Origin: Actinoplanes octamycinicus
Lineage (GTDB): Bacteria > Actinomycetota > Actinomycetes > Mycobacteriales > Micromonosporaceae
Direction of reading: 5' to 3'
Length of the DNA: 64,000 nt
Assembly: GCF_014205225.1 (NCBI RefSeq)
Contig: NZ_JACHNB010000001.1
Coordinates: forward strand, 7,111,501 to 7,175,500
Positions 1-64,000 of this stretch are shown here, one piece after another; within the stretch, counting starts at the first letter, position 1, and every line of letters begins with the position of its first letter. The translations under genes were made by a program, and so were the position numbers. The notes beneath the pieces were generated by a model. The model saw only the letters and a list, made by a program, of their open reading frames with translations, searched no databases and was not told the origin of the DNA.

Positions 1-537
1 GTGCTCGCCGTCGGCAACGTCACGCACGCCAACCTGTTCCTGGCCGCGTTCGCCGCCGGCATCACCGTCGCCACCTTCGGCCCCCGCCAGCGGGCCGCCT
101 TCGGGCACTTCGGCGAGAACATCGCCGAGCTGCTGAAACTCGCCGCCCTGCTGGTCTTCGGCGCGCTCATCTCACCTACCTTCCTGGGCGAGATCCCGTG
201 GACCGGGTGGCTCTTCGCGATCCTGGCGATCTTCGTGGCCCGCCCGGTCGCGCTCTGGCTGTCCTTCCTGCGCTCCGGCCTGGACCTGCGCGAACAGGCC
301 GCCGCCATGTGGTTCGGCCCGAAAGGCTTCGCCTCGGTCGTCTACGGCCTGCTCGTCCTCGAGTCCGGGGTCGCCGCCGCCGACGACATCTTCCACCTGG
401 TCGCGCTCACCATCGTGCTGTCCATCCTGCTGCACTCGTCGACCGATGTGGTCGTCGCCCGCGCCTTCGACGACCAGGCCGAGGTCCCCGCCTGGTACGG
501 CGTGCTGCGCCGCAAGGCCGGCAACCCCAAAACCTAG
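1..537 (+). CDS. Cation:proton antiporter, C-terminal part (5' end outside window)
   Basis: The window opens inside this gene, so only about the last 178 codons are present. They encode several long hydrophobic helices followed by a short polar tail, and they include the stretch LREQAAAMWFGPKGFASV, typical of the C-terminal half of CPA1-type sodium/proton antiporters. Such proteins exchange Na+ or K+ for protons across the plasma membrane and help with pH and salt balance. The GTG at base 1 is only the window edge and should not be read as the true start. The stop codon lies 12 bp from the end of the convergent VanZ-like gene. The ion specificity cannot be read from this part. Confidence 0.75.
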   Translation: MLAVGNVTHANLFLAAFAAGITVATFGPRQRAAFGHFGENIAELLKLAALLVFGALISPTFLGEIPWTGWLFAILAIFVARPVALWLSFLRSGLDLREQAAAMWFGPKGFASVVYGLLVLESGVAAADDIFHLVALTIVLSILLHSSTDVVVARAFDDQAEVPAWYGVLRRKAGNPKT

Positions 538-549
538 ATCAGGACCGGT

Positions 550-1125
550 TCACCGTACGGCCGGAGCGCGCACGGGCGACGCCCCGGCCGGCACCCGCCA
601 CCACCGTCGGGAGACGAGCGCGGCCAGCCCGGCGCCGACCGCGTTGACCAGCACGTCGTCCACCGAGGAGACCCGGTCCAGGCCGAGCGCGTACTGCAGG
701 GTCTCGACCAGGATCGAGCCGGCCGCGCCGAGCGACAGGATCCGCGGCACCGACCGCAGCGCGGCGAACCGGATCGGCCCGAAGAACCCGAACGCGGCGA
801 AGACCAGCAGGTTGCCGACGATCTGAAGGGTCGCGGTGACCGGCCCGCCGGCGAGCACCTGGAGCAGGTCGTGCAGCGGCACCAGGTTCATCCGCCCGCG
901 GTCCGCCCCGCCGGCATTCGGCAGCAGGATCATCCAGAGCCACGGCACCGTGCCGTAGACGATGCCGACCTCGGCCAGCGCGTCCCGCCACGCCGGAGGC
1001 TCGCCGGGCACCCTCCGGTGGCGGGCCAGCGCCCACGCCACCAGCATGGCGGCGGGCAGCGCCAGCACGGTCAGTACCACCACGCCGGTGATCGTCCCGA
1101 ACCAGTCGTGCCAAGTACTGAGCAT
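550..1125 (-). CDS. VanZ-family membrane protein
   Basis: This 191-residue protein has four to five hydrophobic segments and the VanZ-like pattern: an N-terminal helix, a polar loop with NLVPLHDLLQ, then NLLVFAAFGFFGP and an ETLQYALGLDRVSSVDDVLVNAVGA stretch (split here: ETLQYALGLDR, then SSVDDVLVNAVGA) that resembles the conserved E-x-Q and D-D-x-x-x-N motifs of the family. VanZ homologues confer low-level teicoplanin resistance in enterococci, but most actinobacterial copies have no known role. The ATG at 1125 is chosen because a GGGGG stretch lies just upstream; a GTG two codons earlier is possible. The gene is divergent from the GH64 glucanase. Confidence 0.7.
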   Translation of the reverse strand: MLSTWHDWFGTITGVVVLTVLALPAAMLVAWALARHRRVPGEPPAWRDALAEVGIVYGTVPWLWMILLPNAGGADRGRMNLVPLHDLLQVLAGGPVTATLQIVGNLLVFAAFGFFGPIRFAALRSVPRILSLGAAGSILVETLQYALGLDRVSSVDDVLVNAVGAGLAALVSRRWWRVPAGASPVRAPAVR

Positions 1126-1224
1126 GCGCACCCCCGTGTCGCCCGGCCGCGCATCGTATCCAGGGACGTCCACGGCGCTCACCGCGTACCCCAAATGTGA
1201 ATGGCGTGTTTCCAACATGAGGCA

Positions 1225-1254
1225 TTGACAGTCACGATTGCCGGGGACGAAGAT
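1225..1254 (+). promoter_or_regulatory. Predicted promoter of the GH64 glucanase
   Basis: A consensus TTGACA (1225-1230) is followed after 18 bp by GAAGAT (1249-1254), which keeps the A and T of the actinobacterial TANNNT -10 box. It reads towards the secreted glucanase gene and sits immediately before a 12-bp palindrome. Confidence 0.55.
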
Positions 1255-1258
1255 CTGA

Positions 1259-1270
1259 GAGAGCGCTCTC
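1259..1270. promoter_or_regulatory. LacI-type operator, GAGAGCGCTCTC
   Basis: This perfect 12-bp palindrome with a central CG lies just downstream of the predicted -10 box, where a bound repressor would block initiation. Its core AGCGCT is the same as in the CebR/CelR operator TGGGAGCGCTCCCA that controls cellulase and cellobiose genes in other actinobacteria. That comparison is from known families; binding here is inferred. Confidence 0.55.
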
Positions 1271-1347
1271 ACGGTCCGCGTCGCTCCCCCGACTCGGCAT
1301 CCACGGACCGGTGCGGCGCTTTCCCCCACCAGCCACCGGGAGTCCCC

Positions 1348-3342
1348 ATGTCCACACGAACCAGGCTGTTGAGCGCGCTCGCCGCGCTCGTGACGGCGAT
1401 ACCAGCCGGGGCGGCGGTTGCCGCGCCGGCCGCCCAGGCGGTCGGACCGAACCTGCTGCCGTTCACCGTCACCAACAGCTCGGGGCGCGGCGAAGCGTCC
1501 TACCTCTACATGATCGGCGTCAACCTGAGCACCGGCCGCCTGGGCTACGTCACCGCGGGCGGCACCTTCAACGCCTGGCCGGCCGGCGCGAACCCGCCCT
1601 CCCCCGCTCCGGACGTGGCGATCAACGGCCCGGGCAACGGCGGCAGCACCACGATTCAGATGCCGCGCAACTTCTCCGGCCGGCTCTACATGTCGCTCGG
1701 CCAGAAGCTGAAGTTCTTCCTCACCCCGGACGGCCTGGTCCAGCCGGCGCCGTGGGCGTCCGCCGACCCGAACCACGACATCCTGTTCGACTGGAGCGAG
1801 TTCACCTACAACGACGCCGGGCTGTGGCTGAACAGCTCGCAGGTGGACATGTTCGCCATCCCGCACGTGGTGACGGTCTCCGGCAGCGACGGCACCCGGA
1901 GCACCGGCGCAGTGGTCGCCAACGGCCGGCAGAACGTGATCGACCAGATCCGGGCGCAGTCCGGCTGGGCGAACACCGTGGTGACCCGCTCGGACGGGAC
2001 CGTGCTGCGGGTGCTCGCGCCCGGCAAGGCCGCCGGCGCCGGCCTGATGAGCAGCACCTACCTGGACTCCTACATCACCTCGGCGTGGAACGCCTACACG
2101 AGCAAGACGCTGACCGTGGTGCCGTTCGGCGACCAGCCGAACACCAAGTACTTCGGCCGGACCTCCGGCACCACGATGGTCTTCACGAACAGCTCGGGCG
2201 CGCAGGTGGCGTCGTTCGCCAAGCCGTCCAGCGCCAACGTGTGGGGCTGTGACGGCAACCTGAACGCGCCGAACGACCTGGTGGTCGGGCCGATCGCCCG
2301 GACGCTGTGCGCGGCGCTGAACCGGGGCACGCTCGGCACCATCGACACCCAGCCGGGTGGCGGCGCGGGCGACTTCTACAAGAGCAACCCGACCAACCAG
2401 TACGCGCGGATCATCCACGCGAACATGGCGGACGGGAAGGCGTACGCGTTCGCCTTCGACGACGTGCAGAACCAGGAGTCGCTGGTCTACTCGAACAACC
2501 CGAGCTCGGCCGGGGTCACCCTCTCCCCGTTCGTCGGCGGTGGCGGCGGCGGGGGTGGCGGTGGCGGCACGGTCACCGGTTACCCGGTCGCCGGTCCGGG
2601 CGGCAAGTGCGTGGACGTCGCCGGCGACGACACCGGGGGCAACGGCGCGGCGGTGCAGCTCTGGGACTGCCAGGCCGGCGCCAAGGACCAGCACTGGACG
2701 CTCACCAACGGCACCCTGCGCACCCTCGGCCGCTGCCTGGACATCACCGGCAACGGTACGGCCAACGGCGCCAAGCTGGAACTGTGGGACTGCAACGGGG
2801 TCGGCGGCCAGCAGTTCGTCACCCAGGCCGACGGCTCGCTGCGCAACCCGCAGTCCGGCCGGTGCGTCGACTCGCCGTCCGGCAGCACCGCGAACGGCGC
2901 CCGGCTGCAGATCTGGGACTGCAACGGGTCCGGCGCGCAGAAGTTCGCCTACAACGGCGGCGCCACCAACCTGACCGCGCCCGGCGGCAAGTGCGTCGAC
3001 GTGGCCGGCGACGACACCGGCGGGGACGGCGCGGCGGTCCAGCTCTGGGACTGCCAGCTGACCGCCCGCGACCAGCACTGGGCCTGGACCGGCCAGTCGC
3101 TGACCACCCTCGGCATGTGCCTGGACATCGCCGGCGGCGGCACGGCCAACGGCAGCCAGCTGCAGCTGCACAACTGCACCGGCAACCCGGCGCAGACCTG
3201 GGTCGTGAACGCCAACGGCACGATCACCAACCCGCAGTCCGGCCGCTGCATCGACTCGCCGTCCGGCAGCACCGCCAACGGCGCCCGCCTGCAGATCTGG
3301 GACTGCAACGGCTCCGCGGCGCAAAAGTTCGCCAAGGCCTGA
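1348..3342 (+). CDS. Secreted GH64 beta-1,3-glucanase with two ricin-type lectin modules
   Basis: The 664-residue product has a Sec signal peptide (about residues 1-31), a GH64 domain (about 32-393), a glycine-only linker (about 396-406) and two ricin B-type modules (about 411-535 and 543-663) with repeated QLWDC and QIWDC motifs. GH64 enzymes are laminaripentaose-producing beta-1,3-glucanases that attack fungal and plant glucan outside the cell. The two catalytic acids known from the Streptomyces enzyme, Glu and Asp 16 residues apart, are present as Glu151 in DWSEFTYND and Asp167 in SQVDMF. The ATG at 1348 is supported by GGGAG upstream and by the signal peptide. Expression is probably repressed at the 1259-1270 palindrome. 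Confidence 0.92.
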   Translation: MSTRTRLLSALAALVTAIPAGAAVAAPAAQAVGPNLLPFTVTNSSGRGEASYLYMIGVNLSTGRLGYVTAGGTFNAWPAGANPPSPAPDVAINGPGNGGSTTIQMPRNFSGRLYMSLGQKLKFFLTPDGLVQPAPWASADPNHDILFDWSEFTYNDAGLWLNSSQVDMFAIPHVVTVSGSDGTRSTGAVVANGRQNVIDQIRAQSGWANTVVTRSDGTVLRVLAPGKAAGAGLMSSTYLDSYITSAWNAYTSKTLTVVPFGDQPNTKYFGRTSGTTMVFTNSSGAQVASFAKPSSANVWGCDGNLNAPNDLVVGPIARTLCAALNRGTLGTIDTQPGGGAGDFYKSNPTNQYARIIHANMADGKAYAFAFDDVQNQESLVYSNNPSSAGVTLSPFVGGGGGGGGGGGTVTGYPVAGPGGKCVDVAGDDTGGNGAAVQLWDCQAGAKDQHWTLTNGTLRTLGRCLDITGNGTANGAKLELWDCNGVGGQQFVTQADGSLRNPQSGRCVDSPSGSTANGARLQIWDCNGSGAQKFAYNGGATNLTAPGGKCVDVAGDDTGGDGAAVQLWDCQLTARDQHWAWTGQSLTTLGMCLDIAGGGTANGSQLQLHNCTGNPAQTWVVNANGTITNPQSGRCIDSPSGSTANGARLQIWDCNGSAAQKFAKA

Positions 3343-3356
3343 GCCTCGGCCACCAC

Positions 3357-3384
3357 GGGCCCCGAAGCGTTCGCTTCGGGGCCC
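3357..3384. terminator. Hairpin terminator after the GH64 gene
   Basis: Arms GGGCCCCGAAGC and GCTTCGGGGCCC form a strong stem 14 bp after the stop codon. There is no T-run, as is usual for high-GC actinobacterial terminators. Confidence 0.7.
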
Positions 3385-3435
3385 GTTCCCATGCCCGCGA
3401 TCCTCTCGCCCCGGTTCCGGAACCGTAAAGGCACA

Positions 3436-3465
3436 TTGACATTCTTTGATGTGTCCTGACAACGT
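3436..3465 (+). promoter_or_regulatory. Predicted promoter of the GH92 mannosidase
   Basis: TTGACA (3436-3441) and CAACGT (3460-3465) are 18 bp apart. The weak -10 hexamer lies inside the palindrome at 3457-3470, so repressor and polymerase would compete directly. Confidence 0.45.
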
Positions 3466-3470
3466 TGTCA
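3457..3470. promoter_or_regulatory. LacI-type operator, TGACAACGTTGTCA
   Basis: This perfect 14-bp palindrome with the central CG typical of LacI-family sites overlaps the predicted -10 region, 30 bp before the start of the GH92 gene. It differs from the operator at 1259-1270 and from the AAACCGGTT sites at 18 kb, so a different repressor is implied. Confidence 0.6.
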
Positions 3471-3500
3471 TCCCATGTCATCTCCGAAGGGACGGCAACG

Positions 3501-6500
3501 ATGCTCCGTACCCTCGCCGCCGCTGTGGCCCTCCTCGCCGCCGTGGCCCTCTTCGTTCCAGCCCCGGCCCAGGCCGCCGACCTCGACCTCACCGGATACG
3601 TCAACCCGTTCGTCGGCACCGACGACAGCAACTCCCCGAACCCGGTCGGCGGCGGCGCCGGCGGCAGCACCTTCCCCGGCGCCACCGTGCCGTTCGGGAT
3701 GGTGCAGTTCAGCCCGGACACCCCGACCGGCTCACCGTCCGGTTACCGCGACCGGGACCGGACCATCGAGTCGTTCAGCCTCACCCACTTCAACGGGGCC
3801 GGCTGCCCGAACAACGAGGACCTGCCGATCCTGCCGATCACCGGCAACCTCGGCTCGTCACCGGGCAACGCCTGGACCTCGTACGCCAGCGGCTACACCA
3901 AGGCCAACGAGTCGGCATCCCCCGGCTACTACAAGAACCGGCTGGACAAGTACGGCGTGGACGCCGAACTGAGCGCCACCACCCGGACCGGCGCGCTGCG
4001 GCTCACCTACCCCGCCACGACCAGCGCCCGGGTGCTGATCAATGCCTCCCGGTCGGCCACCGGCGACCGGGCCGGCACCGTGACGATCACCGGCAACCGG
4101 GTCTGGGGCGAGCACACCGCCGGCGGGTTCTGCGGCGGGCGGACGTTCAAGATGTACTACTCGATCCTGTTCGACCGGTCGCCCACCGGCGTCGGCACGT
4201 TCAGCGGCGGCACGGTCAGCGCCGGCTCGACCAGCGCCGGCGGGAACCAGGTCGGCGCCTACGTCACCTTCGACACCAGCGCCAACCAGGTGGTCACCGC
4301 GACGATCGGGATCTCCTTCGTGAGCGTGGCGAACGCGCAGAACAACGCCACCGCGGAGGCCGGCGCGTTCGATACGGTCCGGTCGGACGCCGACACCAAG
4401 TGGAACGCGGCGCTGAATCGGGTCCAGGTGACCGGCGGGAGCACGACCGACCTGCAGAAGTTCTACACCGCGCTCTACCACGTGCTGATGAACCCGAACA
4501 TCGCCAGCGACACCAACGGGCAGTACATGGGATTCGACGGCGCGGTGCACACCGCCTCGCATCCGGTCTATCAGAACTATTCCGGCTGGGACATCTACCG
4601 CTCGTGGGCGGCGTTGACCGCGCTGATCGCGCCGGACGTGATGAGCGACATCGTCAAGTCGATGGTGCTCGACGGCCAGCAGGGCGGGCTCCTGCCGAAA
4701 TGGTCGCACCAGAGCATCGAGGACTTCGTGATGCCCGGCGATCCCGGGCCGATCATCGTGGCCAGCGCCTACGCCTTCGGGGTGCGCGGGTTCGACACGG
4801 CGGCGGCGCTCGCGCTGATGAAGAAGAGCGCCACCGGCGGCAGCACCCAGGGCTATGTGCTGCGCGGCAATCGCGGCTCCTTCGAGAGCGGGCACTACAT
4901 TCCCGGCAATCCGTCGGAGACCCTGGAATACGCGTCCAGTGACTTCGCGATCAGCCAGTTCGCCAAAGCGGTCGGCGACACCGCGGCGTACAACACCTAC
5001 GCGACCCATTCGCAGTACTGGCGCAGCCTGTTCAACGGCGAATCGTCCTACATCCACACCCGGGACAGCGGCGGCGCCTGGGCCTGGCCGCTGAACCCGG
5101 CGACCGAGAGCCCCTATGTCGAGGGCAACGCCGCCCAGTACACCTGGATGGTGCCGCACAACCTGGGCGCGCTGGTCACCCTGATGGGCGGCCCGGCCAC
5201 CGCGGTGCAGCGCCTCGACCACCACTTCACCGAGCTCAACGGGGGCCTGTCCCGGCCGTACTTCTACGTCGGCAACGAGCCGGAGCACGGCGTGCCGTGG
5301 ACCTACCACTACGCCCGCAAACCGGCCGGCGCCTCGGACGCGGTCCGCCGGGTGATGAGCGAGTCGTTCACCACCGGCGCCGGCGGCCTGCCCGGCAACG
5401 ACGACCTCGGCGCGACCAGCGCCTGGTACGTCTGGGCGGCGCTCGGCCTCTACCCGGTCACGCCCGGCGCCGACACCCTGGCGGTGCACGGCGGCCTCTT
5501 CCCGACCGCGCTGATCCAGCGGCCCGGCGGCACCATCACCATCACCGGCGGCAGCGCCACCAACCGGTACGTCCAGGCGCTCGCCGTCGACGGCGCCGCC
5601 ACCAGCCACAGCTGGATCCGCTATCCGCAGATCGGCGGCGGGGCCACCATCGCGTACACGATGGGCTCCTCCCCCAGCGGCAGCTGGGGCACCGCGGCCG
5701 GCGACGTCCCGCCCAGCTTCGGCGACGGCGCCCAGCAGCCGCCCGCCGAACCGGACCTCGGCGCGAACCTGGCGCTGACCAAACCGGTCACCGCCGGCGC
5801 GGCCGCGTGCGGCAGCGCCGAAGCCCCGGCCAAGGCGGTCGACGGCCTGCTCAAGGACAACAGCAAGTGGTGCACCACGAGCACGCCGCGCACGCTGACC
5901 GTCGACCTCGGCTCGGCGCAGACCGTCTCGTCGTTCATCGTCAAGCACGCCGGCCTCGGCGGCGAACGGACCAACTGGAACACCGGCGGGTTCACCGTCG
6001 CCACCAGCACCGACAACGCGACCTGGTCGACCGCGGTCACGGTCAGCGGCGCCCGGGCCAGCCGCACCTACGCGCCGATCCCGGCCCGCACCGCCCGCTA
6101 CGTCCGCCTCGACGTCACCACCCCGGCCAACGACGGCAACACCGCCGCCCGCATCTTCGAACTGGAGGTGTACGGATCCAGCAGCTTCCCGGCCGACCTG
6201 GCGCTGCGCCGCCCGGCCACCGCCGACTCGGCGTGCGGCGCGAACGAGGGCGCCGACCGGGCGGTCAACGGCAGCTGGCTGGGCGGCTGGAACGACAAGT
6301 GGTGCTCCGGCGGGGCGACCAAGTGGCTGCAGACCGACCTGGGCGGCACCAGACACATCGGCTCGGTGGTGCTCCGGCACGCCGGGGCGGGCGGTGAGTT
6401 CCCGGCCTGGAACACCCGGGACTTCGACCTGCTCACCTCGGACGACGGGACGACCTGGACGACCCGGGCCACGGTCCGCGGCAACACCGCGGACAGCACC

Positions 6501-6608
6501 ACCACCACGATCAACACCGATGCCCGGTACGTCCGGCTGAACGTGCTGACGCCGGCCAGCGACGGCAACACCGCCGCCCGTATCTACGAGTTCGACGTAC
6601 GCGGCTGA
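3501..6608 (+). CDS. Secreted GH92 alpha-mannosidase with two F5/8 type C domains
   Basis: The 1035-residue product starts with a signal peptide (about 1-26) and continues with a full GH92 domain (about 30-745) showing YVNPFVGTDDSN, FPGATVPFGMVQFSPDTP and GNDDLGATSAWYVW. Two F5/8 type C (discoidin) carbohydrate-binding domains follow at about 756-890 and 899-1034. GH92 enzymes are calcium-dependent exo-alpha-mannosidases, mostly alpha-1,2, that trim fungal mannan and N-glycans. The ATG at 3501 is chosen because it begins the signal peptide and AAGGGACGG lies upstream. The gene has its own promoter and operator and is not co-transcribed with the glucanase, although both fit fungal wall digestion. 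The linkage specificity is inferred from the family. Confidence 0.92.
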   Translation: MLRTLAAAVALLAAVALFVPAPAQAADLDLTGYVNPFVGTDDSNSPNPVGGGAGGSTFPGATVPFGMVQFSPDTPTGSPSGYRDRDRTIESFSLTHFNGAGCPNNEDLPILPITGNLGSSPGNAWTSYASGYTKANESASPGYYKNRLDKYGVDAELSATTRTGALRLTYPATTSARVLINASRSATGDRAGTVTITGNRVWGEHTAGGFCGGRTFKMYYSILFDRSPTGVGTFSGGTVSAGSTSAGGNQVGAYVTFDTSANQVVTATIGISFVSVANAQNNATAEAGAFDTVRSDADTKWNAALNRVQVTGGSTTDLQKFYTALYHVLMNPNIASDTNGQYMGFDGAVHTASHPVYQNYSGWDIYRSWAALTALIAPDVMSDIVKSMVLDGQQGGLLPKWSHQSIEDFVMPGDPGPIIVASAYAFGVRGFDTAAALALMKKSATGGSTQGYVLRGNRGSFESGHYIPGNPSETLEYASSDFAISQFAKAVGDTAAYNTYATHSQYWRSLFNGESSYIHTRDSGGAWAWPLNPATESPYVEGNAAQYTWMVPHNLGALVTLMGGPATAVQRLDHHFTELNGGLSRPYFYVGNEPEHGVPWTYHYARKPAGASDAVRRVMSESFTTGAGGLPGNDDLGATSAWYVWAALGLYPVTPGADTLAVHGGLFPTALIQRPGGTITITGGSATNRYVQALAVDGAATSHSWIRYPQIGGGATIAYTMGSSPSGSWGTAAGDVPPSFGDGAQQPPAEPDLGANLALTKPVTAGAAACGSAEAPAKAVDGLLKDNSKWCTTSTPRTLTVDLGSAQTVSSFIVKHAGLGGERTNWNTGGFTVATSTDNATWSTAVTVSGARASRTYAPIPARTARYVRLDVTTPANDGNTAARIFELEVYGSSSFPADLALRRPATADSACGANEGADRAVNGSWLGGWNDKWCSGGATKWLQTDLGGTRHIGSVVLRHAGAGGEFPAWNTRDFDLLTSDDGTTWTTRATVRGNTADSTTTTINTDARYVRLNVLTPASDGNTAARIYEFDVRG

Positions 6609-6622
6609 CCCTGTCACCGGCC

Positions 6623-6658
6623 ATCCCGCGCTGGGCCCGTACGGACCCGGCGCGGGAT
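6623..6658. terminator. Bidirectional terminator hairpin
   Basis: ATCCCGCGC (6623-6631) pairs with GCGCGGGAT (6650-6658). The hairpin lies between the convergent ends of the GH92 gene and the unknown minus-strand gene and can serve both. Confidence 0.6.
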
Positions 6659-6668
6659 CGGCCCGGTC

Positions 6669-7976
6669 TCACGTCAACTCGGGGAAGCACCAGCCGGCCA
6701 GGTGCCGCAGGTCCTTGGCGTTGCCGAGCGGCACCCGGTCCGGCGCCGGGCGGTCCTCGGGCGGCGGAGGCAGGTCACGCGCGACCGGCCGGACGCGCGG
6801 TGTCCTCTCCAGCTGTGCGGTCCACTGCTGCCAGCGTCCCTCACGACGGCCCCGGAACCCGCGGCCCTCGACGTCGTCCGCCGTGGGTGGGCGGGCAAAG
6901 AAGCCGTCGAGGTACTCGACGAGGCCGTACCACCGGCCGTTGCGGTCCTGCGTCTCGTGGCAGAAGGCCAGGACCCAGGCGTCCTCGCGGCACTGCACGG
7001 CGTAGACGTCGCCGGCTCGGGCCTCGCCCCGCAGCGGAGCGGCGAGTCGGACCGTGGCGGACACCCGGCGCGGTGCGACCGGGGCCGGAGCCGGTGGGCG
7101 CTCGTCCGGCCGGGCGAGATGGCCGAACAGCCGGTCCACCAGCGACTCGGTGACGCCGTGCGCAGCGGTCCAGAACGACAGTGGGGCGCTCACCTCCACC
7201 CGGACGCTGGGACGTTCGTCGCGCTGGCGAGCCGTAGTGAAAGCCGTGAACATGCCCGGATGATCCGGGGTCTGCAGGATGCCGAGGAAGGCCAGATCCT
7301 CCAACAGGGCCGTATACGCAGCGGTGGACCGGCTCGCGAGCAGGCCGCGGTCTCGGAGCGCCCGCGCGGCCCGCCCCGGCCGGGTGGCCGGGGGCAGCGA
7401 CCGGATCACGTCGAGGATCTCGTGCAGTGTCCACACGTCGAGCGGATCGGGCGTGGGCCACGGTTGCGCCGCGGCCTCCAGCGCCAGAATGTACCGGCAC
7501 ACGTCGCCCGGCAGCGGCGATCCGGACCGGACGCGGCGCCACCACGCCATCGTGGTGTCGACCGTGGTGGTGCGGTCGAGAAAGCAGACACCGCAGGTCC
7601 GGGCGCCCGGATCGGCGGGGAACGGGTGGGCGGGCATCGCGGTGCCCAGCGCCAAGGCGGGCAGCAGCGCCCGCCACCGCAGCCGAGCGTGCCCGAGACC
7701 GGCTACGAAGGCGTCCGCGGCGGCCCGCTCGTCCACCGCGCCGGCGAGCCGGCGCAGCGTCGTCACCGCCTCGTCGTGCTCGAACTCGCGGAACGAGTTG
7801 GGCGTCAGGCCGCGCTCGGCGAGCGCCCGCAGCTCCTCGGCCGTGATCGTCGCGGGCACGTGATGGGCATGCCGACCAGCGGCGTCGAGGTGGGCGTTCT
7901 CGTTCGCATAGACGCGGTCGAGCAGCGCCAACGCCGCTTCGTCCTCCACGGCGCCGAGCATAACCATGCCCGCCAT
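6669..7976 (-). CDS. Protein of unknown function (about 435 aa)
   Basis: I do not recognise this family. The protein is soluble, acidic to neutral and rich in Arg, Ala and Pro. It has a helical N-terminal half with a possible Cys pair (RTCGVCFLDR) in a segment followed by TMAWWRRVRSGS, and a C-terminal half with a beta-rich stretch around AGDVYAVQCREDAWVLAFCHETQDRNGRWYG (given in parts: GDVYAVQCREDAWVL, FCHETQDRNGRWYG), which looks like a small barrel that could bind a ligand. Strong G/C third-position bias over its whole length supports it as real. Three in-frame ATGs (7976, 7967, 7961) compete and none has a clear ribosome-binding site, so the start is uncertain. No neighbour hints at its job. 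Confidence 0.6.
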   Translation of the reverse strand: MAGMVMLGAVEDEAALALLDRVYANENAHLDAAGRHAHHVPATITAEELRALAERGLTPNSFREFEHDEAVTTLRRLAGAVDERAAADAFVAGLGHARLRWRALLPALALGTAMPAHPFPADPGARTCGVCFLDRTTTVDTTMAWWRRVRSGSPLPGDVCRYILALEAAAQPWPTPDPLDVWTLHEILDVIRSLPPATRPGRAARALRDRGLLASRSTAAYTALLEDLAFLGILQTPDHPGMFTAFTTARQRDERPSVRVEVSAPLSFWTAAHGVTESLVDRLFGHLARPDERPPAPAPVAPRRVSATVRLAAPLRGEARAGDVYAVQCREDAWVLAFCHETQDRNGRWYGLVEYLDGFFARPPTADDVEGRGFRGRREGRWQQWTAQLERTPRVRPVARDLPPPPEDRPAPDRVPLGNAKDLRHLAGWCFPELT

Positions 7977-8347
7977 TCGCCGGGGCAGGACGATGCACCA
8001 TGCGAACCACACCACAACGGTTCCAGGCAACCGACTACCGGGACGTTCGACTAGGCCACGGCGCCGCCGTCAGGAGTACCTCGGTGGATGACCGCCGCCT
8101 AATGAGCGTATGACCGGGCTGGGCCTGGAGCAGGTCACAACGCTGATCTTGAGATTGATGTCGACATCGTCGGCATCAATGGATGACGGCCCATCTCAGC
8201 GGTCGCCACATCGGGTGGATGCTGCAGTCCGGAACGGCTAAGAGATCGTGTGGCCTCCGGAAACGTCCGGCTGAGGGCTATGGTGTCCGGTGATGCCCGG
8301 TTCGGCGAGCCGGGATCACCGTTCATCGGAATCGTTAGGGGTGGCCG
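7977..8347. other. Intergenic region before the XRE gene
   Basis: This 371-bp gap holds the divergent promoters of the unknown gene and the XRE regulator. The only structure I see is an inverted repeat, ATTGATG (8154-8160) with CATCAAT (8174-8180). It is lower in GC than its surroundings, and I see no convincing gene in it. Confidence 0.4.
8154..8180. promoter_or_regulatory. Inverted repeat ATTGATG-N13-CATCAAT
   Basis: Perfect 7-bp arms separated by 13 bp lie about 170 bp upstream of the XRE gene. It is a candidate regulatory site, possibly for that regulator; this is inference only. Confidence 0.3.
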
Positions 8348-9724
8348 ATGCCACGGCGGATTGTTGTTGCCCATCCCGACTTCGGCCGCAAGCTCAAGGA
8401 GTTGCGTGAGCAGCATGGATTGTCACTGCGCCGGCTCGGCGGGATGATCCATTGTTCGCACGGCCATCTGTGGGATCTCGAATCGGGGATCAAACGGCCG
8501 AGCCTGTCCGTGACAGTTCTGCTGGACCAGGCGCTCGAAGCAGGTGGACAGTTGTCCGCCATGGTGTCCGAGGTGTCAGCCGACACCGATGCCCGGCCCG
8601 TCGCGCTCGAACATGCGGTGGTGGCCGCGCCGTCCGGGCTAGAGTTCGCGCCGGACTGGCGGCACGGCATAGATGTCGCCGTTGATCTTTGGCGAGGCGA
8701 TATGGAGCGGCGGAACCTTCTTCGGCAGGTGGGCTTCAGCGCGACGGCCTTCCTGCCTGCGGCGATGCGATGGCTGATGTCGTCGCTCGACGAGCGCCCG
8801 GCCGGCAACGGTGAGCGGCTGATCGGCGCCGCCGACGTCGAGACGGTGCGCCGGATGACCTCGACGTACCGGACGCTGGACAACCAGTTCGGCGGCGGCC
8901 ACATCCGCGACAGCCTCGTCCGGTTCCTCAACGCCGACGTCACCGAGCTGATCAACGGCCGCTACGACGCAACGACCGGCCGCCAACTGTTGTCGGCGGT
9001 CGCGGAGACGACCCAGCTTGTGGGCTGGGCTTCGTACGACGCTGGGATGCACGGGCTGGCGCAGCGGTACCTGATTCAGGCACTGCGCCTTGCGGCGGGC
9101 GCCGGTGACCGGGCGCTCGGAGCGGAGATCTTGGCGGCGATGAGCCATCAGGCTGCGTTCTTGCGTGCCTCCGGCGAGGCGGTGGATCTGGCCAAGGCCG
9201 CCAGCCGCGCGGCGGCCGAGGCGGGCATCGCCGCGATCGAGGCGGAGTCAGCCGTGCTTGAAGCCCAAGGTCATGCCGTCGGTGGCGACGAGAAAGCCTG
9301 CGCAGCTGCGCTGAACAGAGCCGAGGCGATCTTCGACAAGGCTGACCGAACCAGCGAGCCCCAGTGGATCGGCTACTTCGACGAGTCGTACCTGGCCGCC
9401 AAGTTCGGTCACTGCTTCACAGCCCTGGGCAGAGGCGACATAGCTACCCGGTTCGCGACCCGTTCGCTGGACATGGACGGTCGGCAGTATGCGCGGGGAC
9501 GGCAGTTCAACCTCGTCCTGCTCGCCGTAGCGCATGCGCAGAACGGCGAGCCGGAGGAAGCGGCACGGATCGGTGTTGACGCGGTCGAGGCCGCGGAAGG
9601 GTTGTACTCGTCTCGCGCCCGTGACTACCTGACCGACCTCGCCGATCGTCTCTCCAAGCATGTCGGGCTGTCGGCGGTGCAGGACTTCGCCGAGCGGGCC
9701 CGGCCGGTCCTAGCAAGCGCCTAA
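8348..9724 (+). CDS. XRE-family helix-turn-helix regulator with TPR-like C-terminal part
   Basis: The first 65 residues form a Cro/CI-type helix-turn-helix: FGRKLKELREQHGLSLRRLGG, a second helix around SHGHLWDLESG and KRPSL. The remaining ~390 residues are helical with tetratricopeptide-like repeats (for example ALGAEILAAMSHQAAFLRASG and EPEEAARIGVDAVEAAEG), the architecture of the large Streptomyces-type XRE/TPR regulators whose ligands are mostly unknown. The ATG at 8348 has AGGGGTGG upstream. Its stop overlaps that of the convergent Nudix gene by two bases. The first fragment of the helix-turn-helix is shortened here to FGRKLKELREQHGLSLRRLG. Confidence 0.85.
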   Translation: MPRRIVVAHPDFGRKLKELREQHGLSLRRLGGMIHCSHGHLWDLESGIKRPSLSVTVLLDQALEAGGQLSAMVSEVSADTDARPVALEHAVVAAPSGLEFAPDWRHGIDVAVDLWRGDMERRNLLRQVGFSATAFLPAAMRWLMSSLDERPAGNGERLIGAADVETVRRMTSTYRTLDNQFGGGHIRDSLVRFLNADVTELINGRYDATTGRQLLSAVAETTQLVGWASYDAGMHGLAQRYLIQALRLAAGAGDRALGAEILAAMSHQAAFLRASGEAVDLAKAASRAAAEAGIAAIEAESAVLEAQGHAVGGDEKACAAALNRAEAIFDKADRTSEPQWIGYFDESYLAAKFGHCFTALGRGDIATRFATRSLDMDGRQYARGRQFNLVLLAVAHAQNGEPEEAARIGVDAVEAAEGLYSSRARDYLTDLADRLSKHVGLSAVQDFAERARPVLASA

Positions 9725-10284
9725 AGTCGGCCGGTCGCCTTCCGCAGCAGTAGGGCGAGCAGCCCGGAGACGGAACCGGCGCCGACAATGGTGCCGTTGT
9801 CGATGTGCTGCTGGATCTCGTCGAGCGGGATCCAGCCAAGGCGTTCGGCTTCGTTGATGTCCGGATCCGCGCCGGTGAAGTCGGCGCCGCGGGCGAGGTA
9901 GACGATGTTCTCCTGGTCGATCGTGCCGACCATCGGCTGGAAGCTGATCAGCTTCTCGATGCTGCGCGGCCGCCAGCCGGTCTCTTCCTCGACCTCGCGA
10001 GCGGCGCAGGTCATGGAGTCCTCGGCCGGGTCGAGATAGCCGCCGGGCAGCTCCCAGACCCAGCGGTCGACGATGAAGCGGTGCCGCCACATCATCAGCA
10101 CGCGTTCGTCGTCGTCGAGCACGATGACCATCGCGGCGGCCGGGATACGGAGAACGTACTGCTCGAAGCGGACGCCGTCGGGTAGCTCCACGTCCGCGAT
10201 GCTCAGCACCGCCCGGCGGGTGTCGTCGACGACGCGCTCGCCGTGGATGGTCCATTCACTGGCTCGCTTCGGCTCAACACTCAT
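9721..10284 (-). CDS. Nudix hydrolase
   Basis: This 187-residue protein carries a complete Nudix box (G-x5-E-x7-REUxEExGU): GYLDPAE, seven residues, then REVEEETGW, with the metal-binding glutamates in place. Nudix enzymes hydrolyse a nucleoside diphosphate linked to another group, such as ADP-ribose or oxidised nucleotides. The preceding WELPGG and overall layout are closest to the ADP-ribose pyrophosphatase type, but the substrate cannot be fixed from sequence. The ATG at 10284 is preferred over an upstream ATG at 10368 because a TACTGT box sits 6 bp upstream, consistent with a leaderless transcript. It faces the XRE gene tail to tail. Confidence 0.88.
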   Translation of the reverse strand: MSVEPKRASEWTIHGERVVDDTRRAVLSIADVELPDGVRFEQYVLRIPAAAMVIVLDDDERVLMMWRHRFIVDRWVWELPGGYLDPAEDSMTCAAREVEEETGWRPRSIEKLISFQPMVGTIDQENIVYLARGADFTGADPDINEAERLGWIPLDEIQQHIDNGTIVGAGSVSGLLALLLRKATGRL

Positions 10285-10623
10285 CAGCGCACAGTAGCCG
10301 TACGCCTTCCAGTTGTACTCCGACACCTGCCGCGTCGGCTGACAGCGGCTGACGCCTGTCGCCTTCATTTCCGGGTCACCGGACCGCCACGCTGTGACCG
10401 AAACACCCGGTGAACAGCAGCGAAGCCCACGGCGACCACCGCACCACGCCGGCCGCCACCCCTGGAATCGAGACCGGGCACGCGGCCCTCACCGCACCAC
10501 AACGAACCAGCGGACCGGTGGGACCACCGTGACAGTACGTCGCAGGTCGGCGTGCCCTCGACATCACGGAAGGCAGGACATGACGACGACCACGAACCAC
10601 CTCGTTCGCGGAGGTGAACCCCA
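10285..10623. other. Intergenic region between Nudix gene and small-gene chain
   Basis: This 339-bp gap holds the Nudix promoter and, just upstream of its -35 position, a direct repeat of CGGCTGAC at 10336-10343 and 10346-10353. The 10-bp spacing places both copies on the same helix face, as activator sites often are. The right end holds the 15-codon mini-gene at 10580. Nothing else is evident. Confidence 0.4.
10291..10296 (-). promoter_or_regulatory. -10 box TACTGT, leaderless start of the Nudix gene
   Basis: The hexamer is 6 bp from the ATG and there is no Shine-Dalgarno sequence, so the mRNA probably begins at or next to the start codon. Confidence 0.45.
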
Positions 10624-10627
10624 GTGA
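10580..10627 (+). CDS. 15-codon leader peptide coupled to the next gene
   Basis: The ATG at 10580 follows GGAAGGCAGGAC and opens a 15-codon frame (MTTTTNHLVRGGEPQ) whose TGA overlaps the GTG of the next gene as GTGA. The last codons of the mini-gene also contain the GGAGGTGA ribosome-binding site of that gene. The overlap suggests translational coupling. A product this small may have no function of its own, and the frame could be chance. Confidence 0.35.
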   Translation: MTTTTNHLVRGGEPQ

Positions 10628-10866
10628 CGGCAATAGCGGCGATGAGCGCGCTCCTGGTGGGGTTCCTCGCGGGCCTGATCAGCTTCAAGGTCAAGAGCCG
10701 GTGGTGCCCGCACTGCGGCGCGATGACCACCGCCGACCTGCCCACAGCGACCGCCCCGCCGCCCACGCCGAGCTGGTCGGCGCTGCCGACGCAGTCCTAC
10801 AACCAGATCGGGCGAGCCGGTGCACTCACCCCGGCTCAGCGGCGCCGCGCGAACGGCGGCCATTGA
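10624..10866 (+). CDS. Small membrane protein with WCPHCG motif (80 aa)
   Basis: A strong GGAGGTGA (10610-10617) precedes the GTG at 10624. The protein has one N-terminal transmembrane helix (about residues 5-20), then a cytoplasmic or exposed tail beginning with KSRWCPHCGAMTT, half of a zinc ribbon or a redox CxxC pair, and a Pro/Ser-rich C-terminus. The function is unknown. It ends in TGATG, overlapping the start of the next small gene, so both are probably translated together. Confidence 0.6.
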   Translation: MTAIAAMSALLVGFLAGLISFKVKSRWCPHCGAMTTADLPTATAPPPTPSWSALPTQSYNQIGRAGALTPAQRRRANGGH

Positions 10867-11072
10867 TGCTGGTCCCGAGGACGCCGCACCAGCCCGACCG
10901 GCCGACGTGGGACTGCCTGGCCTGCGGTGAGCCATGGCCGTGCGCACCCAGCAAGGTCGATCTGGCTGAACAGGGCGCAGTGCATCGCCGATCACTGCGG
11001 CTCTACCTTTCGCCGGATCCGCGCGGGATCAGCGTCGTCGGGATGACGACGGTCCTCGGGGGTCCGGCGTAG
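10866..11072 (+). CDS. Small CxxC / PWPC protein, C-terminus probably replaced
   Basis: The 68-residue product contains WDCLACGEPWPCAPSKVDL, a four-cysteine zinc-ribbon-like signature that I recall from short proteins lying near XRE regulators in Micromonosporaceae. In those, the chain normally continues with a helical tail after a YLA-like stretch. Here the sequence changes character after RSLRLYLSPDP and the last ~23 codons run antisense over the end of the LacI gene (70-bp overlap). This suggests that the native C-terminus was lost at a junction near 11,000. The family memory is not verified by search. Confidence 0.55.
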   Translation: MLVPRTPHQPDRPTWDCLACGEPWPCAPSKVDLAEQGAVHRRSLRLYLSPDPRGISVVGMTTVLGGPA

Positions 11073-12010
11073 CCGGCGATCCGCTCCTGGGCCAGGCGGG
11101 CCGCCGCCCGGCCCAGCTCGACCATGTCGTGCGCGACCACGGTCACCCCGACCACGTCGGCCAGCTCGAAGTCGTCGAAGCCGACCAGCGCCGGCGGGTG
11201 ACGGTGGCCGCGCAGGGCCCGCAGCGCGCCGATGGTGAGCTGGTTGTTCGTGGTGAACAGCGCGGTCGGCGGTTCCGGCAGCGCGAGCAGCTCACCGACG
11301 ACCCGGGTGGCGGTCGCCGCGTCGTGCACGTCGGTGCGCACGTAGGGCTCCCAGTCCGGGTTGCCCGCCGCGCGCATCGCCGCCCCGAATGCGCTGATCC
11401 GGGCCTGCTGCGAGGCAGTCCGGACCAGGTCGGCGACCAGCGCGATCCGGCGGTGCCCGCCGGCCAGCAGATGTTCGGCCGCCGCGCGGGCGCCGCCGGC
11501 GTTGTCGATCAGCACGCTGTCCGCGGCCAGCCCGACCGGCGGCCGGTCGACGAACACGAACGGCACGTTGTGCGCCTTCGCGCCGACCGCGATCGGGCTG
11601 CCACCGCTGCTCGGGATGACCAGCAGGGCCCGCACCCGGCGCTCCACCAGGGCGCTGAGCAGGCTGCTCTCCAGGGCGCTGTCCTCGTCGTTGTTCACCG
11701 TGATCAGCAGCAGGCCGTGTCGGCGCAGCTCGCGCTCGGCGCCACTGGCCACCGCGGAGTAGAACGGATTGGCCAAGTCGCCGCTGATCAGCCCGACCAG
11801 CGCCGAGGTGCCGCCGGTCCGCAGTTCCCTGGCCAGGCCGTTGAGCCGGTAGCCGAGTTCGTCGGCGGCCTGGCGGACGCGCCGCTCGGTCGCCCCGGAT
11901 ACGTAGGGTTCCCCGTTGAGCGCCCGTGACGCGGTTTTGAGGCTCACCCCGGCCCTGGCCGCCACCTCGTTCAGCGTCGGCGGCCGAGCCGGCGACTCAT
12001 CGACGGGCAT
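11003..12010 (-). CDS. LacI-family transcriptional repressor (orphan)
   Basis: The protein has a clear LacI DNA-binding head (TLNEVAARAGVSLKTASRAL, then a hinge-helix region around NGLARELRTG) and a periplasmic-binding-like sugar domain ending with FDDFELADVVGVTVVAHD. Such repressors release DNA when a sugar binds. No transport or hydrolase gene is adjacent, so its target is not obvious; the GH64 and GH92 operators elsewhere in the window lack a local regulator and are candidates. The ATG at 12010 is used because a CATACT box lies 6 bp upstream; a TTG six codons earlier is possible. A GCCAATTGGC palindrome at 12038-12047 could be its own operator. Confidence 0.88.
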   Translation of the reverse strand: MPVDESPARPPTLNEVAARAGVSLKTASRALNGEPYVSGATERRVRQAADELGYRLNGLARELRTGGTSALVGLISGDLANPFYSAVASGAERELRRHGLLLITVNNDEDSALESSLLSALVERRVRALLVIPSSGGSPIAVGAKAHNVPFVFVDRPPVGLAADSVLIDNAGGARAAAEHLLAGGHRRIALVADLVRTASQQARISAFGAAMRAAGNPDWEPYVRTDVHDAATATRVVGELLALPEPPTALFTTNNQLTIGALRALRGHRHPPALVGFDDFELADVVGVTVVAHDMVELGRAAARLAQERIAGYAGPPRTVVIPTTLIPRGSGER

Positions 12011-12111
12011 GCCTGAAGTATGCCGCAATCGCTGCCCGCCAATTGGCCCGTCTTGTGCTCGCTGTCGCTTCGCCGCGCACAGTCCCGGCTGTGCCTCGGA
12101 GGTGCCTCGCT

Positions 12112-12490
12112 GGCCACTGTCGCGGCCGCCACCTACTATCCGTGCCCACTCACGGTCCGCGTCCCAGGCCAGGGAGCCCGCCGGTCACCGTCGCGGCCGC
12201 CGCTCGCGGTGCGCGGTTTGTTGCGGTTCTGCGCCCCAGGCCACGGAGCCCGCTGGTCACTGTCGCGGCCGCCACCCACCGCCCGTGCCACTCACGATCT
12301 GCGCGCCAGGCCACGGAACCCACTGGTCACCGTCGCGGCCGCCGCTCGCGGTGCGCGGTTTGTTGCGGTTCTGCGCCCCAGGCCACGGAGCCTGCTGGTC
12401 ACTGTCGCGGCCGCCACCCACCGCCCGTGCCACTCACGGTTGCGCGCCAGGCCACGGAGCCGGTGCTCACTGTCGCGGCCGCCGCTTGCG
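12112..12490 (+). repeat. Direct array of about six ~70-bp units with GCGGCCGC cores
   Basis: The core CACTGTCGCGGCCGCC or CACCGTCGCGGCCGCC recurs with GCGGCCGC (a NotI site) at 12122, 12193, 12265, 12335, 12407 and 12475, spaced 71, 72, 70, 72 and 68 bp. Two unit types alternate: type A continues with CCACCCACCGCCCGTGCCAC, type B with CGCTCGCGGTGCGCGG and TTGTTGCGGTTCTGCG, so the true period is about 142 bp. The two best type B units (12183-12254 and 12325-12396) differ by about one base, implying recent amplification or gene conversion. Confidence 0.85.
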
Positions 12491-12617
12491 ATCGATGGGT
12501 GGCTTGCGGTTGACCGGGGCGTCCAGATCTCGGTGCTGCGGGCGTACCGGAAAAGAATGGCGGCCGCGCCAAGCAGCGGACCGTGACCGGTCACAGACCC
12601 GCATCAACCGCACTAAT

Positions 12618-12800
12618 CGGCGACAGTGAGCGGCGGCCGCGACAGTGACCAACGATCTCCTGGCCTGGGACGCAAAACCGCAACCAGCCGCGCACCGTAA
12701 GCGGCGGCCGCAACCCCAGCCAACAGCCCCCTGGCACGCAAGACCGCAACTAGCCACGACCCGCGAGCGGCGGCCGCAACCAACAGCCAGGGCTGCGGAC
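12618..12800 (-). repeat. Three inverted type B units of the same repeat family
   Basis: On the minus strand the same core appears at 12633-12640, 12704-12711 and 12770-12777, spaced 71 and 66 bp, each followed by the type B continuation (GTTGCGGTTTTGCG or a variant). These copies are more diverged than the direct ones and face them across a 130-bp core, so the region as a whole is an imperfect giant inverted repeat. Confidence 0.75.
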
Positions 12801-12821
12801 CGCGACAGGTGAGGGCGAGCG

Positions 12822-13349
12822 TCAGACCGTCGAGGCGCAGGTGCCCGGCGGCGGGGTCGGGTCGCCGATCTGTGCCATCGACTGGTTGACCTCGGTGAAC
12901 GTGGCCAGGGACCGGAACCGCTCCCCCACCACGATGTCGATCACGTCGGTGGTGCGCTTGTCGCTGAACTCCGGCTTGGCGTCGCCCAGGAAGTAGGCCC
13001 GGATCCACTGGGCCGCACCGACCGCCTTCGGGCCGTACTGGATCAAGGCGACCTGGTCGAACTTGCTCTTGCTGGTCTTGCTGGGCTGCATCTTGAAACC
13101 GCGGTCCTGGAACTCGGCGCTGACCGTCTCGGCCAGGCCGACCCGTTTCGTGCCGTTGAGGACGCGGAGTTTCACCTGGGCCGGCTCTTTCGGCAGCGTC
13201 AGGTTGACCATCGTGGTGCCGGCCGGGCAGCGGCCGGCCGCCGACGCGTCGCCCTGCGTGTCGCGGACCAGCGCGACCACCACGACGATGGACGCGGCGA
13301 CGGCGAGGACACCGACGACGAGATATGCCCGCAAGCGTGTGAAGCCCAT
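12822..13349 (-). CDS. Membrane-anchored LytR C-terminal-domain protein
   Basis: The 175-residue protein has one N-terminal transmembrane helix (about residues 8-29) and an extracytoplasmic domain with QVKLRVLNGTKRVGLAETVS and FQDRGFKM, which matches the LytR_C (LytR/CpsA/Psr C-terminal) domain. Such stand-alone domains occur next to cell-wall polymer ligases, but no LCP catalytic domain is present here. The ATG at 13349 is chosen because the helix follows at once and GGGGAGCG lies upstream; a GTG at 13388 is an alternative. Confidence 0.75.
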   Translation of the reverse strand: MGFTRLRAYLVVGVLAVAASIVVVVALVRDTQGDASAAGRCPAGTTMVNLTLPKEPAQVKLRVLNGTKRVGLAETVSAEFQDRGFKMQPSKTSKSKFDQVALIQYGPKAVGAAQWIRAYFLGDAKPEFSDKRTTDVIDIVVGERFRSLATFTEVNQSMAQIGDPTPPPGTCASTV

Positions 13350-13410
13350 GTAACTAAGACGCTCCCCGGAGTCGATCTGTTGCACCACGGTGACCGGCGT
13401 CTCACCGAAG

Positions 13411-13435
13411 AGGGGCGGGCACCGGGCCCGCCCCT
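13411..13435. terminator. Terminator hairpin of the beta-glucoside operon
   Basis: GGGGCGGGC (13412-13420) pairs with GCCCGCCCC (13426-13434), directly after the stop codon of the GH1 gene on the minus strand. Confidence 0.6.
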
Positions 13436-13439
13436 GTCA

Positions 13440-14801
13440 TCAGATTCGGCTGGCGAGCCGCTCGCGCAGCCAGTGGTAGCTGGCCCGTGGCGTCCGCGTC
13501 CCGGTCGGGTAGTCCACGTGGACCAGCCCGAAGCGCGGGCCGTAGCCTCGCGCCCACTCGAAGTTGTCCAGCAGGGACCAGTAGAAATAGCCCCGCAGGT
13601 CGACCCCGGAGTCGGCGGCGGCGGCCAGGTGCTCGGCGATGAACCGGATCCGTTCCGGGTCGGCGCCGGTGTCCTCGCGCAGCTCGGCGATCCCGTTCTC
13701 GGTCACGTAGATCGGCGGCAGGCCCGGGTACCGCTTGGCCAGCCCGGTCAGCGTCTCGTAGAGGCCGTGCGGCTCGATCGGCCAGCCGAGATCGGTGACC
13801 GGCACGCCGTCCCGCGACGCCGAGCGCACCCCGATGTCGAACGCACTGCGCAGCGCCGGGTCGTCCTGCTCGCGCGGGGCGTCGGCGGCGTGCACCCGGT
13901 AGTAGTAGTTGACGCCGAGGAAGTCCAGCGGCGCTCCGATCAGGTCCAGGTCGCCGTCGCGGCGGAAGGACAGGTCGCTCACCCCGGCGTAGAGCTCCTC
14001 GAAGCCGTCCGGGTAGGTGTGGCCGAGCACCGGGTCGGTGAACTGCCGGTTGAGCATCAGGTCCATCCGGTGCGCCGCCGCCCGGTCGGCTTCGCTGTCG
14101 CTGGCCGGCAACGCCGGGGACAGGTTCAGCGTGATCCCGATCCGGGCGTCGGGCCGGGCGGCCCGCAGCGCGGCGACGGTCTTGCCGTGCCCGACCAGCA
14201 GGTGGTGGGCGGCCGCCAGGGCCCCGTGTCCCTCGGTCGCGCCGGGCGCGTGCCGGCCCTCGGCGTAGCCGACCATCGACGAGACGTACGGCTCGTTCAG
14301 CGTGATCCAGTCCTGGACGCGGTCACCGAGCCGGTCGGCGACCACGGCCGCGTAGTCGGCGAAGTGCTCCGCCGTGTCCCGGACCCGCCAGCCGCCCGCG
14401 TCCTCCAGGGCCTGCGGCAGGTCCCAGTGATAGAGCGTGACGAACGGGCGGATGCCGCGCTGGCACAGCGCGTCGACGAGCCGGTCGTAGTAGTCCAGGC
14501 CGGCCCGGTTGACCGCGCCGTGCCCGGCCGGGAGGACCCGCGGCCAGGCCACCGAGAACCGGTAGGCGTCCACGCCGAGCTGGTCCAGCAGGTCCACGTC
14601 GTCGCGCCAGCGGTGGTAGCTGTCGCAGGCCACCGCCCCGGACGAGCCGTCGGCGACCGCGCCGGGCCGGCGGGTGAAGGTGTCCCAGATCGACGGGCCG
14701 CGGCCGTCCTCGGCCACCGCGCCCTCGATCTGGTAGGCCGCGGTGGCGGCCCCCCAGACGAAGCCGGCCGGCATCTCCGGGATGTCGTATGACGTGGTCA
14801 C
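13440..14801 (-). CDS. GH1 beta-glucosidase
   Basis: This 453-residue cytoplasmic enzyme has the GH1 signature from GFVWGAATAAYQIEGA near the N-terminus to the C-terminal NFEWARGYGPRFGLVHVD. The acid/base is Glu170 in ITLNEP and the nucleophile is Glu368 in YVTENG. It hydrolyses beta-glucosides such as cellobiose after import. It is the last gene of the operon SBP-permease-permease-GH1. Its GTG at 14801 overlaps the stop of the upstream permease as GTGA, so the two are translationally coupled. Control by the divergent LacI protein is inferred from the shared operator. Confidence 0.95.
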   Translation of the reverse strand: MTTSYDIPEMPAGFVWGAATAAYQIEGAVAEDGRGPSIWDTFTRRPGAVADGSSGAVACDSYHRWRDDVDLLDQLGVDAYRFSVAWPRVLPAGHGAVNRAGLDYYDRLVDALCQRGIRPFVTLYHWDLPQALEDAGGWRVRDTAEHFADYAAVVADRLGDRVQDWITLNEPYVSSMVGYAEGRHAPGATEGHGALAAAHHLLVGHGKTVAALRAARPDARIGITLNLSPALPASDSEADRAAAHRMDLMLNRQFTDPVLGHTYPDGFEELYAGVSDLSFRRDGDLDLIGAPLDFLGVNYYYRVHAADAPREQDDPALRSAFDIGVRSASRDGVPVTDLGWPIEPHGLYETLTGLAKRYPGLPPIYVTENGIAELREDTGADPERIRFIAEHLAAAADSGVDLRGYFYWSLLDNFEWARGYGPRFGLVHVDYPTGTRTPRASYHWLRERLASRI

Positions 14802-15697
14802 CCTTTGATCGCTCCTTGCATGATGCCGCCGACGATCTGCCGGCCGAGGACCATGAAGATCACCAGGATCGGGAGCGTGGCCAGCAGCGTGCCGGTCAGG
14901 GTCAGCGTGTAGTCGGTGGTGTAGCCGCTGGCCAGCGACGACAGGGCGACCTGGACGGTGGCGTTGTTCTGCAGGACGACCAGCGGCCAGAAGAAGTCGT
15001 TCCACGCCTGCATGAAGGTGAACAGGCCGAGCACCGCCGCGGCCGGCCGGGCGGCCGGCAGCACCACGTGCCAGTAGAGGCCGAACGTGGTGCAGCCGTC
15101 CATCCGGCCGGCCTCCAGCAGCTCGTCGGGGACGGCCCGGCCGAGATACTGGGTCATGAAGAAGACGCCGAAGGCGGTGACCAGGCCGGGCACGATCACC
15201 GCGGCGAGCCGGTCGGTCCAGCCGAGCTTGGTCATCAGCATGTAGAGCGGGATGATGCCGAGCTGCTGCGGCACCATCGAGGTGGCGATGGCCAGCACCA
15301 GCAGCACCTTGCGGCCGCGGAACCGCAGCTTGGCGAAGGCGAACCCGGCGAGGGTGGAGAAGAACACCACCGAGATGGTGATCGAGCCGCTGACGATGAA
15401 GGAGTTCAGCAGCGCCTTGCCGAAGTCGGTGCTGTCGAAGACCCGGGCGATGTTGTCGAACAGGTGGCCGCCCGGGATCAGCACCGGCGGGGTCTTCGCG
15501 ACCGCTTCGCTGGTCTGCGACGAGACGACGAACGACCAGTAGAGCGGGAAGACCGAGCCGGCCACGATGGCCAGCAGGGCGGCGTACGTCCAGACCGAGC
15601 CGCGGCGCGGGAAGCCGAAGCTGCGCCGGGCGGACCGGCCCTTCGACGGGGCCGGCGGCTCGGTGCTGGTCGCCGGCGGGTTGGCGAGAACAGTCAC
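14798..15697 (-). CDS. Sugar ABC transporter permease (MalG-like)
   Basis: The 299-residue protein has six predicted transmembrane helices and the CUT1-family cytoplasmic EAA loop, here ELLEAGRMDGCTTFGLYWHVVLP (key residues E, A, G, D, G, P), which contacts the ATPase. It forms the channel together with the upstream permease for the sugar captured by the lipoprotein at 16.7-18 kb. The GTG at 15697 follows GAGGAG and lies 5 bp after the upstream stop. No ATP-binding subunit is encoded here; in actinobacteria a shared MsiK-like ATPase usually serves such systems. Confidence 0.93.
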   Translation of the reverse strand: MTVLANPPATSTEPPAPSKGRSARRSFGFPRRGSVWTYAALLAIVAGSVFPLYWSFVVSSQTSEAVAKTPPVLIPGGHLFDNIARVFDSTDFGKALLNSFIVSGSITISVVFFSTLAGFAFAKLRFRGRKVLLVLAIATSMVPQQLGIIPLYMLMTKLGWTDRLAAVIVPGLVTAFGVFFMTQYLGRAVPDELLEAGRMDGCTTFGLYWHVVLPAARPAAAVLGLFTFMQAWNDFFWPLVVLQNNATVQVALSSLASGYTTDYTLTLTGTLLATLPILVIFMVLGRQIVGGIMQGAIKG

Positions 15698-15702
15698 GGC
15701 GG

Positions 15703-16620
15703 CTACTCCTCGTCCTTGGCGATGCGCCGGGTGAGCAGGAAGTTGGCGATCGCGAAGACGGCGATGATCAGGCAGAGGGTCCAGGCGATCGCCGAGGCGT
15801 AGCCGAACCGGAACTCCCGGAAGCCCTGCTCGTACATGAACAGCGCGATGGTCTGGAACTGCCGGTCGGAGCCGCCGGTCGGGGTGGACGTGCCGGCGAA
15901 CAGCAGCGGCTCGGCCATGATCTGCAGGCCGCCGATGGTCGAGATGACGGTGGTGAAGATGATCGTCGGCCGCAGCTGCGGGACGGTGATCTTCCAGAAC
16001 TGCTGGGTGGTGGACGCGCCGTCGAGCTCGGCGGCCTCGTACAGGTCGTGCGGGATGGCCTGCATCGAGGCCAGGTAGATCAGCGCGTTGTACCCGGTCC
16101 AGCGCCACATGACGATGGTCGAGATGGCCAGGTGCGAGCTCCAGGTGTCCGCCTGCCAGTCGATCGGTCCGACGCCGACCAGGCCGAGCAGCCAGTTGAT
16201 CATGCCGAAGTCGCGGCCGAACAGCTGGGTGAAGACGATGGTCACGGCCACGATCGAGGTGATGTTCGGCAGCAGCACGCCCATCCGCAGGCTGGTGCGG
16301 GCGCGCAGCTTGTGGTTCAGCAGGTGGGCGATCCAGAGCGCGGCGAGCAGCTGCGGCACGGTGGACAGCACCCAGATGCTCAGCGTGTTGCCGAGCGAGT
16401 TCCAGAAGTACGAGTCGTGCAGCATCTCCCGGTAGTTCGCCAGGCCCACCCACTCGTGCGCGCCGCCGTCCAGCAGGTTCCAGTCGTTGAACGACACGTA
16501 CCCGGTGTAGATCAGCGGGAACAGCCCGAAGATGCCGAAGAGCAGGAAGAACGGGAGAACGTAGAGGTAGGGCGAGCCTTTCGCGTCGAGCCGGTTCAGG
16601 GTGGCTTTGATGGCGGCCAT
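15703..16620 (-). CDS. Sugar ABC transporter permease (MalF-like)
   Basis: The 305-residue protein has six predicted membrane helices, starting with LYVLPFFLLFGIFGLFPLIYT, here cut as LYVLPFFLLFGIFGLFPLIY, and an EAA loop in DLYEAAELDGASTTQQFWKI. It pairs with the MalG-like permease. The ATG at 16620 has GAAGGATCG upstream. A 64-bp gap with a strong hairpin separates it from the binding-protein gene, a layout that usually keeps the binding protein more abundant than the permeases. Confidence 0.93.
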   Translation of the reverse strand: MAAIKATLNRLDAKGSPYLYVLPFFLLFGIFGLFPLIYTGYVSFNDWNLLDGGAHEWVGLANYREMLHDSYFWNSLGNTLSIWVLSTVPQLLAALWIAHLLNHKLRARTSLRMGVLLPNITSIVAVTIVFTQLFGRDFGMINWLLGLVGVGPIDWQADTWSSHLAISTIVMWRWTGYNALIYLASMQAIPHDLYEAAELDGASTTQQFWKITVPQLRPTIIFTTVISTIGGLQIMAEPLLFAGTSTPTGGSDRQFQTIALFMYEQGFREFRFGYASAIAWTLCLIIAVFAIANFLLTRRIAKDEE

Positions 16621-16642
16621 CGTCGATCCTTCGTCGCCGGAG

Positions 16643-16672
16643 CCGGCCGGCGGTCGGGTGACCGCCGGCCGG
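16643..16672. terminator. Intercistronic hairpin between binding protein and permease genes
   Basis: CCGGCCGGCGGTC (16643-16655) pairs perfectly with GACCGCCGGCCGG (16660-16672). In comparable sugar operons such stems stabilise the upstream message or terminate part of the transcripts. Confidence 0.6.
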
Positions 16673-16684
16673 ACGGGGGTGGGC

Positions 16685-17950
16685 TTACTTGGCGAGGCGC
16701 TCGACGTCGCTGACCGTCTGCGTCCAGGACTGGTCGGAGGACTGCTTGCCCTGCTCGACGCGGACCAGGCCGTCGCGGATGGTGGTCTGGATGTCACCGG
16801 CCCGCGGGCCCTGGTACTGCGGCTTCAGCTCCTTGGCGGCGGTGGTGAAGATCTTGCCGACCGGGGCGTTGTTGAAGAACGGGTCCTTGAGCGCGCCGAC
16901 CTCGGGCTTGTCGTAGAGCGACGGGATCGACGGCAGCAGGCCCTGCGTGGTGAACACCTTGGACTGCTGCTCCGGCGCGGTCAGCCAGGCGGCCAGGGCC
17001 TTGGCCTCGGCGACGTGCTTGCCCTGCTTCGGCACGGTCAGGTACGAGCCGCCCCAGTTGCCGCCGCCGCCGGGCACCGCCGCGACGTCCCACTTGCCGG
17101 CGAACGCCTTGGACTGGTCCTTGATCTTGGCCATCATCCAGGCCGGGCAGGCGATGGTGGCGAACTGGCCCTTGGCGAAGCCGTTGTTCCACTCCGGCGA
17201 GCTCTCGATCAGCTTGGCCGAGAGGTTCGCCTGGATCGCCTTGACCACCAGGTCCCACGCCTTGCGGACCTCGGGGTTGCTGCTCACCACGATCGAGTTG
17301 TCGGTGTTGTAGAAGCCGACCGGGGCCTGGCCGATGACGGCGTTGTAGAGCGCGCCACCGCCGTCGAAGAACGCGGTGCCCTTCGGGGCCTTCTTGGTGA
17401 ACTGCTGGCCGAGCTCGATGTACTTGTCCCAGCCGGACGCCCAGGCCGCGGAGACCTGGTCGCGGTCGGCGGGCAGGCCGGCCTGCTGGAACAGGTCGCG
17501 GCGGTAGCAGATGGCCAGGCCGCCGACGTCGGTGCCGTACCCGATCTGCTTGCCGTCCTTGGTCAGCGACGCCTGCCACTTCCACGGCAGGTACTCGGCG
17601 GCCCGGTCGGTGCCCAGGTCGGTGAACTGGTTGCCGACCTCGCGCATCTGGGCGATGAAGCCGGTGTCGACCGCCTCGATGTCCGCGGCGCCGGCGTTGG
17701 TGGCCAGGTGGGTGGCCAGGTCGCGGTGGTGCGCGTTGTAGTCGGCGGTCCGCTCCTGGATCTTGATGTTCGGGTGGGCCTGCTCGTACTGCTTGTAGAG
17801 CTCCTCGTAGCCGAAGTTGCCGAACAGGCTGACGGACAGGGTGACCTTGTCGCTGCCGCTGTCGCCACCGTCGCCGGAGCCGCAGGCGGTCATCGCCACC
17901 GCGGCGGTCATCGCCGCCGCGATCACGCGCACCGATCGGTTCACACGCAT
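16685..17950 (-). CDS. Sugar ABC transporter solute-binding lipoprotein
   Basis: The 421-residue protein begins with a basic, hydrophobic signal and the lipobox VAMTAC, so Cys23 would be lipidated after cleavage. The mature part is a typical CUT1 extracellular solute-binding fold (for example VTLSVSLFGNFGYEELYKQY and KGKFATIACPAW-like FAKGQFATIACPAW). It captures an oligosaccharide for the two permeases; the linked GH1 enzyme suggests cellobiose or a related beta-glucoside. The ATG at 17950 follows GGGGGA. A large operator (17974-18001) lies 23 bp upstream, so this gene heads the repressed operon. Confidence 0.93.
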   Translation of the reverse strand: MRVNRSVRVIAAAMTAAVAMTACGSGDGGDSGSDKVTLSVSLFGNFGYEELYKQYEQAHPNIKIQERTADYNAHHRDLATHLATNAGAADIEAVDTGFIAQMREVGNQFTDLGTDRAAEYLPWKWQASLTKDGKQIGYGTDVGGLAICYRRDLFQQAGLPADRDQVSAAWASGWDKYIELGQQFTKKAPKGTAFFDGGGALYNAVIGQAPVGFYNTDNSIVVSSNPEVRKAWDLVVKAIQANLSAKLIESSPEWNNGFAKGQFATIACPAWMMAKIKDQSKAFAGKWDVAAVPGGGGNWGGSYLTVPKQGKHVAEAKALAAWLTAPEQQSKVFTTQGLLPSIPSLYDKPEVGALKDPFFNNAPVGKIFTTAAKELKPQYQGPRAGDIQTTIRDGLVRVEQGKQSSDQSWTQTVSDVERLAK

Positions 17951-17973
17951 GGAAAAATCCCCCATTCGCTCGA

Positions 17974-18001
17974 TGTAACCGGTTTCATGAAACCGGTTAC
18001 A
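17974..18001. promoter_or_regulatory. Double LacI operator before the beta-glucoside operon
   Basis: This is a perfect 28-bp palindrome whose two halves each contain an AACCGGTT LacI-type core (17977-17984 and 17991-17998), 14 bp apart centre to centre. The half-site TGAAACCGGTTACA is identical to the single site at 18199-18212. It lies in the leader region of the binding-protein gene, where bound repressor would block transcription. Confidence 0.75.
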
Positions 18002-18198
18002 CGATGCAGAGCATGAAAATTGCAGAGTGAAGCGCATTGCTGGAACGGCCCGTCTGGGTACGCGGCCGAGAGATCCGACGGGGCGGGGTGCGCCCTCGAG
18101 CCAAGAGTTTGCCCGCATCGATGCCCTCGATGTCAAGTCACGAGAAGGTAACGAGATCATCCGGTGTTGACCCCGGCGACACACCGCTGTTACGGTGA

Positions 18199-18212
18199 TG
18201 AAACCGGTTACA
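18199..18212. promoter_or_regulatory. LacI operator TGAAACCGGTTACA at the repressor gene
   Basis: The site lies 13 bp before the TTG start of the divergent LacI gene and repeats the half-site of 17974-18001 exactly, which implies autoregulation. Confidence 0.7.
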
Positions 18213-18225
18213 TAGGGGCGACGAC

Positions 18226-19239
18226 TTGTCCAGCATCAGGGAAGTAGCACGTCGGTGCGGCGTTTCGGTCGCCACCGTGTCCCGCGTCTTCAACACCCCG
18301 GAGGTGGTCAGCCAGCAGACCCGCCAACTCGTGCTCGGCGTCGCCGCCGAGATCGGTTACCTGCCGAACGAGTCGGCCCGCACCCTGGCCACCAAGAAGT
18401 CCAACATGGTCGGCCTGGTCTGGGACACCGACCACCGCCGGCCCGGCTGGCGGCACCCGTTCCTGCAGGACATCCTGGTCGCGCTGAAGAGCGCGCTGAG
18501 CGCCCACGGGCTGCACCTGCTGATGCTCGCGCCGGACCAGAGCCCGGGGCTGGACAGCGAGCACCGGTTCCTGCGCGCGGTGCAGCGGCACAACGTGGAC
18601 GGCGTGGTCATCATCGACAACGGCAGCCGGGACCCGGCGGTGCTGGCCCTGGCCGACGCCGAGGTGCCGTGCGTCGCGCTCGACCTGCGCTACACCGGAC
18701 CGACCTGCACCTACATCACCTCGGACAACACCGGCGGCGGCCGGCTGGCCGCCCAGCACCTGATCGAACGCGGACATCGCCGGATCGCGACGATCACCGG
18801 CCCACTGCCCGCCTACCCCGCCGTGCAGCGGCTCGACGGCTTCCGGGCCGCGCTCGCCGAGGCCGGCGTGCCGCTCCCCGACGACGCCGTCGTGTCCGGC
18901 GACTGGTACCTGGACAGCGGTCACGCCGCGATGAAACAGCTGCTGGAGCGGGATCCCCGGCCGACCGCGGTGTTCGCCGCGGGCGACGAGATGGCGGTCG
19001 GCGCGCTGCGCGCCGTGCACCAGGCCGGACTGCGGGTGCCGGACGACATCGCGATCGTCGGGTTCGACGACATCGAGGTGGCCGCTCTGATCCCTCCCGG
19101 ACTCACCACCGTCGCCCAGGACAAGACCGGGATCGGCACCTCGGCCGCCGAGGCGCTGCTGGCCATGCTCCCGGGCACCGCCGCCGCGCCGGAGCCGACC
19201 GCCCTGCCCACCAAACTCATCGTGCGGGGGTCCACCTGA
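18226..19239 (+). CDS. LacI-family repressor of the beta-glucoside operon
   Basis: The 337-residue protein opens with the LacI head SIREVARRCGVSVATVSRVF and a hinge around NESARTLATKK, followed by a sugar-binding domain with IAIVGFDDIEVAALIPPGLT, here IAIVGFDDIEVAALIPPGL. It is divergent from the transporter operon. The matching operators at both promoters show the likely circuit: repression of uptake and hydrolysis genes and of itself until a sugar inducer binds. The TTG at 18226 is chosen because the helix-turn-helix starts right after it and GGGG precedes it. Confidence 0.93.
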   Translation: MSSIREVARRCGVSVATVSRVFNTPEVVSQQTRQLVLGVAAEIGYLPNESARTLATKKSNMVGLVWDTDHRRPGWRHPFLQDILVALKSALSAHGLHLLMLAPDQSPGLDSEHRFLRAVQRHNVDGVVIIDNGSRDPAVLALADAEVPCVALDLRYTGPTCTYITSDNTGGGRLAAQHLIERGHRRIATITGPLPAYPAVQRLDGFRAALAEAGVPLPDDAVVSGDWYLDSGHAAMKQLLERDPRPTAVFAAGDEMAVGALRAVHQAGLRVPDDIAIVGFDDIEVAALIPPGLTTVAQDKTGIGTSAAEALLAMLPGTAAAPEPTALPTKLIVRGST

Positions 19240-19255
19240 GATAGCCGCGCGTCGA

Positions 19256-19261
19256 TAGGGT
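19256..19261 (+). promoter_or_regulatory. -10 box TAGGGT before the S37 peptidase
   Basis: The hexamer lies 7 bp before the GTG at 19269, fitting a leaderless transcript. The same bases could also serve as a weak Shine-Dalgarno sequence. Confidence 0.4.
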
Positions 19262-19268
19262 GACCAGC

Positions 19269-20645
19269 GTGAGATCACGCATCATTGCCATCCTCGCCTC
19301 GCTACTGGTGGTCCTATCCCCGGCCGCCGTCGCCCGCGCCGCCGACGACCCGCTGCTGGACCAGCTGGCGGCCGTCCCCGGCCTCACCGTCGTCTCCGAG
19401 ACCCAGGGCGCCGGCTACCGGTTCTTCGTCCTGACCTACCGCCAGCCGGCCGACCACCGGCACCCGTCCCGGGGTACCTTCGAGCAGCGGCTGACCCTGC
19501 TGCACCGCTCGGAGAGCTCCCCCACCGTGCTCTACACCAACGGCTACGGGCTGGCCGCCAACCCGCGGCCGACCCAGACCGAGCCGACCGCGCTGCTGGG
19601 CGCCAACCAGGTGTCGCTCGAGCACCGGTTCTTCACCCCGTCGCGGCCCACGCCGGCCGACTGGTCGGACCTGACCATCTGGCAGGAGGCGTCCGACGAG
19701 CACCGGCTGGTCACCGCGCTGAAGAGCGTCTACTCCGCGCGCTGGATCCAGACCGGCGCCAGCAAGGGCGGGATGACCTCGGTCTACCACCGGCGGTTCT
19801 ACCCGGGCGACGTCGACGGCGTGGTCGCCTACGTGGCCCCGGACGACGTGATCAACCCGGCCGACACCGCCTACGACCGGTTCTTCGACACGGTCGGCAC
19901 CGCCGAGTGCCGGGCCACCCTGGACGGCGTCCAGCAGGAGACGCTGCGCCGCCGCGACCGGCTGGTCCCCCGCCTGGAGGCGGAGGCCGCCGCGCAGGGC
20001 TGGACGTTCAGCGGGTCGATCGGCACCGCCGACCGGTCGTTCGAGATGACCGTGCTCGACTCGGTGTGGGCGTTCTGGCAGTACAGCACCGCCGCCGACT
20101 GCGCGTCCGTGCCGGCCACGTCGGCCACCGACGACGAGCTCTACACCTGGATCGACACGGTGGCCGGCTGGAGCTTCTACACCGACCAGGGTCTGGAGCC
20201 CTACTGGCCGTACTACTACCAGGCGGCCGGGCAGCTGGGCTGGCCGAGCCTGCGCTTCGAGCACCTGCGCGGCCTGCGCCACTACCCGGGCATCTACACC
20301 GCGAACTCGTCGCTCCCGCCGGAGCTGCGGCGCAAGCACAACCCGGTGCCGATGATCGACGTCGACCTGTGGGTGCGGACCGCCTCGGAGCGGATGCTGT
20401 TCATCTACGGCCAGAACGACCCGTGGGGCGCCGAACGGTTCACCCCGAGCAAGCGGGACTCGGCGCTGTACGTCGCGCCGGGCGCCAACCACGGCGCGAA
20501 GATCGCCGGGCTGACCCCGGAGGACGCCGCCGCGGCCACCGCCATGCTGCGCCGCTGGGCCGGGGCGACCGCCACGCTCGCCGCCCCGCAGGCCGTCGAC
20601 CTGCCCCTGGACGACATGATCGGCGACCGCCGCCGCCTGCCCTGA
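19269..20645 (+). CDS. Secreted S37-type (PS-10) serine aminopeptidase
   Basis: A signal peptide (about residues 1-25, ending ARAA) precedes an alpha/beta-hydrolase domain. The nucleophile motif is TGASKGGMTS, with an oxyanion-type loop before it, and a C-terminal Asp (GQNDPWG) and His (PGANHGAK) complete a plausible triad. The pattern and length (458 aa) match the Streptomyces PS-10 / tripeptidyl aminopeptidase family, which releases amino acids or tripeptides outside the cell. The GTG at 19269 is preferred to a GTG three codons earlier because of its -10 spacing. It ends before a strong hairpin. Confidence 0.85.
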   Translation: MRSRIIAILASLLVVLSPAAVARAADDPLLDQLAAVPGLTVVSETQGAGYRFFVLTYRQPADHRHPSRGTFEQRLTLLHRSESSPTVLYTNGYGLAANPRPTQTEPTALLGANQVSLEHRFFTPSRPTPADWSDLTIWQEASDEHRLVTALKSVYSARWIQTGASKGGMTSVYHRRFYPGDVDGVVAYVAPDDVINPADTAYDRFFDTVGTAECRATLDGVQQETLRRRDRLVPRLEAEAAAQGWTFSGSIGTADRSFEMTVLDSVWAFWQYSTAADCASVPATSATDDELYTWIDTVAGWSFYTDQGLEPYWPYYYQAAGQLGWPSLRFEHLRGLRHYPGIYTANSSLPPELRRKHNPVPMIDVDLWVRTASERMLFIYGQNDPWGAERFTPSKRDSALYVAPGANHGAKIAGLTPEDAAAATAMLRRWAGATATLAAPQAVDLPLDDMIGDRRRLP

Positions 20646-20661
20646 TCCCCTGATCACCCAC

Positions 20662-20689
20662 GCGCCCGCCGGCACCAGCCGGCGGGCGC
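20662..20689. terminator. Terminator after the S37 peptidase
   Basis: GCGCCCGCCGGC (20662-20673) pairs with GCCGGCGGGCGC (20678-20689) across a 4-bp loop, 16 bp after the stop codon. Confidence 0.7.
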
Positions 20690-20767
20690 CCTGAGCTTCC
20701 TGCCTGGCTGCGCACACCACGCCCGGGAGCAGGCCCGGCCCGGGCCCCCAACGGCGATCCCGTCGGA

Positions 20768-20773
20768 TAGCGT
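20768..20773 (+). promoter_or_regulatory. -10 box TAGCGT, leaderless start of the phosphoesterase
   Basis: The hexamer lies 6 bp before the ATG at 20780 and no Shine-Dalgarno sequence is present. Confidence 0.5.
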
Positions 20774-20779
20774 CGCCGG

Positions 20780-21661
20780 ATGCGCATCCTGCATCTGTCG
20801 GACACCCACGTCAGCCGCGAGCCCGGACCGGACAGTGAGGGGGTGGACACCCGCGACTCACTGCGCCGGATCCTGGCCGACTGCGCCGAGTTGCCCGGAC
20901 TCGACGCGCTCGTGGTCACCGGGGACATCGCCGACGACGGATCGCCGGAGGCTTACCGAGACGTACGGGACATGGTCCTGAAGTTCGTCGCGGACCGGGG
21001 CATCCCAGCGATCCTGACCACCGGGAATCACGACGAACGGGCGGCCTTCACGGCGGCGCTCGGCACCGGGCACCTCGACGCCGGCGGCGCGGACCGGCCG
21101 GAGCGGCGGCTGGACGGCGACGAGCGGGCCGCGGTGACCACGGTCGACGGTCATCGGATCGTCACGCTCGACTCGCTCGTGCCGGGCAAGGGCTACGGGC
21201 TGATCAGCGCGGCGCAGCTGGCCTGGCTGCGCGGGGTGCTGGCCGAACCGGCGCCGCACGGGACGATCCTGGCCTTCCACCACCCGCCGGTCGCGGTGCC
21301 GGGCGTCGCCGTGCAGGCCGCGCTCGGGCTGCGCAACGGCGACGAGCTGGCCGTGGCGATCGCCGGCAGCGACGTGCGGCTGATCCTGTGCGGACACTTC
21401 CACCTGCAGCTGTTCGGAATGCTCGCGGGCGTGCCGGTCTGGGTGACGCCGGGCGTGGTGACCCGGATCGACCTGACCGCCACGCCCGGGACCGAACGGG
21501 CGGTCAAGGGGGCGTCCGCGACGCTGGTCGACCTCGGCGGGCCGCACTCGCCGGTGTTCCACACGTTGCACGCCCGGGACCCGCTGGCCGGCGAGACCGC
21601 CTACGAGATCGACGAGCGGGAGCTGGCGGCGGTGATCGCCGAGCTGGGGCCGCCGGCTTGA
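20780..21661 (+). CDS. Calcineurin-like metallophosphoesterase (CpdA-like)
   Basis: The 293-residue protein has all five phosphoesterase motifs in order: LSDTHVS, VVTGDIADDG, TTGNHDE, LAFHHPP and CGHFHLQ, which bind two metal ions. This spacing resembles class III cyclic nucleotide phosphodiesterases such as CpdA, so 3',5'-cAMP is a possible substrate, although related enzymes act on other phosphodiesters. It heads a run of four genes on the same strand with gaps of about 17-25 bp. Confidence 0.88.
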   Translation: MRILHLSDTHVSREPGPDSEGVDTRDSLRRILADCAELPGLDALVVTGDIADDGSPEAYRDVRDMVLKFVADRGIPAILTTGNHDERAAFTAALGTGHLDAGGADRPERRLDGDERAAVTTVDGHRIVTLDSLVPGKGYGLISAAQLAWLRGVLAEPAPHGTILAFHHPPVAVPGVAVQAALGLRNGDELAVAIAGSDVRLILCGHFHLQLFGMLAGVPVWVTPGVVTRIDLTATPGTERAVKGASATLVDLGGPHSPVFHTLHARDPLAGETAYEIDERELAAVIAELGPPA

Positions 21662-21685
21662 GGGCTCCTGACAGGATGCTTCCCC

Positions 21686-22405
21686 GTGACCGATGACGAC
21701 GTGTTCGCCGCTGTCCGCCGCCTCGCCGACGCGGGCCTCTACCTGGACCGGATCCGCGGCCTGGACGGCGTCGACCTGGACGGCGACGAGCACGACCTGG
21801 AGGAATGGCCGGAGGGCGTGTTCCGCCGGATCTACCGGCGGGGCACCCCGCGCTACGAGACCGCCCTGGCCAACGGCTGGCTCGCGGTGCTGCCGCCGCT
21901 GCGACCGGCCCCGCCGGAACTGGTCGAGGAGCTGGAGGAGAAGGCGCGCCGCCGGTTCCCGCCGCTGCTGCGCCGGCTCTACCTGGAGATCGGCAACGGC
22001 GGCTTCGGCCCCGGCAACGGGCTGATCTCGCTCACCTCGCGGCAGACCGCGGTGCGCCGGGACAGATCCAGTTTCGGTACGGACCGTCCCCGCATCGCCC
22101 GCGTCCTCTGCTACTGGCCGGCCGGCGGCACCACCGAGCTCGACCTGCTCGACGGGCAGATCTGGGGAACCACGGCGTACCGGACACCGACCGGCGTCCC
22201 GCAGTCCTTCCGGCAGGGGCTCACCCTCGCCGCGTGGCTGTCCCGCTGGCTCGACTGCCGCCTGCTCCCACCGCTGCTGGTCCAGGACGGTTCCCGATGG
22301 CGCCCGGGCACCGAGGCCGAGGAGCGCGAGGCCTGGCAGGAGCGCGAGCGGCAACGTGCGGAGGACTACTACCACCCACCCGTGTACGACGAGGAATCCA
22401 CCTGA
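21686..22405 (+). CDS. SMI1/KNR4-like (SUKH) protein
   Basis: The 239-residue protein shows the SUKH core PPLLRRLYLEIGNGGFGPG followed by a beta-strand around GTTELDLLDG, typical of SMI1/KNR4 family proteins. Many bacterial SUKH proteins are immunity proteins against contact-dependent nuclease toxins, others are housekeeping proteins; no toxin gene is adjacent, so an immunity role is not supported here. The C-terminal ~40 residues are charged and helical. The GTG at 21686 lacks a clear ribosome-binding site. Confidence 0.7.
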   Translation: MTDDDVFAAVRRLADAGLYLDRIRGLDGVDLDGDEHDLEEWPEGVFRRIYRRGTPRYETALANGWLAVLPPLRPAPPELVEELEEKARRRFPPLLRRLYLEIGNGGFGPGNGLISLTSRQTAVRRDRSSFGTDRPRIARVLCYWPAGGTTELDLLDGQIWGTTAYRTPTGVPQSFRQGLTLAAWLSRWLDCRLLPPLLVQDGSRWRPGTEAEEREAWQERERQRAEDYYHPPVYDEEST

Positions 22406-22422
22406 CGGCATGATCGAGGGTC

Positions 22423-22839
22423 ATGAGGACTCAGGTGACCTTCGACTGCGCCGACCCGCACGCGCAGGCGGCGTTCTGGGCGCAGGTGTTCGGCACCACC
22501 GTGGAGGACCACTCGGCGCTCGTCGACAAGCTGGTCGCGGACGGCCGGATGGCGCCGGACGACCGGCTGGTCTGGGACGGCCGCTCCGCCTTCCGCGACG
22601 TGGCCGCGTGCAGCGACCCGGCCGGCGTCGAGCCGCGGCTGTTCTTCCAGCGCGTCCCGGAGGGCAAGACCGCCAAGAACCGCGTCCACCTGGACGTCCA
22701 CGTCGACCCGGACCGCAAGGTTGCCGAGGTGGAACGCCTGATCGGCCTGGGTGCCGAGCTGATCGGGACGCACAGTGACCGGGGCCCGGCCACCTTCGTC
22801 CTGCGCGACCCGGAGGGCAACGAGTTCTGCCTGCACTGA
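22423..22839 (+). CDS. VOC-superfamily (glyoxalase-like) protein
   Basis: This 138-residue protein has the beta-alpha-beta-beta-beta halves of the vicinal oxygen chelate fold, with VTFDCADPHAQAAFWAQVFG at the start and FVLRDPEGNEFCLH at the end; the terminal E is the usual metal ligand. Actinobacteria have dozens of such copies with roles from detoxification to antibiotic binding, and the substrate is not predictable. It lies 17 bp after the SUKH gene. Confidence 0.85.
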   Translation: MRTQVTFDCADPHAQAAFWAQVFGTTVEDHSALVDKLVADGRMAPDDRLVWDGRSAFRDVAACSDPAGVEPRLFFQRVPEGKTAKNRVHLDVHVDPDRKVAEVERLIGLGAELIGTHSDRGPATFVLRDPEGNEFCLH

Positions 22840-22847
22840 CGGTTGGG

Positions 22848-22853
22848 TAGCAT
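22848..22853 (+). promoter_or_regulatory. -10 box TAGCAT before the 22.9-kb SRPBCC gene
   Basis: The hexamer is 8 bp upstream of the ATG at 22862, which has no Shine-Dalgarno sequence, so an internal leaderless promoter is likely. Confidence 0.45.
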
Positions 22854-22861
22854 GCCCTGCC

Positions 22862-23281
22862 ATGATCAAGTTTCCGGCGGTCACGGCAGGGTCGCGGGTC
22901 GCTCCCGAACATTTCCACGCCCGCTGGTGTGACGTGACGACGCATCCGGAGTGGGCGCCGGGCATGGAGTACATCCGGCTCGACGGGCCGGTGCGCCCCG
23001 GCACCCGCGGGGTGATGAAGACCCGGGCCGGGCGGGAGACCCCGATGCTGGTCAGCGACGTCGTCCCCGGGGTGGCCTTCCAGGACACCATCACGCTCGA
23101 CGGGGGCACGCTGACCGTCCGCCACGAGTCGCACCCGGACGGCACCGGCAGCCGCCTCGAACTGCACGCCTGGATCGAGGGCCCGCAGGCGGAGCGGCTG
23201 GCGGCGGAGATGGCCGGCCTCGACGAGGTCCTCGCCGCCGACCTGGCCAACCTGATCGCCCTGGTGGAACGCGACCACTGA
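22862..23281 (+). CDS. SRPBCC-family (START-like) protein
   Basis: The 139-residue protein has the layout of polyketide cyclase/dehydrase-like SRPBCC proteins: FHARWCDVTTHPEWAPGMEY (the conserved W near the start), central beta-strands PGTRGVMKTRAGRETPMLV and a long C-terminal helix. These helix-grip proteins bind hydrophobic ligands or act as cyclases. No biosynthetic genes are nearby, so no specific role is proposed. Confidence 0.75.
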   Translation: MIKFPAVTAGSRVAPEHFHARWCDVTTHPEWAPGMEYIRLDGPVRPGTRGVMKTRAGRETPMLVSDVVPGVAFQDTITLDGGTLTVRHESHPDGTGSRLELHAWIEGPQAERLAAEMAGLDEVLAADLANLIALVERDH

Positions 23282-23304
23282 CCCGCTCGCCGCACCGAGC
23301 GCCA

Positions 23305-24342
23305 TCAGGCTGTCCGCGCGTCCGCCACCGCGCGGGACACACACCGGCACAGGATTCTGGCCTGCAGCTGCCGATCCGCGTCCCGGAACGGGTAGCCGCC
23401 GATGTCGACGCGGTCGAGCGGGTGGCGGCCCGGAAACGCCACGTTGACGAAGGCGTCGACGGCGTGCCCCTGCCGGAAGAGGTCCGCCCTGTCCCAGCCG
23501 GTCGTCGCCCGGCTCCGCTCGAAGTAACGGTCTCGGAGTGCGGTCAGGACGGCGCGCAGTTCGGGACGCGGCGGCTGGCCGATCGCCAGAGCCGCCATCA
23601 CCTCCCCGACCGGTGGCTCACCGGCGAGGCCGGCGTCCTGCACGATCAGCCGAGCCAGGAACTCAGCGATGGCCGGCATCTTGTCGAGGGTCGGCGCGGC
23701 GATGACCTGCTGGAGGAACGGGTCCTGGACCGCAGTGCGGCCGTCGGCGCCTTCCGGCACGAGGTCTTGGGGTATCTCCTCGAGGATGACGCCCGGCAGG
23801 TCCCAGCTCGGGAGGTCGGCCGGGAGACGTAGGCCGGTGATGCGCTCGGCCACGGCCAGGCCGGCCGCCCGCCAGTCGACATCGAACGACAAGCCCGCGA
23901 GCAGGGCGTCCAGCTCGGCGGCAGCGGGGCCGGATCGGTCCGCGGCGCTCATCAGGTCGAAGCGAAATCGGGTACGGCCGCCGACCGCATAGGTCAGGGC
24001 GTTGTTCGCGTTGACGTTCCAGTAGACGCTCACCGCCTCGCCGCCGGCGGCCGCCCCTCGGAGGACCTCGGGCCGGGTGCCCTGGTAGCCGTTCAGCTCT
24101 AAGGCGATCTGCCAGCGGCCGATCTCGGCGACCAGCATCGCCGGGGGGACCTCGGAGTAGTGGTGGTGACTCAGCAGATCGCCGAGTTCGCGGCGCGACA
24201 TGGTCGCATCCGGGTCACCGCCGAACGCGCGGATCAGCGCTGCGCTGTCAAGACCGGTGGCATAGGTGACGCAGAGCGCTTCCCGCAGGTACGAGACGTC
24301 GTCGAGCATCCGCCGGTAATACTCCACCGCGTCCTGATCCAC
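23305..24342 (-). CDS. DUF6461-like protein of unknown function
   Basis: The N-terminal part (about residues 1-155) has YLREALCVTYATGLDSAALI and RAFGGDPDATMSRREL, a pattern I associate with DUF6461 proteins that are frequent in Streptomyces and Actinoplanes; their function is unknown. The rest is helical and may be a second domain with no motif I recognise. The GTG at 24342 places the start shortly before the domain; an ATG at 24468 would add 42 low-complexity residues. Neither has a clear ribosome-binding site. Confidence 0.6.
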   Translation of the reverse strand: MDQDAVEYYRRMLDDVSYLREALCVTYATGLDSAALIRAFGGDPDATMSRRELGDLLSHHHYSEVPPAMLVAEIGRWQIALELNGYQGTRPEVLRGAAAGGEAVSVYWNVNANNALTYAVGGRTRFRFDLMSAADRSGPAAAELDALLAGLSFDVDWRAAGLAVAERITGLRLPADLPSWDLPGVILEEIPQDLVPEGADGRTAVQDPFLQQVIAAPTLDKMPAIAEFLARLIVQDAGLAGEPPVGEVMAALAIGQPPRPELRAVLTALRDRYFERSRATTGWDRADLFRQGHAVDAFVNVAFPGRHPLDRVDIGGYPFRDADRQLQARILCRCVSRAVADARTA

Positions 24343-24626
24343 CGGCCCACGGTATGCCGGAACCACCGGCGACGATGCGGGTTCGCCAACCGGCTGCGGG
24401 CGTGAGAGCCGGGCCTGCGGCAGCAGCGCGCTCGGAAGGTCGGCGGCGTGCGACGCGTGTCGGATCATGGACGGTTTGCCGGGGCGTTCGGCGGCCGGCG
24501 GAGGGGACGGCCGGCGGTTGGGGCTGGGTGGGACGGTGCTTACCGCGTACGCGAAAGGGGGTTGGGGTGGTGGGGTCGCGCGGAAAATCGGTGTCGCGCG
24601 GGGGCGGGCGCGCGTAGGAAGAGCCG

Positions 24627-25472
24627 GTGAGCGAAGACGTGCTACCGGGTGGGAAGACGGTCGGGGCGGTGCGGATCGGGGACGTCGTGCACAAGCGGGC
24701 GTCGCCGTGGACGCCGACCGTGCACGCGCTGCTGCGGCATCTGGCGGAGGCCGGGTTCGACGGGGCGCCGCGTGCGCTCGGCTTCGACGAGCAGGGGCGC
24801 GAGCGGCTCAGCTACCTGCCCGGCGAGATGATCGGCGAGCGGGTGCCGTGGCCGGCGTGGGCCTTCGCGGACGGGACGCTGGTGCAGGTCGGACAGTGGA
24901 TGCGGCGGCTGCACGACCTGACCGCGGAGTTCCGGCCGCCGGCCGGGGAGCGGTGGTTCGCCGGTGGCGAGATGCGGCCCGGGATGGTCATCGGGCATCA
25001 GGACGCGGCGCCCTACAACGCGGTGATGGACGGGGACCGGCTGGCCGGGTTCTTCGACTGGGACACGGCGGGACCGTCGCCGCGCGAGGTGGATCTGGCG
25101 TTCACGGCGCTGTCCTGGGTGCCGCTCTACACGCCGGCGGCGGCCCGGCACTTCGGTTTCGACCGGCCGGAGGACCGGTCGCGGCGGTTGCATCTGCTGC
25201 TCGACGCCTACGGTTACGACGGTGACCGGCACGCGTTCGGCGCGGTGATCGTGCAGCGGGCCCGGCGGCAGGCCGCGGTCATCCGGCAGATGGCCGAGGC
25301 GGGCGATCCGGCCGGCGTGGGGCTGCTGCCGGTCGCGGACAATCTGGAGCGCTCCGCGACCGACGTCGAGGCGCTGCCGGACGACTTCTGGCAGGTCAGG
25401 GCAGCGCGTCCAGATGGTGGCGCAGCACCTGCCGCAGCGGACCGGGAGCCGCCCCGATCCCCTGCAGGCTGA
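24627..25472 (+). CDS. Aminoglycoside phosphotransferase-like kinase
   Basis: The 281-residue protein has the APH/choline-kinase fold signature: the catalytic loop IGHQDAAPYNAV (HxDxxxxN) and the metal-binding FFDWDTAG. Members phosphorylate aminoglycosides, homoserine, choline or other hydroxyl compounds. The N-terminal lobe is short and lacks an obvious glycine loop. GTG 24627 follows AGGAAG. The last 77 bp overlap the end of the convergent TetR gene; the final ~25 residues (Ala/Pro/Arg-rich) probably reflect read-through beyond the ancestral stop. Whether it gives antibiotic resistance is unknown. Confidence 0.75.
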   Translation: MSEDVLPGGKTVGAVRIGDVVHKRASPWTPTVHALLRHLAEAGFDGAPRALGFDEQGRERLSYLPGEMIGERVPWPAWAFADGTLVQVGQWMRRLHDLTAEFRPPAGERWFAGGEMRPGMVIGHQDAAPYNAVMDGDRLAGFFDWDTAGPSPREVDLAFTALSWVPLYTPAAARHFGFDRPEDRSRRLHLLLDAYGYDGDRHAFGAVIVQRARRQAAVIRQMAEAGDPAGVGLLPVADNLERSATDVEALPDDFWQVRAARPDGGAAPAAADREPPRSPAG

Positions 25473-26004
25473 GCCCGTCCAGGAGGGCACAGAGCCGGGC
25501 CGCTTCGAGATCGACATTGAGGTCCGCGGCGAGACCGCCGTTGGTCCGGGCGGTTTCCACCAGCTTGCGTACGACCGCGGCCATCGACTCCCGCAGCGCC
25601 CGCGCCTGGGGCAGCAGCTCGGCCCTGGTCCGCGCCGCCATCGTGAAGGTGTGCCGGAGCACCGCCTCGCGCTGCCGCTGCTCGTCCAGCGGCAGCCACT
25701 CGGCGAGCAGTTCCTCGCTGAGCCGCCGCCGCTCGTCGCGGCTGCCGGCCGTGCCGAGCAGTGCCAGGATCCGCTCGGCGTGCGCCCAGACCCGCTCCCC
25801 GATCCGCCGGTCCAGCTCCTGCGCGGCGAAGATGATCAGCTCCTGGTGCCCGTCGAAGTAGTGCCGCACCGAGCCGATCGCCAGGCCGGCCTCGTCGGCC
25901 ACGGTGCGCAGCGTCGCCGCCTCCAGTCCGCCGCGGGCGACCACGGCCAGCACGGCGTCCGCGATCGCCGCCCGGCGTTCCCGCTGATCCACCACTTTGG
26001 GCAT
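25396..26004 (-). CDS. TetR-family regulator
   Basis: The helix-turn-helix is complete (IADAVLAVVARGGLEAATLR, then DEAGLAIGSVRHYFDGHQEL), followed by a helical ligand domain. It is divergent from a small membrane protein gene, and a 20-bp palindrome (26036-26055) lies between them, so it most likely represses that gene and itself. The ATG at 26004 has AAAGG upstream. Confidence 0.9.
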   Translation of the reverse strand: MPKVVDQRERRAAIADAVLAVVARGGLEAATLRTVADEAGLAIGSVRHYFDGHQELIIFAAQELDRRIGERVWAHAERILALLGTAGSRDERRRLSEELLAEWLPLDEQRQREAVLRHTFTMAARTRAELLPQARALRESMAAVVRKLVETARTNGGLAADLNVDLEAARLCALLDGLSLQGIGAAPGPLRQVLRHHLDALP

Positions 26005-26035
26005 GTGCCTTTTTAGCACGCTCATGCCATATTGT

Positions 26036-26055
26036 TTTAGCATCGTGGTGCTAAA
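26036..26055. promoter_or_regulatory. TetR operator TTTAGCA-N6-TGCTAAA
   Basis: Perfect 7-bp arms lie between the divergent TetR and membrane-protein genes. A third half-site, TTTTAGCAC, occurs at about 26011-26019 next to the TetR start. The AT-rich sites stand out in this GC-rich DNA. Confidence 0.65.
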
Positions 26056-26069
26056 TACGAGGAGGCGTG

Positions 26070-26549
26070 ATGAACGGGTGGGTGCTGGGCGGGATCATCG
26101 TGGTGGCGGTCGCCGCCGTGGTGCTCCGGCGGCTGATCGGCGAGCCGGTCAACCCGCGCGACCTGTGGGTGCCGCCGGTCGTGCTGACCGGCATCGGCCT
26201 GTGGATCCTGGTCCGCACCAGCGGCCTGCGTCCGGCCGACTACGCGTGGCTGGTCGCCGGGTGCGTGCTCGGGACCGCCCTGGGCTACTGGCGCGGCCGG
26301 GCTGTCGTGGTGTTCGAGAAGGGCGGGGCGTTGTGGCAGCGCTACGACGGCAGGACGTTCGCCGTGGTCATCGGGTCACTGCTGGTCATGGCCGGATTCG
26401 GCCTGGTCGCTGCCCGGCTGGGGATGCGGCCCGAGGCCCGGCCGGTGCAGCTCGGGATCGGGCTGAGCTTCCTGGGCGAGGCCCTCGCCGTGACCCGGCG
26501 CGGCCGCCGCGCCGGGCGGCTCACCGATCGATCGCCGGCTCCTCGATGA
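26070..26549 (+). CDS. DUF1453-like small membrane protein
   Basis: The 159-residue protein has four predicted membrane helices (for example WVLGGIIVVAVAAVVLRRLI and AVVIGSLLVMAGFGLVAARL) and a conserved-looking cytoplasmic loop GYWRGRAVVVFEKGGALWQR, resembling the DUF1453/CcdC-like group. Its function is unknown. AGGAGG (26060-26065) supports the ATG at 26070 rather than the GTG at 26067. It is probably repressed by the divergent TetR protein, which makes it the most likely effector of that regulator. Confidence 0.65.
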   Translation: MNGWVLGGIIVVAVAAVVLRRLIGEPVNPRDLWVPPVVLTGIGLWILVRTSGLRPADYAWLVAGCVLGTALGYWRGRAVVVFEKGGALWQRYDGRTFAVVIGSLLVMAGFGLVAARLGMRPEARPVQLGIGLSFLGEALAVTRRGRRAGRLTDRSPAPR

Positions 26550-27120
26550 CCGACGCCCGCAGCGGATCGGTGGGGCGGATGGCGGCGTCCTCCAGGCGCT
26601 GTTCCAGGTCCTCCAGGTCGTGGGTGTGCCGGTGACGTTTCTCCGCCTCGGTGATCGGCAGCAGCCACAGCACCCGGGCGTGGCCGGCCGGGAGGGCGCA
26701 CTCCTCCAGCTCCGGCCCCCACGGGTAGGGCAGGCTGACCAGCAGGTGGTCGCACGCGGAGCCGGGCAGCCAGGGCCGGCCGATCGGCACGGTGTGGCCG
26801 TGGCCGAGCTCGTAGTCACCGCCGCCCGCGTGGTAGTAGGCGACCATGGTCAGCGTCTCGACGTGCACCTCGTCGTCGGCCGCCGGGGCGTGCAGCACGA
26901 ACTCCAGGCCGTGCCCGTCCCGCTGGGTGGCGTCCCACAGTCCGGCGGTGGCGTAGAGGCGGCCGCCCTCCGGCGGGCGCAGGCTGAGGATGTGCAGGTC
27001 CGGCACGGTGGTCCAGATCGGTCCCGGGGCCGGCGCGAGGACGGTGACGTCGCTGCCGGGGAAGAGGTTGCCGAGGTGTTCCAGCAGGGCCCGCGCGGCC
27101 GGGGTCAGCTCGTGATCCAC
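26521..27120 (-). CDS. Suppressor-of-fused-like domain protein
   Basis: The 199-residue protein contains VETLTMVAYYHAGGGDYELG-HGHTVPIGRPW and LVSLPYPWGPELEEC, which fit the bacterial suppressor of fused (SUFU) domain family. In bacteria these are often linked to polymorphic-toxin immunity, but none of the neighbours is a toxin. The GTG at 27120 is the only plausible start. It overlaps the end of the convergent membrane-protein gene by 29 bp. Confidence 0.7.
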   Translation of the reverse strand: MDHELTPAARALLEHLGNLFPGSDVTVLAPAPGPIWTTVPDLHILSLRPPEGGRLYATAGLWDATQRDGHGLEFVLHAPAADDEVHVETLTMVAYYHAGGGDYELGHGHTVPIGRPWLPGSACDHLLVSLPYPWGPELEECALPAGHARVLWLLPITEAEKRHRHTHDLEDLEQRLEDAAIRPTDPLRASVIEEPAIDR

Positions 27121-27244
27121 ACCCGGCAGTGTGTCATGCCCGACTTGTGCCTCCTTTCCGTGCGGGACAGAACCCGGGCGGCCGCCTCCCGATCAACGCA
27201 AGCCGGGTATAGCGTTCCGCGACATCGAGAACGGGGGCACCGGC

Positions 27245-27403
27245 ATGACATCCACCTTCCATCGCACGCTCAGCGCGCTCGTGGTGACCGGCGCGCTGGT
27301 CCTGACCAGTGGCGGCGTCGCGGCCGCCGCGCTGTCCGCCAAGCCGCTGCGCGCCGAGGTCGCGCCGACCGAGGTGCTGGCGAAACCGCTGCGGGCCGAG
27401 TGA
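27245..27403 (+). CDS. Secreted 52-residue peptide with repeated AKPLRAE
   Basis: The product has a clear signal peptide (TFHRTLSALVVTGALVLTSG, ending near GGVAAAA) and a mature part of about 25 residues made of two copies of AKPLRAE separated by VAPTEVL; the second copy is the C-terminus. GGGGG lies ~8 bp before the ATG and a TATAGC box about 35 bp upstream. It is followed at once by a perfect palindromic terminator. I know no family for it. A signalling peptide, a wall-associated peptide or a structural role are all possible. Confidence 0.6.
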   Translation: MTSTFHRTLSALVVTGALVLTSGGVAAAALSAKPLRAEVAPTEVLAKPLRAE

Positions 27404-27407
27404 CCAC

Positions 27408-27441
27408 GGTCGCCGCTCCACCGCGCGGTGGAGCGGCGACC
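27408..27441. terminator. Bidirectional terminator, 17-bp perfect arms
   Basis: GGTCGCCGCTCCACCGC (27408-27424) is followed at once by its exact reverse complement (27425-27441). It separates the small secreted peptide gene from the convergent adenosine deaminase gene. Confidence 0.75.
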
Positions 27442-27446
27442 CTTCG

Positions 27447-28469
27447 TCAGCGGCCGGCGGCGTAGGAGTCGATCTCGGCCAGCACAGCCGCCTTGCCGGC
27501 GGCGTCCAGGAACGAGTAGCGCACCGCCTGCCGGGCCAGCTCGGCCAGACCCTGCTCGTCCAGGTCGAGCAGGTCCGCGGCGACCTGGTACTCCCGGTTC
27601 AGCGTGGTGGAGAACATCGGCGGGTCGTCCGAGTTGACGGTGACCGGCACCCCGGCCGCCACCAGCGCGGGCAGTGGATGCTCGGCCAGCGACGGCACCG
27701 ACCGGGTGCAGACGTTCGAGGTCGGGCACACCTCCAGCGCGATGTCGTGCTCGCGCAGGTGGTCCATCAGCTCCGGGTCCCGGGCGGCGGCGATGCCGTG
27801 GCCGATCCGTTCCGCCCCGAGGTGCCGGACCGCCTCCCAGATCGCCTGCGGGCCGGTCGACTCGCCGGCGTGCGGCACGCTGTGCAGGCCGGCCGCCCGG
27901 GCGGCGGCGAAATGCTCGGCGAACTGCGCCCGGGACACCCCGGCCTCCGGACCGCCGAGTCCGAAGCTGATCAGGCCCTCCGGGCGCTGCTTGAGCGCCA
28001 CCTCGAGCGTCATGTCGGCCGACTCCGGCCACGGCGGGCCCGGGATGTCGAAGCACCAGCGCAGCTCGATGCCGTGATCCCGGGCGGCTCGCCGCCGGGC
28101 GTCCTCGACCGCTTCGCAGTACGCCTCGGCCGGGATGCCGCGCTTGATCGACGAGTACGGGCTGAGCGTCACCTCGGCGTACCGCACCGCCTGGGCGGCC
28201 AGCCCGGCGCCGATGTCGTAGGTGAGCGTGGCCACGTCCTCGGCGTCCCGGACCAGGTCCACCACCGACAGGTACACCTCGATGAAGTGCGGGAAGTCGG
28301 TGAACGTGAAGTAGTCGGCGAGCAGTGCCGGGTCGGCCGGCACCGCGGTGCTCCCGGCGTACCGCGCGGCCAGGCCGGCCACGGTCTCCGGGGTGGCCGA
28401 CCCGACGTGGTGGACGTGCAGCTCCACCTTGGGCAGGCCGGCGATGAAGTGGGTCAGATCTGGTGCCAT
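27447..28469 (-). CDS. add: Adenosine deaminase
   Basis: The 340-residue enzyme has the metal-dependent deaminase motifs: HVHH (KVELHVHHVG) for zinc, SVPHAGES with the catalytic His and Glu region, RIGHGI and VTVNSDDPPMF with the catalytic Asp pair. It converts adenosine or deoxyadenosine to inosine for purine salvage. The usual HxHLDG is HVHHVG here, a variation seen in adenosine deaminase-like enzymes, so a modified purine is possible. ATG 28469 follows GGGGACC; an ATG nine codons upstream is an alternative. The leader of about 125 bp contains competing hairpins. Confidence 0.88.
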   Translation of the reverse strand: MAPDLTHFIAGLPKVELHVHHVGSATPETVAGLAARYAGSTAVPADPALLADYFTFTDFPHFIEVYLSVVDLVRDAEDVATLTYDIGAGLAAQAVRYAEVTLSPYSSIKRGIPAEAYCEAVEDARRRAARDHGIELRWCFDIPGPPWPESADMTLEVALKQRPEGLISFGLGGPEAGVSRAQFAEHFAAARAAGLHSVPHAGESTGPQAIWEAVRHLGAERIGHGIAAARDPELMDHLREHDIALEVCPTSNVCTRSVPSLAEHPLPALVAAGVPVTVNSDDPPMFSTTLNREYQVAADLLDLDEQGLAELARQAVRYSFLDAAGKAAVLAEIDSYAAGR

Positions 28470-28497
28470 GTGTCGGTCCCCGATGCGAGTCATCACC

Positions 28498-28534
28498 GGG
28501 GCGCCCGCGGGCAGCCTCCGGTGGGAGGCGCCCT
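28498..28534 (-). promoter_or_regulatory. Structured leader of the deaminase gene
   Basis: On the transcript, GGGCGCC can pair with GGCGCCC (28500-28506 with 28527-28533), while GCCTCC can pair with GGAGGC (28514-28519 with 28524-28529). The two stems share bases and exclude each other. A TAGCGT -10 box lies upstream at 28602-28607. It matches no riboswitch class I know. Confidence 0.3.
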
Positions 28535-28604
28535 TACGACCAAACGCGAGCCGAGCGTGGCGGACATCGTCCGTCGCAGCGCCCCTCGGCCCGCACCCGC
28601 GACG

Positions 28605-29099
28605 CTAACAACGCCGCTCGCGGTTGTCGAGAACGATCCGCGCGAGCGCTCTCAGCTCCCTCTCAAGGTCGTCGTCGGCACGGCCGCCGAGCTCGAACTC
28701 CAGCCGGTCGAGCAGCGCGAGGAGCCGGTCGGTGACGGCGCGGTCGCCGGTCTGGGCGAGCGCGCCGAGCAGCCGGTGGCCGCACTCTTCCGGCCGCAGC
28801 GATCGGGCGAGCAGGCGGCGGCACAGGTCGTGGGCAACGATCTCGGCGCTGCGTTCCAGGTCCGTCGACGCGATCTGCCAATCCGCGAGCATCGCGCGCA
28901 GCAGCTCGTCGGCGTCGTTCTGGTGCAGCCGGGAGGAGGACTGGATGGCCAGCTCCAGCGTCGCTCCACCGGACGCACCGGCGGCGAGCAGGTCGCAGGC
29001 AAGCAGCACCGCTTCCCGCGGCTCCACCCGCTCGATCACCAGCTGCGCCGACGCGAGCCGCAGCCGCCGCTGAAGATCGTGGTCCGGCCGCCGGGTCAT
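28605..29099 (-). CDS. Conserved-looking helical protein of unknown function (164 aa)
   Basis: I do not recognise the family. The protein is almost entirely helical and charged (for example DHDLQRRLRLASAQLVIERV and LAQTGDRAVTDRLLALLDRL) with no membrane segment. The ATG at 29099 has a TACGAT box 7 bp upstream and no Shine-Dalgarno sequence, which fits a leaderless message. It is divergent from the DUF4231 gene. Confidence 0.6.
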   Translation of the reverse strand: MTRRPDHDLQRRLRLASAQLVIERVEPREAVLLACDLLAAGASGGATLELAIQSSSRLHQNDADELLRAMLADWQIASTDLERSAEIVAHDLCRRLLARSLRPEECGHRLLGALAQTGDRAVTDRLLALLDRLEFELGGRADDDLERELRALARIVLDNRERRC

Positions 29100-29106
29100 G
29101 CTGGAG

Positions 29107-29112
29107 ATCGTA
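29107..29112 (-). promoter_or_regulatory. -10 box TACGAT, leaderless start
   Basis: The hexamer lies 7 bp before the ATG at 29099 on the minus strand. Confidence 0.45.
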
Positions 29113-29160
29113 CGAACAGCCGGCCTCGTCACGCCCGGCAAACGTGACCACACTGGAGGG

Positions 29161-29709
29161 ATGCCGACCCCGCCCGAGTCGCATCCCTCCGAGCGCGGAT
29201 TCTTCGTCCTCTCCCAGCAGCAGTCCGGACTTCCACCGCGTGAGGCGATCATCCGCTTCCGAGAGGTGGTGGACGAGGACCTGAACTGGGCCGATCACCG
29301 TAAAGCGCGGTTCCGGCGGCGGGCCGTAGCAGTGAAGGTGTCCTCGCTGGTGCTGGCCGGTCTGTCCACGGTGGCGCTGGGCGTCGACCCGGACGGGCAC
29401 GGCCGCGTGCTGGCGCTACCGCTGGTGGCCGCGGTCACCGTGCTGGCCGGCCTGGAGCCGTACATGAGCTGGCGGAGCCGGTGGGTCTCGATGGAGGAGG
29501 CCCGCTACGAGCTGAACCGCCTGCGCGACGAGATCGACTTCTACCTGGTCACCACCACCGCGAGCGACCAGGATCGGAAGCGGCTGGCCCGGTACTTCGC
29601 CGATCAGCAGCGGATCTGGCGTGGGGTCAGCAAGCAGTGGCGGGACTTCCGGGCCGCCGACACGGCCGCGCCCGCCGCCAAGGAACAGCCGGATGCCACC
29701 CAGCAGTAG
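29161..29709 (+). CDS. DUF4231-family membrane protein
   Basis: The 182-residue protein has two adjacent membrane helices (VKVSSLVLAGLSTVALGV and VLALPLVAAVTVLAGLEPYM) flanked by helical cytoplasmic parts with YELNRLRDEIDFYL and RKRLARYFADQQRIWRG. This is the arrangement of DUF4231/SLATT-like proteins, some of which are pore-forming partners in nucleotide-sensing conflict systems. No sensor or synthase gene lies next to it, so such a role is only a possibility. GGAGGG directly precedes the ATG. Confidence 0.7.
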   Translation: MPTPPESHPSERGFFVLSQQQSGLPPREAIIRFREVVDEDLNWADHRKARFRRRAVAVKVSSLVLAGLSTVALGVDPDGHGRVLALPLVAAVTVLAGLEPYMSWRSRWVSMEEARYELNRLRDEIDFYLVTTTASDQDRKRLARYFADQQRIWRGVSKQWRDFRAADTAAPAAKEQPDATQQ

Positions 29710-29720
29710 AAGGAGCGTTC

Positions 29721-30218
29721 ATGGATCAGGCAGTGCGGGCGGACAGGTGGGCGACGGTGCCGCGGCTGCTCGGGGAGCATCGGTACCTGGTGCTCGGGAC
29801 GGCGGACGCGGACGGGAATCCCTGGGCGACGCCGGTGTTCTTCGCCGCGGACGGGGTGCAGCGGATCGTCTGGGTGTCGGCGCCGGGCAGCCGGCACTCG
29901 CGGAACATCGCGGTGCGGCCGACGGTCAGCATCACGCTTTTCGACACGCGGGTGCCGGTCGGGCAGGCCGAGGCCGTCTATCTGGAGGCGACCGCCGAGG
30001 TCATTTCCCAAGGCGACTACGGTACGGCCATCGCGCTGATCAACGCCAAGCTGCCGGACGATCGTCAGCTGGCGCCGGAGGATCTCGGGCCGGGCGGGCC
30101 GCTGGAGGTCTATCAGGCGACGGTGAGCCGGCATTTCGTGCTGGTGCGCGGCGGGGACACGCGGTTCGACAACGTCACCGACGCCCGGCTCGAGGTCAGC
30201 CCGCCGGCAGCTTCTTGA
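29721..30218 (+). CDS. Pyridoxamine 5'-phosphate oxidase-family protein
   Basis: The 165-residue protein has the split-barrel flavin-binding fold: YLVLGTADADGNPWATPVFF at the start, IVWVSAPGSRHSRNIAVRP in the middle and a C-terminal RFDNVTDARLEV strand. Family members bind FMN, F420 or heme and reduce or oxidise small molecules. The ATG at 29721 has AAGGAG upstream, 11 bp after the DUF4231 stop, so the two may be co-transcribed. The 3' end overlaps the convergent acetyltransferase gene by 23 bp. Confidence 0.82.
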   Translation: MDQAVRADRWATVPRLLGEHRYLVLGTADADGNPWATPVFFAADGVQRIVWVSAPGSRHSRNIAVRPTVSITLFDTRVPVGQAEAVYLEATAEVISQGDYGTAIALINAKLPDDRQLAPEDLGPGGPLEVYQATVSRHFVLVRGGDTRFDNVTDARLEVSPPAAS

Positions 30219-30708
30219 CCAGCCAGATACAGGGGTCGGCCTCGTCGTGGCGGGCCCCGGCGTCGTCGAGGTAGTGCCAGTGGTCCACATAGCGGCACTC
30301 GGTCATCGTGTAGCCCAGCCGGAGGTAGAGGGCCGCGGCGCGCGGGTTGTCGTCGGCGACGCCGAGCCCGATCAGCGGCAGGCCCCGGTGCCGGGCCCGT
30401 CGCTCCGCCTCGGCGAGCAGCGCGGTGCCGACCCCGCGACCCTGGTGGTGGGGCGGCCAGACCTGCAGGCCGTTGATCTCCGGGCAGGCGAAGGCGGCGC
30501 GGACGGCGGGTTCCTTCGGGCCGGTCCAGAGCAGCTCGCACGAGCCGAGCGGGCCCTCCGCCGACCAGGCGATCAGGAATGAACCGGCGCCGGCGGCCTG
30601 CCGGGCGAACCGGGCCGCGTGCCCCCGCGTCCGGCCGGTAGGCCGCCACCGCTCCAGCCGCTCGACGTCCTCGGCCACACACTCGCGAATGTCCACACCG
30701 CCTAGCAT
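30196..30708 (-). CDS. GNAT-family N-acetyltransferase
   Basis: The acetyl-CoA binding motif is present as VWPPHHQGRGVGTALLAEAE (Q/R-x-x-G-x-G/A), followed by the motif B region DDNPRAAALYLRLGYT. The substrate is unknown. The ATG at 30708 is used; a GTG at 30696 is an alternative that would remove MLGG. The start is only 8 bp from that of the divergent kinase-like gene, so the two promoters must overlap both coding starts. Confidence 0.85.
   Translation of the reverse strand: MLGGVDIRECVAEDVERLERWRPTGRTRGHAARFARQAAGAGSFLIAWSAEGPLGSCELLWTGPKEPAVRAAFACPEINGLQVWPPHHQGRGVGTALLAEAERRARHRGLPLIGLGVADDNPRAAALYLRLGYTMTECRYVDHWHYLDDAGARHDEADPCIWLVKKLPAG
30703..30708 (+). promoter_or_regulatory. -10 box TAGCAT before the TmrB-like gene
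   Basis: The hexamer lies 8 bp before ATG 30717 and covers the first codons of the divergent acetyltransferase gene. Confidence 0.4.
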
Positions 30709-30716
30709 CGGGCGTC

Positions 30717-31238
30717 ATGATCGTGTGGATCAACGGCACCCACGGGGTGGGCAAGACGACGACCAGCGCGCTCGTGCAGCGGCTGCTGCCGGACTCGCGG
30801 GTGTTCGACGCCGAGAAGGTCGGCGAGACGCTGATGGACATCACGCCGGGGCTGCCCGCGACGGACAACTTCCAGCACTGGCCCCCGTGGCGGCCGCTGG
30901 TCGTGGAGACCGCCCGGCAGGTGCTCGCCTACACCGGCGGCACCCTGGTGATGCCGATGACCGTCCTGGTCGAGCGGTACTGGCTGGAGATCAGCGCGGG
31001 CCTCGCCGGGCACGGCATCCCGGTCCGGCACTTCGTCCTGCACGCCGACCGGGCGACCCTGCGCGGGCGGATCGAGGCCGAGCACCGCATCCCGTCGCCG
31101 TTCCGGCTGCGGCACCTGGAGCCCTACGCCGAGGCGGCCCGTACCTGGCTGCACGCGGCGGCCGAGGTCGTGGACACCACGCACCTGACGCCGGGTGAGG
31201 CCGCCGAGCGGATCGCGGCGGCGGTCAGCTCCCGGTGA
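30717..31238 (+). CDS. TmrB-like P-loop NTPase
   Basis: The 173-residue protein has a Walker A motif [10 protein letters not shown] at residues 7-16 and [20 protein letters not shown], a layout close to the tunicamycin-resistance protein TmrB and other kinase-like small P-loop proteins. TmrB binds tunicamycin and ATP at the membrane; resistance here is not shown. The gene overlaps the convergent TetR gene by 14 bp. Confidence 0.75.
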
Positions 31239-31833
31239 CCGTGTCCCAGGCGGCCATCGCGCAGTCGATCACCGATTCCAGTTCGGTACGCGAGGCGCCG
31301 TCCCGTGCCTGCAGCGAGAGCCCCTGCACCACGGTCGCGTAGTAGCGGGCGGCGGCGTCGAGCGTGGCCGGCGCGGCGGTGAGCTCGCCGTCGGCGGCGC
31401 CCCGGGCGAGCCGGTCGCGGATGGCGGCGAGCTGGCCGCGCCGGCGCTCGGCCAGGAACTCGCGGACCGCGTGGTTCTCGACGGCGCCGGTCGGCGCGGC
31501 CAGGATCAGCATGCAGTAGTGCGGGGTGTCCGGCCCGGTGATCTGGTCGGCGGTGGCGCGCAGCATGGCGTGGATCGCGGCGCGGGCGGCCGGCTCGTCG
31601 TGCAGGGCTCGGCGGGGCGGGGCGCCCGCGGTCGTACCGTAAAGCTCCATGACCTTGCGGAAGAGGTCGGCCTTGCTGCCGAAGCAGGCGTAGATGCTGG
31701 CCGAGGCGATGCCCATGGCGTCGGCCAGGTCGCTCAGCGAGGTGCCCTCGTAACCGCGCTCCCAGAAGACGTCCAGCGCCCGGCGCAGCGCGGTGTCCGG
31801 GTCGAAGGTGCGGGGCCTGCCGCGGGTAGCCAT
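31225..31833 (-). CDS. TetR-family regulator
   Basis: The N-terminal helix-turn-helix is typical ([20 protein letters not shown] and [20 protein letters not shown]), and the C-terminal part ([20 protein letters not shown]) matches AcrR-type TetR proteins. It is divergent from a quinone oxidoreductase gene, its probable target. The ATG at 31833 has AGGAGGGGAA upstream. The AT-rich intergenic region holds inverted repeats. Confidence 0.9.
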
Positions 31834-31853
31834 CCGGCGGTTCCCCTCCTTTC

Positions 31854-31906
31854 TTTGTCGATCGATCAAGTTTAGCCTGGAGCCTAATTGTTGGTTGTTC
31901 GACAAA
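31854..31906. promoter_or_regulatory. Operator region TTTGTCGA ... TCGACAAA
   Basis: Perfect 8-bp arms (31854-31861 and 31899-31906) bracket the divergent promoters of the TetR and oxidoreductase genes. The left arm runs into a GATCGATC element, giving a second, near-palindromic site. Confidence 0.5.
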
Positions 31907-31921
31907 AAAAGGAGACCGACC

Positions 31922-32896
31922 ATGCGTGCGCTCCAGCAGACCTCCTGGAACGGTCCACGGGACCTGCGCCTGATCACCGACGCACCGGTGCCGCGGCCGG
32001 GTGCGGGCGAGATCCTGCTCCGGGTGACCGCCGCCGGGGTGAACTTCGTGGACGTCTCGCAGGCGCGCGGCGCGTTCGCGGGCGGGCCGCAGCCGCCCTA
32101 CCTGGCCGGGATCGAGGCCGCCGGGGAGGTCACCGCGCTCGGCGAGGGCGTGACCGGCCCGCAGGTCGGCGCGCACGTGGCCGGGGTGGCGATCGGCGGC
32201 GGCGCCTTCGCCGAACACCTGGTGCTGCCGGCCGCCGCGGCAGTCCCGGTGCCGCCCGGCTGGACCGACGAGCAGGCGCTCGGCCTGACGGTGAACTGGC
32301 CGACCGCGCTGGCGGCGCTGAAACCGCTGGGCGGGCTCGCCGCGGGGCAGACCGTGCTGATCCACGCGGCGGCGGGCGCGACCGGGCAGGCCGCGGTGCG
32401 GATGGCCAAGCACTACGGCGCCACGGTGATCGCCACCGCCTCCCCCGGCAAGCACGACGTGGTGCGGGCGCTCGGAGCCGACCACGTGCTCGACTCCCGG
32501 GGTGGCGACCTCGCGGCCGAGGTGCTGCGGCTCACCGGCGGCGTCGACCTGGTGCTGGAGTCGGTCGGCGGCCCGGCGCTGGAGGCCAGCCTGGCGGCGG
32601 CCAAGCGGGTGACCGGCCGGGTGGTGGTCTACGGGCTGGCCGGCGGGGAGGCGTCGATCAGCAACTGGGACCTGGTCTACCGGCACCAGGTGCACGTCGT
32701 CGGACTCAACATCGGCGTCCTGATCCAGGCGGCGCCGCGGCTCTTCGGTGAGCTGATGGGCGAGATGTCCGGCCTGGTGGCGGCGGGGGTCCTCGGTCCG
32801 GTCCAGCCCACCGTGCACGACCTGGCGGAGGGACCGAAGGTGCTCTCCGAACTGGCGGCCCGGGCCACGGTGGGCAAGCTCGCGCTGCGGCCCTGA
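31922..32896 (+). CDS. NADPH:quinone oxidoreductase (zinc-independent MDR)
   Basis: The 324-residue protein belongs to the medium-chain dehydrogenase/reductase superfamily, quinone reductase branch: [13 protein letters not shown] near the N-terminus and the nucleotide-binding [19 protein letters not shown]. Catalytic zinc cysteines are absent, as expected. It transfers electrons from NADPH to quinones or enones. AAAAGGAGA precedes the ATG. The divergent TetR protein probably controls it. Confidence 0.88.
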
Positions 32897-32901
32897 CCCG
32901 G

Positions 32902-33100
32902 TCACACCCCGGCCAGGAAGAGGACACCGGTGACGACCAGGCCGGCCTCGACCAGGAGGACGAAGACGCGGTCGCCGATCCGGCCGACGATCTTCTTGCC
33001 CGCCCAACCGCCGGCCAGGGTCGCCGGCACCGTAGCCGGCGATCGTGAACAGGTGCACGGTGAGGGCGCTGGCCGCCTCGGTGCCGCACCACGGGTCCGG
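32902..33100 (-). pseudogene. Remnant of a TauE/SafE-type permease with frameshift
   Basis: The minus strand encodes VPATLAGGWAGKKIVGRIGD and RVFVLLVEAGLVVTGVLFLA, which looks like the last two helices of a sulfite exporter TauE/SafE-type protein. The upstream part, SALTVHLFTIAGYG, continues only in another reading frame, with the shift near 33,030. No start codon or N-terminal half is present. The remnant lies 5 bp after the oxidoreductase gene. The family assignment rests on a short segment. Confidence 0.45.
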
Positions 33101-33125
33101 ACCGCGGCGCGTCCCGCGGCAGGCC

Positions 33126-33178
33126 GGCTGGGCGCCAGGGGTGTCTCGAACGGTCCGAGACACCCCTGACGCCCAGCC
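33126..33178. terminator. Long hairpin, 23-bp arms with one mismatch
   Basis: The arms at 33126-33148 and 33156-33178 enclose a 7-bp loop; the inner part is AGGGGTGTCTCG with CGAGACACCCCT. It separates the permease remnant from the 33.2-kb gene. It may be a terminator or the footprint of a lost mobile element. Confidence 0.55.
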
Positions 33179-33247
33179 ACGACCGTGACGCGCCTGCGAG
33201 CCCGAGCAGGGATCACCTCGGACGGGACGGCCGGTCCGGCGACGACG

Positions 33248-34411
33248 TCACCAGGGCACGGCGACCACCCGCACATGGTTGTCGTCCGGATGGTAGTGCG
33301 AGATGAACAGCGACGTCGACGTGCTCAGCTCCGGATGGCCGATGAACGCGTAGCACCAGCTCTTCGTGGTGCTGGCGCAGCCGGGCAGGACCGCTTCGGC
33401 GCCGGCCGTCCACGGGCCGGTCGGGGCCGGGGCGTTCCACACCCGGTAGTGCCCGGCGATCGTGGTCTGCTCGATCGCGACGTAGCCGCGGCCCGGGAAG
33501 ACGTGCACGTCCACCCCGAACGGGCGGGCGCCGGGCAGCGCCGAGGTGGCCGCCGCCGGGTCCGCCGACCAGGCCGAGCCGGTCCACCAGCGGTAGCTGC
33601 TCGCGGTGGACCAGCCCGCGCTGGCCGACCACGGGGTGCGGGCCAGCACCACGGTGCCGTCCCCGCAGGCGCCGAAGGCCGACGAGGTGCACAGGAACGT
33701 GTACAGGTAGAGGTAGCCGTCGGCGGCGAAGGTGGGCGAGCCGAGGCGGCGCTGCCAGGCCAGCTCACCGGTGGCCGGGCGGGGGAAGACGGTGGCCGGG
33801 CCGACCAGCTGGTTGGTGGCCGGGTCGTAGAACGTGACGCCGTAACTCTGCGTGGTCCAGGCGTTGTTGTGGACGCAGACGTTGGTGTAGGTCAGGAACA
33901 GCAGCGACGAGCCGCTGCGCCCGCTGATGGTGCGGTTCGGCCCGCGGGTCAGGCCGGTGATCCAGGAGGCGGCGTACGACGAGGTGCCGCTGCTCCCGCA
34001 GGCGGTGCTGGTCCCGGGCAGCACCAGCCCGGCCGGCGCGGGCAGGAACGGGGCCGGCGCCCGGGTGCTCGGCACGGCCGGCGCGGCCGGCGGCGTGGGC
34101 AGCTCGCTGAGCGTGCTGGGCACCTGCCCGGCGGTGTAGGAGCCGCGCGCCGCGGTCGACCCGCCGATGAAGCCGATGATAGTCCCGGCCGGGTTCACGA
34201 TCGCCGTGTCGCAGAAGGTCCACAGCGCCTGCCCGCTCGCCGACGGGATCGGCGCGCTGAACCCGCAGTCGCGGCCGACGGTGTTGCCGCTGGCCGTCTC
34301 GTAGCGCGACACCACCCGGGCCGGTGGCGGCGCGTCCGCCAGCGCCACGCCGGGCACGGTGAGCACCGCTCCCCCGACGAGTGCGGCCGTCAGAGCTCTT
34401 CGTATTCGCAT
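33248..34411 (-). CDS. Secreted DUF4185-like beta-propeller protein
   Basis: The 387-residue protein starts with a signal peptide (MRIRRALTAALVGGAVLTVP, cleavage near ALA-DA). The mature part is Trp-, Tyr- and Gly-rich with repeated strands such as FGVDVHVFPGRGYVAIEQTT and SPTFAADGYLYLYTFLC, fitting a five-bladed propeller of the DUF4185 type, related to glycoside hydrolase clans 43/62. Four or more cysteines could form disulfides. The function is unknown. It is divergent from the dehydrogenase gene. Confidence 0.65.
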   Translation of the reverse strand: MRIRRALTAALVGGAVLTVPGVALADAPPPARVVSRYETASGNTVGRDCGFSAPIPSASGQALWTFCDTAIVNPAGTIIGFIGGSTAARGSYTAGQVPSTLSELPTPPAAPAVPSTRAPAPFLPAPAGLVLPGTSTACGSSGTSSYAASWITGLTRGPNRTISGRSGSSLLFLTYTNVCVHNNAWTTQSYGVTFYDPATNQLVGPATVFPRPATGELAWQRRLGSPTFAADGYLYLYTFLCTSSAFGACGDGTVVLARTPWSASAGWSTASSYRWWTGSAWSADPAAATSALPGARPFGVDVHVFPGRGYVAIEQTTIAGHYRVWNAPAPTGPWTAGAEAVLPGCASTTKSWCYAFIGHPELSTSTSLFISHYHPDDNHVRVVAVPW

Positions 34412-34523
34412 GCTGCCCCCTCAGTCAGTCATCGCTGTCGATGCACAGACTCGCACGGGACCCGGCTCGTGAGGAACCTTCATGTCGCGGTCGGGACTTG
34501 CCTCTGACGTACGGGGAAGGTTT

Positions 34524-34529
34524 TAGCGT
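34524..34529 (+). promoter_or_regulatory. -10 box TAGCGT, leaderless start of the MDR gene
   Basis: The hexamer lies 6 bp before ATG 34536 and TTGCCT is found 19 bp further upstream as a possible -35 box. No Shine-Dalgarno sequence is present. Confidence 0.5.
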
Positions 34530-34535
34530 GCGCGC

Positions 34536-35492
34536 ATGCGTGAGATCCGAGTGGCCGCAACCGGCCGGCTGACCGTGTCCGACACCGACGTGCCCGAGCC
34601 GGGGCCGGGTGAGGTGCTGGTCCGCAACCGCTACTTCACCGTCTTCGCCGCGCTGCGCACCCTGCTGGCCGGCGGGGTGCCCGGCGCGCCGCTGCCCGCG
34701 CTGCGGCCCGGCGACACCCTGGTCGGCCCGGCCATCGGCGAGATCGTCACCGGTCCGGACGCCGGCGCCCTGGTCCGGCACCTGCGCGGCTGGCGCGAGT
34801 ACGCGGTGCTCCCGGCCGCCGAGGCTGAACCGCTGACCACCGCCCTGCCGGACCCGGTCGCGCACTTCGCGCAGGGCGCCACCGCCTACGGCGCGCTCAC
34901 CCGCGCCGCCCCGGTCCGGGCGGGCGACACGGTGTTCGTGTCCGGCGGCGCCGGATCGGTCGGCACGATGGCCGGGCAGATCGCCCGGCTGCTCGGCGCC
35001 GCCCGGGTGATCGGCAGCACCGGCTCGGCGTGGAAGGCCGAACGGATGCTGGCGCTCGGCTACCACGCCGCGGTCACCCGGCCGTTCGGCGAGCGGCTGG
35101 CCGAGGCCGCCCCGGACGGCGTCGACGTGGTCTTCGACAACGTCGGCGGCGACGACCTGCGGGCGGCGATCGCGGTGGCCAACCGGTCCGCCCGGTTCGC
35201 CCTGGTCGGGGCGCTGTCCGGGCAGCTCGCCGAGCACGGCACCGGTACCACCGGGCCGGTCGAGATCGACTCGTACCAGCTGATCCTCAAGCAGATCACG
35301 ATGATCGGCTACAGCGCCGGCGGGGACGCCGCGGTGCGCGCCGAGTGGGACGAGCGGTTCGCGGCCTGGCTGGCCGCTGGCAGAATCGAGTTCCCGCACG
35401 TGCTGGTGGACGGCATCGAGCAGGCGCCGCAAGCGTTGCGCGACGTGTGGGCCGGCCGCCACTTCGGGACCGTGGTGGTGGCGCTGAGCTAG
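34536..35492 (+). CDS. Zinc-independent medium-chain reductase (leukotriene B4 dehydrogenase-like)
   Basis: The 318-residue protein has the MDR nucleotide-binding motif SGGAGSVGTMAGQIARLLGA and DVVFDNVGGDDLRAAI, typical of NADP-dependent 2-alkenal/prostaglandin reductases. It would reduce activated double bonds or quinones. Its stop overlaps the AGGAGG ribosome-binding site of the MerR gene downstream, so the pair is one operon and the MerR protein may sense the substrate. Confidence 0.85.
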   Translation: MREIRVAATGRLTVSDTDVPEPGPGEVLVRNRYFTVFAALRTLLAGGVPGAPLPALRPGDTLVGPAIGEIVTGPDAGALVRHLRGWREYAVLPAAEAEPLTTALPDPVAHFAQGATAYGALTRAAPVRAGDTVFVSGGAGSVGTMAGQIARLLGAARVIGSTGSAWKAERMLALGYHAAVTRPFGERLAEAAPDGVDVVFDNVGGDDLRAAIAVANRSARFALVGALSGQLAEHGTGTTGPVEIDSYQLILKQITMIGYSAGGDAAVRAEWDERFAAWLAAGRIEFPHVLVDGIEQAPQALRDVWAGRHFGTVVVALS

Positions 35493-35506
35493 GAGGGGGC
35501 ATCCGG

Positions 35507-35896
35507 GTGCGGATCGGGGATGCGGCGGCAGCGGCCGGCACGACACCGCGGGCACTGCGCTTCTACGAGGAGAACGGGCTGCTCCCGGCGCCCGGGCGGA
35601 CCCCGACCGGCCAGCGGGTCTACGGGCCCCGGGAGCTCGGCCGGGTCCGGGTGATCCGCGAGCTGCTCGGGCTGGGGCTGACCATCGCCGACCTCCGGGC
35701 CTGCGCCGACCGTCTGGATCTGCTGGAGGACGATCAATTGCCACCGTACGGCGGGCCGGGCACCTGCGCGCGCCCGGCCGGCATCGTCCACCGTCGGATC
35801 GCCGCCCTGGACGCGGAGATCGCCCGGCTCAGCGACCTCCGCGACCGGCTGGCGGCCCGGGTCGGCGGCGACGTCAGGGGCGCGGCAGCGTCCTGA
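35507..35896 (+). CDS. MerR-family regulator
   Basis: The 129-residue protein starts with a MerR winged helix (IGDAAAAAGTTPRALRFYEE, then GLLPAPGRTPTGQRVYGPRE) and ends with a coiled-coil dimer helix (IAALDAEIARLSDLRDRLAA). A CARPAGIVHRR segment has one cysteine only, so metal sensing is unlikely. The GTG at 35507 follows AGGAGG within the upstream stop codon. Confidence 0.88.
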   Translation: MRIGDAAAAAGTTPRALRFYEENGLLPAPGRTPTGQRVYGPRELGRVRVIRELLGLGLTIADLRACADRLDLLEDDQLPPYGGPGTCARPAGIVHRRIAALDAEIARLSDLRDRLAARVGGDVRGAAAS

Positions 35897-35934
35897 TCGC
35901 CCGGCACGCGCGCCTCGGCTGGAGCGCTCCGGCG

Positions 35935-35940
35935 TATCCT
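35935..35940 (+). promoter_or_regulatory. -10 box TATCCT, leaderless start
   Basis: The hexamer lies 6 bp before the GTG at 35947 of the AraC-like gene. Confidence 0.45.
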
Positions 35941-35946
35941 TCGCCG

Positions 35947-36660
35947 GTGACAGGACTGCGGTTCCGGACGCGCGGATCCGACTCGCCGTGGGTCGACGCC
36001 GTGTGGACGTGCACGAGCGAGCAGGTCACCTCGATGACCTCGGTCGCCGCGGTGCGCTGGGGCCTGGTCTTCTGGGAGCAGGCCGGCACGGCCTGGGCGG
36101 CGGTCACCGGCCCGGAGACGCGGACCGGCACCGCGCCGGTGCCGGAGGGCGCGACCTTCACCGGCATCGACTTCGCCGTCGGCACCTCGCTGCGGGCGGT
36201 GCCGACGCCGGCGCTGACCGACGGCGGGATCACCCTGCCGGACACCACGCACCGGACCTTCCGGCTGGACGGCGCTCGCTTCGAGACCCCCGGTCCGGAC
36301 GACGCCGAGGCGCTGGTCGAGCGTCTGGTGCGGGCCGGGATCGTGGTCCGCGACGAGGTCGTCGCCGACGTGCTGCGGGGGCACCGGCCGGACCTCTCGG
36401 GGCGCACGGTGGAGCGCCGCTTCCGTACCGTCACGGGTTTGACCCAGGGCGCGGTCCGGCAGATCGAGCGGGCCCGCACCGCGGCGCAGCTGCTCGCATC
36501 CGGCGAGCCGGCCGCCGACGTGGTGGCCAAGCTGGACTACTTCGACGAGCCGCACCTGGCCCGGGCGTTGCGCTCCTACGTCGGGCGGACCGCCGGGCAG
36601 CTGCGCGACGGCGCCGGCGGCGCGATCGCCCTCGACCTGCCTCAGCGCCGGACGTCGTAG
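35947..36660 (+). CDS. AraC-family regulator
   Basis: The 237-residue protein has an N-terminal sensor part of unknown ligand and a C-terminal AraC-type double helix-turn-helix with SGRTVERRFRTVTGLTQGAV and LDYFDEPHLARALRSYVGRT. It overlaps by 19 bp the end of the convergent dihydrofolate reductase-like gene, which may be functionally linked. Confidence 0.83.
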   Translation: MTGLRFRTRGSDSPWVDAVWTCTSEQVTSMTSVAAVRWGLVFWEQAGTAWAAVTGPETRTGTAPVPEGATFTGIDFAVGTSLRAVPTPALTDGGITLPDTTHRTFRLDGARFETPGPDDAEALVERLVRAGIVVRDEVVADVLRGHRPDLSGRTVERRFRTVTGLTQGAVRQIERARTAAQLLASGEPAADVVAKLDYFDEPHLARALRSYVGRTAGQLRDGAGGAIALDLPQRRTS

Positions 36661-37217
36661 ACCAGCTTCAGGATCCCGTTCGAGTAGGTCTCCGACTCGC
36701 GCAGCGTCAGCATGTGCTTGTCCCGGTCGGCCCGGCCGAACAGGCTCTTGCCAGCGCCCAGCAGCACCGGGAAGACCAGCAGGTTGTACTGGTCGATCAG
36801 GCCGGCGTCGGACAGCCGGCGGGCCAGCTCGGCGCTGCCGTGGATGAAGATCGCGCCGCCCTCGGTCTCCTTGAGCGCGGCGACGTCCTCGGTCGAGCGC
36901 AGGATGGTGATCGGTCCCCACCCGTCGACGAGGGCGTCGTCGGGCATCGTGCTCGACACGACGTACTTGGGCAGCTCCTTGTAGGCGGCGTGGTCCTGCG
37001 AGCCGGGCCAGAACGGCGCGAACGCCTCGTAGCTGCGCCGGCCGAACATCAGCGCGGTCGTGCCGGCCAGCTCCTCGCCCTTCAACGACCAGGCTTCCGG
37101 GACGAAGTCGAGGTCCTTGACCACCCACCCGCCGCTGCGGTGCCCCTCCTCGGGCCCGCCGGGCGAGTCCACGACGCCGTCGAGCGACATGAATCCGGTG
37201 TAGACCAGGTCACGCAT
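36642..37217 (-). CDS. Dihydrofolate reductase-family (RibD C-terminal-like) protein
   Basis: The 191-residue protein shows the family start YTGFMSLDGVVDSPGG, the central FGRRSYEAFAPFW and IFIHGSAELARRLSDAGLID. These stand-alone proteins resemble the reductase half of RibD and bind NADPH; most are oxidoreductases of unknown substrate rather than true folate enzymes. The ATG at 37217 has AGGAGGAGAC upstream. Confidence 0.87.
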   Translation of the reverse strand: MRDLVYTGFMSLDGVVDSPGGPEEGHRSGGWVVKDLDFVPEAWSLKGEELAGTTALMFGRRSYEAFAPFWPGSQDHAAYKELPKYVVSSTMPDDALVDGWGPITILRSTEDVAALKETEGGAIFIHGSAELARRLSDAGLIDQYNLLVFPVLLGAGKSLFGRADRDKHMLTLRESETYSNGILKLVYDVRR

Positions 37218-37305
37218 GGTGCTGTCTCCTCCTGCTCGGCCGAACTGGCGAGGTCCACGCTAGATCCCGGCCGGCCGGGCTGTCTTGGACGGAAACGACA
37301 CCGGC

Positions 37306-37809
37306 TCAGCGGGTGCGGCGGCCGGCCAGCAGCGGGCCGATGACCGAGGTGCCCGGGCCCAGCCGGCCGCCGGGACCGGGCAGCTGGGTGGTGTTGTCGA
37401 TGGTCAGCGGCTGGTGGCAGTGGGCGCAGGTGGTGACCGCGGTGGTGTCCCGGCCGCAGTCGCGGTGGTGCACGCGGACCGGCGGGCCGTCCTGGCTGTA
37501 CCACCGGTCGCCCCAGTTCATCAGGGCGAGCAGGACCGGGAAGAGCTCCTTGCCCTTCTCGGTCGGCACGTAGTGCTCGCGGGGCGGGTGCTGCTGGTAG
37601 CGCTCGCGGGCCAGCACGCCCTCCTCGACCAGCCGGGACAGCCGGGCGGTCAGCACCTTGCGGGAGATCTGCAGGTCCTCGGCCAGATCGTCGAACCGGG
37701 TGATGCCGACCAACACGTCCCGCATGATCAGCGCCGTCCAGGCGTCGGCGAACAGGTCGGTCGCGCGGGCGATGGAGCAGGCCACGTCGGTCAGTCGGGT
37801 GCGGGTCAC
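37306..37809 (-). CDS. HxlR-family regulator with C-terminal Cys/His cluster
   Basis: The winged-helix domain is typical of HxlR (DAWTALIMRDVLVGITRFDD, LVEEGVLARERYQQHPPREH and YVPTEKGKELFPVL). The C-terminal ~50 residues are unusual: VHHRDCGRDTTAVTTCAHCH provides Cys and His residues that could bind zinc. It is divergent from the methyltransferase gene, with a 19-bp palindrome between them. The GTG at 37809 is used. Confidence 0.88.
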   Translation of the reverse strand: MTRTRLTDVACSIARATDLFADAWTALIMRDVLVGITRFDDLAEDLQISRKVLTARLSRLVEEGVLARERYQQHPPREHYVPTEKGKELFPVLLALMNWGDRWYSQDGPPVRVHHRDCGRDTTAVTTCAHCHQPLTIDNTTQLPGPGGRLGPGTSVIGPLLAGRRTR

Positions 37810-37831
37810 ACGGAGGAGCCTACTGCGCGTA

Positions 37832-37850
37832 GAGTTCCCTTAGGGAACTC
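37832..37850. promoter_or_regulatory. HxlR operator GAGTTCCC-TTA-GGGAACTC
   Basis: Perfect 8-bp arms lie between the divergent HxlR and methyltransferase genes, 22 bp from one start and 14 bp from the other, so one dimer could control both. Confidence 0.65.
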
Positions 37851-37864
37851 AAGGAGGAGGCGGC

Positions 37865-38701
37865 ATGTCCGGACCACGCCTGGAGCTCGACACCCGCTCC
37901 GCGGATGCCATCGACGGACGGCATCTGCGCGCGGTCGCCTTTCACGAGGTGCGACTTTCGTACGTACGCGGAATCCCCGGTCTCGTCCGGCCGCAGGCCC
38001 GGACCCTGGTGGTCGGCGGTGGCCGGGGCGTGCTGGCGGCCGGACTCGCCGGGCTCGGCCTGGAGGTGACCAGCGCCGACCCGTCCCCGGTGGCGACCGA
38101 GCTGGCGAAGGCGTCCGTGCCGGGCTCCGGGACCGCGCCGAGCTTCGTGACCGCGCCGAGCGAGGAGCTGCCGTTCCCCGACGCGGCCTTCGACGTCGTC
38201 TACTGCGCGGACACCTTCGAGATCACCGGCGACCTGGACCGGGTGGCCGGCGAGGTGGCCCGGGTGCTGCGGCCGGGCGGCATCCTGGTCTACGACACGG
38301 TGAACCGCACGGTGCCCGGCCGGATCGTCTACCTCGGCGCGTTCCAGGGCATCCCGTTCACCCGGATCATGCCGCCGGGGCGCTACTCGGCGGCCCGCCT
38401 GCGCCCGCCGGCCGAAGTGCAGGCCACCCTGGCCGCGCACGGGTTGGACAGCCGCGATGTCTGCGGTTTCAAGCCGGCCAGCCTGGGCCGCCTGGTCAGC
38501 GCGGTGCTCCGCCGCCGCCGCGGCCGGCTCACCGACGACGAGGTCGGTCCCCTGACCGGTTTCGTCCTGGACCCGAAGGGCCCCCCGGTCGTCACCTACC
38601 TCGGCTGGGCCGCCAAACCCGGACCCAGCCTGCCTGACCCCGGGGCATCCGCTGCCCCGGGGACCGGATCGTGGGACGACGAGCAGCACGACCAACCGTG
38701 A
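37865..38701 (+). CDS. Class I SAM-dependent methyltransferase (UbiG-like)
   Basis: The 278-residue protein has the SAM-binding glycine loop (TLVVGGGRGVLAAGLAGLGL), the acidic residue after strand 2 (VTSADPSP) and LPFPDAAFDVVYCADTFEIT. It resembles UbiG/Coq3-type O-methyltransferases, but the quinone-pathway genes are absent, so the substrate is open. GGAGGAGG lies before the ATG. The last ~20 residues are low-complexity and encoded across a strong hairpin at 38638-38662, which suggests that the reading frame runs through the gene's terminator. Confidence 0.85.
   Translation: MSGPRLELDTRSADAIDGRHLRAVAFHEVRLSYVRGIPGLVRPQARTLVVGGGRGVLAAGLAGLGLEVTSADPSPVATELAKASVPGSGTAPSFVTAPSEELPFPDAAFDVVYCADTFEITGDLDRVAGEVARVLRPGGILVYDTVNRTVPGRIVYLGAFQGIPFTRIMPPGRYSAARLRPPAEVQATLAAHGLDSRDVCGFKPASLGRLVSAVLRRRRGRLTDDEVGPLTGFVLDPKGPPVVTYLGWAAKPGPSLPDPGASAAPGTGSWDDEQHDQP
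38638..38662. terminator. Perfect hairpin inside the 3' end of the methyltransferase frame
   Basis: CCCCGGGGCA (38638-38647) pairs with TGCCCCGGGG (38653-38662). It lies about 40 bp before the stop codon and also faces the end of the convergent PAS-GAF gene. Confidence 0.5.
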
Positions 38702-38720
38702 CGCCTGCGGCCGACCGCGG

Positions 38721-39959
38721 TCAGCGGGCGCGGTAGGCGGCCAGGCCGCCCAGCTCCTCGCTGGCGATGAAGACCGATCGGACGTTGAGGATCGCCTCCT
38801 CGACGTGGGCCGGGCAGCCCCACGCCGCGTCGCCCCACGAGTCGGCGATCTTGATCTCGGCGGGCTCGGTGCAGCCGGCCCTGCCGCCGAGCTGGCAGTG
38901 CTCCGGGTGCGGGGCGGCGGCCTGAGCGGCCGCGGCGGCGCGCAGGCGGTCGGCAAGCTGGGCGGCGGCGGTGGCCCGCTCCTCGGCGTCGGCGCGCAGC
39001 TCGCGTTCGGCGCGGATCGCCTTGGCCAGTTCGGCGCGGGCGGCTTCGGCGCGCTCCTCGGCGGCCTGGCGGGCCTGCTCGCCGTGGTGCCGCTCGATGG
39101 CCAGCGCGGCGGTGCCGGCGAAGACCCGGGCCAGGGCGAGGTCGGCGTCCTGCGGGACGCGGGGCGTGCGGTGGTACATGGCGAAGGTGCCGAGCAGGCT
39201 GCCGTCGCGGGCCAGGATCGGGGTGGACCAGCAGGCCGCTACCCCGGCGCGGCCGGCCAGGTCGCGGAAGTCGGCCCAGAACGGGTCGGTGGCGATGTCG
39301 GTGACGATCACCGGCTCGCGGCGGTGCGCGGCAGTGCCGCAGGAGCCGACGCCCTCGCCGGTGGCGATGCCGTCGATCGCCTCGTTGTAGAAGGCGGGCA
39401 GGCTGGGCGCGGCGCCGTGCCGCAGGTGCCGGCCGTCCTCGTCGGCGAGCAGGACCGAGACCAGCACCTCGTGCGGGGCGAGCCCCTCGATGCACCGGGC
39501 CATCCCGTCGAGCGTGTCGGCGAGCGGGGCCTGGCGGGCGATCTCCTCCAGCAGCGCACGGTGCTCGGCCATCAGCCGCTGGGCGTGCTTGACCTGGGTG
39601 GTCTCCACGCCGATCACCCGGATCCCGATCACCTCGCCGGCGGCGTCGCGGCGCGGCTCGTAGGTGAAGTCGAAGAACGCCTCGCGCGCCTGCGGCCCGT
39701 CGCCGAGCACCACCGGGGCGTCCCGGCCGGTGTACGGCTCGCCGGTCCGGTAGACCCGGTCGAGCAGGTCGAGAAAGCCCTGGCCGGCCAGCTCGGGCAT
39801 CAGCTCGGCGAGCTTCACCCCGGTGCGCGCCCGCCCGTCGCCGATCGCCGCGAAGAACGCCGGGTTCGCCGCCTCGACCACGTGGGCCGGGCCGCTCAGC
39901 GAGGCGAACACGGCGATGGACTGCCCGAACAGCGTCCGCAGATCCTCGTCCACCGTCAT
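38721..39959 (-). CDS. PAS-GAF sensory protein with coiled coil and Cys-rich end
   Basis: The 412-residue protein has a PAS domain (about 1-125, with FASLSGPAHVVEAANPAFFA), a GAF domain (about 145-290, with LACWSTPILARDGSLLG-like VAACWSTPILARDGSLLGTF), an Ala/Glu-rich coiled coil (about 295-350) and a C-terminal segment with HPEHCQLGGRAGC and AAWGCPAHVEEAI that could bind a metal. No kinase, cyclase or phosphatase domain is attached, so it may act by protein contact. ATG 39959 has AAGGGGGCG upstream. Confidence 0.8.
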   Translation of the reverse strand: MTVDEDLRTLFGQSIAVFASLSGPAHVVEAANPAFFAAIGDGRARTGVKLAELMPELAGQGFLDLLDRVYRTGEPYTGRDAPVVLGDGPQAREAFFDFTYEPRRDAAGEVIGIRVIGVETTQVKHAQRLMAEHRALLEEIARQAPLADTLDGMARCIEGLAPHEVLVSVLLADEDGRHLRHGAAPSLPAFYNEAIDGIATGEGVGSCGTAAHRREPVIVTDIATDPFWADFRDLAGRAGVAACWSTPILARDGSLLGTFAMYHRTPRVPQDADLALARVFAGTAALAIERHHGEQARQAAEERAEAARAELAKAIRAERELRADAEERATAAAQLADRLRAAAAAQAAAPHPEHCQLGGRAGCTEPAEIKIADSWGDAAWGCPAHVEEAILNVRSVFIASEELGGLAAYRAR

Positions 39960-40095
39960 TGTCGCGCCCCCTTGCCCGATCAAAACCAGGCCAGCGTACG
40001 GGGTGGGCCGTCGTCCGGCGACCGGCGGCTCGCCGGGCACCCCATGACATCTGTCATGCATTGACACACTCCGATCCCCGGCCATACCGTCCGAG

Positions 40096-40118
40096 CTATT
40101 AGGAAACCTTTCTAATAG
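40096..40118. promoter_or_regulatory. Operator CTATTAG-N9-CTAATAG before the chitinase
   Basis: Perfect 7-bp arms flank GAAACCTTT, and the whole AT-rich element lies 13 bp before the chitinase start, next to its GGAGAAG ribosome-binding site. It resembles TTAGGAAA/TTTCCTAA-like sites seen near secreted hydrolase genes of actinobacteria. Confidence 0.5.
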
Positions 40119-40130
40119 TTCGGAGAAGCC

Positions 40131-41372
40131 ATGCGACAACTGACCGCCGCCGTCCTCGCGGCCGTCGCCGGCGCCGCCACCACGGTGGCCCTGGTGCCCG
40201 CGTCCGACGCCGCCGCGGCCCCGCTGCCGGCGCACGTCTTCGCGCCCTACTTCGAGGCGTGGACCGGCGACAACCCGGCCACCCTGGCTCAGCAGTCCGG
40301 CGCCAAGCACCTGACCATGGCGTTCCTGCAGGCCGCCACGAAGGGCTCGTGCACCGCGTACTGGAACGGCGACAGCTCCAGCCCGGTCTCCGCGGCGGTC
40401 TTCGGCAGCGAGATCGCCACCATCCGGGCCGCCGGGGGCGACGTGATCCCGTCCTTCGGCGGGTACACCGCCGACAACACCGGCACCGAGATCGCCGACA
40501 GCTGCACCAGCGTGAGCTCGATCGCGGCGGTCTTCCAGAACGTCATCACCACCTACGACGTGACCCGGATCGACCTGGACATCGAGGACAACTCGCTGAC
40601 CAACAGCGCCGGCATCGACCGGCGCAACAAGGCGATCAAGCAGGTCGAGGACTGGGCCGCGGCGCAGGGCCGGACCGTGCAGTTCTCCTACACACTGCCG
40701 ACCACCACCTCCGGACTGGCCGACTCCGGCCTGGCCGTGCTGCGCAACGCGGTGGCCAACAACGCGCGCGTCGACCTGGTCAACATCATGACCTTCGACT
40801 ACTACGACGGGGCCACCCACCAGATGGCCGCCGACACCAAGACCGCCGCGACCGGGCTGCACGACCAGCTGCGGCAGCTCTACCCGGGCCGGACCGACGC
40901 GCAGCTGTGGGGCATGGTCGGGGTGACCGAGATGATCGGCATCGACGACTACGGTCCGGCCGAGACGTTCACGACGGCCGACGCGCCGGTGGTGGCGCAG
41001 TGGGCGACCGAGAAGGGTCTCGGGCTGCTGTCGTTCTGGGCGCTGCAGCGGGACAACGGCGGCTGCCCGGGCGTGGGCGGCAGCGACAGCTGCTCCGGGG
41101 TCAGCCAGTCGACCTGGCAGTTCAGCAAGGCCTTCGCGTCGTTCACCTCGACCGGTTCGACCTCGCCGACGTCGCCGACCTCGCCGTCGCCCTCCTCCCC
41201 CTCGTCGCCGTCGTGCACCACCCCGGCGTGGACCGCGTCCGCCGTCTACACCGGCGGCCAGACCGTCTCCTTCGCCGGCCGCCTCTACCGGGCCAAGTGG
41301 TGGACCCAGGGCGAGTCACCGGCCACCCACAGCGGACAGTGGGACGTCTGGGCCGACAAGGGACCCTGCTGA
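40131..41372 (+). CDS. Secreted GH18 chitinase with C-terminal CBM5/12
   Basis: The 413-residue protein has a signal peptide (about 1-29), a GH18 domain (about 33-335), a Ser/Thr/Pro linker (about 343-363) and a chitin-binding module CBM5/12 at the end (WTASAVYTGGQTVSFAGRLY, then AKWWTQGESP). The catalytic strand reads TRIDLDIEDN: the glutamate and the two nearer aspartates of DxxDxDxE are kept, while the first Asp position is Thr, as in some bacterial GH18 subgroups. It would cut chitin of fungal walls or insect remains. Confidence 0.9.
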   Translation: MRQLTAAVLAAVAGAATTVALVPASDAAAAPLPAHVFAPYFEAWTGDNPATLAQQSGAKHLTMAFLQAATKGSCTAYWNGDSSSPVSAAVFGSEIATIRAAGGDVIPSFGGYTADNTGTEIADSCTSVSSIAAVFQNVITTYDVTRIDLDIEDNSLTNSAGIDRRNKAIKQVEDWAAAQGRTVQFSYTLPTTTSGLADSGLAVLRNAVANNARVDLVNIMTFDYYDGATHQMAADTKTAATGLHDQLRQLYPGRTDAQLWGMVGVTEMIGIDDYGPAETFTTADAPVVAQWATEKGLGLLSFWALQRDNGGCPGVGGSDSCSGVSQSTWQFSKAFASFTSTGSTSPTSPTSPSPSSPSSPSCTTPAWTASAVYTGGQTVSFAGRLYRAKWWTQGESPATHSGQWDVWADKGPC

Positions 41373-41382
41373 CGACCGATCC

Positions 41383-41412
41383 GCCGGGTCCGGGCCGCTG
41401 CCCGGACCCGGC
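41383..41412. terminator. Terminator after the chitinase
   Basis: GCCGGGTCCGGG (41383-41394) pairs with CCCGGACCCGGC (41401-41412), 10 bp after the stop codon. Confidence 0.7.
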
Positions 41413-41421
41413 ATTCTTGGG

Positions 41422-41427
41422 TACGCT
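41422..41427 (+). promoter_or_regulatory. -10 box TACGCT before the 41.4-kb SRPBCC gene
   Basis: The hexamer lies 10 bp before ATG 41438, which lacks a Shine-Dalgarno sequence. Confidence 0.4.
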
Positions 41428-41437
41428 GAGCGGCACC

Positions 41438-41884
41438 ATGAACGTCGTCCTGACCGGCAAGCTGACCGTCGCCCGACCGCCCGAGCAGGCGTTCGAGCTG
41501 TTCACCGCGCGCGGCGAGGAGCGCTGGGTGCCGGGCTGGCAGCCCCGTTTCCCGGCGCCCGCGCCCGACGACTCGGCCCCCGGCACCGTCTTCGAGACCA
41601 GCGCCGACGGCCGCACCACGACGTGGGTGGTGGCCGACCGGACGCCCGGCCGCCGGGTGCGCTACGCCCGGGTGCTGCCCGGCGTCACGGCCGGCACCGT
41701 CACGGTGGAGCTGGCCGAGGGCGCCGGCGGGCACAGCGACGTCACGGTCACCTACGAGCTGACTGCGCTGACCGCCGCGGCGGAGCCGGAGCTGCGCGAG
41801 TTCGCCGCCGGCTATGCCGGGATGCTGCGTCACTGGTCCGACGCGATCGCCGCCGCGCTGACCGAAATGGATGGCGGCGAGTAG
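41438..41884 (+). CDS. SRPBCC-family (START-like) protein
   Basis: The 148-residue protein begins with LTVARPPEQAFELFTARGEE and WVPGWQPRF and ends with a long amphipathic helix (RHWSDAIAAALTEMDGGE), the helix-grip layout. The ligand is unknown. It stands between the chitinase and the MFS exporter but has its own promoter. Confidence 0.75.
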   Translation: MNVVLTGKLTVARPPEQAFELFTARGEERWVPGWQPRFPAPAPDDSAPGTVFETSADGRTTTWVVADRTPGRRVRYARVLPGVTAGTVTVELAEGAGGHSDVTVTYELTALTAAAEPELREFAAGYAGMLRHWSDAIAAALTEMDGGE

Positions 41885-41894
41885 GCCCGGGCGA

Positions 41895-41900
41895 TAGGTT
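41895..41900 (+). promoter_or_regulatory. -10 box TAGGTT of the exporter leader
   Basis: The hexamer lies 7 bp before the ATG of a 7-codon reading frame, so the transcript would begin with the mini-gene and then run about 110 bases to the MFS exporter. Confidence 0.45.
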
Positions 41901-41907
41901 GCCTGCC

Positions 41908-41931
41908 ATGTTCGACCCGCGGAAGTCCTAG
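41908..41931 (+). CDS. Seven-codon leader peptide (MFDPRKS)
   Basis: The frame ATG-TTC-GAC-CCG-CGG-AAG-TCC-TAG lies 7 bp downstream of a -10 box and 90 bp before the MFS exporter. Its last three codons form one arm of a stem whose other arm covers the exporter's ribosome-binding site. This is the layout of leader peptides in translational attenuation of erm and cat genes. The function is inferred from layout alone. Confidence 0.4.
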   Translation: MFDPRKS

Positions 41932-42019
41932 CCGTCATCCCTGACGCGCGGGTGGAGTCTGCCCTTTTCCGCCGCGTGTCCTCCGGATCCGTGACGGCGC
42001 ACTCTCCGACAGGACTTCC
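41921..42019 (+). promoter_or_regulatory. Predicted translational attenuator of the MFS exporter
   Basis: GGAAGTCCT (41921-41929, in the leader frame) is complementary to AGGACTTCC (42011-42019), which contains the AGGA ribosome-binding site of the exporter. A second stem nests inside: GCCGTCA (41931-41937) with TGACGGC (41992-41998). When the stem forms, the exporter's start would be hidden; a ribosome stalled on the leader would open it. Confidence 0.45.
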
Positions 42020-42021
42020 CG

Positions 42022-43257
42022 ATGGACCTCCGTACCTCTCCGTCTGCCCGGCCGCTGTGGCGGCACCGTGACTTCCGGCTGCTGCTCGGCGGGCGGCTGA
42101 TCTCCCAGCTGGGCGACCAGCTCCAGTTCCTCGCCCTGCCGCTGCTGGTCGTGACGCTGACCGGCTCGTCCGCCCAGGCCGGCCTGGTGCTCGGCCTGCA
42201 GACCGTGGTCTACCTGGGCTTCGGGCTGGTGGCCGGCGCGCTCGCCGACCGCTGGGACCGCAAGGCCACGATGATCTGGTGCGAACTCGGCCGCGCGCTG
42301 CTGACCGGCAGCATCCCGGTCGCCGCCGCGGCCGGTGTGCTCGGCATGCCGCAGCTGTTCGCCGTCGCGGTCGCCAACGGCGTGCTCAGCACCCTTTTCG
42401 GCGCGGCGAACAGCGCCGCGCTGCCGGCCATCGTCACCCGCGCCCAGCTGCCCACCGCACTCGGCGCGATCGGCGCGGCGTCGAACACGCTGCGGATCGC
42501 CGGCGCCTCGGTGGCCGGCCTGGCCTACACGCTCGGGCGGATGCTCCCGTTCGCGGTCAACGCCGTCTCGTTCCTGGTGTCGGCGGCAGCGCTGCGGGCC
42601 ATCCGGGCCGGCTTCCAGCAGGACCGCGCCCCGGCGGCGGCGTCGCCGCGCGAGCTGATCGCCGACATCCGGCACGGGCTGTCCTGGCTGTGGCACCGGC
42701 CGGTGATCCGGACCCTGGCCCTGCTGGACGCGGGCGACAGTCTCCGGTACGGCGCCGGCTACCTGCTGATCATCATGCTCGCCCGGGAGCTGCACGCGAG
42801 CCCGGCCCAGGTCGGCCTGGTCTTCACCGGCGCGGCGGCCGGGGCGCTGCTCGGCAGTCTGCTGGCGCCGGTGCTGGCCGGGCGGTTCCCGCTCGGGCGG
42901 CTGTCCATCGCGATGCTCTGGGTGGAGGCGCTGGCGTTCCCGTTCTACGCGCTGGCGCCGGCCTGGTGGCTGCTGCTGGTCGTGGCGTTCGCCGAGTCGG
43001 TGGTGGCGCCGGTCTACACCGTCGCCCTGGACTCCTACCGGATCGGGGTGACGCCGGACGCGCTGCGCGGGCGGGTGACCGGCGCGATCGACACGCTCAC
43101 CACCGGCGCGGCCGCCGTCGGGACGATGGCCAGCGGCGCGCTGATCGCCGGCATCGGGGCGCCGGCGCTGACCTTCGTGCTGGTCGGGTGGCTGACGATC
43201 CTGGCGCTGGTCGCGACGCTGAGCCGGACGGTCCGCTCCGCCACCGCGACCGGCTGA
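42022..43257 (+). CDS. MFS exporter (MdfA/tetracycline-efflux-like, enterobactin-exporter type)
   Basis: The 411-residue protein has 12 predicted membrane helices, the N-terminal FRLLLGGRLISQLGDQLQFL and the loop 2-3 motif GALADRWDRKATMI typical of drug-efflux MFS_3 proteins. It would export a small molecule using the proton gradient; the substrate is unknown. AGGA lies 7 bp before ATG 42022 and can be masked by the leader stem. The last codons (TVRSATATG) are the first copy of a 35-bp repeat that continues past the stop codon. Confidence 0.88.
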   Translation: MDLRTSPSARPLWRHRDFRLLLGGRLISQLGDQLQFLALPLLVVTLTGSSAQAGLVLGLQTVVYLGFGLVAGALADRWDRKATMIWCELGRALLTGSIPVAAAAGVLGMPQLFAVAVANGVLSTLFGAANSAALPAIVTRAQLPTALGAIGAASNTLRIAGASVAGLAYTLGRMLPFAVNAVSFLVSAAALRAIRAGFQQDRAPAAASPRELIADIRHGLSWLWHRPVIRTLALLDAGDSLRYGAGYLLIIMLARELHASPAQVGLVFTGAAAGALLGSLLAPVLAGRFPLGRLSIAMLWVEALAFPFYALAPAWWLLLVVAFAESVVAPVYTVALDSYRIGVTPDALRGRVTGAIDTLTTGAAAVGTMASGALIAGIGAPALTFVLVGWLTILALVATLSRTVRSATATG

Positions 43258-43427
43258 CCCGGCGGTCCGCTCCGCCACCGCGACCGGCTGCCCCGGGCGA
43301 TCCGCACCACCACCGCGACCGGCTGCCCCGGGCGATCCGCACCACCACCGCGACCGGCTGACCCGGGCGATCCGCACCACCACCGCGACCGGCTGACCTG
43401 GGCAATCCGCACCACCACCGCGACCGC
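43232..43427 (+). repeat. Tandem repeat, six copies of a 34-35-bp unit
   Basis: Units start with TCCGC at 43232, 43266, 43301, 43336, 43371 and 43406 and share CACCGCGACCGGCTG followed by ACCCGGGCGA or a close variant. The first unit is the end of the exporter gene, and the rest lie outside coding sequence. The 35-bp period is not a multiple of three, so the repeats do not extend the protein. There are no spacers between units, so this is not a CRISPR array. Confidence 0.85.
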
Positions 43428-43541
43428 CCGCCACGATCCGCGGCCGGGCGGCACCGTTCCGCCGCGCGGGTGCGGCTCTGGTCGCACCGAAAGGATGGGT
43501 TGCCGGTGGAAGCGATCCGGAGCCGCGCCGCCCGCCTGGAG

Positions 43542-44051
43542 TCAGGCGGCGTCGCGGTCGCGGGTGCGGCCGGACAGGTCACGCAGCCACTTGCACAGGG
43601 CGCCGGTGACGGCGTCCTCATACTCGGCGAGGGCGTGCGGGGCGGACACCGTCGCCGTGGTGTGGCGGCGCCGGCGCTGCGGCTCCAGGACGGCCAGGCA
43701 GCCGGCGATGACAGTCTCGAAGGTCTCGCGGTCGGCGGCCGCCATGGTGAGCAGGACCCGGTCGAGGACCTCCGAACGGGTGAGCTGCTGCGGGATGTCG
43801 AGCAGCCAGGCGCGCTGCCGCTCACGACCGGTTTCGGTCAGCGTGCAGACGCGCGGGGCGCGGCGGGCGGCACCGTTCAGCAGCCGGACGTGACCGAGCC
43901 GCTCCTGGCGGTTCACCGCGTTCACCACCCGGTTGATCCCGACCGCGTGCTCCGGGCCGAACGTGGCGGCGTGCCGCTGCTGCAGCTCGTACGGGGTCGC
44001 GGGCCGATCAGCCAGGAAGACCAGCAGCATGTCCCCGAGCGTTGCCGTCAT
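43542..44051 (-). CDS. PadR-family regulator
   Basis: The 169-residue protein has the PadR winged helix (LVFLADRPATPYELQQRHAA, then GINRVVNAVNRQERLGHVRL and VCTLTETGRERQRAWL) and a C-terminal helical dimer part. ATG 44051 follows GGGAGGCGG. An ACATC/GATGT element lies just upstream. The convergent MFS exporter is a possible target, but there is no direct link. Confidence 0.85.
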   Translation of the reverse strand: MTATLGDMLLVFLADRPATPYELQQRHAATFGPEHAVGINRVVNAVNRQERLGHVRLLNGAARRAPRVCTLTETGRERQRAWLLDIPQQLTRSEVLDRVLLTMAAADRETFETVIAGCLAVLEPQRRRRHTTATVSAPHALAEYEDAVTGALCKWLRDLSGRTRDRDAA

Positions 44052-44079
44052 GGCGCTGCGCCGCCTCCCGCAGACCCAA

Positions 44080-44095
44080 ACATCTACATGGATGT
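44080..44095. promoter_or_regulatory. PadR-type site ACATCTACATGGATGT
   Basis: The ATGT/ACAT half-sites with an AT-rich centre match the usual PadR operator form. It lies 29 bp before the PadR start codon, so autoregulation is likely. Confidence 0.45.
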
Positions 44096-44100
44096 AAAAG

Positions 44101-45423
44101 TTAACACCCCCGGTGGGTCCGCGTCGTTGCCCCCGCACCGCCGTTATGCTGCTCGGGACCGCCGCGCCGTTCGTAAGGATCCCGACTTGACATCTCCCCG
44201 CCCTCAAGGACGGGGATTCCAGCGGTCACCCGCCGGGTTTCCTGTTTCACAGCCTGCTGCCCCGGACGGAGATTCCCCCGTTGAGGTCTTACGCCAGCTC
44301 CACAGGCAGACACCGCCAGCCCGGCGGCCAGGATGTTGCGGGCCGCGTTGACGTCGCGGTCGTGGGTGGCGCCACAGGGGCAGCTCCACTGGCGGACGTT
44401 GAGCGGCATCTTTCCCGTGAGGTGCCCGCAGGCCGAGCAGACCTTGGACGACGGGTACCAGCGGTCGATCACGACCAGGTCCCGGCCGTACCAGTCGGCC
44501 TTGTAGGTGAGCAGCTCACGGAAGGTGGTCCAGGCCGCGTCGCAGATGGCGCGGGCCAGGGTGTGGTTCTTGACCATGTTGCGCACGGCCAGGTCCTCGA
44601 TCACGAGCGTTTGGTTCTCACGCACGAGTCGGGTGGTCAGCTTGTGCAGGTGGTCACGGCGCCGGTCGGCGATGCGTGCATGCACGCGGGCGACCTTCAG
44701 CCGGGCCTTGGCCCGGTTCGCGGAGCCTTTCTCCTTGCGGGCCAGATCGCGTTGCGCGCGGGCCAATCGGCGCCGGTCGGCACGCTCCTGGCGGGGGTTG
44801 GCGACCTTCTCCCCGGTGGAGAGGGTGACCAGGTGGTCCAGACCGGCGTCGATGCCGACTGCAGCCCCGGTGGCCGGCGCGGGTTCGATGGCGTCCTCGC
44901 ACAGCAGGGCCACGAACCAGCGGCCCGCCGAGTCCCGCGACACGGTCACGGTGGACGGCGACTGCCCTTCGGGCAGCGGCCGGGACCAGACGACCTCCAG
45001 CGGATCGGACATCTTGGGCAGGGTCAGCTTGCCGTTCTTCCAGCGGAAGGCGGACGCGGTGAACTCGGCCGAAGCCCGCGACTTCCGCTTCGACTTGAAG
45101 CGCGGGTACCTCGCCCGTTTCTCCCAGAAAGCGGAGAACGCCGCTTGCAGATGCCGCAGGCACTGCTGGAGCGGGACAGAGGAAACCTCGTTGAGGAACG
45201 CCAGTTCCTCGGACTTCTTCCAGGCGGTCAGCATCGCGCTGGTGGCGTTGTAGTTGACCCGTTCCTGCCGCTGACACCAGGCGGCGGTGCGGGCCTGCAG
45301 GGCCAGGTTGTAGACCTTGCGCACACACCCGAACGTCCGGTTCAGCAGATCGGCCTGCTCCGGAGTCGGATAGAAGCGGAACTTGAACGCCCGCTTCACG
45401 CTGCGCCTGGACAAGCCGCACAC
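44101..45423 (-). CDS. tnpB: TnpB, RNA-guided endonuclease of an IS605-type element
   Basis: The protein (about 440 aa) has the N-terminal OrfB helix-turn-helix (AFKFRFYPTPEQADLLNRTF), the RuvC-like residues D in GIDAGLDHLVT, E in LVIEDLAVRN and D in CGATHDRDVNAARNI, and between them a zinc finger with CSACGHLTG and WSCPCG. All three catalytic acids are present, so an active nuclease is likely. TnpB proteins cut DNA next to a short motif using an RNA from the right end of the element. The frame runs past the element end (GIPVLEGGEMSS) for about 30 codons of flanking DNA. GTG 45423 is used; VKRAF at 45399 is an alternative start. Confidence 0.88.
   Translation of the reverse strand: MCGLSRRSVKRAFKFRFYPTPEQADLLNRTFGCVRKVYNLALQARTAAWCQRQERVNYNATSAMLTAWKKSEELAFLNEVSSVPLQQCLRHLQAAFSAFWEKRARYPRFKSKRKSRASAEFTASAFRWKNGKLTLPKMSDPLEVVWSRPLPEGQSPSTVTVSRDSAGRWFVALLCEDAIEPAPATGAAVGIDAGLDHLVTLSTGEKVANPRQERADRRRLARAQRDLARKEKGSANRAKARLKVARVHARIADRRRDHLHKLTTRLVRENQTLVIEDLAVRNMVKNHTLARAICDAAWTTFRELLTYKADWYGRDLVVIDRWYPSSKVCSACGHLTGKMPLNVRQWSCPCGATHDRDVNAARNILAAGLAVSACGAGVRPQRGNLRPGQQAVKQETRRVTAGIPVLEGGEMSSRDPYERRGGPEQHNGGAGATTRTHRGC
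44167..44330 (-). ncRNA. Predicted right-end RNA (omega RNA) of TnpB
   Basis: In known IS605-type elements the guide RNA starts inside the 3' part of tnpB, folds around the right-end hairpin and continues into the flank, whose first ~16-20 bases act as guide. Here this places the scaffold up to TCAA at 44187 and the guide at GTCGGGATCCTTACGA (44186 down to 44171). The 5' end is a guess. Confidence 0.35.
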
Positions 45424-45560
45424 GTTAGCACATTTGTTCGTGAGGGATCGTACGAGCAGTCTGTGGGAGGACACCAAACCGCCTCGACGGCGAACGAGCC
45501 ATCCCTGACCTGCACCGCAGGAGTTCCGTTTTCTCTCCGACCTGAAGGCCGGAGTATCCA
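44187..45560 (-). mobile_element. IS200/IS605-type element carrying only tnpB
   Basis: The element holds one gene for TnpB and subterminal hairpins that are similar and in the same orientation: CCCCGCCCTCAAGGACGGGG (44196-44215) at the right end and CTCCGACCTGAAGGCCGGAG (45535-45554) at the left end. On the tnpB strand the right end reads ...GATGTCAA, and TCAA is the end tetranucleotide known from IS608. No tnpA is present, so movement would need a transposase in trans. The left boundary between 45,555 and 45,572 is uncertain, as is the target site. Confidence 0.75.
45535..45554. repeat. Left-end hairpin of the TnpB element
   Basis: CTCCG-A-CCT and AGG-C-CGGAG form an imperfect stem that parallels the right-end hairpin in sequence and orientation. 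It lies 18 bp before the start codon of the SARP-like gene. Confidence 0.6.
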
Positions 45561-45572
45561 CGGAGGAATCTG

Positions 45573-46403
45573 ATGACCGAGGGCTCGTCCGCCGGTGAGC
45601 TGCGGTTCGAGGTGCTGGGACCGATCCGGGCGTTCCGGGGTGACCAGCCGATCGACCTCGGGCCGCCCAGCCGCCGGGCGGTGCTCGCCGCCCTGCTGCT
45701 GCAGCCGGGCCGGCCGGTGCCGCTGGAGCGGATCGTCGCCGCGCTGTGGGACGGCGACCCGCCGGAGAACGGCGCCGACGTGGTGCTGCGGTGCATCGGG
45801 GAGCTGCGGCGCACCCTTGATCCGGAACGGACGTCGCTGCTGGCGCTGACCGACGGCGGTTACGTGCTGCGGGTCGGCGAGGAGGCGGTGGACGCGGGGC
45901 GGTTCCGGGCGTCGCTGGCGCAGGCCCGCGCCGAGCACCAGACCGGCAATGTGGACACCGCGACCGGGGCGGTGCACCGGGCCCTGGAGTTGTGGCAGGC
46001 GGAGCCGCTGACCGGGATGACCGGCTCGATCTTCGAGGCGGCCAAGGCGCGGCTCAAGCAGGACCGCGCCACCGCGTCGCAGCTGCTGGCGGCTCCCGAC
46101 CCGGCTCGCGCCGCCACCGCGAATCCCGGCGCCACCGGGAATCCCGTTACCCCGACTCGCTTTTCTGCGTCCGCCTCCGTCCCGGCTTCCGCGCCCGCTT
46201 CCGCTTCCCCGGCGCCGGCCGCCGCCGACCCGGCCCCTTCCCGGCCGGCCGCTGCTGAGCCGCAGACGAAACCGGCCGCCGCTGAGCCGTCGCCCGCGAA
46301 ACCGGCCACCGCTGAGCCGCCGGCGAAACCGGACTATCCCGACGCGGTCGACCCCTGGGACGGGCACGACCTCTTCCCACCCGACCCGATGTCGATCCTC
46401 TGA
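45573..46403 (+). CDS. SARP-like winged-helix regulator with Ala/Pro tail (truncated BTAD)
   Basis: Residues ~10-100 form an AfsR/SARP-type winged helix (LRFEVLGPIRAFRGDQPIDL, VLAALLLQPGRPVPLERIVA, LWDGDPPENGADVV). The bacterial transcriptional activation domain begins (RFRASLAQARAEHQTGNVDT) but stops after about 60 residues at LKQDRATASQ. The rest, ~105 residues, is a disordered Ala/Pro/Ser/Lys tail with repeated KPAAAEP-like units, ending DPWDGHDLFPPDPMSIL. GGAGGAA precedes ATG 45573 and lies next to the left end of the TnpB element, so insertion may have changed its expression. No biosynthetic cluster is adjacent. Confidence 0.75.
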   Translation: MTEGSSAGELRFEVLGPIRAFRGDQPIDLGPPSRRAVLAALLLQPGRPVPLERIVAALWDGDPPENGADVVLRCIGELRRTLDPERTSLLALTDGGYVLRVGEEAVDAGRFRASLAQARAEHQTGNVDTATGAVHRALELWQAEPLTGMTGSIFEAAKARLKQDRATASQLLAAPDPARAATANPGATGNPVTPTRFSASASVPASAPASASPAPAAADPAPSRPAAAEPQTKPAAAEPSPAKPATAEPPAKPDYPDAVDPWDGHDLFPPDPMSIL

Positions 46404-46407
46404 CGAC

Positions 46408-47514
46408 TCATCGCAGCGGACCGAAGAAGGCATGCAGGTCGGCGACCAGCAGGTCAGGCGCCTCCAGGGCGGGGAAGTGGCCGCCCCGATCGTGCTCTTT
46501 CCAGTAGCGGATGTCCGGGTAGCGGCGGGCCGCCCAGCGCCGCGACGACCGGGGCAGCTCGGCCGGGAAGATCGACGCGCCGACCGGCACGTGCACCGGC
46601 CCGGCGTCCGCACGGGTGATCCACCGGGAGACCTGCTCGATGCTCTCCGCGTAGAGGCGGGCGGAGGAGGTGGCCGTGCCGGTCAGCCAGTAGAGGGTCA
46701 CCTGGTCGAGGATCTGGTCGGGAGTCGGACGGGTCGGCTCGTCGCTCCAGGCGAGGAGTTTCTCCGCCATCCAGGCACAGAGACCGGCCGGTGAATCGGT
46801 CAGCGCGAAACCCACGGTCTGCGGCGCGGTACGGTGCACCTCGGAGTACGCCGAACCGGTCCGGGACCGCTCCACCAGCCGGGCCAGCGCGTCCCGCTCG
46901 GCCGGGGTCAGGTCGTCGTCCGCGGCCGGACCAGCGAGGGGCGGAACCAGGTGGATGCCGCACACGTGGGCGCTGTCCGTCGTCGCGAGCAGCGTCGAGA
47001 TGCTGGTCCCCCAGTCACTGCCGGCCGCGCCGTACCGGAGATGGCCGAGCTCTTCCATGATCTGGGCCCAAGCCGCCGCGATCCGCTCGATCCCCCACCC
47101 CGGGCCCGCGGGTTTGCCGCTGAAGCCGTAGCCGGGCAGTGACGGGATCACCACGTCGAAGCCGGCCTCGGTGAGCGGCCCGACGAGGCCGACCAGTTCC
47201 AGCACCGAGCCGGGCCAGCCGTGGGTGAGGATCAGCGGCAGCGCCCCGGGCCGCGGCGATCGGGCGTGCAGCACGTGGATCGGCAGGTCATCGACCGTGA
47301 TCAGCAGTTGCGGGTACGCGTTCAGCCGCGCCTCGGCGGCCCGCCAGTCGTACCCGGTGACCCAGTGCTCGCACAGCTCCCGCACCGTCCGCAGCGGAAT
47401 CCCCTGCCCCCACGCCGCCTCCGGCCATCGCGTCCGGGCCAGCCGGTCCCGCAGCTCGACGAGATCCGACTCCGGCACCTCGACCCGGTAGGGCTCAATC
47501 CCGTTGATTCGCAT
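46408..47514 (-). CDS. Epoxide hydrolase (alpha/beta fold, EHN domain)
   Basis: The 368-residue enzyme starts with an epoxide hydrolase N-terminal domain (VPESDLVELRDRLARTRWPE) and continues with the alpha/beta core: oxyanion HGWPGS, nucleophile Asp in AAGSDWGTSIS, and the catalytic His in EHDRGGHFPALEAPD. It opens epoxides to diols by ester-type catalysis. It ends 4 bp from the convergent SARP-like gene. The substrate is unknown. Confidence 0.9.
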   Translation of the reverse strand: MRINGIEPYRVEVPESDLVELRDRLARTRWPEAAWGQGIPLRTVRELCEHWVTGYDWRAAEARLNAYPQLLITVDDLPIHVLHARSPRPGALPLILTHGWPGSVLELVGLVGPLTEAGFDVVIPSLPGYGFSGKPAGPGWGIERIAAAWAQIMEELGHLRYGAAGSDWGTSISTLLATTDSAHVCGIHLVPPLAGPAADDDLTPAERDALARLVERSRTGSAYSEVHRTAPQTVGFALTDSPAGLCAWMAEKLLAWSDEPTRPTPDQILDQVTLYWLTGTATSSARLYAESIEQVSRWITRADAGPVHVPVGASIFPAELPRSSRRWAARRYPDIRYWKEHDRGGHFPALEAPDLLVADLHAFFGPLR

Positions 47515-47591
47515 CGATCGACTCTACGTCCGGCGCCCACGAGCACCGCCTTCCTCGGATCCGGGGACTTCGCCAACACCCTCCTGGGGGC

Positions 47592-49699
47592 TCAACCGTC
47601 GAGACGCCGAGGATCGAGGTGGTGCTCGTCCAGTGATGCGGGAGGTCCCGGCCGCCAGGAGCGGCCGGCGAGGTGATCCTGCAGCAGGTTGTGGCGGAAC
47701 TGGTAGACGCCGCCGGCCCGGCGCAGCACCCCTCGGGCGTGCGCCTCGTCCAGGGCGCTCATCATCCGCAGGGGCATCCCCCGGAACCCGGCCGACACCA
47801 GCCGGGCCAGGCAGAACTGTCCCCAGGCGCTGAAGCTGAGCACCGCGGCCAGACCGGCCGACCCGGCCACGACGGTGGTGACCGGGCCGAGGTCGGCAGC
47901 CGCACTCAGCGACGCGGTGACCAGCCCGGCGGTCAGCCCCCGGCCAGCGCGGTCACCCGGTCGACGTGCAGCGAGCGCGCCGGCCGGGCCGCCGCGGACG
48001 CCACCGCGGAACCGGCGACCACGGCGCTGACCGTGCCGGCCGACACCATCATGCCCAGCCCGAAGAGCGGCTGCCCGACGGCGGCGCACACCGCCCCCAG
48101 CGGGAGGCCGACCACCAGGAACATCCGGCCCACTCCGGCGGCGGTGAACCGCCGGGGCAGCGACCGGTCGGAGAAGAGCAGCCGGGCGTAGGCCACCGTC
48201 AGTCCGACGTACGCGCCGGAGAACCACGGCAGCACCCAGCGCGGCGTCGCCCCGGCGTTCACGGCATCGACCACGGCCGGTATCGAGGCGCACGCCGTGA
48301 TCAGCGCGACGAGCACGGCGAAGGCGACCGAGACGAACTGGACGGTGGGAGCCGGCCTCAGCTCGCTGAAGTGCCACCAGGCGAGTTCGTACGTCCGCTG
48401 CGCCCGCAGGTGCGCCGCCACCTCGCCGAGCCAGCGGCGGATCCGCGCCGCGTCCTCGGCGGTCCTGGCCGGGCGCCCGGCCAGAGCGGTCGCGTAGGCG
48501 GCCGGCACAAGATGCTCCAGCAGGTGCTGCTCGATGCCCTCCCGGGTGGCGGCCCACCCGGCGCCGAGCAACTCGCCGGGGTCCCGCTCCCGGCCCTGGT
48601 AGACGGTGCGCGCCAGCCAGATCATCAGCGGCGTGGACAGCGCCTGCGCCAGCGGCCCGTCCGGCGTCCCGGCCAGCCGGTCGACCACCGGCTGCCAGCG
48701 GCGGTCGGTCAGCGCCGCGCTGTCGGCCAGATGCCGGGCGGCATCGCGGGCGGCGACCGGCTGGATCTCCACCACCGCGGCCGCCGGCACCGGGCCGGAT
48801 CCGGCCACCGCGGCCTCGTAGGGACGGGTGCGGCAGGTGATCACCAGGCCGTGACCGGCCGACGCCGCGATCCCCCGAATGGCGGCCTGCTGCAGGGAGT
48901 CGGCCATCTCGTCGAGGCCGTCGAGCACCGGCAGGATCAGCCCGCGGGCGACGAGATCCCGGGCGAGGGTACGCGGCGCGCCTCCGGGGCCGGGCACCTG
49001 CCGGGCCAGCCGGCGGTCGATCATCGTGACCTGCTCGGCGACCCAGTCGTCCAAGCCGAGTACCGGGTTCCAGCCCGCGGCCGACAGCACGACCGGCACC
49101 GGCTCGTGCGCCGCGCGCCGGGCGAGGACCTGCAGAGCGAGGTTGAGCACCAGCATCGACTTGCCCGCGCCGGGCTCGCCGAGCACCACCAGGCGGCGCG
49201 GGCCGCCGGGCGTGGTGAACAGGGCGCCGATCTCGGCGTACTCCCCGCGGATCTCGGCCGGGCCGGCGCCGGGCATGCCGCGCACCGACGCCCAGCTGGC
49301 CATCACCGCCTGCGCCCGCGGGGTGGACAGCCAGCGCACGTTCAGCGGCCACGGGTCGCGGACCCGCCGGGCGTGCTGCTCGGCCTGCCACTGCTCGTGC
49401 TGCGCGCCGGCCAGCCAGGCCAGCGCCGCCACGGTGGGATCGCCGGCCGGCCCGATCCGGGTCCCGCCGAGCCGCCACAGCCAGGACAGCGCGCCGATCG
49501 CAACCGCGGCCGCACCGGCGGCGCCGAAGACCACGCTGGCCCACTTGTCGGCGCGGTCCAGCCCTTCTCGCTGCAGGAACCAGGCCAGGAACAGCGCCAG
49601 CAGCACCAGGGCACCCAGGGCGGCGGCGAACCAGAGGCGGGGATGTCGGGACGATCGTGGCACCCGGACATGTTGCCCGCGAACCGGACGCACCGGCAT
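47592..49699 (-). pseudogene. NACHT-type STAND NTPase with one frameshift
   Basis: The first ~588 codons (ATG 49699 to TGA 47933) encode two N-terminal membrane helices (WFAAALGALVLLALFLAWFL; WASVVFGAAGAAAVAIGALS), a NACHT NTPase with Walker A VVLGEPGAGKSML and Walker B LILPVLDGLDEM, and a block of membrane helices. The rest of the family's C-terminus (LRMMSALDEAHARGVLRRAG, YQFRHNLLQDHLAG) continues in the -1 frame to 47592. The shift lies at a run of five C (47937-47941 on the plus strand); one more base would join the frames smoothly (VTALAGG-LTAGLVTASL). This may be a recent deletion, an assembly error or slippage. Family members are widespread in actinomycetes, function unknown. The start is uncertain. 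Confidence 0.75.
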
Positions 49700-49923
49700 T
49701 GACCGTACGGATGATTCATCGACCGGAGTCGAAGAACGTGAACAACCTTCGCGCGGTTCGGGCGACGTCAGGCCGGGGCCGGCAGCCGGCACGGCGTAGG
49801 TGCTGAACACCGATTCACTGTGCCCAAAATGCCGTATATCGCCGCAATCCGCCGCAGAAAGCAGCAAGAATCCTGAGTAGCGTCCATAGTCCGCCCTCCG
49901 GCCATTCTGTCAAGGAATCGTCC

Positions 49924-50553
49924 ATGACCCGACCCGGCATCGGCAAGATCCGTGAAGTCTCCAGGGCATCGGTCGTGACGGCCGGTCTTCTCCTCGCCAC
50001 GGTGGCTGCCCCCGCCCAGGCGGTTGGCGTGCGCGAGGATGGTCCCGTCTCGATCGCCGTCCCGGACGTCGAGGTCGTCGTGGGCGGCGCCGCGCTCGAT
50101 CCGCTGGGACCGAGCCTGTGGTCGACGACCGGCGTGACCTCGCTGACCGAGGTGCGGGTCGTCTACGAGCTGCGCGGCGCCGCCGGGGTGCGGCTCACTC
50201 CCGGTGCCGGCGGCGGTGAGTGCACCCGGCCGGCACCGGCCCGGGTCGTCTGCACCGATCCGCGCGGGCTGACGTTCGAGGGCGAGACGGTCGAGCAGTA
50301 CCTGCCCGTGGTGGTAACCGCTGCCAGGTCGGCCGAGGCGGGCGACACCGGGACGGTGACTGTCACGTTCTCCGCCAGCGGGCTGACACCGGTGACCGGC
50401 GTCGGCGAGGTTCGCGTCGTCGCCGGCCAGGACACCCTGCCGGTCACCGGATCTCCGGCCGGGCCGGTGGCCGTGGCCGGCCTGCTGCTGCTCGGCGCCG
50501 GCGCCGCGGGGGTGCTGGCCACGGGCCGGCGCCGCGCCCGCAGCGCCGGATGA
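49924..50553 (+). CDS. LPXTG-anchored surface protein
   Basis: The 209-residue protein has a signal peptide (ASVVTAGLLLATVAAPAQAV), an extracellular part of beta-sandwich character with a Cys pair (GGECTRPAPARVVCTD), then LPVTGSP, a hydrophobic helix and the tail GRRRARSAG: a complete sortase sorting signal. Sortase would cut between T and G and link it to peptidoglycan. AAGGAA precedes the ATG. The binding partner is unknown. A small membrane protein gene follows 10 bp later. Confidence 0.8.
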   Translation: MTRPGIGKIREVSRASVVTAGLLLATVAAPAQAVGVREDGPVSIAVPDVEVVVGGAALDPLGPSLWSTTGVTSLTEVRVVYELRGAAGVRLTPGAGGGECTRPAPARVVCTDPRGLTFEGETVEQYLPVVVTAARSAEAGDTGTVTVTFSASGLTPVTGVGEVRVVAGQDTLPVTGSPAGPVAVAGLLLLGAGAAGVLATGRRRARSAG

Positions 50554-50563
50554 GAGAGGCGCG

Positions 50564-50908
50564 ATGAGCGGGTTCTCCCGCCTCTCTCGCCCGGCGAGGA
50601 TCGCTCTGGTCGCCGGGTCCGTGCTGGCCGGATTGCTGGGTGCCGCGTTCGCCATCCTGTCGGCCTGGCTGGAGCTGCTGTTCGCCTGCTTCAAGACGAC
50701 TCCCCCGGCGAACCCGGCCGTGCTGGCCACCTGCGTCGCCGGCTTCTGCGCGTCGATGGCGGTGCCGGCGCTGGCCTGGCCCCGCCTGCTGCCCGGCGCC
50801 CGGCGGGCGGGCCTCGTCACGACGGTCCTGCTGACCGTGCTGATGGGCGGAGCCGGCGCCACGATTGGCATCTACCTGGCCGTATCGAGACACAGTTTCC
50901 GATGCTGA
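50564..50908 (+). CDS. Small membrane protein (114 aa)
   Basis: The protein has three predicted membrane helices (LVAGSVLAGLLGAAFAILSA, AVLATCVAGFCASMAVPALA, LVTTVLLTVLMGGAGATIGI) and a basic N-terminus. No family is recognised. Its ATG lies 10 bp after the LPXTG gene, with GAGAGGCG upstream, so the two are probably co-transcribed. Confidence 0.6.
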   Translation: MSGFSRLSRPARIALVAGSVLAGLLGAAFAILSAWLELLFACFKTTPPANPAVLATCVAGFCASMAVPALAWPRLLPGARRAGLVTTVLLTVLMGGAGATIGIYLAVSRHSFRC

Positions 50909-50980
50909 CCGGGTCCGCGCCATCTTCTCGAGGGAGCCGTCGCGGGTGCGGCCGCGAGGCGTACCGGAAAGGACCTGACC

Positions 50981-52594
50981 TCAGGCGCGGAACCGGCTGA
51001 CCGCGTCGGTGAGCCGTCTGCTCATCCCGGCCAGTTGCCGCGCGGCCTCCTGGGCGGCCTGCACCCCGGCGCTGGACGCCTGCGCGGCCTGGGCCACCCC
51101 GGCGATGTTGCGGGCGATGTCCGAGGAGCTGCCGGCCGCGATCTGGACGTTGCGCCCCATCTCGTCGGTGGTGGCGTTCTGCTCCTCGACCGCCGAGGCG
51201 ATCGTGGTCTGCAGCGCGTTGACCCGTTCGATGACCGCGCTGATCCGGCCGATCGCCTCGACCGCGCCGGTGGTGTCGCCCTGGATCGCCTCGACCCGCC
51301 GGGAGATGTCCTCGGTCGCCTTGGCGGTCTCCTGGGCCAGGTCCTTGACCTCGCTGGCGACCACCGCGAAGCCCTTGCCCATCTCGCCGGCCCGGGCCGC
51401 CTCGATGGTGGCGTTGAGGGCGAGCAGGTTGGTCTGCTCGGCGATCGCGGTGATCGTCTTGATGACCGCGCCGATCTGCGCCGAGGACTCGCCGAGCTTG
51501 CTGACCGTCTGGGTGGTCTGCGCCGCGACCGCCATCGCGTCGGCCGCCACGGTGGCCGCCTCGCTGGCGCTCACCGAGATCTCCCGGATGCTCTGCGCCA
51601 TCTCCGAGGTGCCGGTGGACAGGGTGCCGATGCCGCGGGACACCTCCTCGGCCGACTGGGTCACCCCGACCGCCTGGCCGGCCGCCGCGTCGATCGAGCC
51701 GGCGATCTCGGTGGCCACGCCGGTCAGTCGGCTGCTGGAGCCGGACAGCTCGGCCGCGCACTCGTCGATCTCCCGGATCATCTGGACCAGCGAGTCGAGG
51801 CTGCGGTCCAGGGCGCTGCCCATCTGCGCGATCTCGTCGGATCCGGTGCTGCGCACCCGGGAGGTGAGGTCGCCGTCGGCGACGCGTTCGAGCACATCGA
51901 CGGTACGCCGGACCGGGCGCACCACCGAGGCGGCCACCGCGAGCGCCAGCGCGACGCTGAGGATCGCGCCGAGGATGAGCAGCACGATGGTCACCGTGCG
52001 AGCGGTGCTGTAGGCGTCGTCGGCCACCTTCCGCTCCGCGCCCACCGTGGCGGTCTGCGCCTCGATCGCGGTCTCGATCAGCGACGGGATCCTGGTCTGC
52101 AGCTCGGTCGCCTGCGCCGCCACCTGCTGCAGCCCGGCCAGGTCACCGGCACGCTGCAGCGCGCCGAGCTGGTCGAGCATCCCGATCAGGGTGTCCAGGT
52201 CCTGGTTGAGCGTGGTGACCGCGGTCCGGGCGTCCGGCGCCAGCGGCTGGGCCAGGGCGTCCGACACCGCGCCGGTCAGCGTCCGCTGCAGCTGGGGCAC
52301 CTGCGCCAGGAAGGCCGCCCGCTGGTCGGCGGCCAGGGTGGTGGACTGCGCGGCGACCCGGGTGAAGCTGTACCGGAACCAGGATGCTTCCAGCTTGCGG
52401 ACGGCGGCGAGCGGGATCGCCCCGTGCGTGTAGATCTTCTCCGTCTCGTCGTGCAGCTTGCCCAGCTGGACCAGGCCGGCGACGCCGAGCGCGACGGTCA
52501 CCGCCGTGACGATCAGGAACGCGGCGAGCAGGCGGCGCGCGATCCCGCCCCGCAGGCCCGGGCGGTGGCCCGGATCGAGGTCACCCATCGGCAT
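50981..52594 (-). CDS. Methyl-accepting chemotaxis protein
   Basis: The 537-residue receptor has an N-terminal membrane helix (about 23-44), a four-helix extracytoplasmic ligand domain (about 45-200), a second helix (about 203-225), a HAMP domain ([20 protein letters not shown]) and a signalling domain with the conserved tip [20 protein letters not shown]. It relays ligand binding to CheA/CheW; no che genes are nearby. Motile zoospores of Actinoplanes would use such receptors. The ATG at 52594 opens [15 protein letters not shown] lies upstream. Confidence 0.93.
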
Positions 52595-52730
52595 GACGAA
52601 CCACCTTTCGTCTCACCTTCCCGTTCGGCCGCGAACCAGACGGGCTGAGCAGGCGGCACTTTTACGGAGGAAATCCCCCCGGGTGGTGATGGACGGTATT
52701 TTCCGGGTATGCCCGCAGATTCGCGGCAGG

Positions 52731-53951
52731 TCAGGCGGGCGGGGGCTCGCGGCGGACGGCCAGGAGGGCCACGTCGTCCTTGGGAGGATCGCCGGCCAGG
52801 GCGGACAGGACCGCGGTGCAGGTCTGGTCGGGCGGGCCGGGATGGACCACGTCGAGCAGGGCCTTGATGCCGACGTCGATGATCTGGTGGCGGCGCTCGA
52901 CCAGGCCGTCGGTGTAACCGAGCAGCAGCGCGCCGACCGGCAGGTCCAAGGCGGTGGTGTGCCGGGAGCGCAGGCCGCGGCCGACGCCCAGCGGGGCGTC
53001 GACGGGCAGGTCGGCCAGCACAGCGGGGCGGCCCGGCTCGGCGTAGACCGGCCGCAGGTGACCGGCCGACGACAGCCGGACGGTGCCACGCTCCGGGGAG
53101 ATCATCGCGTACAGCGCGGTGGTCAGGTTGCCCGCCTCGAAGTGCCGGACCTTGCGGTCGAGCAGGGCGAGCACCTCCGCCGGGTCGTCGCTGATCAGCG
53201 TGTAGGCGCGCAGGGCGCTGCGGAGCCGGCCCATCACCACGGCGGAGGCGAGGCCGTGCCCGGAGACGTCGCCGATCACCACGCCGAGCCAGCCGTCCGG
53301 GAGGAGGAAGACGTCGTACCAGTCGCCGCCGACGCCGAACTCGTGGCCGGGCAGGTAACGCGCCGCCATGGCCAGGCCGTCGGCCTCGGGCAGCCGCGAC
53401 GGGATCAGGCTGTGTTGCAGGGCGAGCGCCGCGCTGTGCTCGAGCCGGTGCCGGCGGACCTGCTCGGCCACCCCGAGCCGGTCGGCGGCCAGCTGCAGCA
53501 GCAACACCTCCTCAGCGGTGAACTCGCGCCGGGTGAGGCTGCCGACGTGCAGCACCCCGACCACCTCGTCGGCGGCGGCGATCGGCACCCCGAGCAGCGA
53601 TCGGATGCCGGCCTGCAGCAGCAGCGGGTTGACCACGTCGGCCGGGGTGACGTCGGTGAGGATCATCGGCTCCCGACGCTCGGCGATCCGCCCGGCGAAG
53701 CCCTGACCGACATCGATCCGGAAGCCACGGCGGACCTCGTCCTCCAGGCCCTTGGTCGCGGTGGCGACCAGCTGCCGGGTCCGCGGGTCGAGCAGCAGCA
53801 CCGTGGCGGTGTCCGCACCGAGCAGCGCACGCACCTCTCCGAGCAGCTCGTCGAGGACGTCGGAGACGTCGAGCCGGGACAGGGCGGCATCGGCGGAGGC
53901 GTGGAAGCGACGCAGCCGCTCGTAGCCGCGCAACGCATCCGTGGCATCCAC
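52731..53951 (-). CDS. GAF-PP2C serine phosphatase (RsbU/SpoIIE-like)
   Basis: Residues ~20-170 form a GAF domain (VLLLDPRTRQLVATATKGLE; GFAGRIAERREPMILTD) and ~185-400 a PPM phosphatase with VGGDWYDVFLLPDG, VIGDVSGHGLASAVVMGRLR and the final PKDDVALLAVR, all metal-binding Asp residues in place. Such enzymes dephosphorylate anti-sigma antagonists and trigger partner switching. No kinase or antagonist gene is adjacent. The GTG at 53951 has TAGGGT 6 bp upstream, suggesting a leaderless mRNA. It is divergent from the GGDEF-EAL gene. Confidence 0.92.
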   Translation of the reverse strand: MDATDALRGYERLRRFHASADAALSRLDVSDVLDELLGEVRALLGADTATVLLLDPRTRQLVATATKGLEDEVRRGFRIDVGQGFAGRIAERREPMILTDVTPADVVNPLLLQAGIRSLLGVPIAAADEVVGVLHVGSLTRREFTAEEVLLLQLAADRLGVAEQVRRHRLEHSAALALQHSLIPSRLPEADGLAMAARYLPGHEFGVGGDWYDVFLLPDGWLGVVIGDVSGHGLASAVVMGRLRSALRAYTLISDDPAEVLALLDRKVRHFEAGNLTTALYAMISPERGTVRLSSAGHLRPVYAEPGRPAVLADLPVDAPLGVGRGLRSRHTTALDLPVGALLLGYTDGLVERRHQIIDVGIKALLDVVHPGPPDQTCTAVLSALAGDPPKDDVALLAVRREPPPA

Positions 53952-53957
53952 CCCATG

Positions 53958-53963
53958 ACCCTA
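53958..53963 (-). promoter_or_regulatory. -10 box TAGGGT, leaderless start of the phosphatase gene
   Basis: The hexamer lies 6 bp before the GTG at 53951 on the minus strand. Confidence 0.45.
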
Positions 53964-54036
53964 TGCCCCGGTAGCGGCCGGGTTGTATCCGGACGGTCCG
54001 CTCATCTCGGCGGGTGCGAAACCGATCAGCAGCCAC

Positions 54037-55983
54037 ATGCGCGTCTTCTCGTTCCGCAGGCCTTCCGGGTTCCAGCGCGCCGCGCCGTTCCGGCGGGGCG
54101 CGATGTGGCTGATGGTGGCCGGTGCGCTGGCCGTGCCGGCCGGCAGCGCCGTGGCGATCACCGAACTGCAGGAGAACGCGGCGCACCGCAGCGCGCTGCG
54201 GGTCCTGCTGGCCGACGTGGAGAACGCGGCCTGGCAGCAGAACGCGCTGCGCTCGCGGGCCATGCTCGCCAAGGGGCTGACGCCGGACCTGGCGAAGACG
54301 CGACAGGAGGTCGACGAGACGGTCGACGCGATCGCCGCGGACTTCGCCCGGCGTGACCCGGACAGCCGGTACGCCCTGGCGGTGCAGGACGCGTTCGGCT
54401 ACTACGACGACGCCGTCGACTACGAGTTCGAGCTGCTCGAGGCGGGCGACCTGCTGGCCGCCCAGCGGGCCAACGAGTACCGGGCCGATCCCACGTTCGG
54501 GGCGCTGCGCGCGGCCATGGACGACGCCGCCCGGCACTACGAGCGGGAGGCGGACCGGAGCGGCCGGTGGGCGCTGCAGGGCACCGTGCTGATCATGACG
54601 GCGGCCGCCACCATGATCGCCGGGCTGGTCACGCAGTCCCACCGGATCCGGGCCCGGGCCTTCCGCAAGGCCGCCCACCAGGCCACCCATGACGCGCTGA
54701 CCGGGCTGCCGAACCGGATGCTGCTGCACGACACGATCGCCGCGGCGATCGCCACCGAGTCCGCCGACGGCAGCCACGTCGCGCTGCTGCTGCTCGACCT
54801 CGACCGGTTCAAGGAGGTCAACGACACCCTCGGCCACCACTACGGCGACCAGCTGCTGGTCCAGGCGGCCCGCCGGATGCGCGACACGGTGCGCGACGGC
54901 GAGATGGTGGCCCGGCTCGGCGGCGACGAGTTCGCCGTGCTGCTGCCCGGCGTCACCGGCGCCGCGGACGTGGCGGCCTTCGCGGCACGGCTGCAGGAGG
55001 CGCTGCAGGCGCCGTTCGAGCTGGACGGGCTGAGCCTGACGGTGGCCGGCAGCATCGGCGCGGCGCTGCACCCGGAGCACGGCCGGACCGCCGACGAGTT
55101 GCTGCAGCGCGCCGACATCGCGATGTACACCGCCAAGGCCCGGCGCACCGGCTTCGCGGTCTTCGACCAGAGCCAGGACAGCACCGACCCGCGGAAACTC
55201 ACCCTGGCCAGCGACCTGCGCCGGGGCATCGACCAGGGCCAGCTGCTGCTGCACTACCAGCCCAAGGTGGACGCGCAGACCGGCCGGGTCCTCGGCGCCG
55301 AGGCGCTGGTCCGCTGGCAGCACCCGGAGCACGGGATGATCCCGCCGAACGATTTCATCCCGCTGGCCGAGCACACCGGCCTGATCACTCCGCTGACCCG
55401 GTTCGTGCTCGACTCGGCGCTGCGGCAGTGCCGGGCCTGGCTGACCGCCGGCCACGAGCTGACCGTCGCGGTCAACGTCTCCGCGCACGGGCTGCTCGAC
55501 CTGGACCTGCCCGCCGAGATCGCCGAGCGGCTGGACCACTGGCAGGTCCCGGCCCGGCTGCTGACCATCGAGATCACCGAGACCGCGATCATGACCGATC
55601 CGGAACGGGCCCTGCAGGTGGTCAAGCAGCTGCACGCGCTCGGCGTGCACCTGTCGATCGACGACTTCGGCACCGGGTACTCCTCGATGGCGTACCTGAA
55701 GAATCTGCCGGTTCAGGAGCTGAAGATCGACCGCACCTTCGTCAGCAGCATGACCACCAGCGAGCGGGACGCGGTGATCGTGCGCTCCACCGTCGAGCTG
55801 GGCCGCAACCTGGGCCTGCGGGTGATCGCCGAGGGTGTCGAGGACATCGCCACCTGGCGCCAGCTGGACGCGGCCGGCTGTGACGCGCTGCAGGGCTACT
55901 ACATCTCCCGGCCGGTCGGCCCGGCCGACTTCGACGCCTGGCTGGACGGCCAGAAGGCGGAGGCGCCCGCCGCCCTGGCCTGA
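54037..55983 (+). CDS. GGDEF-EAL protein (cyclic di-GMP turnover)
   Basis: The 648-residue protein has a membrane helix near the N-terminus (MWLMVAGALAVPAGSAVAI), an extracytoplasmic helical sensor, a second helix (VLIMTAAATMIAGLV), a GGDEF domain (RLGGDEFAVLLPG) and an EAL domain with EALVRW, IDDFGTGYSS and VIAEGVED. Both active sites look intact. The inhibitory I-site position reads RDGE rather than RxxD, so product inhibition of the cyclase may be absent. ATG 54037 is chosen from the sequence; it has no good ribosome-binding site, and a TTG at 53983 is possible. Confidence 0.92.
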   Translation: MRVFSFRRPSGFQRAAPFRRGAMWLMVAGALAVPAGSAVAITELQENAAHRSALRVLLADVENAAWQQNALRSRAMLAKGLTPDLAKTRQEVDETVDAIAADFARRDPDSRYALAVQDAFGYYDDAVDYEFELLEAGDLLAAQRANEYRADPTFGALRAAMDDAARHYEREADRSGRWALQGTVLIMTAAATMIAGLVTQSHRIRARAFRKAAHQATHDALTGLPNRMLLHDTIAAAIATESADGSHVALLLLDLDRFKEVNDTLGHHYGDQLLVQAARRMRDTVRDGEMVARLGGDEFAVLLPGVTGAADVAAFAARLQEALQAPFELDGLSLTVAGSIGAALHPEHGRTADELLQRADIAMYTAKARRTGFAVFDQSQDSTDPRKLTLASDLRRGIDQGQLLLHYQPKVDAQTGRVLGAEALVRWQHPEHGMIPPNDFIPLAEHTGLITPLTRFVLDSALRQCRAWLTAGHELTVAVNVSAHGLLDLDLPAEIAERLDHWQVPARLLTIEITETAIMTDPERALQVVKQLHALGVHLSIDDFGTGYSSMAYLKNLPVQELKIDRTFVSSMTTSERDAVIVRSTVELGRNLGLRVIAEGVEDIATWRQLDAAGCDALQGYYISRPVGPADFDAWLDGQKAEAPAALA

Positions 55984-56008
55984 CGGCGAGGACGGCGGGC
56001 GGCGGGGA

Positions 56009-57818
<1,810 letters not shown>

Positions 57819-58787
57819 TCAGGCGTTGGTGACCTTCCGGATCTCGTCGGCGTCGCGGGACACCGCGCCGGCGTCGTGGGCCAGGTCCGGGTCGTCGGCC
57901 GGGCGCGGCACGCAGAGCAGCAGGGCCTGCGGGCGTACCGTGACCCGCAGCTGCTTGCCGGGATCGATCAGGTCGCCGTCGAGCTGGCGGGGCTGGGCCC
58001 GGTTGCTGCGGATCTCCACGGTGGCGGCGGTGAAGGTCTCCATCCGCGGCACGGCCTCGCGGCGGCGCAGGACTCCCCAGGCGAGCGCGAGCCAGTGGCG
58101 CAGGGTGCGCGGGCTGAGCACCGCGACGTCGAGCAGCCCGTCGTCCGGCTCGGCGGCCTGCAGCAGCCGCATCCCGCCCTGCAGCCGGCCGACGTTGCCG
58201 ACGATCACGGTGCGCGGGCGCCGGGCGAACGCCGGCCCGCCGTCGAGCGAGATCCGGACCCGCATCGGCCGGTCCCGCAGGTGCCGGACCGCGCCGGCGA
58301 CGTAGGCCAGCCAGCCGACGTGCTTCTTCGCGGTCTCGCTGGTGGCGTCCAGCATCTGGGCGTCGAAGCCCATCCCGGCCATCACCGCGAAACTCTGGTC
58401 ACCGACGCAGCCGACGTCGATCCGCCGCCGGCCGCCCTGCAGCGCGACCTCGATCCCGGTGGCCAGGTCGCCGCTGAGCCCCAGGTTGGCGGCGAGCAGG
58501 TTGCCGGTGCCGGCCGGCAGCACGGCGAGCGCCACGTCGGTGCCGGCCAGCGCGGAGACGCAGGCCATCACGGTGCCGTCCCCGCCGCAGACGAAGACGA
58601 TCTCGGCGCCGTCGCGGACCGCCCGGGCGGCCTGGCCGGCGCCGGGGTCCTCGACGGTGGTCTCCAGCCACATCGGCTCCGGCCAGCCGGCCGCGGCGAG
58701 GGCTTCGGTGATGATCCGGCGCAGCTCCTCCAGGTCCGGAACCTTCACCGGGTTGACGACGACGGCTGTTCGCGGCGCTGTGTCCAT
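57819..58787 (-). CDS. Diacylglycerol kinase-family lipid kinase (YegS/DgkB-like)
   Basis: The 322-residue protein has the kinase motif FVCGGDGTVMACVSALAG and LPAGTGNLLAANLGL, followed by a beta-rich C-terminal half (PRTVIVGNVGRLQGGMRLLQ, DGLLDVAVLS). It phosphorylates diacylglycerol or a related lipid at the membrane. Two upstream regions, the terminator at 58841-58884 and the GH62 gene, are unrelated in function. Confidence 0.9.
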   Translation of the reverse strand: MDTAPRTAVVVNPVKVPDLEELRRIITEALAAAGWPEPMWLETTVEDPGAGQAARAVRDGAEIVFVCGGDGTVMACVSALAGTDVALAVLPAGTGNLLAANLGLSGDLATGIEVALQGGRRRIDVGCVGDQSFAVMAGMGFDAQMLDATSETAKKHVGWLAYVAGAVRHLRDRPMRVRISLDGGPAFARRPRTVIVGNVGRLQGGMRLLQAAEPDDGLLDVAVLSPRTLRHWLALAWGVLRRREAVPRMETFTAATVEIRSNRAQPRQLDGDLIDPGKQLRVTVRPQALLLCVPRPADDPDLAHDAGAVSRDADEIRKVTNA

Positions 58788-58840
58788 GGCCGGTCGGTTA
58801 CCCGGAACGGCCGCCGCTCACTCCGGTCCCGCGACGCGCG

Positions 58841-58884
58841 CCGGCCCGGTGCGCTCAACGTCCCCAAAGAGCGCACCGGGCCGG
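58841..58884. terminator. Terminator of the arabinan-enzyme operon
   Basis: CCGGCCCGGTGCGCTC (58841-58856) pairs perfectly with GAGCGCACCGGGCCGG (58869-58884) across a 12-base loop, 32 bp after the GH62 stop codon. Confidence 0.75.
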
Positions 58885-58915
58885 CTCCCCACCGAATGAT
58901 GGTCCAGACAGCTCC

Positions 58916-60298
58916 TTACCGCTGCAGGGTGAGCAGGCCGGGCCGCCACGGCAGCTGGTCGTAGGGACCGCCGGCGCTCGGGCTCTTGCCCTGGTAGAGG
59001 AGCTGGAGGTGACACGGGTCGACGGTCTTGGTCTGGTCCGGGTTGGTGCGGACCAGGTCACCGTGGCTGATGTCGTTGGTCCAGGTGGCCCCGCTGTTGG
59101 CCTTGCCGGCGAACGGGTTGCTCTCGGTCGCCGCCTGCGGCGTCCAGGTGCCACCGAGGCTGGTGGCGGTGAACGACCGGAAGTAGCGGCCCTGGCTGCC
59201 GATCGCCTCGACGATCATCAGGTACTGGTTCTGGCCCTGCACCTTGTAGACCTCGACCGCTTCGAACAGGTTGTTGGTCGAGTCACTCATGATCGTCGTG
59301 TACGACGAGCCGAAGCTGCCCGGGAAGTTCCCGATCGGCATGCTGGCCCGGTAGATCTTGCCGTTGTCGCCGGCGAAGAACAGGTACATGTTCTGCCCGT
59401 CGCCGATCAGCGTCTGGTCGATCACGCCGGTGCTGGAGCCGGTGATGCTGCCGGTGAACAGCGTCTGCGGCGCGGACCAGCCGTTGGCGTTGGTCGGGTC
59501 GGTGGAGGTCTTGTAGCTGAACGCGGTCGGGCCCCACTGGTAGGCGAGCACCCAGATGTTCTTCGGCGCGAAGTAGAGCAGCGTCGGCGCCACGGTGCCC
59601 TGGCTCATCCCGTTCTGGCTGGCCGAGGCCATCTCGGACCAGTCGCCGAAGAGGCCGAAGTTCATCGAGCCGTAGCCCGAGCCGGACACGTTGGACGCGT
59701 AGACCAGGTGCTTTCCGTTGTAGACGACGTTGGTGAAGTCCTTGAGCGAGACCCACCCGTTCTTCGGGCTGGCCAGCGCGCCGGTGGACGACCAGCGGTA
59801 ACTCGACGGCAGCGTGCAGGTGCCGCCCGGCGTGGACGGGGACGGCGAGGACGGCGACGGGGAGGACGGCGACGGCGAGGTCGGTCCGGTCCCGCCGGTG
59901 CAGGTCACGCCGTTGAGGGCGAAACTGGTCGGGACCGGGTTGCTGCCGGTCCACGAGCCGTTGAAGCCGAACGACACCGAGGCGCCGGTGCCGACCGAGC
60001 CGTTGTAGCTCATGTTCTTCGCGGTCACCGCCGAGCCGCTCTGCGTCACGGTGGCGTTCCACGCCTGGGTGACCGTCTGCCCGGCCCCATAGGACCAGGT
60101 CAGCGTCCAGTCGGACAGCGGGTCCCCGAGGTTGGTGATCGCCACGTTGGCGCCGAACCCGCCCTGCCACTGCGACGACACGGTGTAGCCGACCGAGCAG
60201 CCGGCCGCCGCGGCGTCCGCCGGGGACATCGCCACGACGACCGCGGTCGAGGTCAGCAGCGCGGCGCCGGCCGACACCAGGATTCTGGATCTAGTCAT
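58916..60298 (-). CDS. Secreted GH62 alpha-L-arabinofuranosidase with CBM2
   Basis: The 460-residue protein has a signal peptide (about 1-32), a family 2 carbohydrate-binding module (about 33-132, with [20 protein letters not shown] and [13 protein letters not shown]), a Ser/Pro linker and a GH62 domain (about 155-459) with [20 protein letters not shown] and [18 protein letters not shown]62 enzymes remove arabinose side chains from arabinoxylan, opening it for the GH10 xylanase. AAGGGAGAG precedes ATG 60298, 11 bp after the GH127 stop. It is the last gene of the operon. Confidence 0.93.
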
Positions 60299-60309
60299 GA
60301 TCTCTCCCT

Positions 60310-62604
60310 TCAGACTCGGACCAGGCGCCAGTTGTTGTCGGCGCTGCCGTTGTCGGTTTCCTGAACGACCTGACTCCCCCAGGCGCTCGAGGCGCCCTGC
60401 ACGGCGAGCACCTTGCCGCTGTTGACGTTGCGCAGCCGGTAGGACCCGTCGCTGTTGGCAAGCGGTGTCCACCGGTGGTCGGCGGTGCCGTTGTCGGCCC
60501 ACTGCAGGACGCGGGCGTTGTCCGTGGTCGCCATGTTCTCGACGCCGAGGACCTTGCCGCTGTTGACGTTGCGGAACCGCACCGCGCCGCCGTCGGCGAT
60601 CTGCACCCAGTGGTGGTCGGCGGTGCCGGTGTCACCCCAGACGATCGCCGTGCCACCGTCCGCGGTGGACATGTCCTTGATCCCCAGGACCAGCCCGGAC
60701 GCCACGTTGACCAGCTTGTAGGCCGCCTCGGTGGCACCCGAGGCGTTCCAGTAGACGACGTAGTTGAAGCCCTGCGCGTCGTGGAACGGCCCCAAATTCA
60801 CGGTGGTGCCGTTGGCGGTCGCGGTGAAGGCCAGGCTGCCCGTGCCGGTCCGGGCGATGCTGGACACGACCAGCGACGGATTGCCCGACGGCGTCGCGCT
60901 GCCGTAGTTGCCGGCCAGCACCACCGGGCCGTACGTGATCGCCTGCACCGCGGGGTTGTCCGGAGCCGCCTGCATGATCACCCGCATCGGCAGCCGTACG
61001 GTCAGCACGTCCCCCGCCGCCCAGGCCCGGGTGACGGTGGCATAGCTGCCCGCGGTGGCGGTGACGTCCTGCGGGACGCCGTTGACCGCGAGGGTGGCGC
61101 CGGACGTCCAGCCGGGGATCCGGACCCGGATGCTCCACGACCCGCTCATCGTGCCGGTCAGGGTCAGCGTGGTGGTGTCGCTGACCGGGTACGACGTCGC
61201 CTGGGTGACCGTGATCCCCCGCTCGGCCCAGGTCAGCACCGAGGGCGTGAACAGGTTCACGGTGAGCGTGGTCCCGCTGAAGAAGTAGACCGAGTCCATC
61301 AGCTTCGTGTTGGTCTCCACGCCGGTCCCCTGGCAGCACCAGAAGCTGGTGTAGTCGGTCGACCAGGTGCCACCGCCCCAGGCCGGCCCGACGCCCCGGC
61401 GGCCGCCGGCCCGCAGCGGCGTGAAGTAGGTGATGTGGCCGTGGCTGTCGGCCGGGTTCTGCGCGCCGATCAGGTGGTTGAGCAGCGCCCGCTCGTAGAA
61501 GTCGAAGTACGCCGCCCGGCTGGGGTCGGTCAGCCACAGCTCCCGGGTCAGCTTGAGCATGTTGTAGGTGTTGCAGTGCTCGCAGGTGTCGTTGGTGAGG
61601 TAACCGGCGATCGCGTTCGGCGCCCGGAAGTGCTCGGCCTGGCTGTTGCCGCCGATCGCGTAGGTGTGCGCGCCGGTGGTGATGTCCCAGGCGTTGCGGC
61701 CGATGTCGCGGTAGCGGGTGGTGCCGGTCGCCTTGTACTCCCGGACCGCGCCCACCCACTTGGGCACCTGGGTGTTCGCGTGCAGCCCGTTGAGCTGGTC
61801 GGTGCCGGCGGCGAGCGGGGTGAACACCGCCGCGTGGTCGAACCGCTGGGCGACGGTGAGCCAGCGGGCGTCCCCGGTCTGCTGGTAGAGGTCGGCCAGC
61901 ACCTCGTTCATGCCGCCGAACTCGGTGCCCAGCATGGCCTGCATCTGGCTGCCGCTGAGCCGCGCCGTGCGGGTGTCGACCCAGCCGGCGAGCCGCAGCA
62001 GCACGTCGCGGGCGGTGGTGTCGCCGATCAGCCGCCACACGTCGAGCAACCCGGCGAGCGTCTTGTGCACGCAGTAGTACGGCACGTTGCCGTTGGACAG
62101 GGTGCGCGCCTCCAGCGCGGTGAAGTCGGCCTCCGGGAACCCGGAGAGGTAGCCGTTCGACGCCTGGCACTTGGCCAGCTCGGCGACCATGTAGACGGCC
62201 TTGTCCCGGCAGGTGGTGTCGCCGAGTGCGGCCCAGGCCTGCGCCCACGCGGTGAGGAAGTGTCCCTGCATGTGGGTCCGGAACGGGAAGGTGGGCGCGT
62301 CCCAGCCGCCGTTGGCGGCGGCCCCGCCGGTGGATCGGCCGTGGTTGGCCCGGAAGTTGTAGAGCAGCCGGTCGACGTCGACGAAGCGCAGGTAGTTGAG
62401 GGTACGGGCCTGGTTGTCCAGCCAGCGCCCGGCGGTCAGCCGGACCTGGCCGAACGGGAACGGATAGGCCGCGACGCCCAGGTCGGGCCGGACCGGTGCG
62501 ACCGCCGCCTGGGCGGCCCGCGCCGGGGCACCGAGGGTGGCCGCCACCGCACCGGCGCCGGCCGCCTGCAGCAGGTGCCGCCGGCTGAACGGGAACGTGG
62601 TCAT
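60310..62604 (-). CDS. Secreted GH127 beta-L-arabinofuranosidase with ricin-type module
   Basis: The 764-residue protein begins with a twin-arginine-like signal ([20 protein letters not shown]). The GH127 domain carries the zinc and catalytic residues known from Bifidobacterium HypBA1: Glu342-x-Cys344 in CEHCNTYN and the pair Cys423-Cys424 in FWCCQGTG, the first of which would be the nucleophile. A C-terminal ricin-type lectin region (about 630-764) has three similar repeats with [12 protein letters not shown] and [12 protein letters not shown]. The ATG at 62604 overlaps the stop of the GH43 gene (TGATG), so translation is coupled. Tat export suggests folding with zinc before secretion. Confidence 0.92.
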
Positions 62605-64000
62605 CAGCCCTCCCGGGTCAGGTCGAAGCGGCTGACGGTGACCGCGCCGCCCAGCGACTGGGTGGCGTAGTTGAAGATGCCGAAGCGGTAGCCCATGAAG
62701 AACTGCCAGGCGTTGTTCAGCGTGAACGCCGGGCCGAGCGGGGTGAACGTGCTGCCGTTGGTGCTGTAGGAGAAGGTGGCGGTGCGCCCCGAGCCGGGCC
62801 GAATGTCGGCGGTGGCCCGCAGCCAGATCCGGCCGCCGCTGACCGTGGCGCCGGCCGCCTCGGTCCCGGTGCCGGTGGTGGCCCAGCTGGAGTTCATGGT
62901 CAGGCCGTTGGTCATCGACACCCGGGTGACGCCGTTGTCCTTGCGGATGCCGATCCAGGCCGACGAGTCGCGCAGCATCGCCAGGCCGGCCCGGTCACCG
63001 TTGGCCATCTGCGAGTAGTCCAGCTCGATGGTCGCGGTGGAGGCGGGTCCCTGGATCCGGTGGGTGAGCGTGTTCCGGGCGTTGTAGAGGTCGTTCGTCA
63101 CCGTGGCGGTGGACAGCCGCAGCCCGTTGCCGACGCTGAACCGGCTGGTGTCCGGGTTGTGGTTCCACTCCCAGCGGGGCCCCAGAGCGCTTCCGGTGAA
63201 GGTGTCCGGGCCGATCATCGAGGCCACCGTCTTGGACGTGGTGATGTTCGGTTTCGGGTACGTCGCGCCCCACCGCCCGTTCACCGTGGTGAGCACCGGC
63301 CAGTCGTTGCTCCAGGTGATCGGGGCCAGCGTGGGCACCCGGCCGCCGGGGTAGGCGTCGGTGAACGCCATGTACCACCAGTCGCCGTTCTGCGTCTGCA
63401 CCAGGCCGCCCTGGTGCGGCACCCCGCCCCCGGAGATCGGGCCGGGCAGATCGAGCAGGACCTGACGGCTCTCGTACGGCCCCCACGGGCTGGTCGAGCG
63501 CAGCACGTACTGCCCGTTGGCCGGGCGGGTCAGCCAGATGTAGTAGTAGTTGCCGCGCTTGTACATCCGGCTGCCCTCGAGGGTGCCGATGCTCGACGGG
63601 GTGGTGTAGACGGTCTGCGCCCGGACCTGCGAGGTCAGGTCGGCGGAGAGCTGGGCGACGCTGATCGTGCCGTTGCCGTAGGCGACGTACGGCGTGTCGT
63701 TGTCGAAGAGCAGGCCGGCGTCGTAGTAGCAGTTGTTGATCCGGGCCTTCTTCGACCAGGCGCCGTCCACCGCCGACGCGGTGTAGACGTAGGTGCGGTT
63801 GAACTCGGTGCAGCCCAGCCAGTAGTAGGTGCTGTTGCTGGGCCGGTAGTTGAACGCCGACGCCCAGATCCCCTTGACGTAGGCACGGCCGCCGGACAGG
63901 TCGTAGGCGGACGAGTCGAAGTCCAGGCGGGGCACCGAGTGGCCGGCGTACTCCCAGTTCACCAGGTCGTAGGAGCGCAGGATCGGCGCGCCCGGCGAGT
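62604..64000 (-). CDS. GH43 family hydrolase with C-terminal DUF1349-like domain (5' end outside window)
   Basis: The visible ~465 residues begin inside the GH43 propeller (SPGAPILRSYDLVNWEYAGH, then NYYYIWLTRPANGQYVLRST and GGGVPHQGGLVQTQNGDWWY), followed by a concanavalin-like C-terminal domain (IELDYSQMANGDRAGLAMLR, RPGSGRTATFSYSTNGSTF). This is the form of GH43 beta-xylosidases and alpha-L-arabinofuranosidases acting on xylan fragments. The start lies beyond base 64000; the frame is open to the window edge. It is the first visible gene of the GH43-GH127-GH62 operon. Confidence 0.9.
   Translation of the reverse strand, partial: SPGAPILRSYDLVNWEYAGHSVPRLDFDSSAYDLSGGRAYVKGIWASAFNYRPSNSTYYWLGCTEFNRTYVYTASAVDGAWSKKARINNCYYDAGLLFDNDTPYVAYGNGTISVAQLSADLTSQVRAQTVYTTPSSIGTLEGSRMYKRGNYYYIWLTRPANGQYVLRSTSPWGPYESRQVLLDLPGPISGGGVPHQGGLVQTQNGDWWYMAFTDAYPGGRVPTLAPITWSNDWPVLTTVNGRWGATYPKPNITTSKTVASMIGPDTFTGSALGPRWEWNHNPDTSRFSVGNGLRLSTATVTNDLYNARNTLTHRIQGPASTATIELDYSQMANGDRAGLAMLRDSSAWIGIRKDNGVTRVSMTNGLTMNSSWATTGTGTEAAGATVSGGRIWLRATADIRPGSGRTATFSYSTNGSTFTPLGPAFTLNNAWQFFMGYRFGIFNYATQSLGGAVTVSRFDLTREG

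Follow-up and report, generated by a model that had tools for sequence, protein, structure and literature searches.

A conserved mini-gene leader before a putative MFS exporter of Actinoplanes octamycinicus, a probable translational attenuator

The gene of a putative MFS exporter in Actinoplanes octamycinicus is preceded by a leader which, from comparison with related loci, is real and conserved, and which is probably drug-responsive. Its anatomy, conservation, promoter type and predicted pairing can be observed directly, both in the window (the whole 64,000-nt stretch of DNA analysed) and at orthologous loci. The reading favoured here, with a probability of roughly two in three, is that the leader controls translation by attenuation: the Shine-Dalgarno sequence (SD) of the exporter would be freed by a ribosome that is detained on a very short mini-gene. 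The elements concerned are the following.

41864..41869, + strand: WblC/WhiB7-type box GAAATG, one mismatch to the published GAAAWY, 2 bp before the -35 element
41872..41877, + strand: -35 element TGGCGG (TKGMNN), spacer to the -10 element of 17 bp
41884: end of a Polyketide_cyc2-domain gene
41895..41900, + strand: -10 element TAGGTT; TANNNT lies 6-8 nt before the mini-gene in 25/25 leaders
41908..41931, + strand: mini-gene MFDPRKS*, ATG to TAG; at 25/27 orthologue loci, 23 intact, and 0/29 paralogues
41915..41921, + strand: strand 1, ACCCGCG (codons 3-5), able to pair with 41947-41953
41921..41929, + strand: strand 1b, the anti-SD GGAAGTCCT at the mini-gene 3' end, complementary to strand 4
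41931..41937, + strand: 5' arm of the nested stem, GCCGTCA, pairing with 41992-41998; its counterpart, helix 2, has 86.5% of cells paired
41943..41951, + strand: strand 2, GACGCGCGG, pairing with 41972-41980
41951..41961, + strand: 11-nt motif GGTGGAGTCTG; 15/15 Micromonosporaceae-group leaders have it +42 to +46 from the start of the mini-gene
41972..41980, + strand: strand 3, CCGCGTGTC, 3' side of helix 2:3
41992..41998, + strand: 3' arm of the nested stem, TGACGGC
42011..42019, + strand: strand 4, AGGACTTCC, with the exporter SD AGGA at 42011-42014, seven bases 5' of the exporter ATG at 42022
42022..43257, + strand: MFS transporter gene, 411 aa; PF07690, PF05977; TIGR00900 score below cut-off

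The box, the -35 element, the 9-bp helix 2:3 and the 11-nt motif GGTGGAGTCTG are additional to the elements reported in an initial annotation of this DNA.

The host genome is a single contig of 10.28 Mb. The transporter protein matches MFS_1 and MFS_3, while TIGR00900 (H+ antiporter) stays under its cut-off, and these family matches point to a putative exporter. The NCBIfam drug-exporter models Tap (53.3, cut-off 625), Tet(V) (38, cut-off 640) and Mef(A) (19.1, cut-off 675) all scored it below cut-off. A PDB sequence search with the transporter gave no relative, plasmid relatives were absent at E 1e-40, and the neighbour genes (10 proteins at 5 loci) offered no pointer to a drug.

Relatives found in Actinoplanes, Winogradskya, Micromonospora and Dactylosporangium put the window in Micromonosporaceae or close to it. 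The transporter gene is sparse: it occurs in 16/354 genomes of the window's family (E <= 1e-90, own genome included), in 3/295 genomes of a search of the genus Streptomyces, search centre included, and in 5/297 genomes of the family of Sinosporangium (Streptosporangiaceae in NCBI taxonomy), and in a class-wide sample of 394 genomes (E <= 1e-80) it was present solely in the window's own genome. A scan of named genome contigs yielded 11 loci, from which L045 (31% identity) was excluded as a non-orthologue. Duplicates were also excluded (L035-L040 and L058, the same as L047, L048, L032, L034, L054, L057 and L041), giving 27 orthologue loci: 16 from the window's family, within which Glycomyces is counted, a separate family in NCBI, 6 from Streptomyces and 5 from Streptosporangiaceae. 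Two of the 27 are special cases, L046 entering the promoter count alone and L076 no leader count. CM R1 had no match in five genomes (four Streptomyces, one Sinosporangium), and what identifies the Streptomyces and Streptosporangiaceae leaders is therefore their position, promoter, mini-gene and pairing rather than any sequence identity to the leader of Micromonosporaceae. A search of Rfam with the leader returned no match at gathering score (best E 4.9), and membership of an Rfam family was rejected, the matches being at chance level.

Conservation across the orthologue loci is the strongest evidence, as far as sequence goes, that the leader is real. The initial annotation had placed the TAGGTT box 7 nt before the mini-gene MFDPRKS, which the coordinates 41895-41900 and 41908-41931 bear out, and a mini-gene of 6-8 codons, 6-8 nt past a TANNNT -10 box, recurs at 25/27 orthologue loci when imperfect forms are included. 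A single scan of the 260 nt upstream of each gene for the intact pattern, TANNNT-N6-8-ATG/GTG-short ORF, found it at 23/27 orthologue loci versus 0/29 paralogous MFS loci; as a measure of chance, the + strand of the window has 1682 ATG/GTG triplets, and only 11 of them are preceded by TANNNT at 6-8 nt. The mini-peptides of the window's family (GTG starts read as M throughout) are MFDPRKS in the window itself, MSPCKS, MFSPCKS, MFSPRDV, MSSPRKS, MFSLRRE, MSHPRKS, MFTPRDV, MFTPSDV, MFTARDV and MSTPRKS. Those of Streptomyces are MSITPRVS, MLVTPRVS, MFTTPRVS, MFSTPRVS and MSVLLCDV, and those of Streptosporangiaceae MRTAPIV, MRTAPIE and MSTPRKS. Length variation inside the mini-genes comes in whole codons, and the leaders range from 81 to 195 nt. 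The mini-gene of L049, SRPRKS, has ACG as its start codon; that of L057 has lost its stop, its frame continuing beyond the exporter start; and the region upstream of L076 holds nothing resembling a mini-gene leader. L046 lacks both the mini-gene and the 5' arms and keeps promoter and SD, and so looks like a natural constitutive form whose SD is open through absence of the leader.

Because the distance from the -10 element to the start codon is 6-8 nt in 25/25 leaders, the mini-gene is probably leaderless, with the transcript starting at or within 1-2 nt of the start codon. Two further reading possibilities were rejected. RVES stands in frame after the mini-gene stop in many leaders, but read-through is out of frame in the window and L050, and a second ORF from GTGGAG in the motif has a frame that is not conserved on a by-eye reading.

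The promoter provides a separate line of evidence. The host genome encodes a WhiB protein (L074) with the sequence GVWGGE and the AT hook RGRPRK, and we take GVWGGE to be a WhiB7 hallmark. The AT hook is treated as a WhiB7 hallmark in the portions of published work drawn on here. In Streptomyces coelicolor, the WblC (WhiB7) promoter consists, in the excerpted text of the source, of GAAAWY, 3 bp, TKGMNN, 16-19 bp and TANNNT, and transcripts from WblC promoters start mostly 7-8 bp past the -10 element (PMC7157823). The window promoter departs from this consensus by one mismatch and by a gap of 2 bp between box and -35 element, the published gap being 3 bp. Across 26 promoters (the 25 leaders and L046, with 2-4 bp allowed between box and -35), 17 carry box and -35 with at most two mismatches, compared with a mean of 0.285 and a maximum of 2 in 400 sets of shuffled upstream regions, although the kinship of the promoters means fewer independent cases than 17/26 implies; the other 9/26 have at least three mismatches. 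On its sequence, the leader promoter thus resembles the WblC/WhiB7 type and is a candidate for WhiB7 control, and since promoters of that type serve the response to ribosome drugs, it independently supports a link between such drugs and the leader.

The initial annotation had also claimed that the mini-gene end, GGAAGTCCT, is complementary to the AGGA-bearing AGGACTTCC and that a 7-bp stem, GCCGTCA/TGACGGC, nests inside. Both pairings were found again. The nested stem lies at 41931-41937/41992-41998, and the minimum-energy folds contain it together with the outer stem (z -2.2 and -3.1 versus shuffles); for the fold of 41908-42024 the z is -3.1, and 1/200 shuffles was equally good. The duplex between mini-gene and SD beats dinucleotide shuffles in the window, with z -3.66 and p 0.002. 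Masking was further expressed as the pairing probability between the SD core and the first 33 nt, in comparison with 40 shuffles of those 33 nt. This probability is 0.91 in the window (shuffled mean 0.09), and on average 0.93 in Streptosporangiaceae (0.20 shuffled), 0.72 in Streptomyces (0.40 shuffled) and 0.58 in the PRKS class of the window's family (0.17 shuffled). In the five PRDV leaders, SD pairing with the mini-gene is 0.06 against 0.09 shuffled. Values above 0.5 were obtained in 14/25 leaders, the window and 13 others, where the mini-gene plus the next 9 nt is the predicted main partner of the SD; the remaining 11/25, at or below 0.5, include the 5 PRDV leaders. According to the models, PRDV-type leaders mask the SD by another partner, and masking partners differ between lineages. 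Conservation in relatives, which the initial annotation had proposed as a check, is thus seen for mini-gene and promoter, which are kept; the outer stem is conserved in the PRKS class and lost in the PRDV class.

Outside the window's family, the pairing is built from other sequences. In Streptomyces folds the SD and its surroundings, the TTACGGAGCGTAA region, pair with codons 3-7, by 11 pairs in L041; L059 is the exception, with a different minimum-energy fold. L060 has other codons, yet these make 14 pairs to an SD region that is unchanged, and both sides of the inner stem differ in this leader, GGACAC/GTGTCC having become GGATAC/GTATCC. In 3/4 Streptosporangiaceae leaders the partner of CGCTCCG, in codons 3-5, is CGGAGCG or CGGAGTG, and in L077 the CCCCCGTAAGTC region pairs with the SD region. 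The reading frame of the anti-SD CGC[CT]CCG differs between groups, ACG CCC CGT (TPR) in Streptomyces versus ACC GCT CCG (TAP) in three Streptosporangiaceae, so that the RNA pairing rather than the peptide seems to be conserved, if the anti-SDs of the two groups are homologous.

Tests on folding as a whole gave weak or negative results, which count against the favoured reading. The mean z of the duplex between mini-gene and SD is -0.78 over 21 leaders and -1.09 over 25; its energy beats that of shuffles clearly for the window and L060, and the average gain is only mild. SD openness in the full fold falls under the shuffled mean in only 13/21 leaders (median p 0.41), so that masking does not consistently exceed that of shuffles, nearly any SD being masked in GC-rich RNA. 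When a block on the mini-gene was modelled, mean SD openness was 0.14-0.29 depending on stall position, versus 0.16 in the free RNA, and so near the 0.25-0.26 of shuffled controls.

Further helices were followed in the alignment of leaders from the window's family. The 9-bp helix 2:3 (GACACGCGG/CCGCGTGTC) has 98.4% of cells paired and was the sole helix recovered in the RNAalifold consensus. Taken together, the 1b:4 pairing, the nested stem and helix 2:3 have 88.7% of cells paired versus 85.2 +- 0.8 in shuffles, and pairing falls to 33-50% when they are slid by 1-3 columns. Cells with changes on both sides number 10, compared with 4.7 in shuffles; pairs with a both-side change number 4, hardly above the 3.5 of shuffles. 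At columns 26:195, U-A becomes G-C in four PRDV sequences. In the competing pairing of strands 1 and 2, 13/15 leaders retain five or all six of the inner pairs, with 76.8% of cells paired and no covariation above shuffles in the window's family alignment. In alignment A1 the 3' end of L057 is misaligned and L031 is without strand 3, both rows being retained in the counts, and alignment A2, in which the anti-SD is misplaced in three leaders, was kept out of the pair counts.

The 11-nt motif is exact in 13/15 Micromonosporaceae-group leaders, L051 and L052 each having a single substitution. Between motif and exporter start lie anything from 57 to 151 nt, and this variation, beside the fixed place of the motif at +42 to +46, ties it to the transcript start. 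A longer pattern, GCGGGTGGAGTCTGYCC, occurs in 8/354 family genomes, once per genome and always at the exporter leader. RNA polymerase pauses at a consensus of G-10 Y-1 G+1, with which GGTGGAGTCTG, at about +45, agrees.

Under the favoured reading, translational attenuation, the WblC/WhiB7-type promoter would start the transcript at or beside the ATG of the 7-codon mini-gene, which would be translated as a leaderless ORF. Free-moving ribosomes would clear the mini-gene fast and leave its 3' half to pair with the exporter SD, closing a cruciform with helix 2:3 and the nested stem and keeping the exporter off. A translation inhibitor would hold a ribosome on the mini-gene and so cover strand 1b, whereupon strands 2 and 3 would pair, the SD would be free and unblocked ribosomes would translate the exporter. 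We infer from this arrangement the transcript start, the stall, the induction by a drug and the export of a ribosome-targeting compound. A ribosome covers some 15 nt past its P site, so that a ribosome with its P site at codon 2-3 would already cover the transcript to nt 19-22; the anti-SD of the window occupies transcript nt 14-22. As to the suggestion in the initial annotation that the leader controls the exporter, conservation backs control through translation of the mini-gene and masking of the SD, but the partner of the SD varies by lineage.

The same anatomy could be read differently. Chloramphenicol and linezolid stall ribosomes in an Ala, Ser or Thr context, and if a nascent chain with [A/S/T]-P, together with such a peptidyl-transferase-centre drug (chloramphenicol- or oxazolidinone-like), arrested the ribosome at one codon, the stall would be peptide-specific; Ala, Ser or Thr stands directly before Pro in 19/25 mini-peptides. 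Published work, in the sections drawn on here, classes both drugs as context-specific. We consider a peptide-specific stall unlikely, for the residue before Pro is D, H or R in the mini-peptides of the window, L051 and L049, L050 has SLR and L056 TAR, L060 (MSVLLCDV) is without Pro, and similar anti-SD RNA is found in other frames, as TPR in Streptomyces versus TAP in 3/4 Streptosporangiaceae. From the erm/cat-like mode of action envisaged in the initial annotation, the masked SD and the mini-gene survive, while the sensing of ribosome occupancy fits at least as well as a stall on a specific peptide. The SD would be opened by whichever ribosome is on the mini-gene, and it could be that passing ribosomes keep it open constitutively by translational coupling, with no drug response; leader genes have been argued to raise expression (PMC4833913, in the part of the paper used). 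The chance of this is small, given a promoter type which suggests a response to ribosome drugs, leaders of 81-195 nt which exceed the need, and L046, which gets an open SD merely by lacking the leader.

Control at the level of transcription would have the leader govern a terminator, in the style of the whiB7/wblC uORF, since whiB7 works by uORF and terminator in the accounts consulted. Moreover, CCCTTTT stands 3' of GGTGGAGTCTG in 6/15 Micromonosporaceae-group leaders (the window, L032, L034, L050, L051 and L052). A scan confined to the window showed no terminator-like site within 41500-42500, and the predicted pairing aims at the SD, which makes this route very unlikely. Last, the conserved DNA might be the operator of a repressor or other DNA-binding regulator, the mini-gene being incidental: the placement of GGTGGAGTCTG is strict, +42 to +46, and the Streptomyces loop GACGTCACCC resembles its reverse complement. 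This is the least probable of the explanations considered, as mini-gene start, stop, length and -10 spacing are conserved also where the motif is absent.

A broader reading is more speculative. We propose, tentatively and with the odds against it, a class of occupancy sensors, widespread but sparse in actinomycetes, in which the first 7-8 leaderless codons would be the anti-SD of a WhiB7-controlled exporter. A ribosome held anywhere, the start codon included, would open the exporter whatever the drug or peptide; the anti-SD RNA would be kept as its frame changes; and in Micromonosporaceae GGTGGAGTCTG would pause the polymerase until a ribosome loads.

If true, the leader would join two layers of how actinomycetes respond to ribosome drugs, since one transcript would combine, within about 160 bases, a promoter of the WhiB7 type with a leaderless sensor of ribosomes. 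Mini-genes of 7-8 codons are shorter than gene callers usually accept, and the type may be commoner than known. Natural variants, in which the peptide is changed and the RNA pairing kept, make uORF sensing by occupancy alone testable. The leader could furthermore point the way to a transporter that expels a ribosome-targeting compound, whether made by the host itself or by a neighbour.

The leaders of erm and cat genes are peptide-based translational attenuators. The leader described here shares with them (ermB and ermC, in the published accounts used) a short leader ORF and a putative resistance gene downstream, with an SD predicted to be masked in the window and helices that may be mutually exclusive, and differs in a leader ORF without SD and in the lack of a stall peptide shared by all groups. 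The whiB7/wblC uORF, as far as its published descriptions were drawn upon, is likewise an actinobacterial uORF that senses ribosome inhibitors, and its product's promoter type matches the one found here; unlike the present leader, it works via a terminator, none of which was found in 41500-42500. Leaderless sORFs that control the next gene are also described in the mycobacterial polycysteine attenuators (Canestrari 2020, via PMC9031893), which in the cited text use cysteine codons and cysteine supply, whereas no Cys run is present here. The Streptomyces tiaA and are5sc uORFs are very short actinomycete uORFs too, and are inhibited by ribosome drugs, and the tiaA transcription reporter was constitutive in the excerpted source; in contrast with the present case, the source gives them ABCF targets, ribosome binding sites of the uORFs and a predicted terminator/anti-terminator (PMC12421871). 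Open-licence literature on actinomycete leader peptides, uORFs and attenuation contained, at the level of titles and abstract openings and among the matches listed, no description of the present leader. In Escherichia coli toiL-topAI, a uORF pairs with the ribosome-binding site and stalls anywhere are proposed to relieve repression, according to the part of the paper used (PMC12121999). The present leaders resemble it in that the uORF itself supplies the predicted partner of the downstream SD, at a probability above 0.5 in 14/25 leaders, though not in 11/25, five PRDV leaders among them. The toiL uORF is preceded by an SD and governs a toxin-antitoxin operon (PMC12121999, same portion), in contrast to a mini-gene which is probably leaderless, a WblC/WhiB7-like promoter and an MFS transporter as target. 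What sets the leader apart among uORF attenuators, to which it probably belongs, is a mini-gene that is probably leaderless, whose own codons form the predicted anti-SD in most lineages, not all, and which lies behind a WhiB7-type promoter.

In the leaders of two exporter orthologues, L032 and L055, the predicted folds place a second strand complementary to the Shine-Dalgarno (SD) region of the exporter between the 11-nt motif and strand 3 of the leader stems (GGGAGTCCT in L032 and GGTTTCGGT in L055), and in these models it is this strand, instead of the mini-gene, that masks the SD. Natural variation was also registered at other orthologous loci: the leader of L046 retains the promoter and the SD while the mini-gene and the 5' arms are absent, that of L049 carries ACG at the position of the mini-gene start codon, and in L057 the stop codon of the mini-gene is lost.

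The surroundings of the exporter, the window more widely and, for the last entry, a Glycomyces locus include the following features:
28519-28593, - strand, SAH riboswitch (RF01057; 43.5 bits, exceeding the gathering score)
43218-43426, tandem repeat of six copies of a 35-bp unit, which opens within the exporter's final codons and continues beyond the stop
44101-45561, - strand, TnpB/IS605 OrfB-type protein (OrfB_IS605, Cas12f1-like TNB domain)
46408-47514, epoxide hydrolase with EHN domain
7299-8528 of the Glycomyces locus L040, epoxide hydrolase with EHN domain

The 35-bp repeats look as if the 3' end of the exporter gene had been amplified. The TnpB-type gene lies 0.8 kb 3' of the exporter. 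An EHN-domain epoxide hydrolase is found 1-3.2 kb from the exporter in the window and in Glycomyces alike, with differing orientation, and this proximity may be due to chance.

Part of the motif, GGGTGGAGTC (41950-41959), resembles the reverse complement of GACGTCACCC, the loop of the Streptomyces leaders (L041-L044), a sequence likeness which may reflect either a DNA-binding site or chance.
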